From Bacteroides congonensis (lineage in GTDB: Bacteria > Bacteroidota > Bacteroidia > Bacteroidales > Bacteroidaceae), in assembly GCF_900130125.1 (NCBI RefSeq), contig NZ_FQXY01000010.1, forward strand, positions 868,001 to 932,000: a stretch of DNA of 64,000 nt, written 5' to 3'. Of this stretch, positions 1 to 64,000 are shown piece after piece. A model generated the notes under the pieces. That model ran no database searches and was not told where the DNA came from. It was given only the letters and a program-made list of their open reading frames with translations. Position numbers and translations under genes: made by a program. Position 1 is the first letter of the stretch. Every line of letters starts with the position of its first letter.

Positions 1-1643
1 AGATAAGCTCCTCTGCCACGTCCATCCGCTCCTTTCAATATGCCGGCTTCCGCCCAACGCATCAAATCATCCAGACGAAAACCTTGAAGCGATAATTCCG
101 AACGTCTTTCACGACGAATCTCTTGCAGCAAAGGAGTAAGTCCCTTAAATGAGAAATTAGGATCCGCCACGGGTGTTTTATATTCTACCCCTGCTCTTTC
201 GCGTAATGGCTTCAACGTTTTAGTCAACACATCATCAGTACATTTATTTAGTTCTGCTGCAGCTTCTGCATAACAAAGTAATCCTTCAGCATATCGGAAC
301 AAAATAATGCCAGTCTCACAATTACCAGACACATAAGTCGTATCAATACCCAAATTAATATGGAATCCTGTAACATTCTTATACTGATTGGCACTTGTCA
401 AACTCGGACGACGAATATCTTCATTCTTCTTTTTTATTTCTTCCTCGTCAGCACCTGTAGAATCATAAGCTCTGACATTCATAGGCTTATTCGCACTTGA
501 ACCTGCCGAAGAACGGAATTTAGAACCTGCATGCATAACCGTAGCAAGAAGCCTTCCATCACGACCTTCAAACATATTGTTAAAGTCCTTATATTTTTCC
601 GCTGCCGGATCAATAAACGTACCATCTGTATTCAAGAAATTGTCTACAAGCGATTTGGACAATCCTGACGGTCCCACATTGTCAACAACACCACCAGCCA
701 ATAATTGTCCTATCACATGATATACACCGTCAGCATCAGAATATTTCTTCCAAAATACCGCCTCGGGTACTGTAGAATAATCTTTTTGATTAAATAAGTG
801 TGCAAAAGCATCCTCTATATTTTTGGCTTCTTTGTCAGTTGCTTTTGTATTCAATGTCAAGTTGGCCGGAAAGAGATGCTGATCCCCCCAATTCAACACT
901 TCTTGATAGAACTCTGTAGAATTATCTTCTGTTGCAAACTTTGTCCCACTATGATATTTCTCCCAAGAACCTTCATAAAGGGCCACTCTCATAGCTAAAA
1001 GTGTAGCTGCTTCCTTATTGACACGCAGTCCCGAATATTTACTGCGAGAAAACAGGTTTGCTCTTTCTTCAGGAAGTTCACCAATAGCAGTCTTCAAATC
1101 ATTCAATATAAACCGTGCCACATCAGAACGTTTAGTAGCGGGAATCTGTAGGCCTGCGAGTGTTGCATTCCCATCCCAAAAATCATCCATAATGGGTATA
1201 TCTCCGAAACGCGTCAGTAAAAAGAAATACCAATATGCACGAAAAAAGTACGCTTCACCTCTAAGAGAAAGAACTTCATCGTTTTCCTCTGTACCAGGTA
1301 CTTTATAATACTTAAAAAAGTAGTTTACATTACGCAGATTTTCATAGCCCTTTTTCCATTCATCTGCACCACTAAACAGATTGTTTTCACCATTCGGACG
1401 TTTATCGTAATTTTCTGCCAAAATGTTATCACTATTTACTTCTTCACCTCTTATACTTATACCAAACTTAGCTGGTACCGGTAATGAACGATATAGACCA
1501 TTTATATAATTTTCTGCCTGTTCCCGCCCCACTAGAAAGCTTGTATTATCGGGTTGAGTCAATGGCAACCGATCCAGAAAATCAGAACAGGATGACAATA
1601 CCAGCCCCATAAAAGTAGCCAGGATAAATATTTTCTTATTCAT
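1..1643 (-). CDS. SusD/RagB-family outer-membrane lipoprotein (3' end beyond the window)
   Basis: The frame is open from an ATG at 1643 to the left edge, about 547 codons, so the C-terminus is missing. The N-terminus is a lipoprotein signal ending LSSC, followed by the DFLDRLPLTQP-type opening common in SusD proteins. Later features typical of the family are YFFRAYWYF in the helical core and RRERRSELSLQG near the C-terminus. SusD lipoproteins sit on the cell surface and cap the TonB-dependent SusC barrel, binding the glycan before import. The gene starts 16 bp after the broken susC at 1660-4978 and is presumably cotranscribed with it. The substrate cannot be told from the sequence. Family call is firm; the start is the first ATG before the signal peptide. 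Confidence 0.93.
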   Translation of the reverse strand, partial: MNKKIFILATFMGLVLSSCSDFLDRLPLTQPDNTSFLVGREQAENYINGLYRSLPVPAKFGISIRGEEVNSDNILAENYDKRPNGENNLFSGADEWKKGYENLRNVNYFFKYYKVPGTEENDEVLSLRGEAYFFRAYWYFFLLTRFGDIPIMDDFWDGNATLAGLQIPATKRSDVARFILNDLKTAIGELPEERANLFSRSKYSGLRVNKEAATLLAMRVALYEGSWEKYHSGTKFATEDNSTEFYQEVLNWGDQHLFPANLTLNTKATDKEAKNIEDAFAHLFNQKDYSTVPEAVFWKKYSDADGVYHVIGQLLAGGVVDNVGPSGLSKSLVDNFLNTDGTFIDPAAEKYKDFNNMFEGRDGRLLATVMHAGSKFRSSAGSSANKPMNVRAYDSTGADEEEIKKKNEDIRRPSLTSANQYKNVTGFHINLGIDTTYVSGNCETGIILFRYAEGLLCYAEAAAELNKCTDDVLTKTLKPLRERAGVEYKTPVADPNFSFKGLTPLLQEIRRERRSELSLQGFRLDDLMRWAEAGILKGADGRGRGAY

Positions 1644-1659
1644 AATAGTTCCTCTTTAA

Positions 1660-4600
1660 TTAAAATGTGACATCAATTCCAAATACAAAGTTCCGGTTCA
1701 TCGGATAAACCCTACCATTACCATTTGCAGTCAAAGGCGAAGTAAGTACAGGAGCTGCATCACTACTACCTCCTACTATCCAGTTCACCTGATTAATTGT
1801 TTCAGGATCAAATTGATTCGGCAATTTCGTAATTGTAAACAAGTTATCGCAAGTGAAATACACTCTCAATCCGCTTAAACCGATAAATTTCACCACTTGG
1901 GGTTTAAAGTCATAAGAAACTGTCAGGTTCTTATGACGCATATAAGCCGCATTCAACAAATAGCGTGTAGTATTATAACCCGAGTTAACTTGATTGTCCA
2001 CCTTATTACTTGTCAGGCGTGGTAAGTAGCCGCTAGGATGATCAGGGCTAAAATGATCCAAATGTTCTTTAAAGTAGCAGTTATCACTAAAAAGATATTG
2101 GGAGCCTGCAACTGCAAAATCTCTTTTACCTACTCCCTGGAAAAGAGCGGAAACTCCAAATCCTTTGTAACCAACACTCAAGTTTATACCAAAAGAATAT
2201 TTAGGAGCAACATTACCAATTTTCTTCAAGTCGCCATGATCTGCCAATGTACCCGATCCCGGATCAACTTTGCCATCACCATTTGAATCAATGAATTTCA
2301 CATCGCCACGTTGCCACGCATTATCAGGTTTGAAATAACTTAAATCTACCGTTTTAAGATATTCATCCACTTCTCGATTACTCATAAATAGGTCGTCGGC
2401 CTGATAACCCCAGATTTCACCTAAATCCATTCCTTCATAAAAACCTCTATTCTGTGGCAAACCGGTATGATTATTTGTAATGATCCCTTCCGGATTATTA
2501 TATTTCGTAACCACCGCTTTATAGTTGGATATATTAAATCCTATACCATAGCTAAGGCCACATTTAAATTCATCTTGCCAGTTGACAGTTAATTCCCAAC
2601 CACGATTACGCAACGTGGCATTATTTATCTTCGCACTTTTATCTTTATTAATACCTCCAATTGCCGGTATAGTTTCAGCAGGGCCTATCATATCCTTTGT
2701 GGTACGCTGATAAATATCTGCCGTAACATTAAGACGATCGTCCAACATTGACAAATCGATACCAAGATTAGCATTTTCCGATTTCTCCCAGGTGATGTAA
2801 GGACTAGTCATTTTGGGAGTGCCTGCAATTATTCCTTTGGCAGGAGTAACACTGACTCCTGGTAGCAACCATGCATCGGCCGGACTGGCCACCAAATCCA
2901 TATATCCAAGATAGTCATACAGCCCAGCGCCATTCTGATTTCCTAAACGTCCGTAAGAAACACGTACTTTCAATTGAGAAATTGGAAGATTCCATGATTT
3001 AAAATAGTCTTCATTAGCTATATTATAACCGGCTGAAAAAGAAGGAAAGAATCCCCAACGGTTGTCTGGTGCAAAACGGGAAGAACCGTCATAACGTCCA
3101 CTAAATTCAAGAAAATATTTTTCCAGATAGTTCCAGTTCAATTTAGCATACATACCCATCGTAGCCCAGTGTGTACGATCGTCCCCGCATATAATACACC
3201 ATTGGCACTGGCAAATGAATAAATATTGTCAGATAAAATACCATCTTTATAAGTATAGCCGCTCGAATTTTCTTGTAATTCCATCTGGAAACCCGCCAAA
3301 GCCTTAAAGGTATGCCCGCGCCATTCATAAGTATAATTGGATGATATGTTAGGAGAAAGATAATAATTGAATGCATTTCCGCGAGTATATGATCCCCATT
3401 TAGAATTTTGATAATTCATTCCCGGATACATATAACCCTGTGTCACTCCCTTGCTATTACCAAGGTTCCATCAGGTTTTTCCGTAGTAGGGAATCCACGT
3501 TTAAAGTTGTTATCTTCGACATCAAAACGAACTTTCATTTCTCCTAATATTTCCCATCTCTCTATCGGAGTGATAGTAGCAGAAAAAGTCATGGCATCAG
3601 AGATACGATTCTGTACATAATGTGACTCTTTAAGATTTTTGAACTCCGTAGCATCATTATATTTGGAGTCAATCGGATAATGAGTCGGAGCATTCGGAAT
3701 CGATTTTCCAACGTTTGCGTACAAAATAAGCTGATTGGGCATCGGACGTTTAATAATGTTTAATGTAATATTATTATTAAAATTAAACTTCATCAACTTA
3801 TTAGGTTTAACCTGTAGTTTAGTATTCACATAATATTTACTTTGGTTGTCGTCAACTTGGTCGAGGAAACCTTCATCATAAGTGTATCCTAATCCCACAT
3901 AATAGTTAATCTTATCTGTTCCTCCAGATACGCTTAGATTGTGCGTATGACGGATAGCAGTCTTTTTAAAATAGAAATCAAACCAGTCTGTATTTGCATA
4001 TACCGCATCCCGGGATGCAGCCCAATCTGTACCATTCGGATTTGGTTCAACGCCCGGAAACTCTGCCGAATAAGGATTCTTCATAAATCCTTCCATCTTT
4101 TTAATAAGAGCATCAGAAATTGTTATCTTGTTCTCTCCATTGAGCGACCACTCGTTTAAGTAATTAGCATACTCAATAGAGTTCATCATTGTCGGCATAT
4201 TAATAGGTGAGCTAAAACCGACCGTTCCACGATAAGTGACTTGTGCCTTTTCTGACCGACCACTTTTGGTGGTTACAACTACTACACCGTATGCAGCACG
4301 AGCCCCGTATACGGCTGCTGCAGAAGCATCTTTCAAGACAGTGATAGTTTCAATGTCATTAGGGTTTACATTTTGAAGACTTTGTTCCACTCCATCCACC
4401 AATATATAAGGTGAACCTCCATTTATGGAACCTGTACCACGAATATTGAATTTAATTTCAGCACCTAACTCACCACCAACACCACCAGACATGGTATCTG
4501 TATCAAAGTTCAATCCTGCAACATTACCTTGTAGAGCACTTGTCAGATCAGTTACAGGGCGGTTGACAATTGCATCAGATTTTACAGTTGAAACAGCAGC

Positions 4601-4978
4601 CGTAATGGTGCTACGTTTCTGTTTGTCCATACCCATTACGACAACTTCATCAAGAAGTTTAGAATCTTCCTTAAGTACGAAACGGTTACCTTCGAGCTTT
4701 GTAACCTTTACTTCGAGTGGAGAATAACCCACATAAGAGATAGCTAAGGTATTACCGACTTTACCTTTGACAGAAAAGTTACCGTCAATATCGGTCAACG
4801 TACCTTCTTTCGCCCCTTTTACCATGACCGTAGCTCCAATAATGGTTTCCCCCTTATCATCCACCACTTGTCCTTTAATCATTTGTTGCTGTGCAAACGC
4901 TCCCGAAGGAAATAACAGGAGCATCATCATAAGAACAACAAAGCAGCTTTGTTTCTTCATAAGCTTCTTTTTTTTCAT
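1660..4978 (-). pseudogene. SusC/RagA TonB-dependent transporter, broken by two single-base frameshifts
   Basis: Three consecutive frames together give one SusC protein. 4978-3443 holds the signal peptide, a carboxypeptidase-like domain (IKGQVVDDKGETIIGATV), the plug (LDEVVVMGMDKQKR) and the first barrel strands. A second frame, about 3446-3138, continues the barrel. A third, from about 3185 to 1660, finishes it and ends in the usual aromatic-rich strand. Both breaks sit in short G runs of the coding strand: CCC at 3448-3450 and CCCC at 3183-3186 on the plus strand. Adding one base at each restores a frame of 1107 codons, and the second site then reads GDDRTHWATMG, a normal SusC stretch. The length of 3319 is exactly two bases short of a codon multiple. 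This is either a real double-frameshift pseudogene or a homopolymer assembly error. The paired SusD downstream is intact as far as it is visible. Confidence 0.9.
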
Positions 4979-5094
4979 AATACTACATTTAATAATAAAG
5001 ATTCATATTTCTATTAGCTAACAAAATAAATCTCGCAGACATCGGATTTAAGAATGAAGAACCGGGATAGCTTTCCCGTCTAACATTCTTGTCG

Positions 5095-5102
5095 CAAAGG
5101 TA
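5095..5102 (-). promoter_or_regulatory. Putative -7 box (TACCTTTG) for the broken susC
   Basis: On the minus strand TACCTTTG matches the Bacteroides -7 consensus TAnnTTTG and lies about 117 bp upstream of the susC start codon. That leaves an untranslated leader of roughly 110 nt. No convincing -33 TTTG is visible at the usual spacing, so this is a motif match only. Confidence 0.4.
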
Positions 5103-5815
5103 GGATAGCTTTTAAAAAGAGGTATTTTAAAAATAGCCATTAAATATTCACTTTTCACCAAATCAAACCGTTTCATCGGGGGAATGATTGTTTTTCAAAA
5201 AATTAGTTTAAATCGGTACCATACTCTATAATATTACATTTCAGATGCAATAGGGTAATTATGGGAATATATATTGACGCATATATATCTATGGGATAAT
5301 CCATAAAATAGAAAAAGACGGACGATTTGTTTATTCTATACTCCGAGCCTTATCTATCGATTTGTTCGACACCGAGAAACGATGTGTTTCTCGGTGTCGA
5401 ACACTTTGTTTCTCGGTGTGCAACAGGTCGTTGGTTTTAAAGGGAAAAAGAGGAAAGATAACTATTTATATATCAATATATTACAGAATCATACTCTTCG
5501 TTTGGAATGTTTAAGAAATTTGTTTACCCATTTTAATAGGTTGAGTCATCTTTAATACTTATTTTATTACAATAATAATTACACATAACTGTTTTATCTT
5601 TTGTTCTTATGTTCTTCTGTCTAAAATGTTTCAGTCCACAGGTAAGCAACCATAAGCCCACATGGTGAGTATATATGCCTACCAAGCTAAATATATAGAT
5701 TTAGCGCATAAATTAGTTTATCATACAAAGTCTGGCAATCAGACAACTCTTTGTTGAAATAAGGGAATTACAGATATATTTTGCCTAAAATAAGAAATGA
5801 CAGTATAAATTGAGC
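5103..5815. other. Gene-free region between susC and the AAA-ATPase gene
   Basis: About 700 bp of AT-rich sequence without a supported gene. It holds the 22-bp-period array at 5363-5428. The rest, including 5450-5815, shows no recognisable RNA gene, attachment site or open frame of note. It lies upstream of the minus-strand susC and downstream of the 3' end of the minus-strand ATPase gene, so it may contain control sequence for the former. Confidence 0.6.
5363..5428. repeat. 22-bp-period repeat array, locus A (three units)
   Basis: Three adjacent 22-bp units start at 5363, 5385 and 5407, each reading TGTT-N11-AAC-N4. Units 2 and 3 share the core TCTCGGTGT. Unit 1 carries the reverse complement of that core, so units 1 and 2 also form a perfect 16-bp hairpin (5365-5380 with 5386-5401, loop of 5). 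A degenerate fourth unit may follow at 5429. The same frame recurs at 16276-16385 and 48494-48603. Function is unknown. Confidence 0.75.
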
Positions 5816-7549
5816 TTATTTCTGCATGACTTCCTCCACCCGTTCCAGTTCCCATCCGCGAAACTGCATCACAATACAATGCAACTCGGTGCCGTGCACC
5901 ATCTGACGCACCTTAGCACCAACGGCATAACCTTTTATTTGCTCTACAGCTTCTTGCCATTGGACTTCGGCTTTCGCTTCGGAATCCTTGGCGGAGAGGT
6001 ATTTCAGTTCGATGATATAGCTGTGCTTCACGTCATAGCGCATCAGGTCGGGCATAAGAAACAGGTCACAATAACCGTGGTTCAATTCTACTTCCGGAGC
6101 TATCAGGTAATAGGCATTTGTACTCAAGTAGGCAGTAAAGAAGCCTTGCAAGTTGCGCTCGCCTTCGATGGAGCTTCGCACGGAAGAGTTTTCCTTGTAG
6201 GCATGAGCAATAAACTCCATCGTTTCACGCCAATGACCTTCGTAAGCCATTTCATAATACATCAAGCCAAGGTCATTCAGATTGATATGCCGGTTATCCT
6301 GATATTCTTCCAACAGAAATTCGTAATACTGCTTACGCACGTTATTATTGGGAATACTCAACACCAAATAGTTGCCCCGAGTAGCAGTGATGGTAAGCAT
6401 ACCGTAATAAAAGAGCAGACTGGGAAAAATTTCCGGCTTGGTGATATCAATAGCGGGAAAGGTAGTCGTCAATGTGGTGATAATCTGCCCCTCTTCGGTG
6501 ATTTTGCGCAACACGCCTTTGCGGTTACCGTCCAATTTGTCCAAACGGATGAGTTTCTTCATCTTGTTGTAGTCAGTACGGGTGTTGGGGTCTATCATCT
6601 CTTTGGGTGATTTGCCCAAATCCATATAGTTACGCAAATAATAGAGCACCATGTCACAATTGAACATCTTCGGGTCACGTTCCAGACTTTCTTCGGCAAA
6701 ACAATAATTGTCATACCACGGACGCATTTCCTCTATCATCGCACTTATATCCACATTGCCCGGCAACTGTCCGGCATCCTTATAGTATTGGAGCATCTCA
6801 CGCACATCCGTTTCACTGAATCCCAGCATCATATTAAACTGGTGCTTGGTACTGATATTCCAACCGATATTAAATCCGCTAGTCAAGTCGTCCAACGTCA
6901 CGGGGCTGACACCGGTCATAAAGATGCGCTCAAACATACCTTTGAACTTCTTGAAGATTTCACGGTAAAAGCCGCTGGCATGGGTCAGCGCATGATAGAC
7001 TTCCTTGCCCTGCTCATTCAACACCACATTGGTGAAGTTATCATATTCATCAATGATAAGATAAAGATGCGCTCCGGTTTCAGCCGCATGAAGATTCAGA
7101 TAATTCAGTTTACTTACAAAATCGGGCTGTGCTTTCATCTCCTGAGCAAATCCCGGAAAATAATAAGATTCGTAGGACATACCGAACAAATCCATGACCA
7201 TACAGCAATAACGGTCGAAGTTCTCGGCCAACGTACCACTACCGCCGCTGGCACGGGAAAAGTCAAGAAAGAGTATCTGGAAAGTCCCTTGCAGCCGTGT
7301 AGGGCGACTGCCTATCCATAGATTGCCGAAGCGTTTATCGAACTTTTCTCTTTGAGCGATGTCATAATAAGCCCGGAGCATACTCAGAAAGATGCTCTTG
7401 CCGAAGCGGCGGGGACGGATAAAGAACAAATTACTGGGTTGCTCTTCCAACAAAGGCAGATACATCGTTTTATCCACGTAATATTGGTTCTGCTCCATCA
7501 CTTCCACAAAGTTGGAAACTCCATAAGGGATTCTTTTTACTTCTTCCAT
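5816..7549 (-). CDS. AAA-ATPase-like / PD-(D/E)XK nuclease-domain protein
   Basis: The 577-residue protein begins with the family's typical opening (KRIPYGVSNF, then YYVDKTMYLPLLEE) and a P-loop variant RPRRFGKS at residues 45-52. A Walker-B-like stretch YLIIDEYDNF lies near residue 170. The C-terminus carries a PD-(D/E)XK-like nuclease core (GYCDLFL, then IIELKYL). This matches the AAA-ATPase_like plus PD-(D/E)XK_9 architecture, present in many copies in Bacteroides and often mobile or variable between strains. Its cellular role is not established; involvement in DNA processing or defence is inference. It stands alone, with large gaps on both sides. Confidence 0.9.
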   Translation of the reverse strand: MEEVKRIPYGVSNFVEVMEQNQYYVDKTMYLPLLEEQPSNLFFIRPRRFGKSIFLSMLRAYYDIAQREKFDKRFGNLWIGSRPTRLQGTFQILFLDFSRASGGSGTLAENFDRYCCMVMDLFGMSYESYYFPGFAQEMKAQPDFVSKLNYLNLHAAETGAHLYLIIDEYDNFTNVVLNEQGKEVYHALTHASGFYREIFKKFKGMFERIFMTGVSPVTLDDLTSGFNIGWNISTKHQFNMMLGFSETDVREMLQYYKDAGQLPGNVDISAMIEEMRPWYDNYCFAEESLERDPKMFNCDMVLYYLRNYMDLGKSPKEMIDPNTRTDYNKMKKLIRLDKLDGNRKGVLRKITEEGQIITTLTTTFPAIDITKPEIFPSLLFYYGMLTITATRGNYLVLSIPNNNVRKQYYEFLLEEYQDNRHINLNDLGLMYYEMAYEGHWRETMEFIAHAYKENSSVRSSIEGERNLQGFFTAYLSTNAYYLIAPEVELNHGYCDLFLMPDLMRYDVKHSYIIELKYLSAKDSEAKAEVQWQEAVEQIKGYAVGAKVRQMVHGTELHCIVMQFRGWELERVEEVMQK

Positions 7550-7887
7550 GATTTGTTCCTTTCTTTAATCCTTATATCTATGAGGATAATACAAAAGTAG
7601 CATATTTCAGCAGAAAGAACAAAGAAAGGGAAAGAAAGTTGAAAGATTGCCGCATTGAAGTGACAGACATAAATCCTTTTATTTTTTCATGCTATTAGCC
7701 GGATGAGATTTATAGTAGAAACTGTTCGTCATACAGTTTCTCATTAGAAACATCTTACTACCTACACAAAGAAGCACTTTTGGTGATTTTTAAAAGCTTA
7801 TTGGTTATAATCGAAAGCGGGCCGTTCGCTGAAATCCTAAAAAAACAATACCTTTGCACATCACATTCCTTATAAATAATACATCTT
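7550..7887. other. Gene-free region upstream of the GH95 remnant
   Basis: It contains a small inverted repeat (GAAACTGT at 7718-7725 with ACAGTTTC at 7733-7740) that could end transcripts, and a -7-like box at 7849-7856. Nothing else recognisable is seen. Confidence 0.5.
7849..7856 (+). promoter_or_regulatory. Putative -7 box (TACCTTTG) of the GH95 remnant
   Basis: TACCTTTG fits the Bacteroides TAnnTTTG -7 consensus and lies 31 bp before the ATG at 7888. The promoter of the original fucosidase gene may therefore still be present although the gene is broken. Confidence 0.42.
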
Positions 7888-8505
7888 ATGAAGAAACTCT
7901 GCTTCCTTATTTTTTGCACACTCTTTTCACTCACTGCATCATCAATAGAAACGGTGGATTATACACAAGGACTTTCCATATGGTTCGACACTCCCAACAA
8001 TCTCGACGGACAAGCTGTCTGGCTACGTGCCAACGGCACAGGGGCGAATCCGGACAAAGCATGGGAAAGCCGTTCGCTGCCTATCGGGAATGGCAGCCTG
8101 GGAGCGAATATCATGGGCTCCATATCTGCGGAACGAATCACACTGAATGAAAAGACGCTTTGGAAAGGGGGGCCGAATACTGCCAAAGGCGCCGAATATT
8201 ATTGGAATGTAAACAAACAGTCGGCAGGCGTATTGAAAGAAATCCGACAGGCTTTTCTGGACGGAGATTCCCAAAAGGCGGGGTATCTCACACAAGAAAA
8301 CTTCAACGGGCTGGGAGCTTATGAAGAAAAAGACGAGACTCCGTTCCGTTTCGGCGCTTTTACCACGATGGGAGAGCTTTATGTGGAAACCGGACTAAGC
8401 GAAATCAACATGAGCAATTACCGCCGCATCCTGTCGTTGGATTCGGCGATGGCTGTGGTGCAATTTGACAAAGACGGGATACGGTATCAACGGAAATACT
8501 TCAAT
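7888..8505 (+). pseudogene. GH95 alpha-L-fucosidase, N-terminal fragment only
   Basis: About 205 codons encode a signal peptide and the start of a GH95 N-terminal beta-domain: WESRSLPIGNGSLGANIMGS, then RITLNEKTLWKGGPN, and the final family-like stretch RYQRKYF. GH95 enzymes are usually near 800 residues, with the catalytic (alpha/alpha)6 barrel in the missing part, so the fragment cannot be active. Homology stops around 8500. From there another reading frame continues as the tail of a hybrid two-component regulator. The fragment's own frame runs through the junction as unrelated codons to a stop at 8634. The exact junction is uncertain by about 10 bp. Confidence 0.88.
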
Positions 8506-8956
8506 GCTAATGGAACTTATCCGCAACCGGTTGAAAAACCGGGAATATACCAAGAAAAGGTATTTGAATGCAGGATTAATCCCCACTCCGGAAGAAAGCA
8601 CCATCAGCCTGACAGACGAAACATTCCTGATTAAACTGAATAATATCATCCAGGAAAATATAGAAAATTCCAACCTGGGCATCCAGTTTATCTGCCAGGA
8701 AGTAGGATTGGGCCGTTCTTCGCTTTATAACAAACTGAAAGCACTTACAAGCATGGGAGCGAACGAATATATCAGTAAGCTCCGTATAGAAAAAGCTATT
8801 ACATTGATATCCGGCACGGATATGCCCTTCTCTGAAATTGCAGAGAAAACCGGATTTACCACTCCGAGTTATTTCAGTACGACATTCAAGCAATATACGG
8901 GAGAGACGCCCAGTCAATATAAAGAAAGGAAAAAGAAAGGTCTGACTGATCAATAA
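8503..8956 (+). pseudogene. Hybrid two-component regulator, C-terminal AraC-type DNA-binding tail only
   Basis: This frame, offset by one from the GH95 frame, begins at about 8503 within what was the end of a receiver domain and linker (MLMELIRNRLKNRE). It continues as a full AraC-type helix-turn-helix region (ICQEVGLGRSSLYNKLKAL, then SEIAEKTGFTTPSYFSTTFK, then YTGETPSQYKERKK) and ends at 8956. The sensor, kinase and most of the receiver are absent. A single deletion joining a GH95 gene to a downstream regulator gene would explain both fragments. Whether a stand-alone DNA-binding tail is expressed is unknown; an alternative start could in principle give about 150 residues. Confidence 0.85.
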
Positions 8957-9039
8957 TAATACCATCATTATTCTTTCTTTATGCTGGCTGAAGTTTCCGG
9001 CTGTAAGCCAATGCACCGTATATTGACCGATTAACAAAC

Positions 9040-9071
9040 GGGCTGCCACAGAATCACTTCTCCAGCAGCCC
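9040..9071. terminator. Bidirectional hairpin between convergent units
   Basis: GGGCTGC (9040-9046) pairs with GCAGCCC (9065-9071), with T-rich sequence on both sides. It sits between the end of the regulator remnant on the plus strand (8956) and the end of the efflux operon on the minus strand (9111). Confidence 0.65.
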
Positions 9072-9110
9072 TTCTTTCATTAAATTAGAAAACAGAGAGT
9101 ATGATACAGT

Positions 9111-10487
9111 TTATTCCTGACCTCCCCCTAAAGCACGGTATAGGTTAATTAAACTTTGTATTTCAGTAAAATGATTGGCCGTCTGCGAGAGTTGCGCACT
9201 AAGCAATGACTGCCGGGAGGTAAGCACTTCCAGATAGGTCGTATTACCATGCTCCATCAACAGAGAAGTGCTTCGCAGAGCCGTTTGCAAGGAAGTGATC
9301 TGTTTATCCAGCAAGATTCTTTTTCCCTGACTGGTTTGATAGGCAATCAAAGCATCATTCACCTCACTACCGGCATTGAGCAACGTTTGCTGAAAACCGA
9401 GCGCTGCTTCTTCCTGTTGCGCACGGGCAATGCGATATTGTGCCACAACCTGTCCTCTGTTAAAGAGCGGCTGTGTAAGCGAACCTACCGCCGACGCGAG
9501 AAACTTGCCCGGATTGATAATCATCGCCCCGGCGGAGTTTGTCCATCCGGCACTCCCGCCTAAAGTGATGGAAGGATAGAAAGCCGAACGTGCCGCATTG
9601 GTGTCATAGAACGCCGCTTCCAGCGTCCGCTCTGCCGAGCGGACATCCGGACGGGAAGAAAGCATCCGGACAGGAATCCCTATCGAGAAGTCGGCAGGAA
9701 ACTGTTGCTTTGCCAGCATGCCACGTTCATAGTTGCGTGGCGTCTCCGCCAATAATAAGGCAAGACTGTTCTCCACCTGATTGATCTGCTGCTGCAAATC
9801 GAGGACCGAACCCTGCACCTGATAATAGGCCGCCTCCATCTGCGACACAGCCGATTCGTTTGCCAGTCCCGCATTCATTAATGCACGGGTGGACGCAACG
9901 GTTTCTTTCCATGCCTCTTCCGTCTGACGGGAGATGTCGAGTTGTTCGTCCAGCATCAACAAGGTATAATAGGTATTGGCGATACCTGCTATCAACTGTG
10001 TACGGACTGCCTGACGGTAATCCTCGCTTTGAGCATAAAGCGCTTTCGCCTGTTTCTTGGAGTTGCGCATACACCCGAAAACGTCCAACTCCCAACTGGC
10101 AGTAACGGGCAACGAATAAGCCTGCGTAGCCTTGTGCGTATCAAAACTGCTCACTGTTCCCTGCGGAGCAAGAGCAAAAGCGGGCAGAAAAGCAAGTTTG
10201 GCGGACATCAGTACGGCCTGTGCTTCTTCCACACGGAGCTGGGCGGACTGATAGTCGGTATTGGTCTGCAATCCCACTTCGATGAGGGATTGCAGATAAG
10301 GATCGGTGAAGAGTTCCCGCCAGTCCATATTACCCAGACCGGCAGTGTCTTCGGTCAGCACTTCCCCGCCGTACAGATCGTCGGGAACGACAGTGGCGGG
10401 GTCATATTTGGTATAGATGCCACAACCGCTCAACGACAGACTGATGGCAACTAATGTGATGATATTCTTCTTCATTCTTTCTTTCAT
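9111..10487 (-). CDS. RND efflux outer-membrane factor (TolC/OprM/NodT-type lipoprotein)
   Basis: The 458-residue protein has a lipoprotein signal ending SLSGC followed by the outer-membrane efflux protein fold. Two repeats are visible: TDYQSAQLRVEEAQA in the first half and GSEVNDALIAYQTSQGKR in the second. A RPDVRSAERTLEAAFYDTNAARSAFYPSI-type stretch lies between them. Such trimers form the exit duct of tripartite pumps. The start at 10487 abuts the pump gene's stop at 10488; the Met at codon 5 (10475) is an equally good start. It is the last gene of the operon and is followed by the hairpin at 9040-9071. Confidence 0.93.
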   Translation of the reverse strand: MKERMKKNIITLVAISLSLSGCGIYTKYDPATVVPDDLYGGEVLTEDTAGLGNMDWRELFTDPYLQSLIEVGLQTNTDYQSAQLRVEEAQAVLMSAKLAFLPAFALAPQGTVSSFDTHKATQAYSLPVTASWELDVFGCMRNSKKQAKALYAQSEDYRQAVRTQLIAGIANTYYTLLMLDEQLDISRQTEEAWKETVASTRALMNAGLANESAVSQMEAAYYQVQGSVLDLQQQINQVENSLALLLAETPRNYERGMLAKQQFPADFSIGIPVRMLSSRPDVRSAERTLEAAFYDTNAARSAFYPSITLGGSAGWTNSAGAMIINPGKFLASAVGSLTQPLFNRGQVVAQYRIARAQQEEAALGFQQTLLNAGSEVNDALIAYQTSQGKRILLDKQITSLQTALRSTSLLMEHGNTTYLEVLTSRQSLLSAQLSQTANHFTEIQSLINLYRALGGGQE

Positions 10488-13400
10488 TTATTTACGTTCG
10501 CGTTCAACTTCACTCTTTTCTTTCTCTAAAAGCACCTGCACATCTGGTTCCTCTTCCATCGGTTTACGGATTTTCTCCTGCAAAAACTCAAAGATGATGT
10601 AGAAAACCGGAACGACAAAGAGCAATGCCAGTGTCCCGACAGCCATACCGCCCACAACACCCGTACCCAGCGAACTATTGCCATTGGCACCCGCACCGGA
10701 AGAGAACATCAGCGGAAGCATACCGAAGATCATCGTCAACACCGTCATCAGGATAGGACGCAAGCGGACTTGTGCGGCAGAGTAGGCAGACTCCACAATA
10801 CCCATTCCCTTGCGACGACGTTCTATGGCGTACTCCGTAATCAGAATGGCTGTCTTAGCCAGCAAACCGATCAACATAATCACACCTGTCTGCAAATAGA
10901 TATTATTCTCCAACCCGAGTATTTTGGCGAAAAGGAACGACCCCATCAGCCCGAACGGCACGGAGAAGATAACGGCAAACGGTATGAGGAAACTCTCGTA
11001 AAGACAGGCCAGAATCAGATAGATAAGGAAGATACAGATGGCGTAAATGAAAACCGTCTGCGCACCACCACTACTTGCTTCTTCGCGTGCCATACCACCA
11101 TATTCATATCCGTAGCCTGCCGGCAAAGATTGCGCAGCCACTTCTTCAATCACTTTCTGCACCTCGCCGGAGGAGTAACCGTCGGCAGGATTCACATTGG
11201 CGGTGATGGTGCTGTAAAGATTGAAACGGTTGGCCGTTTCCGGTCCCAACACTTGCTTCAGCGTCACGAACTGGCTCACCGGAGCCATCTGCGTACCATT
11301 GCGTACAAACATATTATTCAGCGCCTGCTCGTCGAGACGATATTCAGGCGAAGCCTGCATCATCACACGATATACTTTACCATACTGGTTATAGTTGGAG
11401 ATATACGCGCCACCGCAATAACTGCCCACCGCATCGAGCACCGCACTCGGCGAGATTCCTGCACGCTTACATTTGGCAGCGTCCACTTCCACCGATATCT
11501 GCGGGAAGTTGATAGCATACGATGTATAAGCCATCGCTACCTCCGGACGCTCGTTCAGAGCACCGAGGAACTGTATAGCCGCTTCATAGAACGTAGCCAA
11601 TTCTCCACCCGTCATGTCCTGAAGGTTCAGTTCGAGGGAGTTACCCATACCGTAACCCGGAATCATGGCAGGCTGGAAACTGAATACCTGCGCTTCCTTT
11701 ATCGCCTGGAATTGTCCGTTGAGGCGGGACACCACAGCATCCGAGCTATGCTCCTTGCCCTTTCGCTCGCTCCAGTCTTTCAGGCGGATAATCATCGTAC
11801 CGTACGAAGTTCCCTGACCGGATATCAGTCCGTATCCTGCTACGCGGGCGTAGTGTTCTATTTCGGGTGTATCTTTCAGGATATTTTCCAGGCGGTCCAT
11901 CACTTTCGTGGTTTCTTCGAGCGTGCTTCCCGGTGAAATGCTGACATTCACCATAATGACACCTTGGTCTTCCTGCGGCACAAGTCCTGTTTTAGTGGTA
12001 CTCATCAGGTAAACCAGCAAGGCAACGGCAACAGCCAGTGAAGTCCACACCATCCAGCGATGGCGGATGAAGAACATCACACCTCTCTTATATTTACCCA
12101 ATACGGCATTGAACGAAGCATTGTAAGCTGCACGTACCCGTCCGTTGATGCTCTTGGCGCTCTTCGTTCCGTCCGACGGACGCATCATGATGGCGCACAA
12201 AGCGGGACAGAGCGTCAAAGCCGAAATCATCGAAATACCTACGGCAGTTGCCATCGTGATACCGAATTGTGTATAGAACACGCCCGAAGTACCTCCCATG
12301 AAGGTTACAGGAATAAACACAGCCATAAATACACAGGTACAGGAGACAATAGCCATCGTCACGTCGCCCATTGCATCTTTCGTGGCAAGGTAAGGAGACT
12401 TATACCCGGCATCGAACTTGGATTGCACGGCTTCCACCACCACAATGGCATCATCCACCACCGTACCGATAGCAAGTACCAAAGCAAACAATGTCAGGAT
12501 ATTCAAGCTGAATCCCGCAGCCACCAGACAGGCAAACGTACCCACCAACGACACAATGATAGAGATGGAGGGAATCAGCGTACTCTTCAGATCCTGCAAG
12601 AAGAAATAGACCACGAGGATGACCAGAATGATGGCGATAATCAGTGTCTCCACCACGTTGTGTATGGAAGCGAAAAGGAAGTCATTGGAACTCATCATCG
12701 TGACGAACTCCGTTCCTGCCGGCAGATTCTTCTCCATCCGCTCTATCTGCGCAGTGATTTCTTTGTTGACAGCGGTAGCATTGGAACCGGCTGTCTGGAA
12801 TATCATATAAAGAACGGCCGGCTGACTGTCCATTTCACTGCGGAAACTATACGTCATCGTACCCAACTCCACCTCTGCCACATCTTGCAGGCGAAGTATG
12901 GAACCGTCTTCCCGCGAACGGACAACCGTGTTCCGGAATTCTTCCACGCTTTTGAGGCGTCCGCGATATTTCATTGTAAACTGGAAAACATTCTTCGAAC
13001 TCTCGCCCAGTGAACCGGTGGGAGCTTCGATGTTCTGCTCACCCAATATGGCGGTAATGTCCGACGGAACCAGTCCGTATTGCGCCATCCGTTCCGGTTT
13101 CAGCCAGATACGCATACTGTACGTATCGCCCAGCTCCATCACGTCTCCCACTCCCTCGATACGTTTAATCTGGGGAATGACATTGATGTCCAGATAATTG
13201 GCGAGGAACGTCTGATCGTATCGACCGTCCGTGCAGACCAAAGCACCAATCTGCAAGAAGCTGGTCTGCCGCTTCATCGTGCTGACGCCGACTTTCGTTA
13301 CTTCAGCCGGAAGCAATCCCTGCGCTTTCGCCACACGGTTTTGCACGTTGACTGCCGCCATATCGGGGTCTGTGCCCTGCTTGAAATAAACCTGTATAAT

Positions 13401-13673
13401 AGCCAAACCTGCATTGGAAGCACTGGAACTGATATACATCATGTCTTCCACACCGTTAATACTCTCTTCCAGTGGCATGATGACACTGTTCATCACTGCC
13501 TCGGCATCGGCACCCGTATAACTGGCAGTTACATATACCGTTGGAGGCGCAATGTCAGGATATTGCTCCACCGGCAGCGTGAAGAGCGAAATAAGCCCTA
13601 TGGCCAGAATCAGGACAGAGATGGAGATAGCCATCACCGGCCGTTTTATAAACACATTTCCTTTCATAATCAA
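10488..13673 (-). CDS. RND multidrug efflux pump, inner-membrane subunit (AcrB/MexB-type)
   Basis: The 1061-residue length is normal for the HAE1 family. The first membrane helix is followed by PVEQYPDIAPPTVYVTASYTGA, typical of the AcrB N-terminus. LVLAIGTVVDDAIVVVEAV in the fourth-helix region holds the conserved paired aspartates used in proton relay. The second half repeats the architecture (YQTGVIMLIGLLAKTAILITEYA). The pump takes hydrophobic substrates from the inner membrane or periplasm and drives them through the partner duct by proton antiport. It lies 8 bp after the fusion-protein gene and is contiguous with the outer-membrane factor gene. Confidence 0.96.
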   Translation of the reverse strand: MIMKGNVFIKRPVMAISISVLILAIGLISLFTLPVEQYPDIAPPTVYVTASYTGADAEAVMNSVIMPLEESINGVEDMMYISSSASNAGLAIIQVYFKQGTDPDMAAVNVQNRVAKAQGLLPAEVTKVGVSTMKRQTSFLQIGALVCTDGRYDQTFLANYLDINVIPQIKRIEGVGDVMELGDTYSMRIWLKPERMAQYGLVPSDITAILGEQNIEAPTGSLGESSKNVFQFTMKYRGRLKSVEEFRNTVVRSREDGSILRLQDVAEVELGTMTYSFRSEMDSQPAVLYMIFQTAGSNATAVNKEITAQIERMEKNLPAGTEFVTMMSSNDFLFASIHNVVETLIIAIILVILVVYFFLQDLKSTLIPSISIIVSLVGTFACLVAAGFSLNILTLFALVLAIGTVVDDAIVVVEAVQSKFDAGYKSPYLATKDAMGDVTMAIVSCTCVFMAVFIPVTFMGGTSGVFYTQFGITMATAVGISMISALTLCPALCAIMMRPSDGTKSAKSINGRVRAAYNASFNAVLGKYKRGVMFFIRHRWMVWTSLAVAVALLVYLMSTTKTGLVPQEDQGVIMVNVSISPGSTLEETTKVMDRLENILKDTPEIEHYARVAGYGLISGQGTSYGTMIIRLKDWSERKGKEHSSDAVVSRLNGQFQAIKEAQVFSFQPAMIPGYGMGNSLELNLQDMTGGELATFYEAAIQFLGALNERPEVAMAYTSYAINFPQISVEVDAAKCKRAGISPSAVLDAVGSYCGGAYISNYNQYGKVYRVMMQASPEYRLDEQALNNMFVRNGTQMAPVSQFVTLKQVLGPETANRFNLYSTITANVNPADGYSSGEVQKVIEEVAAQSLPAGYGYEYGGMAREEASSGGAQTVFIYAICIFLIYLILACLYESFLIPFAVIFSVPFGLMGSFLFAKILGLENNIYLQTGVIMLIGLLAKTAILITEYAIERRRKGMGIVESAYSAAQVRLRPILMTVLTMIFGMLPLMFSSGAGANGNSSLGTGVVGGMAVGTLALLFVVPVFYIIFEFLQEKIRKPMEEEPDVQVLLEKEKSEVERERK

Positions 13674-13681
13674 TCTCCTTC

Positions 13682-14788
13682 TTATTTAACTTGCGTGCCT
13701 TCGCGCACCAGTCCGGCGCCTTCCGATACGATTTCATCACCTGCTTTCAGTCCGTCCAGCACCACATATTCGCGCCCGTCATTGTTTTCGGCCACTGTTA
13801 TCAGGGTAGAGACAGCCTTCCCGTCCACTACCTTATATACAATCGTCTTATCCTGCATCTTCACGGTGGCCGTCTGCGGGATGGCGATACAGTCTTTATA
13901 AATGCTCGGCACTACCACCGTGCCCGAGGCTCCGCTATGAAGCAACCGCGATTCGTTGGGAAACACCACGCGCGCCACCACAGTACCCGTTTGCCGGTCG
14001 ATGACGCCGCTGATGGATTCGATGACACCTTTCTTATCATAAACCGAATTATCATTGAGGCGCAATTCCACTTCCGGCATGTTCTTCAAGGCTTCGTCCA
14101 TGTCGCCATACTGGCGGGTGAGGGCAAGCAACTGATTCTCGGTCATGGAGAAATAGACGTACATATCCGAATTGTCGCTGACCGTAGTAAGCGGATAGGG
14201 CATATTGGCACTTACCAATGCGCCTGCACGATAAGGCAACGCACCTACGACTCCGTCACTGGGACTTTTCACTTCGGTATAAGAGAGATTGTTGCGGGCA
14301 CTGATCTCCTGGGCTTCGGCCTGCGACAGTTGAGCTTTGGCGGTGAGATAAGAATTCTCGGCCGTTTTCAGGCTGAATTCCGAAACTACTTTCTGCGCAT
14401 ACAGTTCTTTGTTGCTCTTGTAGGTCAGTTCGGCAGTACCCAGCGCGGCACGTGCTGCTTCCACATTGGCAGTGGCGGTTTTCAGTGCGGCCTTGTAAGG
14501 CACTTGGTCGATAATGAAAAGCGATTGCCCGCGGCGTACTTTTTGCCCTTCGGTCACACAGAGTTTCTCAATCGTTCCCGACACCTGCGGATAAATATCA
14601 ATATCCTGCCGCCCACGTATGCTCGCCGAATAGGAAGAAGAAAATTCCTTATCCACCGCTTCTATCTGCATTACTGCATAAGAAGAAGATTTCACTCCCG
14701 CATCCGATGCCTGCTTGCAAGATGCCATCCACACTGTACAACCGACAATCCCTATCAGCCGTATCCATTTTTTGCTTACTGTAATCAT
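13682..14788 (-). CDS. RND efflux periplasmic adaptor (membrane fusion protein, AcrA/MexA-type)
   Basis: A lipoprotein signal ends at Cys-24 (WMASC). It is followed by the biotinyl-lipoyl-like half-motif (RQDIDIYPQVSGTIEKL) and a long alpha-hairpin (about residues 95-165, rich in A, E, Q and K). The second lipoyl half is SPSDGVVGALPYRAGALV, and a beta-barrel and membrane-proximal domain complete it. At 368 residues it is normal for the family. It bridges pump and outer-membrane factor and is the first gene of the operon. The divergent AraC-type gene at 15012 is the obvious candidate regulator. Confidence 0.95.
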   Translation of the reverse strand: MITVSKKWIRLIGIVGCTVWMASCKQASDAGVKSSSYAVMQIEAVDKEFSSSYSASIRGRQDIDIYPQVSGTIEKLCVTEGQKVRRGQSLFIIDQVPYKAALKTATANVEAARAALGTAELTYKSNKELYAQKVVSEFSLKTAENSYLTAKAQLSQAEAQEISARNNLSYTEVKSPSDGVVGALPYRAGALVSANMPYPLTTVSDNSDMYVYFSMTENQLLALTRQYGDMDEALKNMPEVELRLNDNSVYDKKGVIESISGVIDRQTGTVVARVVFPNESRLLHSGASGTVVVPSIYKDCIAIPQTATVKMQDKTIVYKVVDGKAVSTLITVAENNDGREYVVLDGLKAGDEIVSEGAGLVREGTQVK

Positions 14789-14821
14789 ACTTTCTCTTTT
14801 GGTCTTTTGTTAAATCCTGGA

Positions 14822-14829
14822 CAAAAGTA
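14822..14829 (-). promoter_or_regulatory. Putative -7 box (TACTTTTG) of the efflux operon
   Basis: On the minus strand TACTTTTG matches the TAnnTTTG consensus, 33 bp upstream of the fusion-protein ATG at 14788. A TTG lies further upstream within the expected -33 zone (in TGTTGCC). Position and match make this one of the better promoter candidates in the window. Confidence 0.5.
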
Positions 14830-14871
14830 GGAGAAAAGAACAAGGCAACAGTGACCAATTTCCCTCCATAA

Positions 14872-14959
14872 ATGTCCCATTCTCGCCATTTACGTTTATT
14901 ATAGCTAACTATTTGGCAATAAACGACATATCAAACAAATCTGAAGAAGTATGGGACAT
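14872..14959. promoter_or_regulatory. Divergent repeat pair ATGTCCCAT / ATGGGACAT, possible operator
   Basis: ATGTCCCAT at 14872-14880 and its exact reverse complement ATGGGACAT at 14951-14959 lie between the efflux operon promoter and the AraC-type gene. Spacing centre to centre is 79 bp. Such a pair could be bound by the divergent regulator, but nine bases could also match by chance. Confidence 0.35.
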
Positions 14960-15011
14960 TCTGTTTTCCCGATTATTCACCAACTTTGCAAAAAGTAAAA
15001 AAGGAAAGAAC

Positions 15012-15923
15012 ATGGAAAAAGAGAACATTATTACGGTGGATATAGAGGATTTTAAGGACAGTCAGCACGTCCTTGATTATATAGATGATGACTTTGCGAT
15101 AGTCAACAGTCTGGAGGGGACTCCTTATAGTAATGATACAATCAAACTGAATTGTTTTCTCATCGCGGTTTGCATAGAAGGGTGCATCCAGCTGGACGTC
15201 AACTACCGGACCTACAAGTTGCAAGCGGGCGAGCTGCTGCTCGGTCTGCCCAATACGATTATCAGCCATACGATGCTTAGTCCTAAATATAAAGTCAGGC
15301 TTGCCGGATTCTCTACCCGTTTCCTGCAACGTATTATTAAAATGGAAAAGGAAACGTGGAATACTGCCATTCATATCCACAACAATCCGGTGAAGTCGGT
15401 TGGCAACGGGGAGGATAAAACTTTCTTCGGATTCTACCGGGATTTAATTATAGCCAAGATAAACGATGAGCCTCATTGCTACCACAAAGAAGTGATGCAA
15501 TATCTCTTTTCCGCTATCTTTTGCGAAATGCTGGGACAGCTTCACAAGGAAATGGAAGCTGCCGGCAATACGGAAGGTTCGAAAGAAGGCATCAAACAGG
15601 TGAATTACATTTTGCGGAAGTTCATGGAACTGTTATCGAAGGACAAGGGTATGCACCGTTCGGTGAGCTATTTTGCCAACGAGCTTTGCTACACTCCGAA
15701 GCATTTCTCGAAAGTCATCAAGCAGGCGTGTGGCAGGACTCCGTTGGATTTGATTAATGAAACTGCCGTGGAGCATATCAAATACCGATTAAAACGTTCG
15801 GAAAAGTCTATCAAGGAAATTGCCGAAGAGTTCAACTTCCCCAATCAGTCCTTTTTCGGGAAATACGTAAAAGCGCATTTGGGAACATCACCGGCCAATT
15901 ATCGGAACAGGAAAGAAGAATGA
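15012..15923 (+). CDS. AraC-family transcriptional regulator, divergent from the efflux operon
   Basis: From the ATG at 15012 the protein is 303 residues. The longer frame from 14913 would run through the control region and is unlikely; a CAACTTTGC box lies just upstream of 15012. The N-terminal 170 or so residues form a cupin-like sensing domain with LQAGELLLGLPNTI. The C-terminus is a standard AraC helix-turn-helix pair: SVSYFANELCYTPKHFSKVIK, then KSIKEIAEEFNFPNQSFFGKYVK, ending GTSPANYR. Divergence from the efflux operon suggests it controls the pump in response to an effector; that is inference from position. Confidence 0.9.
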   Translation: MEKENIITVDIEDFKDSQHVLDYIDDDFAIVNSLEGTPYSNDTIKLNCFLIAVCIEGCIQLDVNYRTYKLQAGELLLGLPNTIISHTMLSPKYKVRLAGFSTRFLQRIIKMEKETWNTAIHIHNNPVKSVGNGEDKTFFGFYRDLIIAKINDEPHCYHKEVMQYLFSAIFCEMLGQLHKEMEAAGNTEGSKEGIKQVNYILRKFMELLSKDKGMHRSVSYFANELCYTPKHFSKVIKQACGRTPLDLINETAVEHIKYRLKRSEKSIKEIAEEFNFPNQSFFGKYVKAHLGTSPANYRNRKEE

Positions 15924-16275
15924 CAAAAAGAACATCAAAGCGGGGGATTACCATTTCCACGTTCCAAACGGAACAGAGTGTTAATCCCTATCGCTGAAAA
16001 AAGTGCCAACATGAAGAATTGTATATTTTATCTGTCCTGCTCTTCATCATTCGAGCCGTTTCCTTGCACTTCATGAAAAACTCCCGCCATTTAGAGTTAC
16101 AGATTTCGCAAATAACACAAAACAGGTGCTATTAATAAACAAGTTGCAATAATAGTAGCCAATCAAAAGCATAAATGGTTATCATCTCACAAGAGATGCA
16201 TCAGATTGCTATTTATAAATAAGCAATGGAAAAAGACAAAGTAGCTCAATACATCCTCTTCAAAAACCAAGTTTA

Positions 16276-16385
16276 GCTTCCTTTAAAAGAAACGAAGGGT
16301 TTGATTATAGCAAACGGACGGTTTGTTTAAACCAAACAGAGGGTTTGATTACGGCAAACGGACCGTTTAATTACACCATATCGTG
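16276..16385. repeat. 22-bp-period repeat array, locus B (three good units, two degenerate)
   Basis: Three consecutive 22-bp units start at 16298, 16320 and 16342 and read GGTT-N11-AAC-N4. Units 1 and 3 are nearly identical (TTTGATTA, then GCAAACGGAC); the middle unit has the palindromic core TTTAAA. Degenerate units flank them at 16276 (GCTT in place of GGTT, AAC kept) and at 16364 (CGTT kept, AAC lost). Each good unit is a partial dyad, GGTTTG facing CAAAC. Frame and period equal those of loci A and C; the core sequence does not. Confidence 0.75.
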
Positions 16386-16515
16386 CATATTTCAAGGAAA
16401 TAAATACAAAATAGAGAGATATAATGTATATTCTTGCAATTGTTCATGCAGTTTATTTTCTGTTTGGCTCTTTTCTTTCTTTCCTTTTTTCGTGAATATC
16501 TTAAAAACAGAACAG

Positions 16516-16580
16516 ATTCCCCGTTATATGAAAGTTCCTTGTATCCGGAGACAGGCAGAAACTTTCATATAGCGGGGAAT
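16516..16580. terminator. Long hairpin, bidirectional terminator
   Basis: Two 21-nt arms (16516-16536 and 16560-16580) are complementary except for one T:G wobble, with a 23-nt loop. The hairpin lies 41 bp downstream of the end of the minus-strand PUL operon and also downstream of the plus-strand AraC-type gene. T-rich sequence follows on the plus side. Confidence 0.7.
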
Positions 16581-16620
16581 TCTATTTCATATTCTCAATG
16601 AAGAGAATCAACGAAAAGAA

Positions 16621-18669
16621 TCAACGATTCTCGGCATCCTTCATACAACGCACGGAGAACGCATGGGAACGACCGGAGGAATGTGTCCAAGTCTTATCGG
16701 AAACTTTATAATACAGAGAAGTAGCTCCCTGATCCTTGTCATTTCCATAACTGCTTGCCGATGAGTTAGACCAATAACAAGCGGCACCCTTACTGGCATC
16801 CAATCCTGTATTGTTGCCATTATTACCGCCGTTGGAACCCCACTTACAACCTGCCAACGGCCAATAAGCATAGTTCGTACCGTCATAGCAATATTTAAAT
16901 ACCGCAGTTGCGCTCTGTTTCACAAATTCACCTTTCTGTTCTATCTCATCCAATACGCGAGGAGATACAACCCGGTAACCTTTCGGACAAGGATCATAAA
17001 TAGATTTATGACCGTCAGAAGGATTGAGATAAGTGCTCGATTCGTTCGGGTTACCCCAGAAGTCATCTTTACGATCGGTACGTGCACCGGTCCATGCGCC
17101 CAGATACCAGTCGGATTTTGTATTCTCCACATTATTGGTATAAAGCAATGCGCGGGGATTTTCTATAGAGAATCGGACGTTGGTGGCTTCGGTAGGTATA
17201 TTAGTACCCACGGTTCCCGACCAGCCGACCGGCGTAGGACGTCCCCATTGGAAGTAAACACCGTTTTGCTTCCAGTTGTCTCCTTCACACGTCATATAAG
17301 TACCCAGATTACGATCCAACACTACATATCCCGTATTACCATAAGGATGTTCTGCCGGAGTAGGGGTCATCCAGATAATAAAACTCCAGATGACGGTAGT
17401 CTGATCCGCTCCATAGATAGCCACCTGACCGCAACCGCCGTCATAGCCTCCGCTTACTTTATAGGCATTGATCGTAATATTGTAATCACTGCCAATAGGG
17501 GAGATGTCCGTAGTAGAGCCATTTACGGCAATCATCTTATGATTAACGTTCAAATCGCAACCCAGAATAGTCTTGGCATACTTGGGTTCTTCCACTTCCA
17601 TAAAGTTACCACGTGCTTTCACGCTCATCGTATTGCTCACGCCACTGGTAGAAATATTCGTCAACAGACAGTTAGACTCGCCATAAGCCCATCCTCCTGC
17701 CAATAAACGTGTCTCTACCGGCTCATACCATTCGCAGGAGTTATCCGAAAGTTTCAGGTTATTGACAGCAATCGTATTGACAGCATTGGCTTTCAGTTGC
17801 TTTCCTTCTTTGAGAATAGGAATGGTAACAGTCTGCTGGTCATTCTCCAGAGTGATGACAATGTACACTTCTTTGCCACTTAAATCGGCAGGATATGTAG
17901 TCAGGTATATATCCTGTGCGGAAGCGAGCAGTTCGGGAGTAGTCAGTGAAACAGTGGCATACGGTTTCACATCCGTACCGTAGGTCAGTTCGTCCGTATC
18001 CAAATCTGCTGTGAATACACCGGAAAGAGGAGTTTTTGTCTCCTTGTCATATAAAGAAACACTCTTGAGCTTGTACGTAGAAAGCTCCTGGGACGAGATG
18101 CTGAACTTCACATAAGCCATCGCATGGTTCAACGTAAATTTAGCAAGCATATCCGGACTGCTGACCGTAGCCTTGGCAAACGCAAAACCATACTTTCCAA
18201 TATGATGGCTATCGCCGGGACGGCTTTGTTCCTGCTCAACAGACAGGGTAGAAGTTATCTTGTTGCCATTTTCGGCCAGTTCCGTACTTGCCCGGTAAGG
18301 ATAGTAAATAAGAAGTTCCGTAGCTCCTTCTTCCGCCATCTTCACGTCGTCCGAAGTAAAGACGCCGGAGTTCTGCCCGATCGACTCATCACTCAATAAA
18401 GACTGCACATTATTGATGCCGGTCCCTGCCGTACGGGAGAAAACACCCAAGGCATCCCCTTCGCTCCAAAGCACCGGATAAACATCCCCTGTTTTGTCAC
18501 CGATAGAAACACGTGTCTGCGGAGACGAGAGTCCAACCAACGTCAGACATGAACCTGCCGTCGCCGGTTCTTTGCCGTTATCGGACGAAATAAGTTCGTC
18601 CTGCGTGCAACTTGTCATCATGAGAATCATTGCACCTATTGCAAATAATCTATTTTTCATACCATTCAT
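16621..18669 (-). CDS. Fimbrillin-like lipoprotein with C-terminal FISUMP domain
   Basis: The 682-residue protein has a lipoprotein signal ending MMTSC (Cys-21; the start may be Met-4). Residues of about 40-310 resemble the fimbrillin/Mfa-like fold (WSEGDALGVFS, then LLIYYPY, then FTLNHAMAYVKFSI). Residues of about 445-680 match the Fibrobacter succinogenes major paralogous (FISUMP) domain: YVVLDRNLGTYM at 448, VYFQWGRPTPVGW, YDPCPKGYRVVSP at about 558, ACYWSNSS, and HAFSVRCMKD at the end. It is probably surface exposed. As the last gene of the PUL operon, 20 bp after the next lipoprotein gene, it may bind the PUL's glycan, but no binding function is proven for this fold. Confidence 0.82.
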   Translation of the reverse strand: MNGMKNRLFAIGAMILMMTSCTQDELISSDNGKEPATAGSCLTLVGLSSPQTRVSIGDKTGDVYPVLWSEGDALGVFSRTAGTGINNVQSLLSDESIGQNSGVFTSDDVKMAEEGATELLIYYPYRASTELAENGNKITSTLSVEQEQSRPGDSHHIGKYGFAFAKATVSSPDMLAKFTLNHAMAYVKFSISSQELSTYKLKSVSLYDKETKTPLSGVFTADLDTDELTYGTDVKPYATVSLTTPELLASAQDIYLTTYPADLSGKEVYIVITLENDQQTVTIPILKEGKQLKANAVNTIAVNNLKLSDNSCEWYEPVETRLLAGGWAYGESNCLLTNISTSGVSNTMSVKARGNFMEVEEPKYAKTILGCDLNVNHKMIAVNGSTTDISPIGSDYNITINAYKVSGGYDGGCGQVAIYGADQTTVIWSFIIWMTPTPAEHPYGNTGYVVLDRNLGTYMTCEGDNWKQNGVYFQWGRPTPVGWSGTVGTNIPTEATNVRFSIENPRALLYTNNVENTKSDWYLGAWTGARTDRKDDFWGNPNESSTYLNPSDGHKSIYDPCPKGYRVVSPRVLDEIEQKGEFVKQSATAVFKYCYDGTNYAYWPLAGCKWGSNGGNNGNNTGLDASKGAACYWSNSSASSYGNDKDQGATSLYYKVSDKTWTHSSGRSHAFSVRCMKDAENR

Positions 18670-18689
18670 TCTTTTGAGTTACACCATTT

Positions 18690-19163
18690 TTACCATTTAT
18701 TCTCTTCCAGATCACCGGCAGAACCGCCGTCACTCCATGCTCCTTCCGTTCCTGAAGCTTTCCAGGTCTGGAAAGCGGAACACACGGCACGCCCTTCGGC
18801 ATTATAGGCGATGATCGCACTGATGTAATTCACTCCCGGACGTAATCCTTCGGTGATTTTACGCGTATAGGGCAGAGATACGGGTTCTCCGTTCTCTTCT
18901 ACAAATTTCACCAGCTTCACTTCAATGTTATAATCAAAGCCGATGTCCGCCACCGGATAGAATTCAATGACTTTCGCACCGAACGTAGTACCTGTTTGCT
19001 GCTCGGAAGTAATCAGAGCCGTATTGTCCGCAATCTCCGAAACTATCAGGTTCATGGTGGGAATGACACGCGGAGCCGAATCATCCTTGTCCGAACAGGA
19101 GGCAGTTATCAGCAGTAGAACGAAGATAAATGCCATATTTATATGTAAGTTCTTCATAATCAT
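18690..19163 (-). CDS. Small PUL-associated lipoprotein, unknown function
   Basis: The 157-residue protein has a lipoprotein signal ending ITASC. The mature part looks like one fibronectin-III-like beta-domain (IADNTALITSEQQ, then YTRKITEGLRPGVNYISAIIAYNAEGRA). It lies 15 bp after GH88 and 20 bp before the fimbrillin/FISUMP gene, inside the operon. I do not recognise a specific family. Position and the lipid anchor suggest a periplasmic or surface accessory, perhaps an adaptor or glycan-binding protein. Confidence 0.75.
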   Translation of the reverse strand: MIMKNLHINMAFIFVLLLITASCSDKDDSAPRVIPTMNLIVSEIADNTALITSEQQTGTTFGAKVIEFYPVADIGFDYNIEVKLVKFVEENGEPVSLPYTRKITEGLRPGVNYISAIIAYNAEGRAVCSAFQTWKASGTEGAWSDGGSAGDLEENKW

Positions 19164-19178
19164 ATTGTATTAGTTTTA

Positions 19179-20366
19179 TTATTGTAGATTCTTATACCGC
19201 AGCAATGCTTCTAAAAAGTAATAATCGGCATACGTCAGGGGGACATCCACTTCGCTTTTATCAGGAAGTGCACCCACGCTGTGCTTCAGGATGAAACATT
19301 CGTTCGTACCCGGTTCTGCCAGATACTCTTTCGAGGCAAGCGTACGGAGTTGCTTTTCTGCCATGGCAAGATAAGATTCCTTGGCTTCCGTGCCGGGGAT
19401 ATAACGGCTTAGTTCGATAAAGGCGGAGGCCATGATAGCCGCAGCGGAAGCATCCCGATAGGTCTGCTCTTCTACCGGAGCGTCGAAATCCCAGTAAGGA
19501 ATACCGTCGGCAGGTAGACGGTGGAGCAGCATATCGGCGATATGCCCGGCTTGCAACAGATAATTCTGATACCCCGTCAAGCGGAACATCATCGTATAGC
19601 TATACAAGGCCCATGCCTGTCCGCGGCTCCAGGAGGAATCGTCCGAGAAGCCCTGCACTGTTTGCTTGCCGCGCACCGCACCCGTTTCAGGGTCATAATC
19701 CACCAGATGATACGTGGAATAATCATCCCGGAAGTGATGCTGGATAGTGGTATTGGCATGCGTACAGGCAATGTTCTGCAAAGAGTCGTCGGCGTAGGCT
19801 TTCGACATGGACAACAGCAGTTCAAGGTTCATCATATTGTCAATAATCACCGGAAACTTCCAGTCGCAGCCTTTGCGTACAAAGTCCCAGCTACGGATCA
19901 CACCGGTAGCAGGATTGAAGCGGGTTGACAAGGATTTGGCACCCTGATAGAGCACTTGTTTATAAGCCTCATTACCTGTCAGCCGGAAAGCATTGCCATA
20001 ACTGCAATTCAACTGGAAACCGACATCGTGGTCCCTGGTCACGTATTGTATAGAGTCGAGTTTCAGCGTGTTCTTCTCGGCCAGTGTTTTCACTGCGTCC
20101 TTCCGGGTATATTCGTAGATATACCAAAGGGAACCGGGATAGAAGCCGCTGCACCACCAATAGATATTCGAGGGAACAAACTCACCGTCGGCAGAGAGCG
20201 TGCGGGGAAGTGTCTTTTCTGTCAAGCGGGTGTCCATAGTCGTGTATTGTTGCTCCGCAACGGTAAATACACGGTCAATCAACGCCTCCATCGGCTCCTG
20301 CTTCGTGCAGGAGGCCAATGTCAAAAGTCCGAGTATAGATATTAATAGGATTCTCATACGTTCCAT
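19179..20366 (-). CDS. GH88-family unsaturated glucuronyl hydrolase
   Basis: The 395-residue protein has a lipoprotein-like signal (TLASC). Two aspartates in the family's catalytic contexts are visible: Asp-114 in TRDHDVGF and Asp-176 in IIDNMMNLELL, which correspond by motif to Asp-88 and Asp-149 of Bacillus UGL. GFSDDSSWSRGQAWALYSY and YWDFDAP are further hallmarks of the (alpha/alpha)6 barrel. GH88 removes the 4,5-unsaturated uronic acid that polysaccharide lyases leave on the non-reducing end. That fits the two lyase genes directly upstream (6 bp gap). The preferred unsaturated disaccharide, and whether it may be sulfated, is not readable from sequence. Confidence 0.93.
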   Translation of the reverse strand: MERMRILLISILGLLTLASCTKQEPMEALIDRVFTVAEQQYTTMDTRLTEKTLPRTLSADGEFVPSNIYWWCSGFYPGSLWYIYEYTRKDAVKTLAEKNTLKLDSIQYVTRDHDVGFQLNCSYGNAFRLTGNEAYKQVLYQGAKSLSTRFNPATGVIRSWDFVRKGCDWKFPVIIDNMMNLELLLSMSKAYADDSLQNIACTHANTTIQHHFRDDYSTYHLVDYDPETGAVRGKQTVQGFSDDSSWSRGQAWALYSYTMMFRLTGYQNYLLQAGHIADMLLHRLPADGIPYWDFDAPVEEQTYRDASAAAIMASAFIELSRYIPGTEAKESYLAMAEKQLRTLASKEYLAEPGTNECFILKHSVGALPDKSEVDVPLTYADYYFLEALLRYKNLQ

Positions 20367-20372
20367 TCTTTT

Positions 20373-22304
20373 TTATTTAGGGGACAGGGTTGTGGTAAAT
20401 GTAGCGGTCTGATTGGCGGTGACCGTTGCTTCAAAGCCGACCATATAGGTGCCCGGATTAGCCTGGTCATAAGAGTTCTCGCTGGTAGTACTCCATTGCT
20501 TGTAGGTAGGCTTCACGCTTCCGCTGGCTGTGAGATACATCACTTTGCTTCCGTTCGTTAGTACGATGCGGTTACTTTCCACCGTCGGAACGGCAGGCGT
20601 TACCATACACCAGCGCACTTTGGCGGATTTATCTGTTCTCGCCTTGATCTCATCCATGACTACTAAATCTTTATCGTTCACGATTTTCACGGTACGGGTA
20701 GCGGACGCCGCCTGATCGGACACTACTTCAGTCAGATCGAAAGTGGCCCCCAATTCCGTAGCGGTATTGATAGTAGTAGTCAGCGTAGCCGCCCCATTTA
20801 CCCGGTGACGGGCGTCATTAATTGAAATCGTGCTATGATTCAAGTTATTCAAGCGGAATACATCCCAACGCATCGAGTTCTGTCCCATATCCCAAAGATT
20901 ACCACCCAAAGCTGCCAATTTCGACTCGAGCGTTGTATAACTTTGCAGACCGAAATCCATCGACCAGCGCACTCCATACGCGTCGTATACAAACGAACCG
21001 GCATCCATGTGTCCGTGGCTCGAACCTGCCTTGCCACCTTTGATTCCGAGGTATTTGTCCGTATCAGTGTATGTCCAGTCAGTATGTACCATCACCACAG
21101 GCGTTTCCCCTTTTCCACTCCATAGTTTATTGGAAGGAGCGGAGATTGCGTCCAGATTCAGATTATTGGCAAACGCCATAATCATCGGCAACAGGCGGTT
21201 TTCGGCACAGGAAGCGTATTCGCCGTTCTTCAGCATTTTCAGCTCATTATATAATAAGGATGGATTACTGTATTTATCGGCAAACCACCACGAAGCCAAT
21301 GCCGCGGTAGAGGAGGGAGCACAGTCAGAATAATTAAAGAACTTGCTGTTCAAGCCTGTCATATACAGCATATATTCTGCCGTCTTGGAGAATCCCGGTG
21401 TATCGGAAAGCCCGTTATCCGTACCGAGCGTACTGTTGAGGGCGGCAAGCATCAATACCTGATAGAGCGTGCCGTAACACCAGTAACCGCTGCCCTCCGG
21501 ATAGTTGCCGTCGGGAGAGTACATCACTTCCAATGCAGGTTTATTGGATTCCAACGCCTTCTCAATCATGTCCTTTGCTTCGGAAGGATTGTTTTCATAA
21601 GAAGCGAGTGCCGCACAGACCAGTCCGCCATTACAAACCTGGTTCCAGTTGTTGGTGGCTTCGTAGAAGTTGAGGTTCCAGTTCTTATCCTGCGCCTGTT
21701 GGAAGGCAAACTTCAACAGTGCGTTGGCCGCTTTTATACGGGTGGCTGCGCTTATTTCGTTGTAGAGCCAATCGTAGCCGAACGCAACAGCCGTAGCCAT
21801 TTCGCCCACATCGAGAAAGTGGCGTTTCGAGTTCCAGTCGGGAAAGTTGCAGACAGCGTTCATATCCGTTTCCGCTTTAGTCAGGTATTTGGCATCGCCG
21901 GTCATCCGGTAGGCATAAGCGCAGGTGAAAATACGCAGTAACGCATCGCGAGACACATCGAGGATACGTTTGTTGCTGGCATCCAATTTATAAGTCAGTG
22001 CCGTGGCGTTCATCCCTTTGCTGTTGCACACTCCCATAATGGTATTATGGAGCAAGGTCAGATTGGCACTCGAATTGGCATCCACTTTGGCTTTCAACGC
22101 AGTGAAGGCCTCGGCGTTCATCAACAGGCGGGGATGATTGTCCGCGGTCAGTTTGGAATAATCCAGTCCGCCCTCCGGCTCCGTGGGATTCGGTTTCTCA
22201 TGGGTAGATCCCGGACGGAATCTGTTCTCATCTTCATCGGAACAACTAACGGCTGTTCCTACAAAGAAAGCTATGAGGATTGTTTTAAAAAGAATCGTTT
22301 TCAT
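20373..22304 (-). CDS. Heparinase II/III-type polysaccharide lyase, lipoprotein (paralogue 1)
   Basis: The 643-residue protein has a lipoprotein signal (TAVSC) and a 25-residue Pro/Glu-rich linker. An (alpha/alpha) toroid spans about residues 50-380, followed by a heparinase II/III-like beta-sandwich. Candidate catalytic residues lie in NNWNQVCN (217-224), in YPEGSGYWCYG (tyrosines 267 and 273) and in SSHGHMDAGSF (His-430, His-432). Lyases of this fold cleave uronic-acid polysaccharides by beta-elimination. CAZy families PL12, PL21, PL33 and others share it; I cannot choose between them by eye. The neighbouring GH88 gene supports uronic-acid cleavage. It is paralogous to the adjacent gene at 22329-24143. 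Confidence 0.88.
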   Translation of the reverse strand: MKTILFKTILIAFFVGTAVSCSDEDENRFRPGSTHEKPNPTEPEGGLDYSKLTADNHPRLLMNAEAFTALKAKVDANSSANLTLLHNTIMGVCNSKGMNATALTYKLDASNKRILDVSRDALLRIFTCAYAYRMTGDAKYLTKAETDMNAVCNFPDWNSKRHFLDVGEMATAVAFGYDWLYNEISAATRIKAANALLKFAFQQAQDKNWNLNFYEATNNWNQVCNGGLVCAALASYENNPSEAKDMIEKALESNKPALEVMYSPDGNYPEGSGYWCYGTLYQVLMLAALNSTLGTDNGLSDTPGFSKTAEYMLYMTGLNSKFFNYSDCAPSSTAALASWWFADKYSNPSLLYNELKMLKNGEYASCAENRLLPMIMAFANNLNLDAISAPSNKLWSGKGETPVVMVHTDWTYTDTDKYLGIKGGKAGSSHGHMDAGSFVYDAYGVRWSMDFGLQSYTTLESKLAALGGNLWDMGQNSMRWDVFRLNNLNHSTISINDARHRVNGAATLTTTINTATELGATFDLTEVVSDQAASATRTVKIVNDKDLVVMDEIKARTDKSAKVRWCMVTPAVPTVESNRIVLTNGSKVMYLTASGSVKPTYKQWSTTSENSYDQANPGTYMVGFEATVTANQTATFTTTLSPK

Positions 22305-22328
22305 GGTTCAATGAATTTATTTGTATTA

Positions 22329-24143
22329 CTACTTCAAAGGAATAAGTCGTACTTTCAGTTGCGAAGCACGATTGGTAGGAATCACCGTCTCAAAACCCAC
22401 GCGGATGGTTCCCGGATTGCGGAAATCATATTCATGCGGGGGCACGTTCGACCAGGTTTTCATTTCTACTTCCGTATCGGCATCTACCGTCAATAGCATC
22501 CGTTGTCCGTCTTTGGTTAATTCCATCCGGTTCTTGCCCGTTATTTTGGCTTCCGCCGGAGTGACCATTATCCAGGATACGGCAGCTTCCTTGTCCCCCG
22601 TCTCCAACCGGTCGGTTACTTCCAGATGGTCTTTCTGATCCAATATCACGGTGCGGACGACTTTCTTCACGCTGTTGGCAAACACACTCGACAGGTCTAC
22701 TTCCGCCCCTTTCTGTTTCTTCGACTCGAAAGTACGGGTGATCGGGGCATTGCTCTCTACCAAATGGCGTTCTCCGTTAATCGTCAACGTATTGTGAGCG
22801 ATATTGCTTAGCCGGAATACTTCCCAGCGTTGTCCGTTCTGCGACATATTCCACAGGTCTACTCCCTTACTTTCGAGCGTGATGTAACTCTGCATACCCA
22901 AGTCCATCGCCCAACGCACCCCGTCTCTCTCGAAGATAAACGAACCGGCATCCATGTGCGCATGAGAGGTAGAAGGCGAACCGCCTTTCACTCCCAGATA
23001 GGTATCTTCCTTGCTGTCCCATCCGCCACGGTAGATAAACACAGGCGTATCTCCGCGACTGAACCAGAAGTTTTTCTTCGGCTTGCCGATATTCTTCAAA
23101 TCGAGCTGCGAACAGAACACCATCAGGCTGGGCAGTAAACGGTCTTCGGCAAACGGCATATCCGGGCGGTCGAGATACTGACGTTCAATCCACAACAGGG
23201 AAAGGTCTTTCGCCTTGCCTGCAAACCAGAACATCATCATATTACACTCCGCCTCTACCGGAGAATCCGAGAAACAGAAACAGTCTCCGCTCGGAGCCGT
23301 CATATACTGCATGAAACGGGCAGATTCCATGAAGCCGGGGGCTTGGGAGAGCCCATTGTCTGTGCCGAAAGCACTTTCGAGCGCAGCAATGAGCATTACC
23401 TGAAAACTTGTCCCGTACCCCCAATATCCGAACCCTTCGGGATAACCTCCGTCGGGGCCATAACCTACCATCGCTTTCGGATTTGTCTCCATGCATTTCT
23501 CTATGATGCCTTTCGATACCTCCGGAATCTCTTCAAAAAGAGCCAGCGCGCCATACGCCAATCCACTATTACATACGGAATTCCAGTTATTCTTGGCTGT
23601 ATAGAACCAGGCATGACGGGTGTTCTTTGCCGCGTCGAACCCTTTTGCGATGATTGCTTCGCGCACCACCCGGCGGGTGTCGGGCTGCAAAGAGTCATAC
23701 AGCCAGTCATAACCGATAGCCAATGCCATTACCATCTCGCCCACATCCAGAAAATGAGTGGGGTTCCAGTCGGTGAAACGGCTGACAGCGAGCATCTCCT
23801 GTTCAGCACGGTGAGCGTATTTCTTATCTCCCGTCATACGGTAAGCGTATGAGAGGTAATAGATACGCTTCAATGCGATGCGCGAAATCGCCAACAGGCG
23901 TTTGCCCTCCTTGATACGTTCCACTGGTGGTTCCGTAAGTGTCCGGTCGCAAAGTTCCATGATCCGTTGGTGAACTGCTGCCAACGGGGGATACTCCGCA
24001 ATAGCTTTCTTAATAGCTTCTTCTCCGCCCTCCGGCAATAACAACCGGGGATGAGGCGCTATCTTGCCATAGTCAAACTGTTGCGCAAATACACCTGTGC
24101 AACCGGATACAAAAATGAGTAATAGTAAAAGTATTTTCTTCAT
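22329..24143 (-). CDS. Heparinase II/III-type polysaccharide lyase (paralogue 2)
   Basis: The 604-residue protein has a signal peptide ending in GCTGVFAQ (Sec or lipoprotein signal ambiguous). It has the same architecture as the previous gene without the N-terminal linker. The matching motifs are NNWNSVCNSGLAYGALA, YPEGFGYWGYGTSFQ and STSHAHMDAGSF, followed by VRWAMDLGMQSYITLESKG. The closeness of the two sequences implies duplication within the PUL. Two lyases may split endo- and exo-cleavage or differ in cell location: paralogue 1 has a clear lipid anchor plus linker, as surface enzymes often do. That division is inference. The gene starts 20 bp after susD. Confidence 0.88.
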   Translation of the reverse strand: MKKILLLLLIFVSGCTGVFAQQFDYGKIAPHPRLLLPEGGEEAIKKAIAEYPPLAAVHQRIMELCDRTLTEPPVERIKEGKRLLAISRIALKRIYYLSYAYRMTGDKKYAHRAEQEMLAVSRFTDWNPTHFLDVGEMVMALAIGYDWLYDSLQPDTRRVVREAIIAKGFDAAKNTRHAWFYTAKNNWNSVCNSGLAYGALALFEEIPEVSKGIIEKCMETNPKAMVGYGPDGGYPEGFGYWGYGTSFQVMLIAALESAFGTDNGLSQAPGFMESARFMQYMTAPSGDCFCFSDSPVEAECNMMMFWFAGKAKDLSLLWIERQYLDRPDMPFAEDRLLPSLMVFCSQLDLKNIGKPKKNFWFSRGDTPVFIYRGGWDSKEDTYLGVKGGSPSTSHAHMDAGSFIFERDGVRWAMDLGMQSYITLESKGVDLWNMSQNGQRWEVFRLSNIAHNTLTINGERHLVESNAPITRTFESKKQKGAEVDLSSVFANSVKKVVRTVILDQKDHLEVTDRLETGDKEAAVSWIMVTPAEAKITGKNRMELTKDGQRMLLTVDADTEVEMKTWSNVPPHEYDFRNPGTIRVGFETVIPTNRASQLKVRLIPLK

Positions 24144-24163
24144 CCTTATTCAAATCTTTATGA

Positions 24164-25975
24164 TTAATACGCCCAACCGCTTCGTTTAGTCAGGTTCGGG
24201 TTCTTTTGCGTTTCAACGATAGGAGCAGTCCACGGCCACATATAATCGGTGTAATACCAGTTATACTCTACCATATCGCCCCACCAGGACTTGCCGCCAT
24301 TCACGTCTTTCCCCTGGAATTTGGTTTCTTTGTAGGTTCCCCAACGTACTTCATCGAAAAAGTTGATTCCTTCCAGACAGAATTCCACGCGACGTTCATA
24401 ACGTATCCTTTCGAGCATGTCTTCCTTTCCGTTCACTGCGCACGGGCCGCTTCCGCCCTCTGTCAGTGCAGGCATGTGGGCGCGGGTACGCACTTTATTC
24501 ACCAGGCGGATGGCTTCTCCCAACTGATCGGTCTGCGCCAATGCTTCGGCGTACTGCAACAGTACATCGGTATAGCGAATCAACGGCCAGTCGGTATGGC
24601 AACGGCTCCGGCTAATCAAACGTCCTTTCTCAAACTCATTGTACTTGCGATAGCAGTAGAAAGCAGAAGTACGTTTATCGAGCCAGAAGTCTCCACCATT
24701 CGTGCCCTGTTCCTTCAACGGCCAACGGAGTTGTTTACCGATCTGGTTGGCATCTCCTGCATAATTAGGCTTGTAGCAGTCTACCGGCACATAAGGAGTG
24801 ACGACGGTCTGTTGCAGACGCGGGTCACGACTGTCATACGCCTTTTTGATGCGGGCTTCATTACCGCTGTTCAGGTAATATTTCTGATAGATATCTTCGC
24901 CTACCCGTTTGATAAGCGCATTCTTTTGTGAGGACATGGATTCCAGTCCGTCACGGCAGAAGAAGATTTCACGCTGTTTTGGAGTCAGCAAGTCCCAGTC
25001 TTGCAGGCCGTCTACTTCCGACCATTTGAAGTCCGATCCGTCGGCGTTCTTATAGTAGTCCACAAAGTCTGCAGAAGGTTTTATTTCCGTCCAGCCATCA
25101 TACGTATCGCGGGCACCGGTCATTTGCTGAATGTTATCACAATAACCAGTTTCTTCGCTGAACTGGAGCGAGAAGATCATTTCTTTATCCTTTTCGTTTT
25201 CATATTTGAAGAAGTCGGCATATTCGCCTGTCCACAAGCCATAACCGCACGCTTCCACTTCTTTAAAATCGTTGCCTGCTTCCTTGTATTGCTTCTTCCA
25301 CATATACACCATACCACGCAGGGCATAAGCGGCACCTTTAGAAGGACGGCCGTAGTTTTCATTCAGCGTGTTATTGGGGAAGTCGGGATTGTTGATGCAA
25401 TACGTCAAATCATCCAGAATCACTTGCCATACCTCATCTACCGAAGATTGGCCACGGGTACAGTCTTCGTTATTGATAGGTTCCAGATAAACGGGAACAC
25501 CCTGATAAAGCATATTCAGACGATTGTACGCCCAGGCACGGAGGAAACGGGCTTCGCATTGGTAACGTGCCAGTTTATCAGTACTCATACCCGCTTTATG
25601 CAGATTGGCAATCGCATCGTTACACGCATGGATAATGGTGTAACAGAACTTCCATTCATACCACACCTGAAAGTCATTGGCAGGCTTGGTAGCCAGCGAA
25701 AGCAGTTCCACCGGATAGTTGTTGGAATAATAATCGGTTGCAAAGCTCATAGCTTCGATTCCCTGACGGTTCAGTCCGTCGGCACGGCGAAGCTGGGTGG
25801 AGGAGAGTTGGGTGGCATAGAACGGGAAGTAAAGTCCTGCCATTCCCTTGTCGGCAAGCTCCTCCGTGGTCCACATGTTTTCACTTGCGATCTGGTCTTC
25901 CGGAGCCACATCGAGAATATCCATGCAGGAAGTAGCCGCCAACGCCATCGTTAAAATCATTAATATCTTTTTCAT
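24164..25975 (-). CDS. SusD/RagB-family surface glycan-binding lipoprotein
   Basis: The 603-residue protein has a lipoprotein signal (AATSC), then MDILDVAPEDQIASENMWTTEE, the usual SusD opening. Helical repeat segments (ARFLRAWAYNRLNMLYQGVPV) and the C-terminal RYERRVEFCLEGINFFDEVRWGTYK are diagnostic. It lies 29 bp after susC and forms the lid of the SusC transporter, capturing the oligosaccharide on the cell surface. Confidence 0.95.
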   Translation of the reverse strand: MKKILMILTMALAATSCMDILDVAPEDQIASENMWTTEELADKGMAGLYFPFYATQLSSTQLRRADGLNRQGIEAMSFATDYYSNNYPVELLSLATKPANDFQVWYEWKFCYTIIHACNDAIANLHKAGMSTDKLARYQCEARFLRAWAYNRLNMLYQGVPVYLEPINNEDCTRGQSSVDEVWQVILDDLTYCINNPDFPNNTLNENYGRPSKGAAYALRGMVYMWKKQYKEAGNDFKEVEACGYGLWTGEYADFFKYENEKDKEMIFSLQFSEETGYCDNIQQMTGARDTYDGWTEIKPSADFVDYYKNADGSDFKWSEVDGLQDWDLLTPKQREIFFCRDGLESMSSQKNALIKRVGEDIYQKYYLNSGNEARIKKAYDSRDPRLQQTVVTPYVPVDCYKPNYAGDANQIGKQLRWPLKEQGTNGGDFWLDKRTSAFYCYRKYNEFEKGRLISRSRCHTDWPLIRYTDVLLQYAEALAQTDQLGEAIRLVNKVRTRAHMPALTEGGSGPCAVNGKEDMLERIRYERRVEFCLEGINFFDEVRWGTYKETKFQGKDVNGGKSWWGDMVEYNWYYTDYMWPWTAPIVETQKNPNLTKRSGWAY

Positions 25976-26004
25976 ATCAGATTCTGTTTTTTAGTTCTAC
26001 ATCA

Positions 26005-29000
26005 TTAAAAGGTAATCTGTCCGCCAAAAGAGATCTGACGCATCAATGGATAACCGATAGCAGTTCCTATCTCCGGATCGAGTCCCGGATAACTAGTAAT
26101 CGTCAGGATATTGTCCATCGACACGAAAGCACGGAGCTTATTAACAAAGAACTTGCTGGAAATCCGTTGCGGCAACGTATAGCCGATCTGGATATTCTTC
26201 AACTTGAAGTAGTCGCCCTTATATTCGTTCCAGTCGCTCTGGATTCTGTTATTATAGGTAGTACCGTATGTCAGGCGGGGATATTTGCCCCACTGGTTGG
26301 TGCGCGGATCGTCCGGGTTGGAAGGATCGAAGAAGTAATGGTTATCGGCGATATGCTCGATAATGCCATATCCGTGGCTGACTAGTGTCGAGTTGTAGTA
26401 ATCCGTATTCCAGTTGAGGTAATGCCCGAAAGCTCCCGACCATAACATGGAGAAATCAATGTTCTTGTAAGAGAAGGCACAGTTGAAACCCAGGTTGAAT
26501 TTGGGGACACTGGTGTGTCCGGAGAAATCCCGGTCGTTGGTATCGCCGTAGTTCATATCACCGTTGCTGTCGGCATAGAGTATATCACCATACCAAAGCT
26601 GGTCTTTGGCAATCGTCTTCATTCCTCCGAATGAATAACCGGAGTCAATCATGGCCTGCACCCATACCATATCTTCTTTCGTACGTATCATTCCGTCCTT
26701 CGGTCCCGCATGGATATCCACCGCACCTCCGGTATAGCCTTCGCCGGAACCTCTGTACACCTTATACATATAAGTTTCCCCCAGTTGGCGGCCTTCACAG
26801 ATGTAACCTCCGAAGCCGGATTCGGACACATCACTGAAGTTATTGACATAACTGACTTTGTTTCCCTGCGCATCATACATCCAGTATTTCTGGAGTTCGC
26901 CTTTGAACTTCATTACTTTGTTGGCATTGAAAGAGAAGTTCATACCCACCCGGTATTCGAAATCTTTTCCGATACGGTCGTTCCAGTTCAAGGTAAATTC
27001 AACACCGCGGTTGCGTACTTCACCCAGGTTCTCGGGAGCAGAGCCTACAACACCCATTGAAAGATAGAGTTCGGGATGGTAGAGAATGTCCGAAGTATAC
27101 TTATTATAATAGTCTATTTCACCCGTCAGGCGGTTGTTGAAGAAGCCGAAATCAAGTCCGATGTCGGTGGTGGCGGTACTTTCCCAGTGCAGCTTGTCGT
27201 TGCTTAGTTTCTTGCGTACCAGTCCTTTGGTTCCTTCACCGTCGATTACGACATTGCCTGTGGCGTAGTTTGCCTGCCAGTCGTAGTTGCCAGTAGAGTT
27301 GTTACCTGTCTTTCCATAGGAAACACGCAGTTTCAGGTTGGAGAGATAGTCCGATGCTCCCTGCATGAACGATTCTTCCGAAATACGCCATCCGCCGGAG
27401 AACGAGGGGAAATATCCCCAACGCTGGTTCACACCGAAACGGGAGGAGGCATCGGCACGAAGGTTGGCTTCAAAGAGATAACGTCCTTTATATCCGTAGT
27501 TGACACGGCCGAAATAAGAGAGCAATCCCCATTTGGCGGGTGCCGAGCTGGAAGAGCTGACGAGCGTCTCGTAAGTGCTTAATTCGTTCAGCGTCCAGTC
27601 CGTAGCGCCTTTACGGGAAACGGCAAAGCTCTTGCTGTAATATTCTTGGGCAGAATATCCGAGCAGTGCGCCCAGATCGTGGTCTTTCTTGATGGTCGTA
27701 TTGTAGCGTACCAGTATTTCAGCACTCTGACGCCAGGTGCGTGCGCTCGTATTGGTGATGGAAGCGTTCTCCAACGCGCTTTCGCTGACGCGCTGGTCGG
27801 TGACATAGTCCCAATAACCATTCTGGCGGCTATAAGAAGACTTGTCGGTGAATGTCGGCGAATAGTTGAAGGTACCTTCAATGTTGAGTCCTTTATAGGG
27901 AGTGATAATTCCGTAGACGGAAGCATTGAGACGCCATACGGTATTGAAACCGGTGGCTCCCGCCATCTGACCGAAGATATTATTGGCATTGGAAGATTCT
28001 TCGCTGGCCAGTGCGGCACGTCCCCAATAGTTCGGCTCACCGGGATATACACCCGGAGTGGTCTGATAGAGATACTTGAATCCGTTGCTGATATTAGCCA
28101 TCCCATAATCCTGCTTTTGCCCGTAAAGACGGGTGCCGACGGTCATCCATTTCACAATCTTGGCTTCCAGATTGGTACGGAAATTGATTTTCTGCGTACT
28201 TGAATCGAGGTTCCAGCGGTTCATGACTCCCTGATTGTCGAGATAGCCCAAAGAGAGCATATACTTCACTTTCTCCGAGCTGCCGGAGACAGAGAGGTTG
28301 TGTTCCTGCGAATATCCGGTGTCGAATACTTCGTCGAACCAATCTGTGTTCGGATAGGCCACGTAATTGGGCACTCCGTACTCATTCAGTCCGTTCGGAT
28401 CGGCAGAAGCAGCCCTCCAGCGGTCAATGCTTTCCTGCGAGAAAATACCTTTGGTATTCACATTTTCGCAAGCCTCGTTGACCAGTCCCATATAACGGGC
28501 ATAGTCGCTTACGAAAGAGAGGTTGTTGTAAGGCATCTGCACGACTCCCGAATAAGAATAGGAAATTTGCGGTTTGCCTTTCCCGCTTTTGGTGGTGATA
28601 AGGATGACTCCGTTGGCGGCGCGCGTACCATAAATAGCTGTGGAGGCAGCGTCTTTCAGTACGGAGATGCTTTCGATGTCGTTGGGGTTCACATTGTCCA
28701 TGCTCCATTCGATACCGTCCACTAGGACCAATGGGGAGTTGGTATTGAACGTACCGTTACCGCGGACGCGGATGGTGGCACCGTCCGAGCCGGGTTGTCC
28801 CGAAGCTTGTGTGACGTTCATACCGGCGGCGAGTCCCGAAAGGGCGGAAGAAACACTCATGATGGGTCGTCCTTCCGTCTGGTCGGCAAAGTTGATGGAA
28901 GTCACAGAACCGGTCAGGTTCACTTTCTTCTGTACACCGTAGCCCACTACCACTACTTCATCCAGTACTTTCGTTTCCACTTTCATCTGTACATCGAGTT

Positions 29001-29277
29001 TCGTACGCCCGTTCAGGGGAAGCGTGGTGGTCTGATAACCAATGTAACTGAAAGAAACGGAAGGTTTGGCAGAAGTTGTTTTTAAGGTATAGTGTCCGTT
29101 CAGGTCTGTCAGGACACCGTTTGTTGTACCTACTTCGACGACGGAAACACCCGGCAGGGTTTCTCCATTCTCATCGATCACTACTCCACTTACCGTGGCA
29201 GATGTTTGTGCCCACACCACATCTGTCAGTAAAAAGAGCAAAGCCAATAAAAATAATAGATAATGCTTCTTTTTCAT
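26005..29277 (-). CDS. SusC/RagA-family TonB-dependent oligosaccharide transporter
   Basis: The protein is 1090 residues: a signal peptide, a carboxypeptidase-D-regulatory-like domain (about 25-100; VSGVVIDENGETLPGVSV), a linker and plug starting LDEVVVVGYGVQKK (105-118), then a 22-strand barrel ending in the short aromatic tail GGQITF. It is intact, unlike the susC at 1660-4978. It lacks the STN domain expected for anti-sigma signalling, which fits control by the hybrid regulator encoded divergently. It is the first gene of the seven-gene operon running down to 16621. Confidence 0.96.
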   Translation of the reverse strand: MKKKHYLLFLLALLFLLTDVVWAQTSATVSGVVIDENGETLPGVSVVEVGTTNGVLTDLNGHYTLKTTSAKPSVSFSYIGYQTTTLPLNGRTKLDVQMKVETKVLDEVVVVGYGVQKKVNLTGSVTSINFADQTEGRPIMSVSSALSGLAAGMNVTQASGQPGSDGATIRVRGNGTFNTNSPLVLVDGIEWSMDNVNPNDIESISVLKDAASTAIYGTRAANGVILITTKSGKGKPQISYSYSGVVQMPYNNLSFVSDYARYMGLVNEACENVNTKGIFSQESIDRWRAASADPNGLNEYGVPNYVAYPNTDWFDEVFDTGYSQEHNLSVSGSSEKVKYMLSLGYLDNQGVMNRWNLDSSTQKINFRTNLEAKIVKWMTVGTRLYGQKQDYGMANISNGFKYLYQTTPGVYPGEPNYWGRAALASEESSNANNIFGQMAGATGFNTVWRLNASVYGIITPYKGLNIEGTFNYSPTFTDKSSYSRQNGYWDYVTDQRVSESALENASITNTSARTWRQSAEILVRYNTTIKKDHDLGALLGYSAQEYYSKSFAVSRKGATDWTLNELSTYETLVSSSSSAPAKWGLLSYFGRVNYGYKGRYLFEANLRADASSRFGVNQRWGYFPSFSGGWRISEESFMQGASDYLSNLKLRVSYGKTGNNSTGNYDWQANYATGNVVIDGEGTKGLVRKKLSNDKLHWESTATTDIGLDFGFFNNRLTGEIDYYNKYTSDILYHPELYLSMGVVGSAPENLGEVRNRGVEFTLNWNDRIGKDFEYRVGMNFSFNANKVMKFKGELQKYWMYDAQGNKVSYVNNFSDVSESGFGGYICEGRQLGETYMYKVYRGSGEGYTGGAVDIHAGPKDGMIRTKEDMVWVQAMIDSGYSFGGMKTIAKDQLWYGDILYADSNGDMNYGDTNDRDFSGHTSVPKFNLGFNCAFSYKNIDFSMLWSGAFGHYLNWNTDYYNSTLVSHGYGIIEHIADNHYFFDPSNPDDPRTNQWGKYPRLTYGTTYNNRIQSDWNEYKGDYFKLKNIQIGYTLPQRISSKFFVNKLRAFVSMDNILTITSYPGLDPEIGTAIGYPLMRQISFGGQITF

Positions 29278-29491
29278 TTTATTAGATTTAATGAAACAAT
29301 TAGGTTGTTAAATACTCACCCTGCAAAGAAATGGGATATTTAGCCAATCTAATAATACTGTTTAGGCGATTGATGCCACTAATTAATAAAATTCGGAGGA
29401 GAATGGAAAGGAAAAACAATCTTTTAAGAATTCGACTAGTTTTTATCAGAAAATGACTAGATAATTTTATTCCATATTTAAAAATAGGTTG

Positions 29492-29499
29492 TATTTTTG
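29492..29499 (+). promoter_or_regulatory. Putative -7 box (TATTTTTG) of the esterase-regulator unit
   Basis: TATTTTTG fits TAnnTTTG and lies 45 bp upstream of the esterase ATG at 29544. A weaker counterpart for susC on the other strand is TTTCTTTG near 29320-29327. The 266-bp divergent space presumably holds the binding site of the hybrid regulator, which I could not identify. Confidence 0.4.
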
Positions 29500-29543
29500 C
29501 CCGATACCTAATAACTATTCGTCGAATATCTAATAAAAACAGT

Positions 29544-30977
29544 ATGAAAAAACATTTTCTACTTCTTATTTTATCACTTTTATTCCTGCCGATTGCACAA
29601 GGCAAAGTAAAACTTCCTGCAATGATGGGAGATCACATGGTACTTCAACAGAACAGTTCCGTTAAGTTATGGGGTTGGGCAGACGGTAAGAAAGTAACTG
29701 TCACCACTTCGTGGAACAACCGGACCTATCAGGCATCTACGGATAAAGACGGGACTTGGCTGGTGAAAGTAGACACTCCCGAAGGGGGGTATACTCCTTA
29801 TTCCATTACTATCAGTGACGGAACTCCGGTCACTCTCTCGGATATACTGATAGGAGAGGTATGGATCTGCTCCGGACAGTCGAATATGGAAATGCGTATG
29901 ATGGGAAATACGGCACAACCCATTGACAACTCACTTGAAACGCTGCTGAATGCAGGTAACTACCGTGACCGTATCCGGTTTATCACCGTGCCAAGAATAA
30001 AAGATGTACAGCGAAGGGCGGACTTTAAAAAAGAAAAATGGAAAGTCTCCACTCCTGAAACAACTATTGATTGCAGTGCAACAGCTTATTTTTTTGCCAA
30101 ACAAATTACCGAAACTCTAAATCTACCGGTAGGATTGGTAATCAATAGCTGGGGAGGTTCCCGAATTGAATCCTGGATGACCGAAGAAACACTGTCATCC
30201 ATTCAAGGAATAGATATAGAGACAGCCAAAAGTTCTAAACTGGATGTACGTAATCGATTAGGGTGTCTGTATGATATCATGTTATGGCCTGTCAAAAATT
30301 ATACAGCACGTGGATTTCTTTGGTATCAAGGAGAATCGAACATTTTCAATTATCAATTCTATGCTCCGATGATGACTGCTATGGTACAACTATGGAGAAA
30401 TGTGTGGGAAGCGCCCGATATGCCTTTCTATTATGTGCAGATTGCTCCTTACAAATATGAAAACAGCCGGAATACAGGTGCCGCCTTGCTGCGTGAAGCA
30501 CAAGTGGAAGCACTGAAAACAATCCCTAATTCGGGCATTGTACCCACTACGGATATCGGTGATGAATTCTGCATCCATCCGCCACAGAAGGATGTAGTAG
30601 GGCTTCGGTTGGCTACGCTTGCACTGACTAAGACATACGGTATCCGCCGGTTGCCATCCAACGGCCCGATGATGACCAAAGTGGACTATGCGGACAAAAA
30701 GGCCATAGTGACATTCGATAATGCACCTGCGGGGTTGTTCCCTACTTTCTCCGAACTGGAAGGATTTGAGATTGCGGGAGCGGACAAGAAGTTCTATCCG
30801 GCGAAAGCAAAGATTGTAGGACGTACCAACACAGTAGAAGTGTGGAGTGAAGAGGTAGCCCAGCCGGTTGCCGTGCGCTATGCTTTCCGTAATTATGTGG
30901 GAAATATCACGCTGCGGAATACTTTCGGTTTGAGTGCTTTCCCGTTCCGCACAGATACGTGGGATGACGTGAAATAA
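29544..30977 (+). CDS. Sialate O-acetylesterase-like carbohydrate esterase
   Basis: The 477-residue protein has a cleavable signal (ending near AQG). The N-terminus is a jelly-roll typical of the family (LPAMMGDHMVLQQNSSVKLWGWA). It is followed by an SGNH-type esterase domain: the nucleophile is probably Ser-113 in CSGQSNMEM, and His-345 in DEFCIHP is the likely catalytic histidine. GFLWYQGESN is also conserved. The enzyme probably removes O-acetyl groups from sugars; sialic acid need not be the substrate. It is expressed with the regulator 8 bp downstream and opposite the lyase operon, so it likely de-acetylates the same polysaccharide. Confidence 0.9.
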   Translation: MKKHFLLLILSLLFLPIAQGKVKLPAMMGDHMVLQQNSSVKLWGWADGKKVTVTTSWNNRTYQASTDKDGTWLVKVDTPEGGYTPYSITISDGTPVTLSDILIGEVWICSGQSNMEMRMMGNTAQPIDNSLETLLNAGNYRDRIRFITVPRIKDVQRRADFKKEKWKVSTPETTIDCSATAYFFAKQITETLNLPVGLVINSWGGSRIESWMTEETLSSIQGIDIETAKSSKLDVRNRLGCLYDIMLWPVKNYTARGFLWYQGESNIFNYQFYAPMMTAMVQLWRNVWEAPDMPFYYVQIAPYKYENSRNTGAALLREAQVEALKTIPNSGIVPTTDIGDEFCIHPPQKDVVGLRLATLALTKTYGIRRLPSNGPMMTKVDYADKKAIVTFDNAPAGLFPTFSELEGFEIAGADKKFYPAKAKIVGRTNTVEVWSEEVAQPVAVRYAFRNYVGNITLRNTFGLSAFPFRTDTWDDVK

Positions 30978-30985
30978 AGGAAATC

Positions 30986-33900
30986 ATGAAACGATCCATC
31001 TTATCCATATGTATATTGCTGGCATCGGTTTCTCTGGCCTTCGCCAATATCTACAAGAAATATGACGTTCGATCGGGGTTATCGGGCAATTGTGTCCGGA
31101 GCATCCTTCAGGATAGCATCGGCTATATGTGGTTTGCAACGCAGGACGGGCTGAATCGTTTCAACGGTATCGAGTTCACCAACTACGGACATTCGTCAGA
31201 AAACGGCGGAAACAGCTATATGAATATAGTAACGATTTGCCGCCATCAGGATAACAATCAGATTTGGGTGGCAAGTACGGAGAAGCTGTATTTATTCGAT
31301 TCGTGGGAAGAGAAGTTCTCCGTATTCGATAAACAGACGGAAGACGGGGTGTCAGTCAACAGCGTCTTCGGAATGGCATACGACAATGACGGGCAGTTAT
31401 GGATCGGAACAACCAACGGGCTGTTTGTCTACAACGAGAAAAAAGGTACGTTGAGGCAATATCTGCATTCTCTTTCCGATCCTCATTCATTGCCGGATAA
31501 TCACATATGGGTGATTTATAACGACTCGTTCGGGACTATCTGGATAGGTACCCGGAATGGGCTGGCGAAATACAACCAACGTACGGACAACTTCACAGGA
31601 TATATATCCGAGGGCACTTCTTTCGGACGTCCTGCCTGCAACGAGATTATCTCTTTGATGGAAAGTTCGCAGGGAGTATTATGGGCGGGTACATGGTACG
31701 GGGGACTGGCACGTTTCAATAAAGAGACAGGGCAATTCCGCTATTACTTCGGAGAAGGGGACACGCTTACCATTCCGCGCATCCGCACCTTGTTTCAACG
31801 GACAGCCAACTCTTTCTATCTCGGCTCCGACGACGGACTTTATACATTCAACACCACGACAGGAGAATGTCTGCCTACCGACGACGGACAAAATAAAGAA
31901 AGTATCTATGCCTGTTATCAGGATAGGGAAGGGGGAATCTGGATCGGGACTTATTTCAGTGGAGTGAGTTACCTGTCTCCCAAGCATAAGGATATCGAGT
32001 GGTATTATCCCAATGGTACGGAAAATTCTCTTTCGGGAAATGTAATCAGCCAATTCTGCGAAGATCCCGATGGCAACATTTGGATTGCTACCGAAGACGG
32101 GGGACTGAATCTCTTTGATCCCCGCACGAAAAAGTTCAAGAACCATCTGTTGAGAAGCAGTAACCCTAACATCGGTTATCACAATATCCATGCACTACTA
32201 TACAATGAAGGAAAATTGTGGATTGGCAGTTTCTCACGGGGATTATATATCCTGGATACTCAAACGGGAAAAATGAAAAACTATCGCCATAACCGCGCAA
32301 ACCCACATTCAATTCCTAACGACCATATCTACTCCATCTATCAAACGAAGGATGGCAGCATTTATCTGGGAACGCTTTCCGGATTCTGCCGGTATGACCC
32401 GGAAAGTGACTCTTTCCGGACATTGGAACCTTTAAGCCATATCTTTATCTACGATATGGTTGAAGACCAACATGGGGACATGTGGCTGGCAAGCAAAAGG
32501 GACGGCATTTGGCGTTACAACCGCCAAACCGGTAAATTGCACAACTATCGCAACGACCCAGTAAATCCTGATTCTCCTTGTAGCAACTGGGTAATCCGTG
32601 TGTATATCGATCATAAGCAGCATCTATGGTTCTGTACCGAAGGCGGTGGCATCTGCCGTTATCACTATCAGGAAGACCGTTTTGAAAACTTCTCTACCAA
32701 AGAGAATCTGCCGAACAATATCATCTATGGCATACTGGACGATCAATCGGGTAACTATTGGCTTTCTTCCAACAGGGGACTGATCCGGTATGAGCCGCAA
32801 AACAAACGGGCACAACTCTATACCATCGAGGATGGATTGCAAAGCAACCAATTCAATTTCCGTTCTTCCCTGCAAGCCAGTGACGGGAAATTCTATTTCG
32901 GTGGGGTGAACGGGTTTAATTGTTTCTATCCGTTCAAGTTATCTATTAATAAGGTAAGACCTACGGCGTCTATCTCGGCGGTATATATGCACAGCCCCGA
33001 CGACAAAGTAAGCCTTAGCAAGCGTATACCTGCTCTTAGCGGACAAGTAACGATTCCTTATCAGGTAGTATCGTTCGACATCGCATTCGAAAGTCTTAGT
33101 TATGTGGCTCCCAGCAAGAATTTATATGCCTACAAACTGGACGGTATTCACAAAGAATGGATATATACGGATAAACATAACGTATCTTTTCTCAACCTGC
33201 CTCCAGGTGAATATACTTTCCGTGTGAAAGCCAGTAACAACGATGAATATTGGAGCAATGACGACTGTTGCCTGCATATTGAAATTCTTCCTCCACCCTG
33301 GAAGACCATTTATGCCAAGATTTTCTATTTACTAATAGCGTGTGGCCTCGCATATTTCCTGATACAGCTTTATTTGCGTAAACAGCAGGCTGTGAAAGCA
33401 AGAAAGATGAAAGAGATGGAACAAATCAAGAATCAGGAATTGTTCCAGTCGAAAATTACATTCTTCACCCAAGTGGCACATGAAATCAAGACTCCGGTTA
33501 GTCTTATCAAAGCTCCGCTGGAAGCGATTTTGGAAACACATGAATGGAACAGTGAAGTGGAAAGCAACCTGTCTGTGATACAAAAGAATACCAACCGGCT
33601 GATGGAGCTTATCAAACAATTGCTCGACTTCCGAAAAGTGGACAAGGAAGGTTATACGCTTTCATTCCATGAAGTGGATATCAACCGGATGATAGAGGAC
33701 ATCATCGACCGTTTCCGTGCCATCTCCCTGACCGGAATCTCTTTCAGTGTCTCCCTGCCGAAAGAACATCTGCAATATAATGTAGACCAGGAGGCGCTGA
33801 CTAAAATTGTCAGCAACCTGCTGACGAATGCCATGAAATATGCCCGCACCCGCATTATGGTGATTTTGGACGAACATCTGTCTGCAGAAGGGCGTACGCT

Positions 33901-34954
33901 CTCCTTGTGTGTACGCGACGACGGTCCGGGTATTCCGCAAGAGGAATGCAGCAAGGTTTTCGAACCGTTTTATCAAGTGGGAAACACAGGAAACAACGGT
34001 TCGGGAGTAGGAATCGGATTGAGTCTCGTCAAATTGTTGGTGGAAAAGCATAAAGGAAAGGTTTATATCAATCCCGGCTATACGGAAGGATGCGAAGTAT
34101 GTGTGGAAATTCCGTATTTGGAGAAAAGCATCTCTGTCAGCCCCTCCATTACTTCCATGCCCGACAAGGTTCCCGCTTTGGAGGAAGAAGGCGAACCCGC
34201 CGGTTACTCTCTTCTGGTAGTGGAAGACACGACGGATATGCTGGAGTTTCTGGCTAAGAATCTGGGAAATACCTATACCATCCATACAGCCGCCAATGGA
34301 AAGGAAGCGTTGGAATGTCTGGAGACAACGACAGTAGATCTTATTATCAGCGACATCGTCATGCCTCATATGGACGGATTCGAACTGTTAAAGTCCATCC
34401 GTTCCGACAATATGCTTTGCCATATCCCGTTTATCCTGCTTTCGGCACTCGACAGCATAGATTCAAAAATTGCCGGTCTTGACTATGGCGCGGACGCTTA
34501 TATAGAAAAGCCTTTCTCGCTAAGCCACATGAAAGCCACCATCAATAATCTGCTGGAAAACCGGCGCATGCTGTTCAACCACTTTACAACGGTACCGAAT
34601 ATGTCATACGACCAGACATTGATGAATAAAACAGACGTGAAATGGCTGGACACGATCAATGAAATCATTACCCGCAATTTCACCAATGAAGAATTTACCA
34701 TCGACAAGATGGCGGAAGAGATGGCTATCAGCCGTTCCAACTTACAGCGCAAATTGAAAGGATTGACAGGAATGCCGCCCAATGATTATATCCGGTTGAT
34801 TCGGCTCAAAACTGCGGGAGAACTTTTGCGGGAAGGGGAGTACCGGATTAACGAAGTCTGCTACATCGTAGGATTTAATAATCCTTCATACTTCGCACGC
34901 TGCTTCCAGAAGCAATTCGGGATATTGCCGAAAGACTATGTGAAGAAAGGATGA
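30986..34954 (+). CDS. Hybrid two-component system sensor/regulator controlling the lyase PUL
   Basis: The protein is 1322 residues. The periplasmic sensor comprises two-component propeller repeats (about 25-650; WIGT, WFAT and FGGVNGF motifs) and a Y_Y_Y domain (about 685-770). One membrane helix lies at about 778-796. The histidine kinase follows, with His-832 in QVAHEIKTPVSLI, the N box SNLLTNAMKYA and the G box DDGPGIP. The receiver has Asp-1123 in ISDIVMPHMDGF. The AraC-type DNA-binding domain (about 1220-1322) ends FGILPKDYVKKG. All key residues are present, so it should be functional. Such proteins bind the PUL's breakdown product in the periplasm and switch on the divergent susC operon. 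Confidence 0.96.
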   Translation: MKRSILSICILLASVSLAFANIYKKYDVRSGLSGNCVRSILQDSIGYMWFATQDGLNRFNGIEFTNYGHSSENGGNSYMNIVTICRHQDNNQIWVASTEKLYLFDSWEEKFSVFDKQTEDGVSVNSVFGMAYDNDGQLWIGTTNGLFVYNEKKGTLRQYLHSLSDPHSLPDNHIWVIYNDSFGTIWIGTRNGLAKYNQRTDNFTGYISEGTSFGRPACNEIISLMESSQGVLWAGTWYGGLARFNKETGQFRYYFGEGDTLTIPRIRTLFQRTANSFYLGSDDGLYTFNTTTGECLPTDDGQNKESIYACYQDREGGIWIGTYFSGVSYLSPKHKDIEWYYPNGTENSLSGNVISQFCEDPDGNIWIATEDGGLNLFDPRTKKFKNHLLRSSNPNIGYHNIHALLYNEGKLWIGSFSRGLYILDTQTGKMKNYRHNRANPHSIPNDHIYSIYQTKDGSIYLGTLSGFCRYDPESDSFRTLEPLSHIFIYDMVEDQHGDMWLASKRDGIWRYNRQTGKLHNYRNDPVNPDSPCSNWVIRVYIDHKQHLWFCTEGGGICRYHYQEDRFENFSTKENLPNNIIYGILDDQSGNYWLSSNRGLIRYEPQNKRAQLYTIEDGLQSNQFNFRSSLQASDGKFYFGGVNGFNCFYPFKLSINKVRPTASISAVYMHSPDDKVSLSKRIPALSGQVTIPYQVVSFDIAFESLSYVAPSKNLYAYKLDGIHKEWIYTDKHNVSFLNLPPGEYTFRVKASNNDEYWSNDDCCLHIEILPPPWKTIYAKIFYLLIACGLAYFLIQLYLRKQQAVKARKMKEMEQIKNQELFQSKITFFTQVAHEIKTPVSLIKAPLEAILETHEWNSEVESNLSVIQKNTNRLMELIKQLLDFRKVDKEGYTLSFHEVDINRMIEDIIDRFRAISLTGISFSVSLPKEHLQYNVDQEALTKIVSNLLTNAMKYARTRIMVILDEHLSAEGRTLSLCVRDDGPGIPQEECSKVFEPFYQVGNTGNNGSGVGIGLSLVKLLVEKHKGKVYINPGYTEGCEVCVEIPYLEKSISVSPSITSMPDKVPALEEEGEPAGYSLLVVEDTTDMLEFLAKNLGNTYTIHTAANGKEALECLETTTVDLIISDIVMPHMDGFELLKSIRSDNMLCHIPFILLSALDSIDSKIAGLDYGADAYIEKPFSLSHMKATINNLLENRRMLFNHFTTVPNMSYDQTLMNKTDVKWLDTINEIITRNFTNEEFTIDKMAEEMAISRSNLQRKLKGLTGMPPNDYIRLIRLKTAGELLREGEYRINEVCYIVGFNNPSYFARCFQKQFGILPKDYVKKG

Positions 34955-35087
34955 GAATTTTAATATAGGAAACCGAACAACCAAAGAGGAATCTTCTAGT
35001 TGTCTCTGCCATATAGACGAACATACATTTCAATGGTTCTTATATAATTATGTCACAATAATCCCTTTACAATCTTCCTTATGTGTA

Positions 35088-35114
35088 GTAGGGTGTGCCC
35101 ATGACACACCCTAC
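35088..35114. terminator. Hairpin between convergent genes
   Basis: GTAGGGTGTG (35088-35097) pairs with CACACCCTAC (35105-35114), a 10-bp stem with a 7-nt loop. It lies between the end of the hybrid regulator (34954, plus) and the end of the lipoprotein gene (35138, minus). Confidence 0.65.
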
Positions 35115-35137
35115 AGGCCGGTTGCCGTTGCTTTGCA

Positions 35138-35773
35138 TTATTTCTTAATAATGTGCATTCCGTCTTCCTGAATCTGATAGTATTTGTTTAACGTCCTACT
35201 GCTCTTGTTCGTCACCTTGATATTTGCTCTTAGTTTATTGTTATTGTGTTGCTCCCGGGAAATGTCAATACGTTCAATGTAACCGTCCGTACCATATCCG
35301 GATGCTTCCAGTGCTTCTTTAAAGCAAACAGGTGAATGGGTGATGTAGTGTTCAATGTCGGCATAAGTAAAGAGTATATCTTTGAATTGGTCATACTCTT
35401 TAATCACATTGTTTTTTGAATCTGACAGTACTATATCCGTTACACTAAAATCGTTGGGAGACGATTCCGAGCTATACCACGTAGCCTCGGCTAATTTATT
35501 TTTATTCTGTGGTTTCACAATTTCCAGGTAAACAGAATAACTCATTTTACCTGAATAGCTGCAACTGGAAGTGATACTGGCAAACTCCGCCGTTTCCAGC
35601 GTTCCGCCTGCATTCTCCATTATCTCTACCAATTTTGCTTTTAGTTCGTCGGGATTTGTGCCTACCGTATCGGTGGGTCGGGGAGCGCTGCTCTTTGCCA
35701 GTCCACAGGATACAAGAATTAATGCCAATGAAAAGATGGCTACTAATGATTGAAATGTTCTTTTGGTTGTCAT
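35138..35773 (-). CDS. Hypothetical lipoprotein, 211 residues
   Basis: A lipoprotein signal ends ILVSC. The mature protein has no family I recognise. It is mixed alpha/beta with a helix-rich start (NPDELKAKLVEIMENAGG) and a basic tail (RANIKVTNKSSRTLNKYYQ). It is monocistronic, between two intergenic regions, with a hairpin at its 3' end. The call rests on the open frame, the signal peptide and normal codon use by eye. Confidence 0.7.
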   Translation of the reverse strand: MTTKRTFQSLVAIFSLALILVSCGLAKSSAPRPTDTVGTNPDELKAKLVEIMENAGGTLETAEFASITSSCSYSGKMSYSVYLEIVKPQNKNKLAEATWYSSESSPNDFSVTDIVLSDSKNNVIKEYDQFKDILFTYADIEHYITHSPVCFKEALEASGYGTDGYIERIDISREQHNNNKLRANIKVTNKSSRTLNKYYQIQEDGMHIIKK

Positions 35774-36145
35774 ACTTGAAAGTTTTTAAGTTGATTTAAT
35801 TTAATGGATATCATTTCTTTATATTCGAAAGCAGCGGATGGTGGATTTTCCAAAGGAAAACAGAATAAATCCGAACGGGTTCTTTGTTTGCATGTGTATC
35901 TTCATGTTGTGTGTATATAAGTTTAATACTATACATGTTTATAAAACAACAATATAATAATCTGTATATCAATACTATATTATATCAAATAAATATCTTG
36001 TATTATTATCGGCCATAAAAATACAACTTTATCGTATTACATACAAAAGAACAAAGCATTTATTTCTGTTATTTCCTAAAATTGTGTTTTCTAACATGAT
36101 ATAAGCTCTTTACATATTTTTTCATACCTTTGTTTACCAGAAAGA
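35774..36145. other. AT-rich gene-free region
   Basis: No gene or structured repeat is seen. It ends in a TACCTTTG box (36125-36132) of the -7 type, directly before the nuclease-tail remnant. Confidence 0.5.
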
Positions 36146-36346
36146 AATACGAACCGAAAATGGAAGAAAGAGGGTCGGGAACGCCTGTACAAAGCACTGG
36201 ATTATCTGTCCCACCTCGTATTCCAGTTCCTCGAAGAACATAACCGCACGTTAGAGATAGCACATAAACTCAAACAGAAAGGAATAGACGCCGCCGTCAT
36301 CGCCGATTGTACCAATCTTCCCGTTACTACCATCGAGCAACCGTAA
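36146..36346 (+). pseudogene. C-terminal remnant of an Rpn/PD-(D/E)XK-type transposase-like nuclease
   Basis: In the frame ending with TAA at 36344-36346, about 66 codons read KWKKEGRERLYKALDYL, then FLEEHNRTLEIAHKLKQKG, then IADCTNLPVTTIEQP. The helix pair IAHKLKQKGIDAAVIADCT and its closing TTIE match the C-terminal end of Rpn-family recombination-promoting nucleases (about 300 residues when complete). The nuclease core is absent and no start codon is evident. A -7-like box lies 14 bp upstream, so the promoter end and the tail of the gene may have been brought together by deletion. Confidence 0.65.
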
Positions 36347-36841
36347 CGTTGAAATTATCTGTGACATTTTTGTTCTTATTTTAAGTATTATACGGGGAAA
36401 AACAAAAATGTCACAGAACTAATAATCAATCATTTACCCCTAAAAATCGTCCTATTTTAAGAGAAGTTCACAAAAAACAATAGGATGTTTTTGCTTTTTT
36501 CTGCGAGAAAACTGCATTTTCTTTGTAACATTCTATTTATTAATGCATTACATCCGCTTTTTGGTCTTTCTTCCCCCAAAAACATTCCTTCCAAAGCAGT
36601 ATCTGCTTACACTTGGGCAACTTCCATGACGGACTTGGGCAACCATCCGGATACACAAGTGCAACAACACAGTTGCTCAAGTGCATTTGATTAATATATG
36701 TGGAAGAATCGGTGAACAGACAGGAAGAAGCCATTAGTTTATATAGAAGAAATCATTAATACTACCTGATGGATAAATGTAATTGTGCATTAGTATACAT
36801 CTTAAATCCGACATATATCTTGTAAATGATGAATCCGAGAT
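36347..36841. other. Gene-free region between remnants
   Basis: It contains the perfect 17-bp inverted repeat at 36358-36417 and a weaker pair (CCTATT near 36452, AATAGG near 36479). Its last 40 bp or so, from about 36800, resemble the sequence before the broken GNAT copy at 42064. No gene is supported. Confidence 0.5.
36358..36417. repeat. Perfect 17-bp inverted repeat
   Basis: TCTGTGACATTTTTGTT at 36358-36374 has its exact reverse complement at 36401-36417, with a 26-nt loop. It begins 12 bp after the stop of the nuclease remnant. It may be that gene's old terminator or the ends of a small non-autonomous element; neither is proven. Confidence 0.6.
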
Positions 36842-37348
36842 TCATTCTTTCAGAATTGAATACATCTTCATATCCACCACAACACCATTTTTTACCGCAT
36901 TCTTCCTCAATCTTCCCTCTAACTCAAAACCACACTTCTCAAGGATGCGGCAAGAAGCGGCATTATGTGCAAAGGGTTCGGCAAAAAGCCGGATTATATC
37001 CGTATTTTGAAAAACATATTCGCATAGCTGTTTCACAGCACTTGTACCGATACCTTGACCCCAATAAGGCTCTGCAATGTAATATCCCACTTCGGCAGTT
37101 CTCGAATGTATGTTGCTTTGGCAGAAGGCACCTATGCTACCTATTGCCTTATCATCGACAGTTATTGCAAATGAGAACGTACTTTCCGAATCGGCGGCAT
37201 TCATTGCCTGTATAAACTCCCTTGCATCATGCACTGTATATGGAAAGGGGATGCCATCCCGCAGGTTATCCAGTATATTCTTATTATTCAGTGTCTCTGC
37301 AATATCTTCTGCATCCTCTATCCGCCAATAACGTATTTTACATTCCAT
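36842..37348 (-). CDS. GNAT-family N-acetyltransferase (RimJ/RimL-like)
   Basis: From the ATG at 37348 the protein is 168 residues, normal for the family; a longer frame upstream lacks a plausible start. The acetyl-CoA binding motif is EVGYYIAEPYWGQGIGTSAVKQL. It is followed by RLFAEPFAHNAASCRILEKCGFELEGRLR, which places it near the RimJ/RimL group. It acetylates an amino group of a protein, antibiotic or metabolite; the substrate is unknown. A broken second copy lies at 42064-42290. Its start overlaps the divergent LuxR-type remnant. Confidence 0.88.
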   Translation of the reverse strand: MECKIRYWRIEDAEDIAETLNNKNILDNLRDGIPFPYTVHDAREFIQAMNAADSESTFSFAITVDDKAIGSIGAFCQSNIHSRTAEVGYYIAEPYWGQGIGTSAVKQLCEYVFQNTDIIRLFAEPFAHNAASCRILEKCGFELEGRLRKNAVKNGVVVDMKMYSILKE

Positions 37349-37351
37349 ATT

Positions 37352-38247
37352 ATGATTACATTTTACGATTATACCCTCTTTTGCCTGTCTCTCGCCGGGC
37401 ACAGCACAGACGCCTGTGCAAATCACCAACTATAATTATAAAAACTACAAAGGCGGGATTCAGAACTGGGGCATTACGGTTTCTCCCGGACAGGTTCTTT
37501 ACAGCAGCAATAACAACGGACTACTGAGATATAACGGCAATGACTGGGCACTTCTCGAACCGGGCGAGCGAAGTACCGTACGTGCGGTCTGCTGTATCGG
37601 GAACCGGATTTACACAGCAGGCGACAACAACATCGGCTACTGGCAATATGGTGCGAACGGAAAAATCAACTATACATCTCTTCTGTCCCTGGTAAATAAG
37701 CTTGGAATCAAAGGGGAGACTTTTTGGAGTATAGCCGAAACGGAAGGCAAGGTGTATTTCCATTCTTTCGGCAATATTATCTGGTATGACGGCAAGGATA
37801 TGGGTTATCTGGTGAAAAACGACTGTTGTGTTTCTCTCTATCCGGCAGGTGACAAACTGTTTACGCAGAAGTGCGGCGGATTGTTCCTGATTGACCTGAA
37901 AAACAGACAACAGACGCATTATCATTCTTCGCAACTGCAAGACCTCAATATTCATGGCTTGTGTTTCGCCGACAAGAACTTCCTTTGGCTCTCGCTTAAC
38001 AACGGAATATCATCAATTATCCTCGAACCGGCAACCTATCTATGGAAAACAAATACCGACACAGCCTTCTCTCTCGGCTTCCGAACTGAAATTCTGCTGC
38101 CTGTTAAGGGCTAACTTATCTACGAAAGAGATTTCTGTCATTATGGGCATTGCGCTCCGTTCGGTTGAACTGAAGAAATACAGGCTTAAACAGAAGTTGA
38201 ATCTGGATGCAAACAGCAGTCTGACCTCTTACATACTGAGTATCTGA
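37352..38247 (+). pseudogene. LuxR-type regulator with propeller sensor, middle deleted and frameshifted
   Basis: A signal-like start at 37352 (LFCLSLAG) is one base out of frame with the next part. That part (about 37380-38050) encodes beta-propeller repeats: YKGGIQNWGITVSPGQVLY, SSNNNGLLRYNG, and FLWLSLNNGISSI. After about 38050 a different frame encodes a LuxR/GerE-like helix-turn-helix (LSASELKFCCLLRANLSTKEISVIMGIALRSVELKKYRLKQKL split over two lines of helix) and ends at 38247. Intact relatives have more propeller, a Y_Y_Y domain, a membrane helix and a coiled coil, near 900 or more residues. So a deletion of roughly 2 kb joined sensor start to DNA-binding end. It cannot work as a sensor. 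Confidence 0.8.
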
Positions 38248-38315
38248 ATCAAAAGATAAATTATCGAGTAGAGTATAGGCCGAAAACAGTAGGAAAATCA
38301 GTTTTCCTACCTCTA

Positions 38316-39134
38316 TTAAATCTGTGACATAAGTTTGCCTAGTTTGTCAAGCGATTGTACATGATACTTCTCAATGCACTCAATGCATTGATGAAGCTCA
38401 TCTTCGGATATTTCCACTCCATTCCACTTATACCAACGCTTCACCATTTCAAAACCTGCATGGTGCTTCTTTGCGATATTCCAGATTGTGATGATGTCAT
38501 CCTGTTGTTTTCTCAATTTTAACCGTTTCAGTTCAAGTACCCCTTTATAGATTCCGATTTCTTCATCATAGATGAGCTGTTTCCTCAGAGTCAGTTCATC
38601 ATCTCCCAGAAAAGTGATATGGGTCATAAGCTTTCGTTCGTCACTAAACTCGGCTACAGCGATGCCATGGTCGGAAACAATGAAATAACCGCCATTGTTC
38701 TTTTGAGTATACAATACATCCGGATTATTATACACAAAGTAATTGTACAAACTTTCTCCTTTGAGGTCTATTTGATAATGATCAATGTAGCGCTCCTTGT
38801 ATCGTTGCATGAAGTGTGCCGTGTAATGCATTATTATATTTGAGGACTTGAAACCTGTTATTTGGATATAGCCATTGCTTGAAGCACCAATGACTGGAGC
38901 GTAAGCTTGAAATGCCAAAGCATGCATATAAGAATTGTATCTCCCTTCCAGCGTCCATACATTTCTTCGGGTAGTGGTGATAGTCATACGCTGGGGCGCC
39001 ACAGGAAATGGACTCGTCATCGCTGCTTTCTTACGAACTTTGTCTATAAACATGTTCATTGGGGTTGATATTGCAATGAGGTCTTTATGCGCTTCGGCAT
39101 ACAGTTCCTCCTGGCTCATACTTGTCAGATACAT
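38316..39134 (-). CDS. Hypothetical protein, about 272 residues
   Basis: The open frame is longer, but the part above 39134 is antisense to a regulator remnant. The ATG at 39134 (MYLTSMSQEELYAEAHKD) is preceded by a TACCTTTG box, so I choose that start. The protein is rich in basic and aromatic residues (HFMQRYKERYIDHYQIDLKG, then LKRLKLRKQQDD) and has no signal peptide. I do not recognise the family. It is probably cytoplasmic. It lies between decayed genes and may be accessory; function unknown. Confidence 0.72.
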   Translation of the reverse strand: MYLTSMSQEELYAEAHKDLIAISTPMNMFIDKVRKKAAMTSPFPVAPQRMTITTTRRNVWTLEGRYNSYMHALAFQAYAPVIGASSNGYIQITGFKSSNIIMHYTAHFMQRYKERYIDHYQIDLKGESLYNYFVYNNPDVLYTQKNNGGYFIVSDHGIAVAEFSDERKLMTHITFLGDDELTLRKQLIYDEEIGIYKGVLELKRLKLRKQQDDIITIWNIAKKHHAGFEMVKRWYKWNGVEISEDELHQCIECIEKYHVQSLDKLGKLMSQI

Positions 39135-39154
39135 ACTTGTTTTTTTACAGGAGA

Positions 39155-39162
39155 CAAAGGTA
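39155..39162 (-). promoter_or_regulatory. Putative -7 box (TACCTTTG) of the hypothetical gene
   Basis: On the minus strand TACCTTTG lies 20 bp before the chosen ATG at 39134, giving a very short leader. It supports that start over the longer upstream ones. Confidence 0.42.
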
Positions 39163-39190
39163 GTGTTTATTTTCAAACGGGACATCATCC

Positions 39191-39295
39191 GCCGGAGAAC
39201 TTTTGCGCGAAGGGGAGGATAAGATGGATGAAGTCTGTTACTTCCAGAAACAATTCGGGATATTGCCGAAAGATTATGTGAAAAAAGGAGGATAA
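39191..39295 (+). pseudogene. Second tail of a hybrid two-component regulator
   Basis: Thirty-five codons read AGELLREGEDKMDEVCY directly followed by FQKQFGILPKDYVKKGG and a stop. This is nearly identical, at base level, to the end of the regulator at 30986-34954, but lacks the 39 nt that encode the 13 residues between CY and FQK there. The lost segment contains the recognition-helix part IVGFNNPSYFA, so the remnant is non-functional. It lies 4.3 kb beyond its relative and 16 bp from the end of the restriction-modification operon. Confidence 0.85.
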
Positions 39296-39311
39296 GAGTA
39301 AATTTCAATAC

Positions 39312-39829
39312 CTAAAACGGTAAATCACAATATTGGCAATCTGTTTCCTCATTCGCAATGTGTGAACATTGCAAATCAACATAACTAATATCTTTTATTT
39401 TAGAACGATATTTATGAAAAGTTTGGATATCATCCAATTCTTCACGGCGACATTCACTGATCTTCAGAAACTCTTCTTCTTGGTCAATGCCCAAAAAGCG
39501 TCGTCCCAATAGATTTGCAGCAATACCCGTTGTAGAACTGCCACATAATGGGTCAAGTACCCATTCTCCCGGCAAAGTCCGATCCATTCCATATTAAACT
39601 CCATCACTTTCTGTGGAGTCATACCCTTGTCCCATTCGCCTTTATCTACGCAGACAATCTGACCGTTTTGCACACTGATACCGCCATTGGAAAGGAAATA
39701 TGGTGGATCGACAAATATACAATTAAACTTGAAATCAAATTCGCGGAGCAACTTGCAACTATCACCGTGAAGAAGGGTAAAGTCACGGTTGGGAGATTTA
39801 AAATAAGATTCAATCATTATCTTCACCAA
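39312..39829 (-). pseudogene. DpnA-like N6-adenine methyltransferase with its centre deleted
   Basis: The N-terminal frame from 39829 (or Met-5 at 39817) gives DFTLLHGDSCKLLREF and the catalytic DPPY at residues 41-44 (VDPPYFLSNGG). It then continues to about residue 85 (EFNMEWIGLCR). A second frame then supplies the C-terminal SAM-binding part, GEWVLDPLCGSSTTGIAANLL, down to 39312. Relatives in DpnII systems are about 260-290 residues; here some 100 central residues are missing and the two halves are out of frame. The start overlaps the end of the endonuclease gene, as in a coupled operon. Confidence 0.85.
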
Positions 39830-40768
39830 ACACGTTGTCTAATATTTCCTCCAACATACCGTGTTTGAGCATATAGAAGTTGAGAAGATAGTCTAAATGC
39901 CTGAATCCCTTCAATAGCTGATTGGAAGCTGTCGACCAGCATTTACCGTCAGTCACAAGGGCAAAACCTATCCCTGAGGATTTTAAATTACCTTGGCGAG
40001 TAATATATGAATCAATAATTTCTTCAGGTTTAGAGCCTGACCCATTGTAGAAATTAACTTCAAAATTAATGGCTTTTTTCTTCTCAACATCCACCACTAT
40101 AAAGTCGGCTTTCCGGTTAGCAATATCCTTAGAAATATCAAATCCGTATTTGCTTAATCCTTTAAATTGCTTTTGTACCAAAAGTTTCAATGGGTATTTG
40201 CAGTTGCAGCAGATATTCTCAAATAATGGTTGGCAAGCCAGTTCAAATGCTTCTCCACCCCTGTTCTTGCGACCATTAGAATCCATCCCAACTAAAACTC
40301 CTGCAATATAGTCCAACGTGCTTTTTTCTATTATATTTTGATAGAGGTTTTTCAATCCCATTTTAACAAAAAAATCATAGTACATCTCGATACTGTTTTC
40401 ATCAAACAGATCGATTGTTTTAGAGAAACTATAAACCAGATAATCTGGGCTGTCCAATTCATGTTGAATGATTTTCAGCTTGTTTTTACCTCTATGAGCT
40501 GTTCCCTTTCACTTTTAGCCAATCCAAATAAAAACGGAAATAGCAATCTTACGTTGGGAAGTTTAGAAATAAGGGTGAAAAATTGGGATTTGAAACTTTC
40601 ATCCTTACATCCTATCAAGACATCCATAGCATGGATCTCAACCAAAAACCCTTTATAACCATCTACATTAGCCCAGTTAACATAATAATTGAAGCTTCTA
40701 TTAGTCGACAACAGATTGTTGGTGAAAACATTCACTAAGTCTTTAGATTTTTGATTTAAAAATTCCAT
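39810..40768 (-). pseudogene. DpnII/MboI-like type II restriction endonuclease, frameshifted
   Basis: The first frame from ATG 40768 (MEFLNQKSKDLVNVF) reads to a stop at 40475. The second takes over as KIIQHELDSPDYLVYSF and runs to 39810. A T run at 40483-40487 (A run in the coding strand) is one base short: adding one A gives a continuous 319-residue protein. The second half contains GRKNRGGEAFELACQ and ADFIVVDVEKKKAINFEVNFYNGSGSKP, consistent with the D-ExN/ExK-like core of the DpnII family, which cuts at GATC. With the frameshift the enzyme should be dead, unless it is a sequencing error. It starts 19 bp after the intact methyltransferase. Confidence 0.85.
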
Positions 40769-40787
40769 AGCATAAGATATTAATTGT

Positions 40788-41714
40788 TTAAATAGCAAAC
40801 TGAAATTCATCCGCAGGCTGTATTCCAGCAGACTCATAATTTCTGACTAAAATTTCTGTCAATTTACCTCTCTTTGATGCATTTGCATTAACGCTACGAG
40901 AAGCATAAACCCTTTCAATTATATAATTGCCATACAATTCTTCAAAGAATGTGTCACTTGGATTATGTGAACTACAATCAGAATTGCTAAGCATCATCCT
41001 ACAACCTAACCTTGTTAATCGAGCAAAGAATTGAGCCAGGCGTATTTGTTCGGCATCATTAAAACTCTCTTTTGAATAAGATGTGAAACTTGAAGTTGCA
41101 CTAAGTGGACGATAAGGCGGATCGAAATAAACAAAAGTATTGTCATCGGCAAATCGTTCTATTTGAGAGTAGTCACCACAGAGAATTTCAACATTCTGCA
41201 ACACAGAACTATCTTCCATAATTAAAGCTTCATCACAAATGGTTGGTTTAGTATACTTCCCAAAAGGTACATTGAAATGCCCTTTAGAATTTAAACGATG
41301 CAAACCATTGAAACAAGTACGGTTTAAGAAAATAAATAGGGCTGTTTTTATAACATCATCATGTTGTTCCACATTATAGGAATTTCTGATATTTAGAAAA
41401 TAATCCTTTTTTGCTTCTTCACTATTGAGTTGATGAAACTCTAATTGAAGCCTTTTCAATTCTGCAATAAGAAGCTCAGGCATATCCCTTACCACTCGAT
41501 AGGCAGTGGTAAGATTAGGATTCACATCATTGATAATTGCACGACCTATATTGGGGAATTTTTGTAACATATAAAACAATAGCGCTCCCCCACCCACAAA
41601 AGGCTCTATATATGTAAAAGGGTTTGCTTCGTAAAGGTCATTAGGGAGGATGCGTTCAAATTGCGTTAGCAATTGTGTTTTACCACCAGCCCATTTTATA
41701 AAAGGTTTAGCCAT
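40788..41714 (-). CDS. Dam/DpnM-type DNA N6-adenine methyltransferase (probable GATC specificity)
   Basis: The 308-residue protein has FIKWAGGKTQLL at residues 5-16 and YIEPFVGGGALLF at 35-47, which form the SAM-binding site. The catalytic DPPY is at 198-201 (FVYFDPPYRPLS). FLNRTCFNGLHRLNSKGHFNVPFG is the conserved target-recognition neighbourhood of the alpha-type Dam/DpnM/M.MboI group. It is intact, while both following genes of the operon are broken, so it now acts as a solitary methyltransferase. GATC specificity is inferred from family and operon context. The gene looks more AT-rich than the flanking PULs, as expected of acquired DNA. Confidence 0.92.
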   Translation of the reverse strand: MAKPFIKWAGGKTQLLTQFERILPNDLYEANPFTYIEPFVGGGALLFYMLQKFPNIGRAIINDVNPNLTTAYRVVRDMPELLIAELKRLQLEFHQLNSEEAKKDYFLNIRNSYNVEQHDDVIKTALFIFLNRTCFNGLHRLNSKGHFNVPFGKYTKPTICDEALIMEDSSVLQNVEILCGDYSQIERFADDNTFVYFDPPYRPLSATSSFTSYSKESFNDAEQIRLAQFFARLTRLGCRMMLSNSDCSSHNPSDTFFEELYGNYIIERVYASRSVNANASKRGKLTEILVRNYESAGIQPADEFQFAI

Positions 41715-42063
41715 AATAATTTCTATACTCTATTTTGAGTTACGAAAAACAGATTGATTGGTTATGCAAAAAAGATGCATTTTAATATCTATCTATATAT
41801 CGTACTATTACAACTACAAAAGTAAGCAAAAAAAATGAAAGTCATTCAGAATTGTATAGGTAAATAGTTGAGATAGATAGGCGATAACAGACTAATCTTT
41901 ACAATATCATGCTTCATTCCAATTTGTACCTTTATATTCAGTCTAATCCAATCACTGCATCACAAAGGATGCAAAGCCCTGATACACTCAATTGGGTATT
42001 AGCATATAGCCGGGCTAGCCCATAAGAGTCCGACATATATCTTTTACATGATGAATCCGGGAT
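41715..42063. other. Upstream region of the methyltransferase operon
   Basis: It holds a TACTTTTG -7-like box on the minus strand at 41817-41824, about 103 bp before the methyltransferase ATG. The last 30 bp or so (from about 42029, TCCGACATATATCTT) are shared with the sequence before the intact GNAT gene. No gene is seen. Confidence 0.5.
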
Positions 42064-42290
42064 TCATTCTTTCAGAATTGAGTACATCTTCATATCCACC
42101 ACAACACCATTTTTTACCGCATTCTTCCTCAATGTCCCCTCTAACTCAAACCCGCATTTCTCAAGGATGCGGCAAAAAGCCGGATTATATCCGTATTTTG
42201 AAAACATATTCGCATAGCTGTTTCACAGCGCTTTTACCGATACCTTGCCCCCAATAAAGCTCTGCAACGTAATATTCCACTTTGGCTGTT
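42064..42290 (-). pseudogene. Broken second copy of the GNAT acetyltransferase gene
   Basis: This stretch is very close at base level to the 3' part of the GNAT gene at 36842-37348. It differs by a 31-nt deletion between two CGGCAA hexamers, a one-base loss in the A run before CATATTCGC, and truncation of the upstream (N-terminal) half. Both indels shift the frame, so it is a pseudogene. Together with the intact copy it brackets the restriction-modification operon in direct orientation. Confidence 0.88.
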
Positions 42291-42311
42291 TTCATATCTG
42301 AAAAGAATAAA

Positions 42312-42360
42312 AAGCAAATAGTAGATTCGGAGTATAATCTCCGTATTCTACTATTTGCTT
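42312..42360. terminator. Long hairpin downstream of GH31
   Basis: The arms 42312-42332 and 42339-42360 pair over about 20 bp (AAGCAAATAGTAGA with its complement, then CGGAG with CTCCG; one bulge). The loop is TATAAT. It lies about 60 bp beyond the stop of the minus-strand GH31 gene. Confidence 0.65.
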
Positions 42361-42422
42361 CCCTAACCATTTTACAAGAAAAATAAAATGAATTATTCAG
42401 GAATGGTATGATGCATCAATCA

Positions 42423-45400
42423 TTAGAACTGATGCATCCTCAATTCCTTATCAACCAATATTCCGTCTTTCAAAGTCAATTCAAACTTCACTTTACGTTT
42501 CGCTTTCAATTTCAGGATAAACAGGTCTTCCGAACCATTCAATGATTCCTGTTTTCCCAAGTTGACAAACGTAGGATAGAGGGATTTCATTCCGTTGGTA
42601 TGCAAGCGGTCGTAAGTAAGGTTTTCCATGGCTTTCATATTCAGAGGTTCTACGCCCACGAACTCATAGTCATTCTGGTCGTAAGGCAAGGCAAAGCTAA
42701 GTGCGTTCACTGCTTTCAGGTCATTGCCTTTGACACGAATTTCAACGATTTCATCCTTCTGATACAGCCGTTTCGGGGTGCTGATTGACAAAGAACCCAA
42801 TACTTTGAGCGTATCCTTTCTGCCGACACCGCCTTCAAGCTGGGTGGCTACTACGGATATGTCATAAGCGTCTATCAGGTCGTTCATATTTATATCACCT
42901 TTGCTGATATAACCTTCATAATCCGAATCACCACGGCGCAAACCTGTGTAGTTCATATAAGAAGTCAGGTCGTTGCGGTCAATCTTGCCATCATTGTTGA
43001 TATCTCCCTGCAGGTAGCTGGCTGTTCCGGGCACTTTGAATACGTAGAGTTCACGACCGGAAGCGTAGTTGCCCACACCTGCCGTTATGTTAACCTTGAT
43101 ATAACGTGCGGTAGGATGGTTGGCAAATTCAAAGACTTTCACTTCACCATCACGTTTCCAGTCGAATGCTCCGGCTTCCGTCCAATGCTCCTTGTCCATG
43201 CTGTAAGACACGGAACCTTTCAGTATCGTACCGTTTCCGGCATCGGTGCGTGGCAGGTAGTGGAATTTATCCAGTTGGTTAACTGTCTTGAGGTCGATAA
43301 CCAAATCCAGAGGAATGGCGTTGGCACGGTATTTCGTATGCCAGTTGTCACCTGATTCGGCAAAGTCGAACAAGCGGTTGACACCGAATCCTCCCTGTGA
43401 AGGAGCGGTAGATTCGCCTTCAATGCCTTGGATGGCAAATTCCAATGGGTTTGCTTTCGTTGTAACCTGAATTTCAGCCCAGTCGGAAACGCCGTCCTTG
43501 TTGACTGCACGTACTTTGAAAGAATAAGGCGTCTCAGCTTCCAGACCATCAAACAGCAGGTAAGTGTTACGGATGGTTGTGTAGAGCATTCCGCCAAACT
43601 CGATTTCATAGAAGTCGGCATTGGTTACCTTGTCCCAAGTTGGTTTCAAGGTATATGCTTCCCGGTTTTCTTCCGTTACCTGTGCGTTCTGCGGAGCTGT
43701 CAGAGCACCGGTGCTTACACGATAACGGTCGGCAGGTTCAAAGCGGAAGCCTTCCACGTTTACTGTGGTCTGATGGGCGGTAATATCGGTAGCGGCCAGC
43801 TTTACACGTACCTGCGGATTCTTCGTGATGGTTACTTTCTCGAATTCACTACCCTTTGTGGCAAACTTGTTCAGATTCGGAGCTTCTTCATACCAGAAGA
43901 CATTTTCACCTTTCAGGAAGTCGCCGGCTGTGTTCACTTCTGTCAGTTTCACTGTCTTGCCGTTTATCTTAGCTGACAGTTTCTTCGGCTTTTCGGTGAC
44001 ATTGATACGCAGTTCCGTCTTTTTATCTTTCACAAAGCCGTCGAAGTTGCCGGCTGCCGGATGAATGGTAATCGTCAGGCTATTCTTTTTGGCATTCACG
44101 TCGGATTCAATCAAGGTAGATACGGATTTCTCCTGGCGGTAAGCTTCCGTCACGCCGTCATCGTCATACTCAACGGTGGCGGTATGGCGGTTCGGATAAA
44201 GCTCATAGATGCGCAGGGACGGGTCTATCTCGCTGACATTATTGTGGGGGTGGGTCATCGGGATAATAGAGCCGTTCTTCACGAATACGGGCAATTTCCA
44301 AATCGGGGTATCGAAGTTGTTGAGGATACGGTTGCCCTCGTACTTCTCGCCGGTAAAGTAATCAATCCAGGTTCCTTCGGGCAGGTAGATACCGTCACGG
44401 ATATCATTGCCTTTCTCGTCGGCTTTGGTGTTCTGATAGACGGGAGCTACGAGGAAGTCCGTGCCGTACATGAACTGGTACTGCGTAGCAGGCCCGTAGG
44501 TGTACGTATTCGGGTAATCCAGGAACATGGCACGGATCAGCGGCATTCCGTCCACCGCTTCCTTGGCAAAACTATATGTGTAGGGGATTAATTCGGATTT
44601 CAGCTTCAGGTACATCCGGTTGATGGATGTAGCCGGTTCACCTAAAGCATGGGGGTACTTCTCATTGGCGCCCCAGCCATCCATATTCAACTGCATGGGG
44701 GTAAATGTCTTCCATTGGAAATCACGAATATTGACTGTTTCATTCTTGCCGCCGAAGATGCCGTCCATATCCGAACAGATATTGGGCTGTCCGGAAAGGC
44801 CGGAACCGATATAAGTCGGTATGTGGAAACGGATATATTCCCATACCCCGCCTGTCTGGTCTCCCGACCAGATGCCTGCGTAACGCTGCGTGCCTGCCCA
44901 GCCGTCAAGGGAGATGATAAAGGGACGGGCGTCATTGCCATAATAAGGCATAATATGTCCTACATCGGCTACACCGTTCAGCCCGAAGGAGTATCCGGCT
45001 CCCACCCAAGCTACATCGGTTTTAAGTACACGTACGCCTGCGTCGCGCACTTCCTTCACGATGTCACGTTGCAGCAGGGCGCTTACGCCTTCCTTCGGAT
45101 GCAGGTCGGACTGTGTCCAAAGTCCGATTTCCACTCCGTTCTTGCGGGCATAATCGCCCAGGCTTTTCAGGTTGGCGATGTTGCCGTCCAGTGTTTCCGT
45201 CTGTCCATAGCCGGCGCCGTAGCCGTCATTCGGGAGCAGCCAGCCGAGGGGCATGTCATGGTTCTTGTAGCGGTCAATAACGGCACGTGCCGAGAACTGG
45301 TAGTTGTTTTTCTCACCGTTCAGGGATTCTTTGATGCCGCCATTGTCTTTCTGGCTCTCCTTGTAACGTTTTCCGTCTTCGAAGAGGATTCCTTTCTCAT

Positions 45401-46265
45401 CCTCTTTCCAATAGTCGCGGTTGTAGGCGTTGAGGTGCCCTTCGTAAAAACCGAACTTGGGCAGCAGGACGGGATTTCCCGTCAGTTGGTAAAAATCGTT
45501 CAATAAGGCAACGGCTCCGTCGTTGACCATATAAAATAAATCAAGGTAAGAAGAATTATGGGATAGTTTCACTACGTTTTTTTCTGTTGCTCCAAAGTCA
45601 TATTGGCCTTTCTTAAAGGTGTACCACATCATTCCATAGCCTTTTGTTGACCAGTAGAAAGGGGTGGGGGAAGCGACTCCGCCATCTGTCCAGCTATTCT
45701 GGTTTTCGATGGCAATCACTTTGCCCTTGTGGGAGAAGCGCCCGTTCTGTACGCCGCCGCCATAGAAATATTCGTCCGGCTGTTCTTTCAAGGTGACGGT
45801 CACTTCTTTCGGGCTGAATGCCACCGGGGCAGTTTGTTCGATGACACATACGTTTGTTTCAAGGTTAAAGACTTTCATCAGGGATGTTTGTTTGTCGAAC
45901 TCAATCCGTACCTTTCCGGTGGTCAGGATGATACGGCCGTCCCTGTCATCCAGTGCAAGGCCGGACACCTTGCGGCGGGGCTGGTCGACAAGTATTCGCG
46001 CTTCAGGTTTCGCTTCGGGATCACGAATGATACCTCCGGAGTTATCCTGAAAGACACGGAAGATGTTCTCTCCGTAAAAGTCGATAGTCATTCGCTGGTT
46101 GTTTGTAAACAGCACATCGACTGTGGTCGGATTTACCTTTTCCGCCCGAAGGATACCTGAAGTTTCGGATGCTTGTATGGAAAGAAACGAAATGGGATGT
46201 AATAACAATACTAGTAATGCGATAAACTTGAGATACCGCGAAGAAAGAGAATGATTGTTTTTCAT
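42423..46265 (-). CDS. Multidomain GH31 glycosidase with F5/8C, dockerin-like and cohesin-like domains
   Basis: The protein is 1280 residues. After the signal peptide (to about 33) comes the GH31 N-terminal beta-domain and the barrel. The likely nucleophile is Asp-417 in VLKTDVAWVG and the acid/base Asp-469 in IWSGDQ. C-terminal GH31 sheets run to about 850. Then follow fibronectin-III (about 855-937), an F5/8C or CBM32-like domain (about 945-1080), a dockerin-like double EF-hand (1087-1146; GDINNDGKIDRNDL and GDINMNDLIDAYD), and a cohesin-like beta-domain (about 1153-1280). The catalytic motif differs from classical alpha-glucosidases. Bacteroidetes GH31 members of this build include alpha-N-acetylgalactosaminidases, a possible but unproven assignment. 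A hairpin separates it from the upstream sulfatase gene. Confidence 0.9.
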   Translation of the reverse strand: MKNNHSLSSRYLKFIALLVLLLHPISFLSIQASETSGILRAEKVNPTTVDVLFTNNQRMTIDFYGENIFRVFQDNSGGIIRDPEAKPEARILVDQPRRKVSGLALDDRDGRIILTTGKVRIEFDKQTSLMKVFNLETNVCVIEQTAPVAFSPKEVTVTLKEQPDEYFYGGGVQNGRFSHKGKVIAIENQNSWTDGGVASPTPFYWSTKGYGMMWYTFKKGQYDFGATEKNVVKLSHNSSYLDLFYMVNDGAVALLNDFYQLTGNPVLLPKFGFYEGHLNAYNRDYWKEDEKGILFEDGKRYKESQKDNGGIKESLNGEKNNYQFSARAVIDRYKNHDMPLGWLLPNDGYGAGYGQTETLDGNIANLKSLGDYARKNGVEIGLWTQSDLHPKEGVSALLQRDIVKEVRDAGVRVLKTDVAWVGAGYSFGLNGVADVGHIMPYYGNDARPFIISLDGWAGTQRYAGIWSGDQTGGVWEYIRFHIPTYIGSGLSGQPNICSDMDGIFGGKNETVNIRDFQWKTFTPMQLNMDGWGANEKYPHALGEPATSINRMYLKLKSELIPYTYSFAKEAVDGMPLIRAMFLDYPNTYTYGPATQYQFMYGTDFLVAPVYQNTKADEKGNDIRDGIYLPEGTWIDYFTGEKYEGNRILNNFDTPIWKLPVFVKNGSIIPMTHPHNNVSEIDPSLRIYELYPNRHTATVEYDDDGVTEAYRQEKSVSTLIESDVNAKKNSLTITIHPAAGNFDGFVKDKKTELRINVTEKPKKLSAKINGKTVKLTEVNTAGDFLKGENVFWYEEAPNLNKFATKGSEFEKVTITKNPQVRVKLAATDITAHQTTVNVEGFRFEPADRYRVSTGALTAPQNAQVTEENREAYTLKPTWDKVTNADFYEIEFGGMLYTTIRNTYLLFDGLEAETPYSFKVRAVNKDGVSDWAEIQVTTKANPLEFAIQGIEGESTAPSQGGFGVNRLFDFAESGDNWHTKYRANAIPLDLVIDLKTVNQLDKFHYLPRTDAGNGTILKGSVSYSMDKEHWTEAGAFDWKRDGEVKVFEFANHPTARYIKVNITAGVGNYASGRELYVFKVPGTASYLQGDINNDGKIDRNDLTSYMNYTGLRRGDSDYEGYISKGDINMNDLIDAYDISVVATQLEGGVGRKDTLKVLGSLSISTPKRLYQKDEIVEIRVKGNDLKAVNALSFALPYDQNDYEFVGVEPLNMKAMENLTYDRLHTNGMKSLYPTFVNLGKQESLNGSEDLFILKLKAKRKVKFELTLKDGILVDKELRMHQF

Positions 46266-46433
46266 GTTTTACTTATTTAGAATTAGACATAAGCTTATTG
46301 TCGTAATACAATTTAAATACACGTAAGTCGCCTATTACCCTATTTATATGGCTGTTTTTTTAGGTATTCTTTATTCTTATTACTTTTTTTCACTATTAAA
46401 AGGCAGAATAGGAAACAATAGCGGAGAAATGAC

Positions 46434-46478
46434 AACAGCAGCATTAACTTTCCTATATGAATTTTCAATGCTGCTGTT
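46434..46478. terminator. Hairpin after the sulfatase gene
   Basis: AACAGCAGCATT (46434-46445) pairs perfectly with AATGCTGCTGTT (46467-46478). It begins 22 bp beyond the sulfatase stop at 46500 and lies before the GH31 start at 46265. It suggests that the two genes are separate or only partly coupled. Confidence 0.7.
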
Positions 46479-46499
46479 TATCATTTATCACATCAAAAA

Positions 46500-48050
46500 T
46501 CAGTAACGAGTCACCTTGTTTGTAGTCGATTTCAAATATTCGAAACGATTAATCATTTCTCCCAATTTCTTTGGATACTTATCTGCCAGATTCTCTTGCT
46601 GACCAATGTCTTTCTTCAAATTATAGAGTTTATATCCATATCCCAAACCGATAAATTCACCGTCTTCTTTGCTGTAAGGATTATAATAAGGTGGAATCAA
46701 TGCCCAATCTCCCTGACGATACGCATAATTGAACATACCTTCGATGACGAGTTCTTCACGTCCTTTCTTGCTCTTTCCCAAGAAAGCGTCCAATGTATTT
46801 TCACTATCCAACTTATCCGGATAAGATTGTCCCAATAAAGAAGCAAAGGAAGCCAGCAAATCCATTTGGCAAACGAATATATCAGAAACCTGAGGCTTCA
46901 CCGCTGCCGGCCAGCGAAGCATGAAAGGTATACGTGTACCACCGTCGAACATACTTGTTTTTCCGCCGCGAAGCGGGCCTGCTATCTTATGGTCACCTAC
47001 CAATTCCACTGCATCATCCTTATAACCGTCATCCAACACCGGGCCATTGTCACTGGTCAGCACTACAATCGTATTCTCCGCCAATCCCAAGCGGTCCAAT
47101 TCTTTGAGAAACTCGGATACACACCAGTCTGCTTCGAGGATAACATCTCCACGTGGCCCCATAGGTGACTTTCCTGCGAAGCGTTCATTAGGAACACGGG
47201 GCACGTGTGGCTGGTGCAATCCGTAATAGAGAAAGAAAGGAGCATTTTTGTGGTCGTTGACAAACTGTTTGGCTTTATCCAGAAATAGCTCCGCCATTTC
47301 TTCATCTTTCCATTGCGCCGCTTTACCACCTTTCTGGAATCCGATACGGGGAACACCGTTTACTATCGAGCCAGCATGTCCTACACTCGGATGCATACGG
47401 AGCATTTCGGGATTGTTCTTTCCGGTAGGTTCGCCGGGGAAGTTCTTACGGTAATCCACATAAAGCGGGTCATTAGGGTCCAGTCCTACAACACGTCCGT
47501 TTTCAAGAAAGACACACGGAACGCGGTCATTGGTAGCTGCCTGAATAAACGAATAATCATATCCGATTTCGACTGCTCCGGGATGGACATCTTTGTTCCA
47601 GTCCACACTGCCGTCTCCCAGTCCGATATGCCATTTTCCTACGGAACCGGTAGCATAGCCTGCCTGCTTCATTAGTTTTGGCAAGGTTATCTTTTTCGTA
47701 TCGATAATCAGTGCCGCATTACCCGGAAGGATTTTCGCTTCCGTACTCGTCCACGGGTAAAGTCCGGTCATTACGGAATAACGGCTGGGGGTGGAAGTAG
47801 CTGCCGTACAGAAACCCTGCGTAAAGCGGATTCCTTCGTTCGCTATGCGATCCATGCCCGGTGTGGAGATGCGATGAGCGCCGTAGCAACTCAAATCACC
47901 ATATCCGAGGTCATCGGCTACAATCAGGATGATGTTCGGCTGTTGTCTGTCAACCGGCTTTTTCTCCGGTTGAGCTTGTCCGGCTAACAGGGTGGCAGGT
48001 ATCGAAGAAATACCAGCTAATGTGTAAAATACATAATCTAAGTTTCTCAT
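46500..48050 (-). CDS. Secreted sulfatase (S1 family, serine-type formylglycine site)
   Basis: The 516-residue protein has a signal peptide and metal-binding aspartates in NIILIVADDLGYGDLSCYGA (Asp-46, Asp-47). The modification motif S-T-P-S-R at 86-90 is followed by YSVMTG. The first residue is serine, so maturation to formylglycine would need an anaerobic sulfatase-maturating radical SAM enzyme, as is normal in Bacteroides. Further family motifs are GSVGKWHIGLGD, and VVLTSDNGP with NTI before it. It probably removes sulfate from a host or dietary glycan; substrate not readable. The gene pair with GH31 may act on one sulfated glycan such as mucin, which is inference. Confidence 0.94.
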   Translation of the reverse strand: MRNLDYVFYTLAGISSIPATLLAGQAQPEKKPVDRQQPNIILIVADDLGYGDLSCYGAHRISTPGMDRIANEGIRFTQGFCTAATSTPSRYSVMTGLYPWTSTEAKILPGNAALIIDTKKITLPKLMKQAGYATGSVGKWHIGLGDGSVDWNKDVHPGAVEIGYDYSFIQAATNDRVPCVFLENGRVVGLDPNDPLYVDYRKNFPGEPTGKNNPEMLRMHPSVGHAGSIVNGVPRIGFQKGGKAAQWKDEEMAELFLDKAKQFVNDHKNAPFFLYYGLHQPHVPRVPNERFAGKSPMGPRGDVILEADWCVSEFLKELDRLGLAENTIVVLTSDNGPVLDDGYKDDAVELVGDHKIAGPLRGGKTSMFDGGTRIPFMLRWPAAVKPQVSDIFVCQMDLLASFASLLGQSYPDKLDSENTLDAFLGKSKKGREELVIEGMFNYAYRQGDWALIPPYYNPYSKEDGEFIGLGYGYKLYNLKKDIGQQENLADKYPKKLGEMINRFEYLKSTTNKVTRY

Positions 48051-48133
48051 GTCTTATTTAATTAGAATTTATCACTTACTATAAATACACTTCAAATCTT
48101 GTTGTCCCCGTACGAAAATCCTTTTTTATTTGT

Positions 48134-48141
48134 CAAATGTA
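48134..48141 (-). promoter_or_regulatory. Putative -7 box (TACATTTG) of the sulfatase gene
   Basis: On the minus strand TACATTTG fits TAnnTTTG, 84 bp upstream of the sulfatase ATG. It is a motif match only. Confidence 0.38.
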
Positions 48142-48294
48142 CAATAATTCTATCACCTGGTCTTAATATACACTAGAAAAAAGCTGCCTCATTTCTAAAA
48201 CAGCCTACTATTATTTAGGGCAATCGCATCAAAAGTTTGTTTCATTTCGATACTGTTTTGAACAAAATCATAATAGTTCCTGCATTACATAGAG

Positions 48295-48388
48295 TTTAAA
48301 ATGATATAATTATCTTGCACACCTACACTCTTTGCATCTACTTGATTGATACATAGAGATATAAGCGTGTGCAAGATGCCGTTGCAGA
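48295..48388. repeat. Left arm of a 94-bp inverted repeat around the insertion sequence
   Basis: These 94 bp recur as reverse complement at 50498-50591 with three mismatches by eye. Inside the arm, ATCTTGCACAC and GTGTGCAAGAT form a smaller dyad, and further GTGCAAGAT copies follow just beyond (48392-48400, 48407-48415 inverted). The arm lies upstream of the sulfatase gene. I do not recognise the element. Confidence 0.85.
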
Positions 48389-48493
48389 TGTGTGCAAGAT
48401 AAAAGTATCTTGCACGCTTTGTCTTTTTCAAAAAGTTCCTGATAATTCCCGAAAACTATGCAGTCATTTATAGAATCAAGGCATCAAATGACT

Positions 48494-48603
48494 TGTTCAA
48501 AGTAATGAAACAAAGTGTTTGCTATAGAGAAACACTTTGTTTCAAGTAAGTAAACACTTTGTTTCAAGCCTATGAACACTTTGTTTCAAGTGCTTGAAAA
48601 AAA
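48494..48603. repeat. 22-bp-period repeat array, locus C (five units)
   Basis: Five uninterrupted 22-bp units start at 48494, 48516, 48538, 48560 and 48582. All begin TGTT. Units 1-4 have AAC at positions 16-18, and unit 5 has AAA. Units 2-4 end ACTT. The 11-bp core varies; units 3-5 share TCAAG at its start. It lies in the spacer between the 94-bp left arm and the insertion sequence. Frame and period equal loci A and B, and the unit end AAC-ACTT is shared with locus A. Confidence 0.8.
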
Positions 48604-48645
48604 TGGGAACTACCGTCAACAGGAATGAATAGCTAAGTAATCACA

Positions 48646-50502
48646 GCAGACGAGGTTGTGTCAAAACGCTGACACAGCCTTTTTTTATGCGCAAAGCCCA
48701 GACTTTCTCAAGCCCGGGCTTTGTTATTACCCAAAGTTTTCGTATCTTTAGGTATAAAGTTTTTCGTTATGGCAAAGTTACATTTTCGTCCTTACATTCC
48801 CAACCAAACCGTTCTTTTTCCACAAAGAATTGATGAAAACATAGCTGCGACCGACCCAGTCCGCATCGTGAATGCTGTTATTGACAATCTCAATCTTGAG
48901 AGTTTCAAGAAGCTTTATAAGGAAACGGGCCGTTGTCCTTATCATCCTAAAATGATGCTTAAGGTGATAATCTACGCCTACATGAATAATATCTATTCTT
49001 GCCGTAAAATAGAGAAGCACCTCCTTCGTGACATTCATTATATTTGGCTTGCCGGTAATGAGCATCCGGATTTTATCACGATCAACCGTTTTCGTAACCG
49101 TGTAAAGGAGGAAATAAATAATGTATTTACCCAGTTGGTTCTTGTCCTTGCCGATAAAGGTTTCATCAGCCTTGATGTAGAGTATATCGACGGCACCAAG
49201 ATTGAATCCAAAGCCAACAAATATACTTTTGTCTGGCGCAAGACAGTCGAACGGAACCGTACGATACTAATGGATAAAATCCGTATTCTCTTGGAGCAGG
49301 TGGATCAAGCCATTGCACAGGAGAACTCTATAAAAGACACATCCGTGGAGTTTACTCCCTGCAGGCTCTCTGACATAGTGGATGAACTTAAAGAAGCCCT
49401 GGAACGCCAGCCTGCAACAAAGGATAAGGAAGAAAAGAAAGCCCTGCGCAAAAAGAAGAAGCAGGTCATGGAACTTGAAGGGTATCGTGACAAGCTGATA
49501 GAATACAACAATCACCTTGATACCCTTGGAGAACGTAACTCCTATTCCAAAACCGATCCTGGTGCCACATTCATGCGCATGAAAGAAGATGCCATGAAGA
49601 ACGGGCAGACCAAACCCGGATATAATCTGCAAATAGGTACTGAAAACCAATTCATCACAGACTTCCGTCTGTTTCCCAACCCTACCGATACACTGACCCT
49701 CATACCTTTTTTCCACTCTTTCCAGTACCGCTATAACCGTTTACCGAATATCTGTGTGGCAGACTCCGGTTACGGTTCGGAAGAAAATTACCGGTTCATG
49801 CAGGAGAATGGGATAGAAGCCTTCATCAAGTACAATTACTTCCATAAAGAACAGCGTCCTCGTTATACTCCCAACCCGTTCCATGCCGAAAGTCTCCATT
49901 ACAATGCCCAAGAGGATTATTACGTTTGTCCTATGGGACAGCACATGAACCGTATAGGAACCAAACGTGACAAGACAGCGAGCGGATACATCATCGAAAG
50001 TGCCCGGTATAAAGCAAAAAGATGCGAAGGTTGCCCTTTGCGTGGCAGTTGTTTTAAAGCTCGGGGGAACCGTATTATAGAAGTCAACCACCGATTAAAT
50101 CAATACAAACGGCAGGCACGGGAAAGGTTGCTCTCAGAAGAAGGTATCAAGCATAGAGGCAGGAGGTGTATAGAACCAGAGGCTGTGTTTGGACAAATGA
50201 AATACAACATGGCATACAGAAGATTCCGGCATGTGGGAGAAGACAAGGTTACAATGGACTTTGCTTTCTTTGCTATAGCCTTTAATATCAAAAAAATGTG
50301 TGCTAAACTGATAAAAGAAGGAAAGGGGCTCATTACAGTTGCCAAATATATGTTTATGGGACTATTTATAACCCGATATAATTGGAATATAGCAACTTGT
50401 TGCCAAATGCATGAGGAAAAAGCAGCATAGCCAAAAGAAAATATAGCAGAACTGTAAAATATAAAAGAGGTTGTGCCAACGTTTTGACACAACCTCGTCT
50501 GC
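48646..50502. mobile_element. IS1182-like insertion sequence
   Basis: Terminal inverted repeats of about 34 bp start GCAGACGAGGTTGTGTC at the left (48646) and end with the reverse complement at 50502. They agree except for about three positions. The first five bases may belong to the target rather than the element. No clear target-site duplication is seen beyond GCA. The element encodes one transposase on the plus strand. Both ends and the coding frame are intact, so it may still be mobile. Confidence 0.85.
48769..50430 (+). CDS. IS1182-family transposase
   Basis: From ATG 48769 the protein has 553 residues. The N-terminal transposase-associated domain reads FRPYIPNQTVLFPQRIDENI and YHPKMMLKVIIYAYMNNIYSCRKIE. 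It is followed by the DDE domain: VEYIDGTKIESKANKYTFVW supplies the first aspartate, CVADSGYGSEENYRFMQ the second, and PEAVFGQMKYNMAYRRFRHVG the glutamate region. A cysteine cluster CEGCPLRGSCFK lies between. The length is normal and no frameshift is seen. The longer frame from 48721 runs into the terminal repeat region and is not used. Confidence 0.94.
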   Translation: MAKLHFRPYIPNQTVLFPQRIDENIAATDPVRIVNAVIDNLNLESFKKLYKETGRCPYHPKMMLKVIIYAYMNNIYSCRKIEKHLLRDIHYIWLAGNEHPDFITINRFRNRVKEEINNVFTQLVLVLADKGFISLDVEYIDGTKIESKANKYTFVWRKTVERNRTILMDKIRILLEQVDQAIAQENSIKDTSVEFTPCRLSDIVDELKEALERQPATKDKEEKKALRKKKKQVMELEGYRDKLIEYNNHLDTLGERNSYSKTDPGATFMRMKEDAMKNGQTKPGYNLQIGTENQFITDFRLFPNPTDTLTLIPFFHSFQYRYNRLPNICVADSGYGSEENYRFMQENGIEAFIKYNYFHKEQRPRYTPNPFHAESLHYNAQEDYYVCPMGQHMNRIGTKRDKTASGYIIESARYKAKRCEGCPLRGSCFKARGNRIIEVNHRLNQYKRQARERLLSEEGIKHRGRRCIEPEAVFGQMKYNMAYRRFRHVGEDKVTMDFAFFAIAFNIKKMCAKLIKEGKGLITVAKYMFMGLFITRYNWNIATCCQMHEEKAA

Positions 50503-50591
50503 AACGGTATCTTGCACACGCTTATATCTCTATGTGTCAATCAAGTAGATACAAAGAGTGTAGGTGTGCAAGATAATTATATCATTTTAAA
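50498..50591. repeat. Right arm of the 94-bp inverted repeat
   Basis: This is the reverse complement of 48295-48388 with three mismatches. It starts inside or directly at the right end of the insertion sequence, because TCTGC is common to both. Confidence 0.85.
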
Positions 50592-50653
50592 TCTTGATGA
50601 AGCTAAATACTTGGCTTATTTCTGCACTGTTGCGAACTAAACAAGTTATAAAA

Positions 50654-50729
50654 TTTAGGCACGGATTTCACGGTTTTAGCATAGTGAGTGCGCAAAGCTA
50701 CCGTGTAATCCGCGTAATCCGTGCCTAAA
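50654..50729. repeat. Inverted repeat with GCACGGATT ends
   Basis: TTTAGGCACGGATT at 50654-50667 is exactly complementary to 50716-50729, and the inner part holds further pieces (ACGGT with ACCGT, and AATCCGCG). It lies downstream of the radical SAM gene's stop (50785, minus strand) and may terminate it. Confidence 0.65.
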
Positions 50730-50784
50730 AAGAATCATAAGTATTTGATTCATTTTCGCACGATTATGAATAAATAGTCACATG

Positions 50785-51558
50785 CTAATAAGAAGCTGTT
50801 GCCGGAATTCCGGCTTTCTCTATCAACTCTACAATACGGTCTAATTCCCCGTGGGTAGCTTTCTGCAAATCATGGTCGGGTGTTTCACGGTCAATCGTGT
50901 ATATCATAACCTGACGGGGAGCGATTTCTTTCACCGCTGCTATCCAGGGAAGTACATATTTATCGGATGTATTATCCATATCTTTTCCCTGATAAGCTCC
51001 TTTCAGGAACATCGTCTGTACAATACAGTTTCCTTTGAATTCTTTCATCTTTTCGATAATATTCCTCACGGAATATTTTCCATTCGGACGGTCTAATTGA
51101 CGAATATATTCTTCATCCACCGTATCCAGTTTCAGGATATTGTTATCTATCTTGTTCAACGCTTCGAATACGGCAGGACGGTCGATAAACGTAGAGTTGC
51201 TCAATACACTTACTTTCGCCTCAGGAAAATACTTGTCGCGAAGTGCAAGCGTATCTTCTATGATTTCCGGGAAATGGGGATGCGCAGTCGGCTCACCGTT
51301 TCCGGCAAATGTCAACACATCGGGAGCAGGGCCGTTTGCCTGCATATCTTTCAGTTTCTCTTCAAGAGCCGTACGGACTTCCACACGGGTAGGGAGAAGC
51401 TTCTTCGTACGGCGCTCGGCATTGAAGCCACATTCACAGTAAATGCAGTCGAATGAACAAACTTTACCGTCATCCGGTAATAAATTGATTCCCAAAGAAA
51501 CACCCAAACGGCGGGAATGGATAGGGCCGAAGATGGGTGAAGGAAAAATAATAGTCAT
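50785..51558 (-). CDS. Radical SAM protein (COG0731-like)
   Basis: The 257-residue protein has the 4Fe-4S motif C-x3-C-x2-C at Cys-34, 38 and 41 (VCSFDCIYCECGF). It is preceded by FGPIHSRRLGVSLGINLLP, characteristic of the COG0731 group. VLTFAGNGEPTAHPHFPEII contains the SAM-binding GNGEPT variant of the GGE motif. Relatives are often annotated as wyosine-base-formation-like or activating proteins, but the role in Bacteroides is not established. It stands alone between the insertion-sequence region and the metalloprotease locus; sulfatase maturation is unlikely because anSME enzymes are longer and carry extra cluster-binding domains. Confidence 0.88.
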   Translation of the reverse strand: MTIIFPSPIFGPIHSRRLGVSLGINLLPDDGKVCSFDCIYCECGFNAERRTKKLLPTRVEVRTALEEKLKDMQANGPAPDVLTFAGNGEPTAHPHFPEIIEDTLALRDKYFPEAKVSVLSNSTFIDRPAVFEALNKIDNNILKLDTVDEEYIRQLDRPNGKYSVRNIIEKMKEFKGNCIVQTMFLKGAYQGKDMDNTSDKYVLPWIAAVKEIAPRQVMIYTIDRETPDHDLQKATHGELDRIVELIEKAGIPATASY

Positions 51559-51693
51559 CTTATTTTAATAATTTATTCATAAATCGTAGCAAAGATAACC
51601 CAAAAGTTACAGGTTATCTTATCTGTTCAACCATTTTTTCATCACCCGAAACAAATTAGCTTCTTTAACAATATGCAGGAAATAACAGAAATA

Positions 51694-53775
51694 TCACTTT
51701 ATTCTTCCCATAAGTAAAGTGTACATATCACGCACCTCTGCCTGGGGATGTATCGTGCCAAGCTTCTCCAATCTGTTGTACAGACTATGCAATTCGTCCT
51801 TTAAACGCTTCGTTATACTATTATGTTTTGCATTTTCCTGTATGATATCCAACCATGCGTCCAGACATATCAACTGGATATCCATTTGTTCATAGCTTAC
51901 AGCAGCCGACGGATCAAAATCATTAAACAGCCCTTTATACAAATCCCGGAAGAAATCGTCATCACTATATCCTTTTTGATTACTATGTAATGCTTGCAAT
52001 CTAAGAGCCGATATGGTTTCTATACTTAGTAAGTGCTTGAACATCTTTACCAATTCCGGATATAGAATGTTATTTCTTGCTTCCAGTAAATTCTCTTTTA
52101 CATACGTACATTCCATCTTTTCTGCAGGATGAAATAAATAGTTGTCCAGTTCGAGCATTGCTTGATGTTGTGCGTCTGCCGGTTGGGAACTTCCCACTGT
52201 TTCAGCTATTCCCATCAGATAACTTCCATACAGACGAATAGCCTTCCTATATATATCAGTGAGTGAACTGCCCTTGTCCCTTTTTCCTCCTTTATACACA
52301 ATCTTATCCAACTGATTTAGTACAATCTGCAGATTTGACATTTTTGCTGCATAATCGGATAACGGAAGAGAAAAAATCCCATCCGGCAGGTTTTTATCTA
52401 TCCATCGGCGGAGTTGCTCCCGTTCATCATAGCAATTCCTACTTCCTTTGAGAGGATTATAACCAAAATAAATAGCCCGGCAAGCATCGTCCCCTACTTT
52501 TACAGTCGTTCCGCACGAGCTTTTTGACAGATTTCCGTGTAAACCTAAAAGATGCCCGATTTCCCCTGTTATTTCATTTCGCAACAACTCTTTTTCCACT
52601 TCTTTAGAATAACGGTCGGCTATGATACGTGGATCCGAAGCACCACAACTCAACAAATAGTCATCCAATTTTCCTTTTTGAAATCCATGTCCGATATTCA
52701 CCCGACATGACAGTATTTCTCCGGTACGAGGATGACAGGTAAAGTCGCTCTTTATCCCCGGCATCATCAAATCGTATGAAACGAAAGCACACTGTTCGGC
52801 CGGAACAATCTTGCTGTCTGCATACTTCACTTGTAAAGCATCCCGGATACCTGCCTTGCGGAATGCAGTATTCCATACCAATATTCCTTCTTTCACAGCT
52901 TGAAAATATTCCTTCGGAAAAAGCGTATCTACATAAAAAATAAGCGGTTTCGACATATCCCAACGAAGAATTAATGAATCTTCTACCATACAATAAGGAT
53001 CTTGGGAATAATCTTTAAAAGTCAATGTCTGATAGGGTATCCTGTGATCTGCCAGGCGGATCTGATCTTTCTTTTGAGGGAGCAAACGTACTACACAAGT
53101 AACCTCCAAAGGTATGCTGCCTTCAGGTAATATAATGGCAGAGCTGGAAAACATATATCTTTCCGCCTCAACCCCGTGATAACGCCTGATCGTAAAGGAC
53201 ACCCCTTCTTCAAAAGGATGTATTTTTGTTACCTCCGACAGTTCCGGAACCAACGAACGGATAAAAGTATGATTATAACTGAACCAGTCATTGCCATTTA
53301 CCAAATATTCTGTGATCCTGATAATGGCTCCTTGTTCTTTCGAATAAGCCACTACCGGATAGCTATCGCCGGCAGGTTGTATATTCGACAATGAAAATGA
53401 CTGCTGATATACACTCTTTTCATCCAGAATACGTTCTGTATAAAACGGTTTTTGGAAACAAATCGTAGCTTTATCAGGAGACATGATGCGTACTACCCCC
53501 AAACCGGTAACAGGACGATTCAGTAAATCGAAGCCTCTATCTATCTGTCCTCGCACTTCAATCTCCCGCCCGATATATTCACCGGGTATTTCCAGATAAA
53601 CCTCTTTCTCCGCTACATATACAGGAAATACTCCCTCTATTTTTTTCATTCCGGTGACAAAGAATTCATCAAACGTCTTGACGGAATCTTGTGCCTGAAG
53701 CCATGTAGTCATACACAGCAATATAAAAATCACATATTTTCTCTTATTCATGAGTCTTTTTATTTTGCTTTTCAT
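51694..53775 (-). CDS. Metalloprotease-family secreted protein with degenerate zinc site (probable pseudoenzyme)
   Basis: The 693-residue protein has a signal peptide (ending near LQAQ) and the same overall build as its upstream neighbour: an N-terminal beta-rich domain, then a metzincin-like region. Where the neighbour has the zinc-binding helix HEVGHTLGLEH, this protein has GEIGHLLGLHG at residues 404-414. The first and third histidines are glycine; glutamate-405 and His-408 remain, and His-413 is shifted by one. No Met-turn like SSIMDY is visible. The rest of the frame is open and looks under selection, so it is probably a non-catalytic partner, not a decaying gene. It starts 2 bp after the active paralogue. 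Confidence 0.85.
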   Translation of the reverse strand: MKSKIKRLMNKRKYVIFILLCMTTWLQAQDSVKTFDEFFVTGMKKIEGVFPVYVAEKEVYLEIPGEYIGREIEVRGQIDRGFDLLNRPVTGLGVVRIMSPDKATICFQKPFYTERILDEKSVYQQSFSLSNIQPAGDSYPVVAYSKEQGAIIRITEYLVNGNDWFSYNHTFIRSLVPELSEVTKIHPFEEGVSFTIRRYHGVEAERYMFSSSAIILPEGSIPLEVTCVVRLLPQKKDQIRLADHRIPYQTLTFKDYSQDPYCMVEDSLILRWDMSKPLIFYVDTLFPKEYFQAVKEGILVWNTAFRKAGIRDALQVKYADSKIVPAEQCAFVSYDLMMPGIKSDFTCHPRTGEILSCRVNIGHGFQKGKLDDYLLSCGASDPRIIADRYSKEVEKELLRNEITGEIGHLLGLHGNLSKSSCGTTVKVGDDACRAIYFGYNPLKGSRNCYDEREQLRRWIDKNLPDGIFSLPLSDYAAKMSNLQIVLNQLDKIVYKGGKRDKGSSLTDIYRKAIRLYGSYLMGIAETVGSSQPADAQHQAMLELDNYLFHPAEKMECTYVKENLLEARNNILYPELVKMFKHLLSIETISALRLQALHSNQKGYSDDDFFRDLYKGLFNDFDPSAAVSYEQMDIQLICLDAWLDIIQENAKHNSITKRLKDELHSLYNRLEKLGTIHPQAEVRDMYTLLMGRIK

Positions 53776-53777
53776 CC

Positions 53778-56126
53778 TTAAAATATAATACTATCTACAA
53801 GAAACATAGCACGCTTTCTAGCAACCGGTTCTGATACCCTATGACTATATTCAAGCCCCTCTTTCTTAATTCTATTCAAAGCTTGCCTGACAGAAACTAA
53901 TAATTTCGACGAGGTTGTCTTTCCCGACCGATTCAGTAAATCACAGAGTTTATTTACATAAAGTATCTGTACCTTATGCTTCGCTTCACTTACAAGACCC
54001 TTATTAGCCCATTCGACGAATAATCCTTCATGCATACTTTCCAGAAACTCATTTACAGATAACATCCCCTCGCAAGCATCCTCCGCTTTTTCTACCTTCC
54101 GAAGAGAACGGATTATTTCCGACATAAGCTCCTCATAAAAACGATCGAATTCCTGACTGGTATCTATTTCTAATTTATTGGTAAACGTTGTATTAAACAT
54201 CCATACAGGAGGCTGTAATACATAAGTCTGTATAAAGTTCATCACTTTCTTATTGTAATCAGCCTTTTCCGGTATATAAATATTCTTATTATCGGCTTCA
54301 GCAAGACATTTTCCACCCAAATGCGACAAAACATGCTGTACCCACTGTTTATAATGATTTAATACGGCTTCATAACGCCCCTGTAATACATATAAAGACG
54401 TTTTATCCGTTACATTCCAGACATCCGGATGTTCACACAAATATTTCAAATTTTCTATTCCTTGTGTATTGACAATAACATGGTCGTTACCTAAGTCTTC
54501 CGCCTGTGCCCGTACATCCATCCCACCTAAGAAATGCAATGAAGGATCTTTCTGTTTTTCCTGATTCCAACGGTTCCTGTTCTTTTCTCTTTCAGAAGCA
54601 TCCTTACCCGGAAATATGCGGTAACCCCATTCAATAGCCCACTTATCATATTCGCCGACACGTATCCGTCTGTTTTCCAAATCGACCTTATCTTGAGGAC
54701 GCAAAGCATAATTAAACCGTACATAGTCCATAATAGAACTACCTATACTATGTTGACTTAAAAAATCATTATCACGTAATTGATCGATGGAATAATGAGA
54801 GCTACCTAGAAAATTATGTTCCAATCCCAACGTATGACCGACTTCATGTGTCAAGACTTGTTTTATCTGTTCAAATAGCAAAGAGTCCGGCAATTCTATG
54901 TTCCATGCCTGCGGATCATTGGCTCCACATTGGGCGAAATACCATTTCTGTTCCAAATTCAACACGCTACTGAAAATACCAATATGGCAAGCAATAATCT
55001 CACCTGACCGCGATTCGCAAGGAGACGGGCCATAAGCATTATTTCGTCCTGATATCTTCCATGAAATAAACGGATAAGTACTGTCATAAATACTAAAATC
55101 CGGATCTTCTTCGGCAGTGGGAGCCAATCGTGCATCAATGGCATTCTTAAATCCGGCTTGCTCGAAAGCAGGACGCCAGTCACGTACTGCCTCAATGATG
55201 CAACCGATATACTTTTCCGGCGTATTACGATCTATATAAAAGATAATAGGCTGTATTGGCTCCACCAATTCACCTTTTATGTATTTCTCCTTATCTTCCG
55301 GCTTTATCTCCAAACGCCACCGTTTGACAACAGCTTTCCGGACAGCGGGCTGATCGCCCTGAAAACACTCCTTGCCGATAGAGAAGTAGGCTCCGTTATT
55401 TGCAGGAACTGCTTCCAATGGATTTTTTGATAATAGCTTAATGCAAACACCCGTATCCCAATCACCGACATAAGGAGCCGGAACCGGTCTACCGGGTATT
55501 CCTATCGATGAACTTCGATAAGCCCGTGATACGTAAACCAACAAGCGATTATCATATCCCTTGATTTCCTTGATGCAATCTTTCTCTCTTAAACGCGTAC
55601 CTATTGATAAATCAAAAGATACAATATCAAGATTAAACAAAGGAAAATCTTTTAATACTTCGCCAATTTCTATCAAACTACTTCCTTGAGTCTTTGCTTT
55701 GACCGGCAATCTCTTATAAAGCCTATTATTCCCACGTTGGGCAGCAATCTTCGCATATACTCCTTCAGGATCTTCTATGATCCTTTCATGTTGTGGATCT
55801 ATCATCCACAATTCATCACCCTGTTTCCTGAAACTGAAGAATACCGGACCTATCATATCACCCGAATATCCGAATGTCTTTTCCATATCCCGGTCCGGAC
55901 GGGCGGGAGCAGTCAGAATAGTAGTTGTTACGGTAAATTCACGCCCAATCAATGAATCCGGGATTTCCCAATATATATGTTTATCACTTCGATAAGTAGT
56001 AAACATACCGGGAATAACTTCCACTGGTGCTCCTTCTTTTAGAAAAGTAGTAATACTTGGCTGTTGCCCGTACAAAAAAGTACAGGCAACAGCAAGAAAT
56101 ACTGCACTGATAATTCCTTTTAGCAT
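53778..56126 (-). CDS. Secreted zinc-dependent metalloprotease (DUF5117/DUF4953-type metzincin)
   Basis: The 782-residue protein has a signal peptide (ending near LYGQ). An N-terminal domain (YRSDKHIYWEIPDSLIGREF, then FGYSGDMIGPVFFSFRK) is followed by the metzincin core with His-427, Glu-428, His-431 and His-437 in THEVGHTLGLEHNF. A Met-turn SIGSSIMDYVRFNYALRPQD lies at about 461-480. These features match the large zinc-dependent metalloproteases found beside SusC/SusD genes in Bacteroidetes. It is likely periplasmic or surface-located. The operon order implies cleavage of a protein or glycoprotein substrate for uptake by the SusC/SusD pair. Confidence 0.92.
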   Translation of the reverse strand: MLKGIISAVFLAVACTFLYGQQPSITTFLKEGAPVEVIPGMFTTYRSDKHIYWEIPDSLIGREFTVTTTILTAPARPDRDMEKTFGYSGDMIGPVFFSFRKQGDELWMIDPQHERIIEDPEGVYAKIAAQRGNNRLYKRLPVKAKTQGSSLIEIGEVLKDFPLFNLDIVSFDLSIGTRLREKDCIKEIKGYDNRLLVYVSRAYRSSSIGIPGRPVPAPYVGDWDTGVCIKLLSKNPLEAVPANNGAYFSIGKECFQGDQPAVRKAVVKRWRLEIKPEDKEKYIKGELVEPIQPIIFYIDRNTPEKYIGCIIEAVRDWRPAFEQAGFKNAIDARLAPTAEEDPDFSIYDSTYPFISWKISGRNNAYGPSPCESRSGEIIACHIGIFSSVLNLEQKWYFAQCGANDPQAWNIELPDSLLFEQIKQVLTHEVGHTLGLEHNFLGSSHYSIDQLRDNDFLSQHSIGSSIMDYVRFNYALRPQDKVDLENRRIRVGEYDKWAIEWGYRIFPGKDASEREKNRNRWNQEKQKDPSLHFLGGMDVRAQAEDLGNDHVIVNTQGIENLKYLCEHPDVWNVTDKTSLYVLQGRYEAVLNHYKQWVQHVLSHLGGKCLAEADNKNIYIPEKADYNKKVMNFIQTYVLQPPVWMFNTTFTNKLEIDTSQEFDRFYEELMSEIIRSLRKVEKAEDACEGMLSVNEFLESMHEGLFVEWANKGLVSEAKHKVQILYVNKLCDLLNRSGKTTSSKLLVSVRQALNRIKKEGLEYSHRVSEPVARKRAMFLVDSIIF

Positions 56127-56141
56127 AAAGAGCGATTTATA

Positions 56142-57782
56142 CTATTCATAATTATAGCTAATATCAACAATCTTCCCAATGGGTTGCTCGGGATCTTCGT
56201 AAACACAAATGCTATTTTCTTCGCGGGCCACATCACCTGCCACTGTCAGTTGCAATTCTACAACTACACCTTTATCAGCTGTATTGATGCCTAATCCGAG
56301 AGACATGCCGAGTTCTTCTTCATTTTCAGCATCTTTAAACTTCAAACATGTAATTTGCGCTGACGGATCCGCTTCATATTGATAAAGTTCTGTCACCAGA
56401 CCACGATTCAAGTCTATCCGATATAACTTATTACCGGAAGCTACAAACAGAAGATCTGCCGTATAAGCATAAGAAGCAGCAAACTTGGCAGTTTCTACAT
56501 CTATTTCCGACGGTAAAGAAACAGTATATAAACCTGCACAAGTAGAAGTATTACTGCTAAACTTAAATACCGTCAAATCTTTCCCGCTCTGAGTAGAAGC
56601 AATGGCATAAGCATTATTACCACCATTTCCTCCTGTGACTATCGTTCTCACCTGTAGAGAAGGATCAATATTATTCGGATTGAAGGCACTTCCTTCTTCA
56701 TCATCAGGGTTAATAGTGATAGCTTCTATCGGGTATTCATCATCCCATACAATACTGCCCAAACGAATATATTTGGCATTATTAGAAGGACCGTAATAAT
56801 CACCAAACCCAGTTAAAGCCTTACACCTCAAGAAAGAATGTGTAGAAGAATCAAAAAAGAGCAAATTTGTTCCATAAGTACCATAAACAGAAACAGAGGG
56901 ATAATCACCATTAGCTCTATTTTTAATAGAGTAAGGAACACAACAACCATCCATATAAGCAAAATAAGACTTACCGTCATTCACAAACAACTCACCATGC
57001 TTATCCATTTTATAAGCATCAATTTTTATTGCTTTTCCCTCTCGAACCGGCTCAAATAATATCTTATCCGACCGGAACTTCATTATTAACGAACTCGGAG
57101 TAAATAAAGCCGCATCCTTATCTGTCACTAACGTAAGAACAGGAACAGGGGTTAATCCTAAAATCATAGCAGACATCTGATCAATAGGACCATATTTGCG
57201 TCGGGTAGTCACAGCTAACGGCTTTCCGTCTAGAGGAAACACCGTTCCTGTCTCCGAACGGAATACATCTGGAGATACATAATACCCTTCCGGTGTACCT
57301 TCAATAGTTCCAAGCACCCCTTTATTTTCTTTCTCTTGAAGGACAAACCAACAAGGGTTGAACGGTTTAATAATGGTCACCTGCCCTTGCTGATACCATG
57401 CAGTTCCATTCCTCTTGTCTGAAACAACCAGCATCAAACCTATGTTTTGAGATTCATTGGGTTCAACAGTTATCGTACATTCTTTTCCTTCAGAATAATC
57501 TGTATAATCGGATAACCGACTTGAACCTAACGTAACATCCGGTTTAAGACGTTTCCACTGAAATACAAGATTTTCCTCATTCTGTTCCAATGTTTGAGAA
57601 ATCTGCGGTACGATTGAAACTTCCACCGCTTCTTCCTTCGGCATACGCAACTTGATTTCAGGTATTACAATTTCCATCATATTCACATCATGATAATCGT
57701 AATCTCCCTTATCATCGTAACAACTTGTTTGCAATAAAGCTGATCCGATAAAACTTGCTATATAGATGATATATTTCCTCAT
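56142..57782 (-). CDS. PKD-like family lipoprotein
   Basis: The 546-residue protein has a lipoprotein signal ending LLQTSC followed by YDDKGDYDYHDVN, the standard opening of the PKD-like lipoproteins in these loci. An N-terminal Ig/PKD-like domain (about 35-150) is followed by a region with propeller-like repeats (LLFFDSSTHSFLRCKAL, then LLFVASGNKLYRIDLNRG). It is probably surface-exposed and may bind the protein or peptide ligand. It is encoded 18 bp after the DUF4843 gene and 15 bp before the active protease. Confidence 0.87.
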   Translation of the reverse strand: MRKYIIYIASFIGSALLQTSCYDDKGDYDYHDVNMMEIVIPEIKLRMPKEEAVEVSIVPQISQTLEQNEENLVFQWKRLKPDVTLGSSRLSDYTDYSEGKECTITVEPNESQNIGLMLVVSDKRNGTAWYQQGQVTIIKPFNPCWFVLQEKENKGVLGTIEGTPEGYYVSPDVFRSETGTVFPLDGKPLAVTTRRKYGPIDQMSAMILGLTPVPVLTLVTDKDAALFTPSSLIMKFRSDKILFEPVREGKAIKIDAYKMDKHGELFVNDGKSYFAYMDGCCVPYSIKNRANGDYPSVSVYGTYGTNLLFFDSSTHSFLRCKALTGFGDYYGPSNNAKYIRLGSIVWDDEYPIEAITINPDDEEGSAFNPNNIDPSLQVRTIVTGGNGGNNAYAIASTQSGKDLTVFKFSSNTSTCAGLYTVSLPSEIDVETAKFAASYAYTADLLFVASGNKLYRIDLNRGLVTELYQYEADPSAQITCLKFKDAENEEELGMSLGLGINTADKGVVVELQLTVAGDVAREENSICVYEDPEQPIGKIVDISYNYE

Positions 57783-57800
57783 AACGTTTCTCCTTTAATC

Positions 57801-58490
57801 TTATTCATAAACAATTTCATCACCGTCTTCACCTAAAATAGGAGGATTTCCTGCTTCTCTATATTCCTTGTAAGCTTGTTTGACTTTGTCATAATCCTCC
57901 TCTTTCAGTTCCTCATACACACACTCACATACATCCATAATGAACATATATTTCTCATCACTATAGCTGCCATATTTATATCCGCTCCAACAACCCCATT
58001 CATCCGTTTTCAACTCCCATCTAACATTTAAAGGTATTTGATTCTGCTCTACTAATCCTTTGTCAAACTGATGAAGAGGGTTACTCAAATCAAACTCCAA
58101 AAAACAGCCATAGACTTTTCTACCTGCTTCTACTGCCGGACGTTTAATTTTATAATAAAATACCTGGCAAACCGTATCCAGTTCAGTATATTTATACTTG
58201 CTGTCCAACAATAAGTCTACCGGTTTCTGATAATCACTATTCGGACTGACTTTCACACAGAAATCACGGTTCTCTTTCAAAAGATCCCCCTGTATTTTCA
58301 CCGTGAAACTGTCTATGGCATAAGGATCATCTTTTTTCACATAATCTGTATCAACCAATGTGCGAATATGCAGGCTTCCATAGAAATTGATACGTGATGT
58401 CTGATTGTATAATTCTATCTCGCTTTCACTGCATCCCGCATAGATGCCGCAAACAAGAATAGCTAAAACAAAATATATAATACGTTTCAT
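57801..58490 (-). CDS. DUF4843-type lipoprotein
   Basis: The 229-residue protein has a lipoprotein signal (GIYAGC) followed by SESEIELYNQTSRINFYG, the usual DUF4843 opening. The remainder is beta-rich, ending in a charged helical segment (CVYEELKEEDYDKVKQAYKEYREAG). It regularly accompanies SusC/SusD, PKD-like and metalloprotease genes. Its biochemical role is not known. Position 9 bp after susD places it in the operon. Confidence 0.85.
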   Translation of the reverse strand: MKRIIYFVLAILVCGIYAGCSESEIELYNQTSRINFYGSLHIRTLVDTDYVKKDDPYAIDSFTVKIQGDLLKENRDFCVKVSPNSDYQKPVDLLLDSKYKYTELDTVCQVFYYKIKRPAVEAGRKVYGCFLEFDLSNPLHQFDKGLVEQNQIPLNVRWELKTDEWGCWSGYKYGSYSDEKYMFIMDVCECVYEELKEEDYDKVKQAYKEYREAGNPPILGEDGDEIVYE

Positions 58491-58499
58491 AATGCTTCA

Positions 58500-60023
58500 T
58501 CATTTAGAGTTGTTTCCAAAAATATACTCATCATCCGGCAATGTCATCTGATAATGGGCTTCAGTCATTGTTTCTACCCCACAGCCGTAATAAGTGCTGT
58601 AATTATGTGCTTTCAAGAAATAGAAAAGTTGCCCTTCCGCAAAATATTCTTTTCTATATTCTTTCATTATTTCATTGATACGTTTAGTCTGGTTCTTGTT
58701 TTCTTCCGAAATATTATCAAGGTCGTCATATCCGGTAGTCAGTATCTCGTCAGTGTAAGAAATACCCCGTGCAAAACGTACAGTGTTCAGTGCATCAGCA
58801 CTTTCCGATGCAGAAGATGCACACTCCGCTACAATATAGTACATTTCAGGCAAACGTATCAACGGAACGGCATTGGCACCAGAATAAGTATATCCGCTAT
58901 TCAAAGATTTCTGGTTATATTTTCTACAGAAGACATTTGTCTGGTTTCCTCCGTCAACAACTTCAAACATTTCTGCAATCCTTCTCCAATCGGTATTCCC
59001 CGCATCCGCCGTTTCATAGAAAGCATTAAATTTATCTCCATCCAAGTAGAAATGTTGCTGAGTATTGGTATTCTCCATATCCATATAGTTACTAATAAGC
59101 AGGTTGGAGAATTCATTAACTGTGATTCCGAATATTTGCTCCGCATAGCGTATGGAATTGTAACTGGAAGCGGTCTGCGACTTGTACAACGTAAAATACT
59201 CAGAAGCTGCAATTACTTGCTTAGCATACTCCACAGCCAATGCCTTGCTTTCCGCATCTCCTTTGTAACAATATACACGAGCCAACATGGCTTTCACCGC
59301 ATACAGATTCATACGAAATTCACGATTGATGAGAAATTGATTGATCTCTGTAAGCTCTTCACCCATCTGATCGGTAAAGAAATGAAGAGGATCGCTCTCT
59401 TTCAGCAGTTTTTCAGCAGCATTCAAATCTTTGAGAATGGCATCGACCACTTCATTGGCTGACAAAACAGGTGTAGCGTCTTTATCAAAAGTAGTACGGT
59501 AGGGAATAGCTTTGGATGCAGGATGTTCCTTATAAATAGGACCGAACATACGCAACAAATCAAAATGAAGAAAAGCGCGAAGCCCAAGAGCCTCTCCCTT
59601 CATGGTTTCATAATATCGTTCGGTTACTAAGACATCTTTATTTTTGTCTACGTACTCCAGAAAGTTGTTAATATTGGCTATGACGTTATACATTGCTGAG
59701 TAAATCCCGTTTTTCTTACTCAAAAACATGTTCTCATAATCAAATACGATACTTTGATTGAAAACAGCGTTTGTATTATACCCCGGATAATCGGAATATA
59801 ATCCTGCCAACTCATCCAAATATGCATAAGTCAAGTCTCCGGCATACAATGTCTTAGTGCCCAACTTCAAATAAATACCCGTAAGCGCATCCTTAAATCC
59901 GGATTCCGACTCAAATTGCTTGTCGGTAGGAATAGAAGTCTTCGGAGATACATCCAACCAGTCGCTGCAAGACATAAGTCCCAGCACGGTTGTCGTTAAT
60001 AATATATATATTATCTGATTCAT
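58500..60023 (-). CDS. SusD/RagB-family lipoprotein of the protease locus
   Basis: The 507-residue protein has a lipoprotein signal (LMSC) and SDWLDVSPKTSIPTDKQFES, the typical SusD opening. Helical repeats (ALGLRAFLHFDLLRMFGPIY) and a C-terminal EYRKEYFAEGQLFYFLKAHN replace the glycan-PUL style RRVEF motif. It belongs to the shorter RagB-like type associated with peptide-importing RagAB systems. It follows susC by 16 bp. Confidence 0.93.
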   Translation of the reverse strand: MNQIIYILLTTTVLGLMSCSDWLDVSPKTSIPTDKQFESESGFKDALTGIYLKLGTKTLYAGDLTYAYLDELAGLYSDYPGYNTNAVFNQSIVFDYENMFLSKKNGIYSAMYNVIANINNFLEYVDKNKDVLVTERYYETMKGEALGLRAFLHFDLLRMFGPIYKEHPASKAIPYRTTFDKDATPVLSANEVVDAILKDLNAAEKLLKESDPLHFFTDQMGEELTEINQFLINREFRMNLYAVKAMLARVYCYKGDAESKALAVEYAKQVIAASEYFTLYKSQTASSYNSIRYAEQIFGITVNEFSNLLISNYMDMENTNTQQHFYLDGDKFNAFYETADAGNTDWRRIAEMFEVVDGGNQTNVFCRKYNQKSLNSGYTYSGANAVPLIRLPEMYYIVAECASSASESADALNTVRFARGISYTDEILTTGYDDLDNISEENKNQTKRINEIMKEYRKEYFAEGQLFYFLKAHNYSTYYGCGVETMTEAHYQMTLPDDEYIFGNNSK

Positions 60024-60039
60024 ACAAATAGTTTTTTAA

Positions 60040-63000
60040 TTAGAAAGCAACATTCAAAGCAAATGTAAACTGACGGGAATATGGATAGTATAAACCTCTT
60101 TCGCGTTTCACTGTAGACCAATAGAAAAAGTCTTCCATATTAAACGTCACTTTGGCAGAGCTCAATCCCCAATGGCTGATAAATTTTGTATTAGTACGAT
60201 CCATACGGTAGTAGACAGACAACGAACTTCCCTGGAATATATTTTCATCCATGATAAACCGAGAAGTAGCTTTCGTTTCCCAACCACTGGGGGTAAGAGT
60301 ACGGAATTGTGCCTTGTCACCCGGCTTAGCCCAACGCAACTGACTTACCCGCCGATCTACATTATATTTCAGATTAGCATTTTCCACCTTGTCAAGCAAA
60401 GTCTGATTATATACCTGACCGCCAAACTGGTATCTGAAACTGACATCCGCTCCCCAACCTTTGTATGTAAAGGAAGAATTAATATATCCTTGCCATGTAG
60501 GTTCCGTATTGCCGATAGGTACTACATCATTCGCACTCCAGTTAACGGCACTGGTCATTTCTCCGTTACGCTTTAATAATATTTCATCTCCGGAAGCGGG
60601 ATCAATACCTAATGAACGTACTACCCAAATACGGGAAAGAGATTCGCCTTCTTCATAACGTGGCAATGGTGTATCTTTCAGATTTGATGCATTCAGATCA
60701 TTCCTGTGTTTCATTGCTTCCGATATCTCCAGCAATTTGTCTGTATTGCGAGAACCATTCACCGTAATGGTCCAATAAGCCTGCTTGGCAGTATTCTTAT
60801 AAGGAATAGCCGAAAGAGAGATTTCCCAACCTCTATTCTCTATCTTACCCAGATTTTCTGGATAACTGCCGAAACCAAGAGAAGGGGCAAGACTTACCGA
60901 AGTAACCATATTATCTGTTATTTTCCGGTAATACTCCACACGGGCGGTAAGACGCTGGTCTAAGAAACCGAGTTCCAAAGCAAGGTTAGTGCTTTTCGTT
61001 GTCTGCCATTTTAAACTCTCATTATGCATAGCCAGGATTTCCGAACCTGTTGCATCCGATGAGTAATAAGGAAGCAGCAAATTAGAGTATGTATAATAAC
61101 CATGTGCCTGATAAGGATCAAAACCTTGCGAACCGGTCGTACCGTATGTACCCCTCAAAATGAAATCGGAAATAAAAGATACATCTTTCATGAAGTTCTC
61201 TTTTTTCAAATCCCAGCGTAATCCTGTTGACCAGAAAGGAGCCCAACGGTTATTTTTTCCAAACTGTGAAGAACCGTCCAAACGTATATTAAAGTCGAAC
61301 GAATACTTATATTTATAAGAATAACCTCCGGCAGCCACCCAACCGATAGAGCGTGTTGTCCTCTCATCACCCGTCACTTTCTCGTTATATTTCTTACCAA
61401 ACAACAAGTTATCCATATTATCATTCGGGAAACCGGTCACATAGTTTCCATAAGTCTCCGAATTATTCTCCAATACACTCATGCGTGCATTAGCAGTCAG
61501 ATAATGGTCTTTCAATTGCTTGTTCCAGCTTCCTGTCAAATCGATTCCCCAGCTGACAGCTTCACTCTGGCTTCTGCGGTAATCACCTCTTAAGGTAGGA
61601 TCGGTCACATTATCAAAAAGCGTATGTTGTGCAGGACGGAAAATATCACGATGTCCTACACTTTTAGACAAATTGAAAGCTCCTTCAAAACGTAATTCAT
61701 TAGTAGGATTATATTCTACCCTGAAAAGTTCACGTACTGTGAAGTTCTTACTCTGATCTTTGCTGTTGAATGTCGTATTGTACATCGGATTCAGATAACT
61801 CGATTCACCGCCTACTCCTTCAAAATTATCAAGCCGTTTCTGTATCTCCCCGTTCTCTCCATACGGACGCAAATAAGGATTCAAGCGGGTATATTCACTG
61901 AAACTTCCCCACGGAGACTCATTAGACACCGAATTATCCAACGTAATGCTATTCTTTAACAACACCTTTTTCAGACGATACTGAAAATCAAGCGATCCGG
62001 TCAATACATCACGCTTACTGTCTTTCATCACACCCGGAGAACTATTGTATCCTACATACATCCGATAACGCAAGGCTTCATCACCACCTTCCAATGTAAC
62101 GGTATGCCGTTGTTGAAAAGCTGTTTGCAAAGGTTTGTCCAACCAATATGTATTTACTCCCGCCAATACTTCACGCAATTTGGACTGATAGAGCTGCCAT
62201 TTTTCAACAGTCTCGCCACCGTATGTATAAAGTCCGCTTTTTAACTCTGCATCTATCTTCTCTCTTGCATTCATCAAGTTATATCCGGTCATATCCGGAG
62301 CTTCAATACGAAGTTCCCCACCATAAGTCACCCAAATCCGTCCTGGTTTGGGCGTCTTGCTTTCGATAACAATTACTCCATTTGCCGCACGTGAACCGTA
62401 GATAGCCGTAGCTGCCGCATCTTTCAACAAAACGATAGAAGCAACACGATCGGGATCCATATCGGCAAGTGTCTGTATACTGATTTCAAATCCGTCCATG
62501 ATAAGCAATGGTTGGTTGGCATACGTCTCATACTCGCCCTGAACTGCCAGCACATCATTACTGGTAGAATTAAAATCTACAGATTGTGTGCCCATATCCA
62601 TATTTGCACTACCACGCATACGCATATCAGGCAAACCATTCGGATTAGATCCCATATTGATATTATCCACAATACGAAGTCCGGGAGCGACAGCGGCTAT
62701 CGCTTTAGCCACATTGTTTGTACTATATTTCTTCAGATCCTCACCTTTGATAGTAACAGCCGAACCGGTAAATCCTTCTTTCTTTCTGTTAAACATACCT
62801 GTCACCACTACTTCATCCAGCGCCCTTGTATCAGATTTCATCACTACCGACATATAAGATGAAGGATGCAAAAACTGGGTTTCCAAACCTACATACGATA
62901 TTCTGACACGGCTATCTTTCGGAACATCAGAAAGCTGAAAATTACCATTATTGTCTGTGATAGTACGGATATTACTAGGATCTTCCACTATAATAGTGGC

Positions 63001-63390
63001 GCCAATAACCGGAAGCCCGTCTTCTTCGGAAAGAACTTTTCCTTTTACTTGTGAAAAAAACTTTTTAGAATCCTTTTGTGTGATATTGATGAATTGTCCG
63101 TCAATGTGATATTTCAACGGATTTTTTCCGATAATCACCTTCAACGCTTCATCAACTGTAGCTTTTTCTACTTTTCCGGTAGAAGTATAAGAGCTAATTT
63201 CATCATAGATAAAAAGAACTTTATACCCCGATACTTTTTCAAAACGTTTAAAAATAGAGGGTAAACCTTCATTTTTAAACTCCATTGTTATTTGCTTTTC
63301 TTTACCTGTCTGTGCTTCTACACGCCATGAATAGGCAAAAAGGAAAAGCAAGAATAAAACAATGAACTTCTGTGCCTGATTTCTTTTCAT
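60040..63390 (-). CDS. SusC/RagA-family TonB-dependent transporter with STN signalling domain
   Basis: The 1116-residue protein has a signal peptide and then a secretin/TonB short N-terminal (STN) domain at about 30-105 (KQITMEFKNEGLPSIFKRFE, then KYHIDGQFINI). A carboxypeptidase-like domain follows (VKGKVLSEEDGLPVIGATI), then the plug (LDEVVVTGMFNRKKEGFTGSA) and the barrel ending FALNVAF. The STN domain is the contact for a FecR-type anti-sigma factor, and a fecR gene lies directly upstream, so induction probably works by outer-membrane signalling through an ECF sigma factor encoded beyond the window. With the proteases downstream, a peptide or glycopeptide is the likely cargo. Confidence 0.95.
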   Translation of the reverse strand: MKRNQAQKFIVLFLLFLFAYSWRVEAQTGKEKQITMEFKNEGLPSIFKRFEKVSGYKVLFIYDEISSYTSTGKVEKATVDEALKVIIGKNPLKYHIDGQFINITQKDSKKFFSQVKGKVLSEEDGLPVIGATIIVEDPSNIRTITDNNGNFQLSDVPKDSRVRISYVGLETQFLHPSSYMSVVMKSDTRALDEVVVTGMFNRKKEGFTGSAVTIKGEDLKKYSTNNVAKAIAAVAPGLRIVDNINMGSNPNGLPDMRMRGSANMDMGTQSVDFNSTSNDVLAVQGEYETYANQPLLIMDGFEISIQTLADMDPDRVASIVLLKDAAATAIYGSRAANGVIVIESKTPKPGRIWVTYGGELRIEAPDMTGYNLMNAREKIDAELKSGLYTYGGETVEKWQLYQSKLREVLAGVNTYWLDKPLQTAFQQRHTVTLEGGDEALRYRMYVGYNSSPGVMKDSKRDVLTGSLDFQYRLKKVLLKNSITLDNSVSNESPWGSFSEYTRLNPYLRPYGENGEIQKRLDNFEGVGGESSYLNPMYNTTFNSKDQSKNFTVRELFRVEYNPTNELRFEGAFNLSKSVGHRDIFRPAQHTLFDNVTDPTLRGDYRRSQSEAVSWGIDLTGSWNKQLKDHYLTANARMSVLENNSETYGNYVTGFPNDNMDNLLFGKKYNEKVTGDERTTRSIGWVAAGGYSYKYKYSFDFNIRLDGSSQFGKNNRWAPFWSTGLRWDLKKENFMKDVSFISDFILRGTYGTTGSQGFDPYQAHGYYTYSNLLLPYYSSDATGSEILAMHNESLKWQTTKSTNLALELGFLDQRLTARVEYYRKITDNMVTSVSLAPSLGFGSYPENLGKIENRGWEISLSAIPYKNTAKQAYWTITVNGSRNTDKLLEISEAMKHRNDLNASNLKDTPLPRYEEGESLSRIWVVRSLGIDPASGDEILLKRNGEMTSAVNWSANDVVPIGNTEPTWQGYINSSFTYKGWGADVSFRYQFGGQVYNQTLLDKVENANLKYNVDRRVSQLRWAKPGDKAQFRTLTPSGWETKATSRFIMDENIFQGSSLSVYYRMDRTNTKFISHWGLSSAKVTFNMEDFFYWSTVKRERGLYYPYSRQFTFALNVAF

Positions 63391-63522
63391 AAGCCTGAAT
63401 AGTTAAATAATATTTCATTCTTTTAATTGTATACGAAGTTTAAAAAAGAATGGTTACCCTTAAAAGAGTTTTTTTTCAGAAATATATTTTTCTATTCAGA
63501 TTTATGTCTTTTTGCTTGCTTT

Positions 63523-64000
63523 TTACTCAATAATTAGTTTTCCTGTTTCAAAATAGGCATGAACTCTCTCCATTCGATTCAATAATTCAATCAAGTGATA
63601 GATGTCCTGATGACGATTTGCAAAGAAATGCATACGAAGATCCATGATTTTGCTATTACGGAACTCAATATCTATATTATACCAACGTCCTATTTCTTTC
63701 ATCATGTCAACCAGAGCAACATCGTCAAAATAGAAAAATCCTTCCTTCCAATACAAAAATGATTCAATATCCACCTCATTCACGGCAAATGTTCCGTCAG
63801 AAGAAAGTTGTGCGCTTTGTCCCGGCACCATTTCAACACTATGGACTCCACAAGTATCGCTCACAGCCACTTTTCCTGTAATGAGCGTAACACGGACATC
63901 AGTAGGAGAGTAGCTACGTACATTAAATTCCGTTCCCAATACACGGACCTGCAGATTTCCACTTTTCACGATAAAAGGATGTGCTGCATCTTTAGCAACT
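63523..64000 (-). CDS. FecR-family anti-sigma factor, C-terminal part (5' end beyond the window)
   Basis: The frame is open to the right edge, about 158 codons. VRVLGTEFNVRSYSPTDVRVTLITGKVAV and the following VEMVPGQSAQL are the FecR domain hallmark. The C-terminal FYFDDVALVDMMKEIGRWYNIDIEF matches the DUF4974/secretin-like end that contacts the transporter's STN domain. The cytoplasmic anti-sigma part and membrane helix lie outside the window. It controls the susC at 60040-63390, 132 bp downstream. Confidence 0.92.
   Translation of the reverse strand, partial: VAKDAAHPFIVKSGNLQVRVLGTEFNVRSYSPTDVRVTLITGKVAVSDTCGVHSVEMVPGQSAQLSSDGTFAVNEVDIESFLYWKEGFFYFDDVALVDMMKEIGRWYNIDIEFRNSKIMDLRMHFFANRHQDIYHLIELLNRMERVHAYFETGKLIIE

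Follow-up and report, generated by a model that had tools for sequence, protein, structure and literature searches.

A 22-bp ladder of inverted half-sites in Bacteroides congonensis: core of a MITE-like element and possible operator array

We asked what an intergenic array of five gapless 22-bp units in Bacteroides congonensis represents. The array (locus C, 48494–48603, unstranded) lies in a stretch of 64,000 nucleotides, hereafter the window, and was defined by sequence read-out and by its genome matches. It is a ladder of the form GTTYC-N7-GRAAC-N5; units 1–4 carry the complete GTT-N11-AAC, and the fifth is degenerate in its right arm (GAAAA, without AAC). The earlier note had described five contiguous units with GTT and AAC fixed in every one; the contiguity held, and the fixed AAC failed in unit 5. 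It had also reported two further loci with the same period and frame. The period was confirmed at both, with three full units each; the arms were not alike. Locus A (5363–5428, unstranded) is a GTTYC/GRAAC ladder with all three units full, units 1 and 2 forming a perfect 18-bp inverted repeat (5363–5380 / 5386–5403), whereas locus B (16276–16385, unstranded) has GTTTG/CAAAC arms, unchanged in two relatives, in three full units (16298–16363) with one degenerate unit on each side. Directly downstream of locus B, at 16516–16580, is an inverted repeat of 24 bp (92%). When the window was matched against itself at lag 22, the top two places were loci C and B (49/66 matches each), and lags of 20, 21, 23 and 24 gave at most 36/66; locus A reached only 38/66 at lag 22, which is not above an unrelated place at 36598.

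Genome-wide, 24 places matched three consecutive exact frames, compared with 0 for the reversed pattern, and 48 places matched two, compared with 2. Run over 800 kb of unselected DNA from contig C10, a half-site detector returned 7 arrays, of which two were copies of the locus C element; it returned 0 from the same 800 kb reversed and 0 from each of 3 second-order Markov shuffles. The genome scan proposed at the outset thus showed the arrays to be commoner than chance. The frame first given as TGTT-N11-AAC-N4 recurred genome-wide, corrected to a conserved unit GTTYC-N7/8-GRAAC in two geometries (core 7 with spacer 5, and core 8 with spacer 4); many arrays had 6–11 units, 11 being the maximum. 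Unit statistics were taken from 422 units in 69 arrays of this and related genomes, where arrays with a common 25-mer were counted once and some orthologues remain. The (core, spacer) lengths were (8,4) in 194 units, (7,5) in 133, (7,4) in 61 and (8,5) in 34, and 327/422 units were exactly 22 bp long even though core and spacer lengths each vary; this pitch leans to 22 because the GTTTC detector joins only pitches near 22, a bias of which the lag scans are free. The arms were chiefly GTTTC/GAAAC, followed by GTTCC/GGAAC, with the identical arm sequence at many unrelated loci; the second core base was seldom G and the second-last seldom C.

The surroundings of locus C were searched with window positions 48100–50900 as a DNA query against the bacterium's own genome. 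Five other copies were found of an element with long inverted ends, the left part at 95–99% and the right part at 89–93% identity, and the surroundings of these copies differed. In the window the left part, with locus C, spans 48255–48651 (long inverted end about 48295–48418) and the right part, with the other inverted end, 50498–50627, both unstranded and both with outer limits estimated from the flanks common to the copies. Because the surrounding stretch is multi-copy with long inverted ends, locus C was placed at the centre of a MITE-like element, which is a MITE in being short, non-coding, multi-copy and bounded by terminal inverted repeats. The copy ends were compared by eye for a target site duplication, and nothing clear was seen. 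An insertion sequence of 1845 bp (48652–50496, + strand) splits the element and carries a transposase ORF (48721–50430, + strand; DUF772, DDE_Tnp_1_6, DDE_Tnp_1). Its five other listed copies are 100% identical (rounded), so that the insertion is probably recent; intact copies of the element have about 30 non-aligning bp where the insertion sequence sits in the window. At C8, the element of the locus C type has beside it a further transposase-like ORF, distinct from the first (549 aa; L089 4648–6297), by which one of the element's outer flanks seems to have been separated. Window positions 50655–50730 contain a different dispersed repeat, about 75 bp long (TTAGGCACGGATTT...AATCCGTGCCTAAA), which is itself an inverted repeat and was matched at about 20 places in the genome.

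Three classes of outer module were distinguished: class A, clusters of GGTGATAG/CTATCACC; class B, clusters of GTGACAG/CTGTCAC; and class C, the ends of the locus C element. Class A or B clusters lay within 400 bp of 42/97 arrays compared with 0/208 control intergenic regions, the controls being from this genome alone and the 97 arrays including other genomes and orthologues. By array length, modules were present at 28/35 arrays of at least 140 bp, 11/31 of 100–140 bp and 3/31 of the shorter ones. Seeds for classes A, B and C matched on neither side of 44 of the 97 arrays, on one side of 37 and on both sides of 14 (BB 6, CC 6, AA 1, AB 1), 2 more having one testable flank without a match; the seeds undercount modules, as the right-hand class B motifs of L091 were missed by the seed match. 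Flanking inverted repeats stronger than all 208 controls were found in 10/96 arrays, five of these being of the locus C type.

None of the 97 GTTTC arrays lay inside a called gene, in agreement with the claim that the arrays are intergenic. Their gaps were convergent for 23, tandem for 54, divergent for 14 and undetermined for 6, as judged with a hexamer-based gene caller that at times put orthologous arrays in different classes. When only gaps of at least 120 bp were considered, the 34 ladders of every kind in 1.66 Mb fell into convergent gaps in 10 cases, tandem in 19 and divergent in 3, with 2 in none; the background was 74, 297 and 120 gaps, respectively (p 0.02). Divergent depletion by itself gave p 0.054, and in tandem gaps the upstream stop was nearer in only 12/19 ladders; the 3' preference is modest.

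Arrays were found at the matching place in several species, permitting a comparison of arms, cores and flanks. In four orthologous pairs (L084/L241, L249/L278, L260/L273 and L259/L272, counted in one comparison direction, two of the pairs being very close and adding few changes), the four invariant arm bases were changed in 1/224 positions, compared with 5/56 for the variable arm base, 35/207 for cores, 14/107 for spacers and 150/2374 for flanks. The pairs L082/L243 and L091/L257 were omitted, since no alignment of their arrays was possible without large gaps. At locus B the arms were changed in 0/50 positions in each of two relatives, the spacers in 3/25 and 8/25 and the flanks in 25/701 and 43/688; here the cores (0/35 and 1/35) were conserved too. 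At the GH125 locus an array was present in five species, with cores similar in the closest relative and mostly different in the rest. The aspA locus offered no clean empty site because its downstream genes also differ (there was no array in up to 700 bp downstream in 20 relatives' loci, L137 being short), and the queC locus was taken instead. The queC region was matched in 92/99 genomes of the genus. Among the 30 loci fetched, 11 had an array-bearing insert of 433–642 bp between two operon-like neighbour genes, 17 had 20–140 bp and no array, and one (G041) was unreadable; the remaining locus (L299, from G018) had a 621-bp gap without a GTTTC array, compared with the 20–140 bp of the 17 other array-less loci. 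Arrays are thus present or absent by locus and by genome.

The layout recalls two described systems. According to the accessible part of its description (PMC4596501), BrickBuilt of Porphyromonas gingivalis is an intergenic 23-nt array with a leader and a tail, often with just one of these or none, which changes by whole units; 22-nt tandem repeats of strain W83 are mentioned in the same part, which does not say where they lie. As far as that source goes, the present arrays are alike in being intergenic and gapless with units of about 22 nt, in having leader- and tail-like modules that were not found away from an array (modules at 42/97 arrays and 0/208 control gaps, with 0/97 arrays in genes), and in whole-unit gain or loss, as between L259 and L272, where the difference is a single 22-bp unit. 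They differ in that the BrickBuilt unit described there has one 23-nt consensus, whereas here the pitch is 22 and the half-sites are palindromic with variable cores and several arm types. The BrickBuilt unit also scores as palindromic (p 0.014). Within 1.66 Mb of the own genome, the BrickBuilt unit consensus AGAYCATARTATCCTCTCRTRTG reached at best 19/23 (2 places, C7), the reversed control reaching up to 18, and none of three exact 12-mers of the GAGACCTTTGCA-like terminal inverted repeat was found.

For BOX elements the comparison is one of layout alone, and boxB is about 45 bp long. In the accessible part of the BOX study (PMC3049150), outer modules in Streptococcus pneumoniae and S. suis enclose a variable count of central units, the same boxB being flanked in S. 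suis by outer modules of two kinds. The GTTTC ladders with their alternative outer classes A, B and C are arranged like the S. suis elements, whereas boxB, as presented there, is a single sequence family. The earlier note had known of no named family. Our literature search, which covered subscription journals thinly, likewise found no paper on these Bacteroides arrays; the layout is nevertheless that already known from BOX and BrickBuilt, and it is the unit and the ends that differ from BrickBuilt, as judged by sequence against the accessible part of that description.

Two further systems were compared and rejected. REP/BIME sequences, with their RAYT transposases, are multi-copy intergenic palindromes with a gene-end preference; the ladders share the many intergenic palindromes and gene ends, but unlike REP/BIME keep a strict 22-bp tandem pitch. 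A RAYT/REP origin was rejected as Y1_Tnp (PF01797, RAYT-type) had no match in the own genome (G000) or in the ladder-rich genomes G001, G009, G021, G030, G042 and G086; 20/99 genomes of the genus did match, among them the ladder-bearing G012, G044, G047 and G087 with one Y1_Tnp each. The parS consensus half-site TGAAAC resembles a ladder arm, but the ladder arms lie farther apart, and with 3 genome sites at up to 2 mismatches compared with 2 for the reversed 16-bp pattern, parS/ParB was rejected.

We favour, tentatively and at somewhat short of an even chance, the reading of locus C as the core of a BOX/BrickBuilt-like element that is an operator ladder for dimeric DNA-binding proteins which oligomerise, and that may insulate gene ends. 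Observed directly were the arrays, their arm constraint and pitch, the whole-unit change, the outer modules, the insert between operon-like neighbours and the intergenic position. From these we infer a dimeric DNA-binding protein, which would occupy the array as a double-stranded DNA ladder of palindromic sites with half-sites GTTYC and GRAAC at a fixed 22-bp pitch. A length of 22 bp is about two helical turns; the pitch would set the dimers on one DNA face, where they might bind cooperatively as a filament. The ladders lie between genes, at gene ends more often than at shared promoters, and an occupied one could check read-through in the manner of a roadblock or insulator, or could serve regulation or chromatin locally. 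Proteins with a different specificity would recognise the ladders whose arms differ. The view of the array as a ladder of half-sites rather than simple satellite DNA, already taken in the earlier note, is supported by the arm constraint, the intergenic dispersal and the 22-bp pitch across differing arms.

A selfish minisatellite-MITE is possible, if somewhat doubtful. Here the arrays would be cargo or transposition parts of non-autonomous elements without host function, conserved through descent, unit turnover and mobilisation needs. The recurrence of the locus C element in five further copies with differing surroundings, the outer modules beside many arrays, the presence or absence of arrays by locus and genome, and the gain and loss of whole units would all be in keeping with this; however, passive cargo would not be expected to leave orthologous arms unchanged where the rate of change in cores and spacers exceeds that in the flanks, and 44/97 arrays had no recognised module on either side.

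A structure element, with pairing selected in hairpins of mRNA 3' regions (for stability or attenuation) or in cruciforms, we consider unlikely. The variable arm base was independent across the core, with TA in 306 units, TG in 51, CA in 43 and CG in 9 (odds ratio 1.26, p 0.53), and likewise for the spacer (p 1.0). Where arrays were flanked by tandem genes, the transcribed strand had about as many U.G (25) as C.A (27) combinations (p 0.89), with no G.U preference. Because there was neither covariation nor G.U preference, half-sites in double-stranded DNA are favoured over an RNA stem, and the suggestion of an RNA-structure element was not borne out. One arm sequence at many unrelated loci also argues against selected pairing, as does the lack of any Rfam family at gathering score in the window and nine array loci. 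Contrary hints were seen. The base outside the arms was paired in 104/194 units of core 7 (shuffled mean 66) and in 121/228 units of core 8 (shuffled mean 100), an excess of stem-extending pairs that a stem would also produce, and the 23-bp ladder at C11:252530 has a matched two-sided change next to a mismatched unit. The palindromic units with many different arms and the mild gene-end preference would also suit a structure element.

That the units are sites for a site-specific recombinase, with overlap sequences that vary, is very improbable: inverted arms round a variable 7–8 bp core do resemble tyrosine recombinase sites, but other ladders are near-continuous palindromes (e.g., TCACGGCCGTGA), and the units of one array would not be recombination partners, since their cores differ. 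Nothing that spoke for recombination was seen.

The distribution of the GTTTC arrays was patchy. A GTTTC three-repeat pattern matched 62/99 genomes of the genus, in a scan whose reversed control was not clean, as ACTTT spacers ahead of GTTTC yield its letters (39 and 38 reversed-pattern matches in G082). In a phylum sample, another GTTTC pattern matched 29/394 genomes, with more than 2 matches per strand only in G000, G034, G039, G443 and, weakly, G377; in an order sample, 13/148 genomes matched, with more than 2 matches only in the own genus and in G443 (another family) and 1–2 matches in 9 other genomes. An exact four-arm pattern had 0 matches in IMG/VR. At 73–83% identity the array query matched 2 contigs labelled as phage, both unannotated, and 8 records labelled as plasmids; of the latter, 7 were from B. 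finegoldii and 1 was from Parabacteroides distasonis, and 7/8 had no annotated feature under the match. The locus C element query matched no plasmid record; on these grounds a phage or plasmid origin was rejected.

The pitch itself extends beyond the GTTTC arms. A lag-22 scan of 1.66 Mb of the own genome gave 32 places with at least 42/66 matches, whereas other lags from 10 to 59 gave at most 6 each, except lag 44 with 15. Thirteen of the 32 were GTTTC arrays and 19 were beyond the GTTTC detector, with arms that include CTCAT/ATGAG, GTGCCA/TGGCAC, GCTTTA/TAAAGC and TCACGGCCGTGA. These were palindromic at p<=0.05 in 14/19 cases, compared with 7/25 arrays of other lags (Fisher p 0.005); the other 5/19 were not significantly palindromic. 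Near-identical TCACGGCCGTGA ladders at C10:692172 and C11:118276 suggest that other-arm ladders are copied with their surroundings. Two genomes without GTTTC matches (400 kb) gave 3 places at lag 22, 2 at lag 44 and at most 1 at other lags; the ladder palindromes of G014 and G081 were judged by eye. At 17 Bacteroides aspA loci, picked like all the aspA loci irrespective of ladders, lag 22 gave 3 places, one of which (L142) was not palindromic, and lag 23 gave 2; at 63 further aspA loci, mostly of other Bacteroidales genera, there were 4 at lag 22, 1 at lag 23 and at most 2 at other lags. Phocaeicola, Parabacteroides and, weakly, Porphyromonas gulae (not significantly palindromic, p 0.13) were among the hosts of these 22- or 23-bp ladders. 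Palindrome ladders of 23-bp pitch were seen at L139 4551, L140 4719, L202 2770 and C11:252530, their hosts being B. nordii, B. salyersiae, a Parabacteroides MAG and the own genome. It is conceivable, though we hold it rather doubtful, that the Bacteroidales have a general class of ladders whose defining traits are palindromic rungs and a pitch of 22 or at times 23 bp, and not sequence. Each would have its own oligomerising DNA-binding protein out of one family, and together they would form a chromatin- or insulator-like layer of intergenic DNA that is partly spread by BOX-like elements, with BrickBuilt as a case peculiar to one species.

If the operator-ladder reading is true, unannotated intergenic repeats of common gut bacteria would become recognisable and testable sites, and BrickBuilt- and BOX-like elements would be given a common logic of fixed pitch and free sequence. 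It would also point to a group of DNA-binding proteins able to count helical turns.
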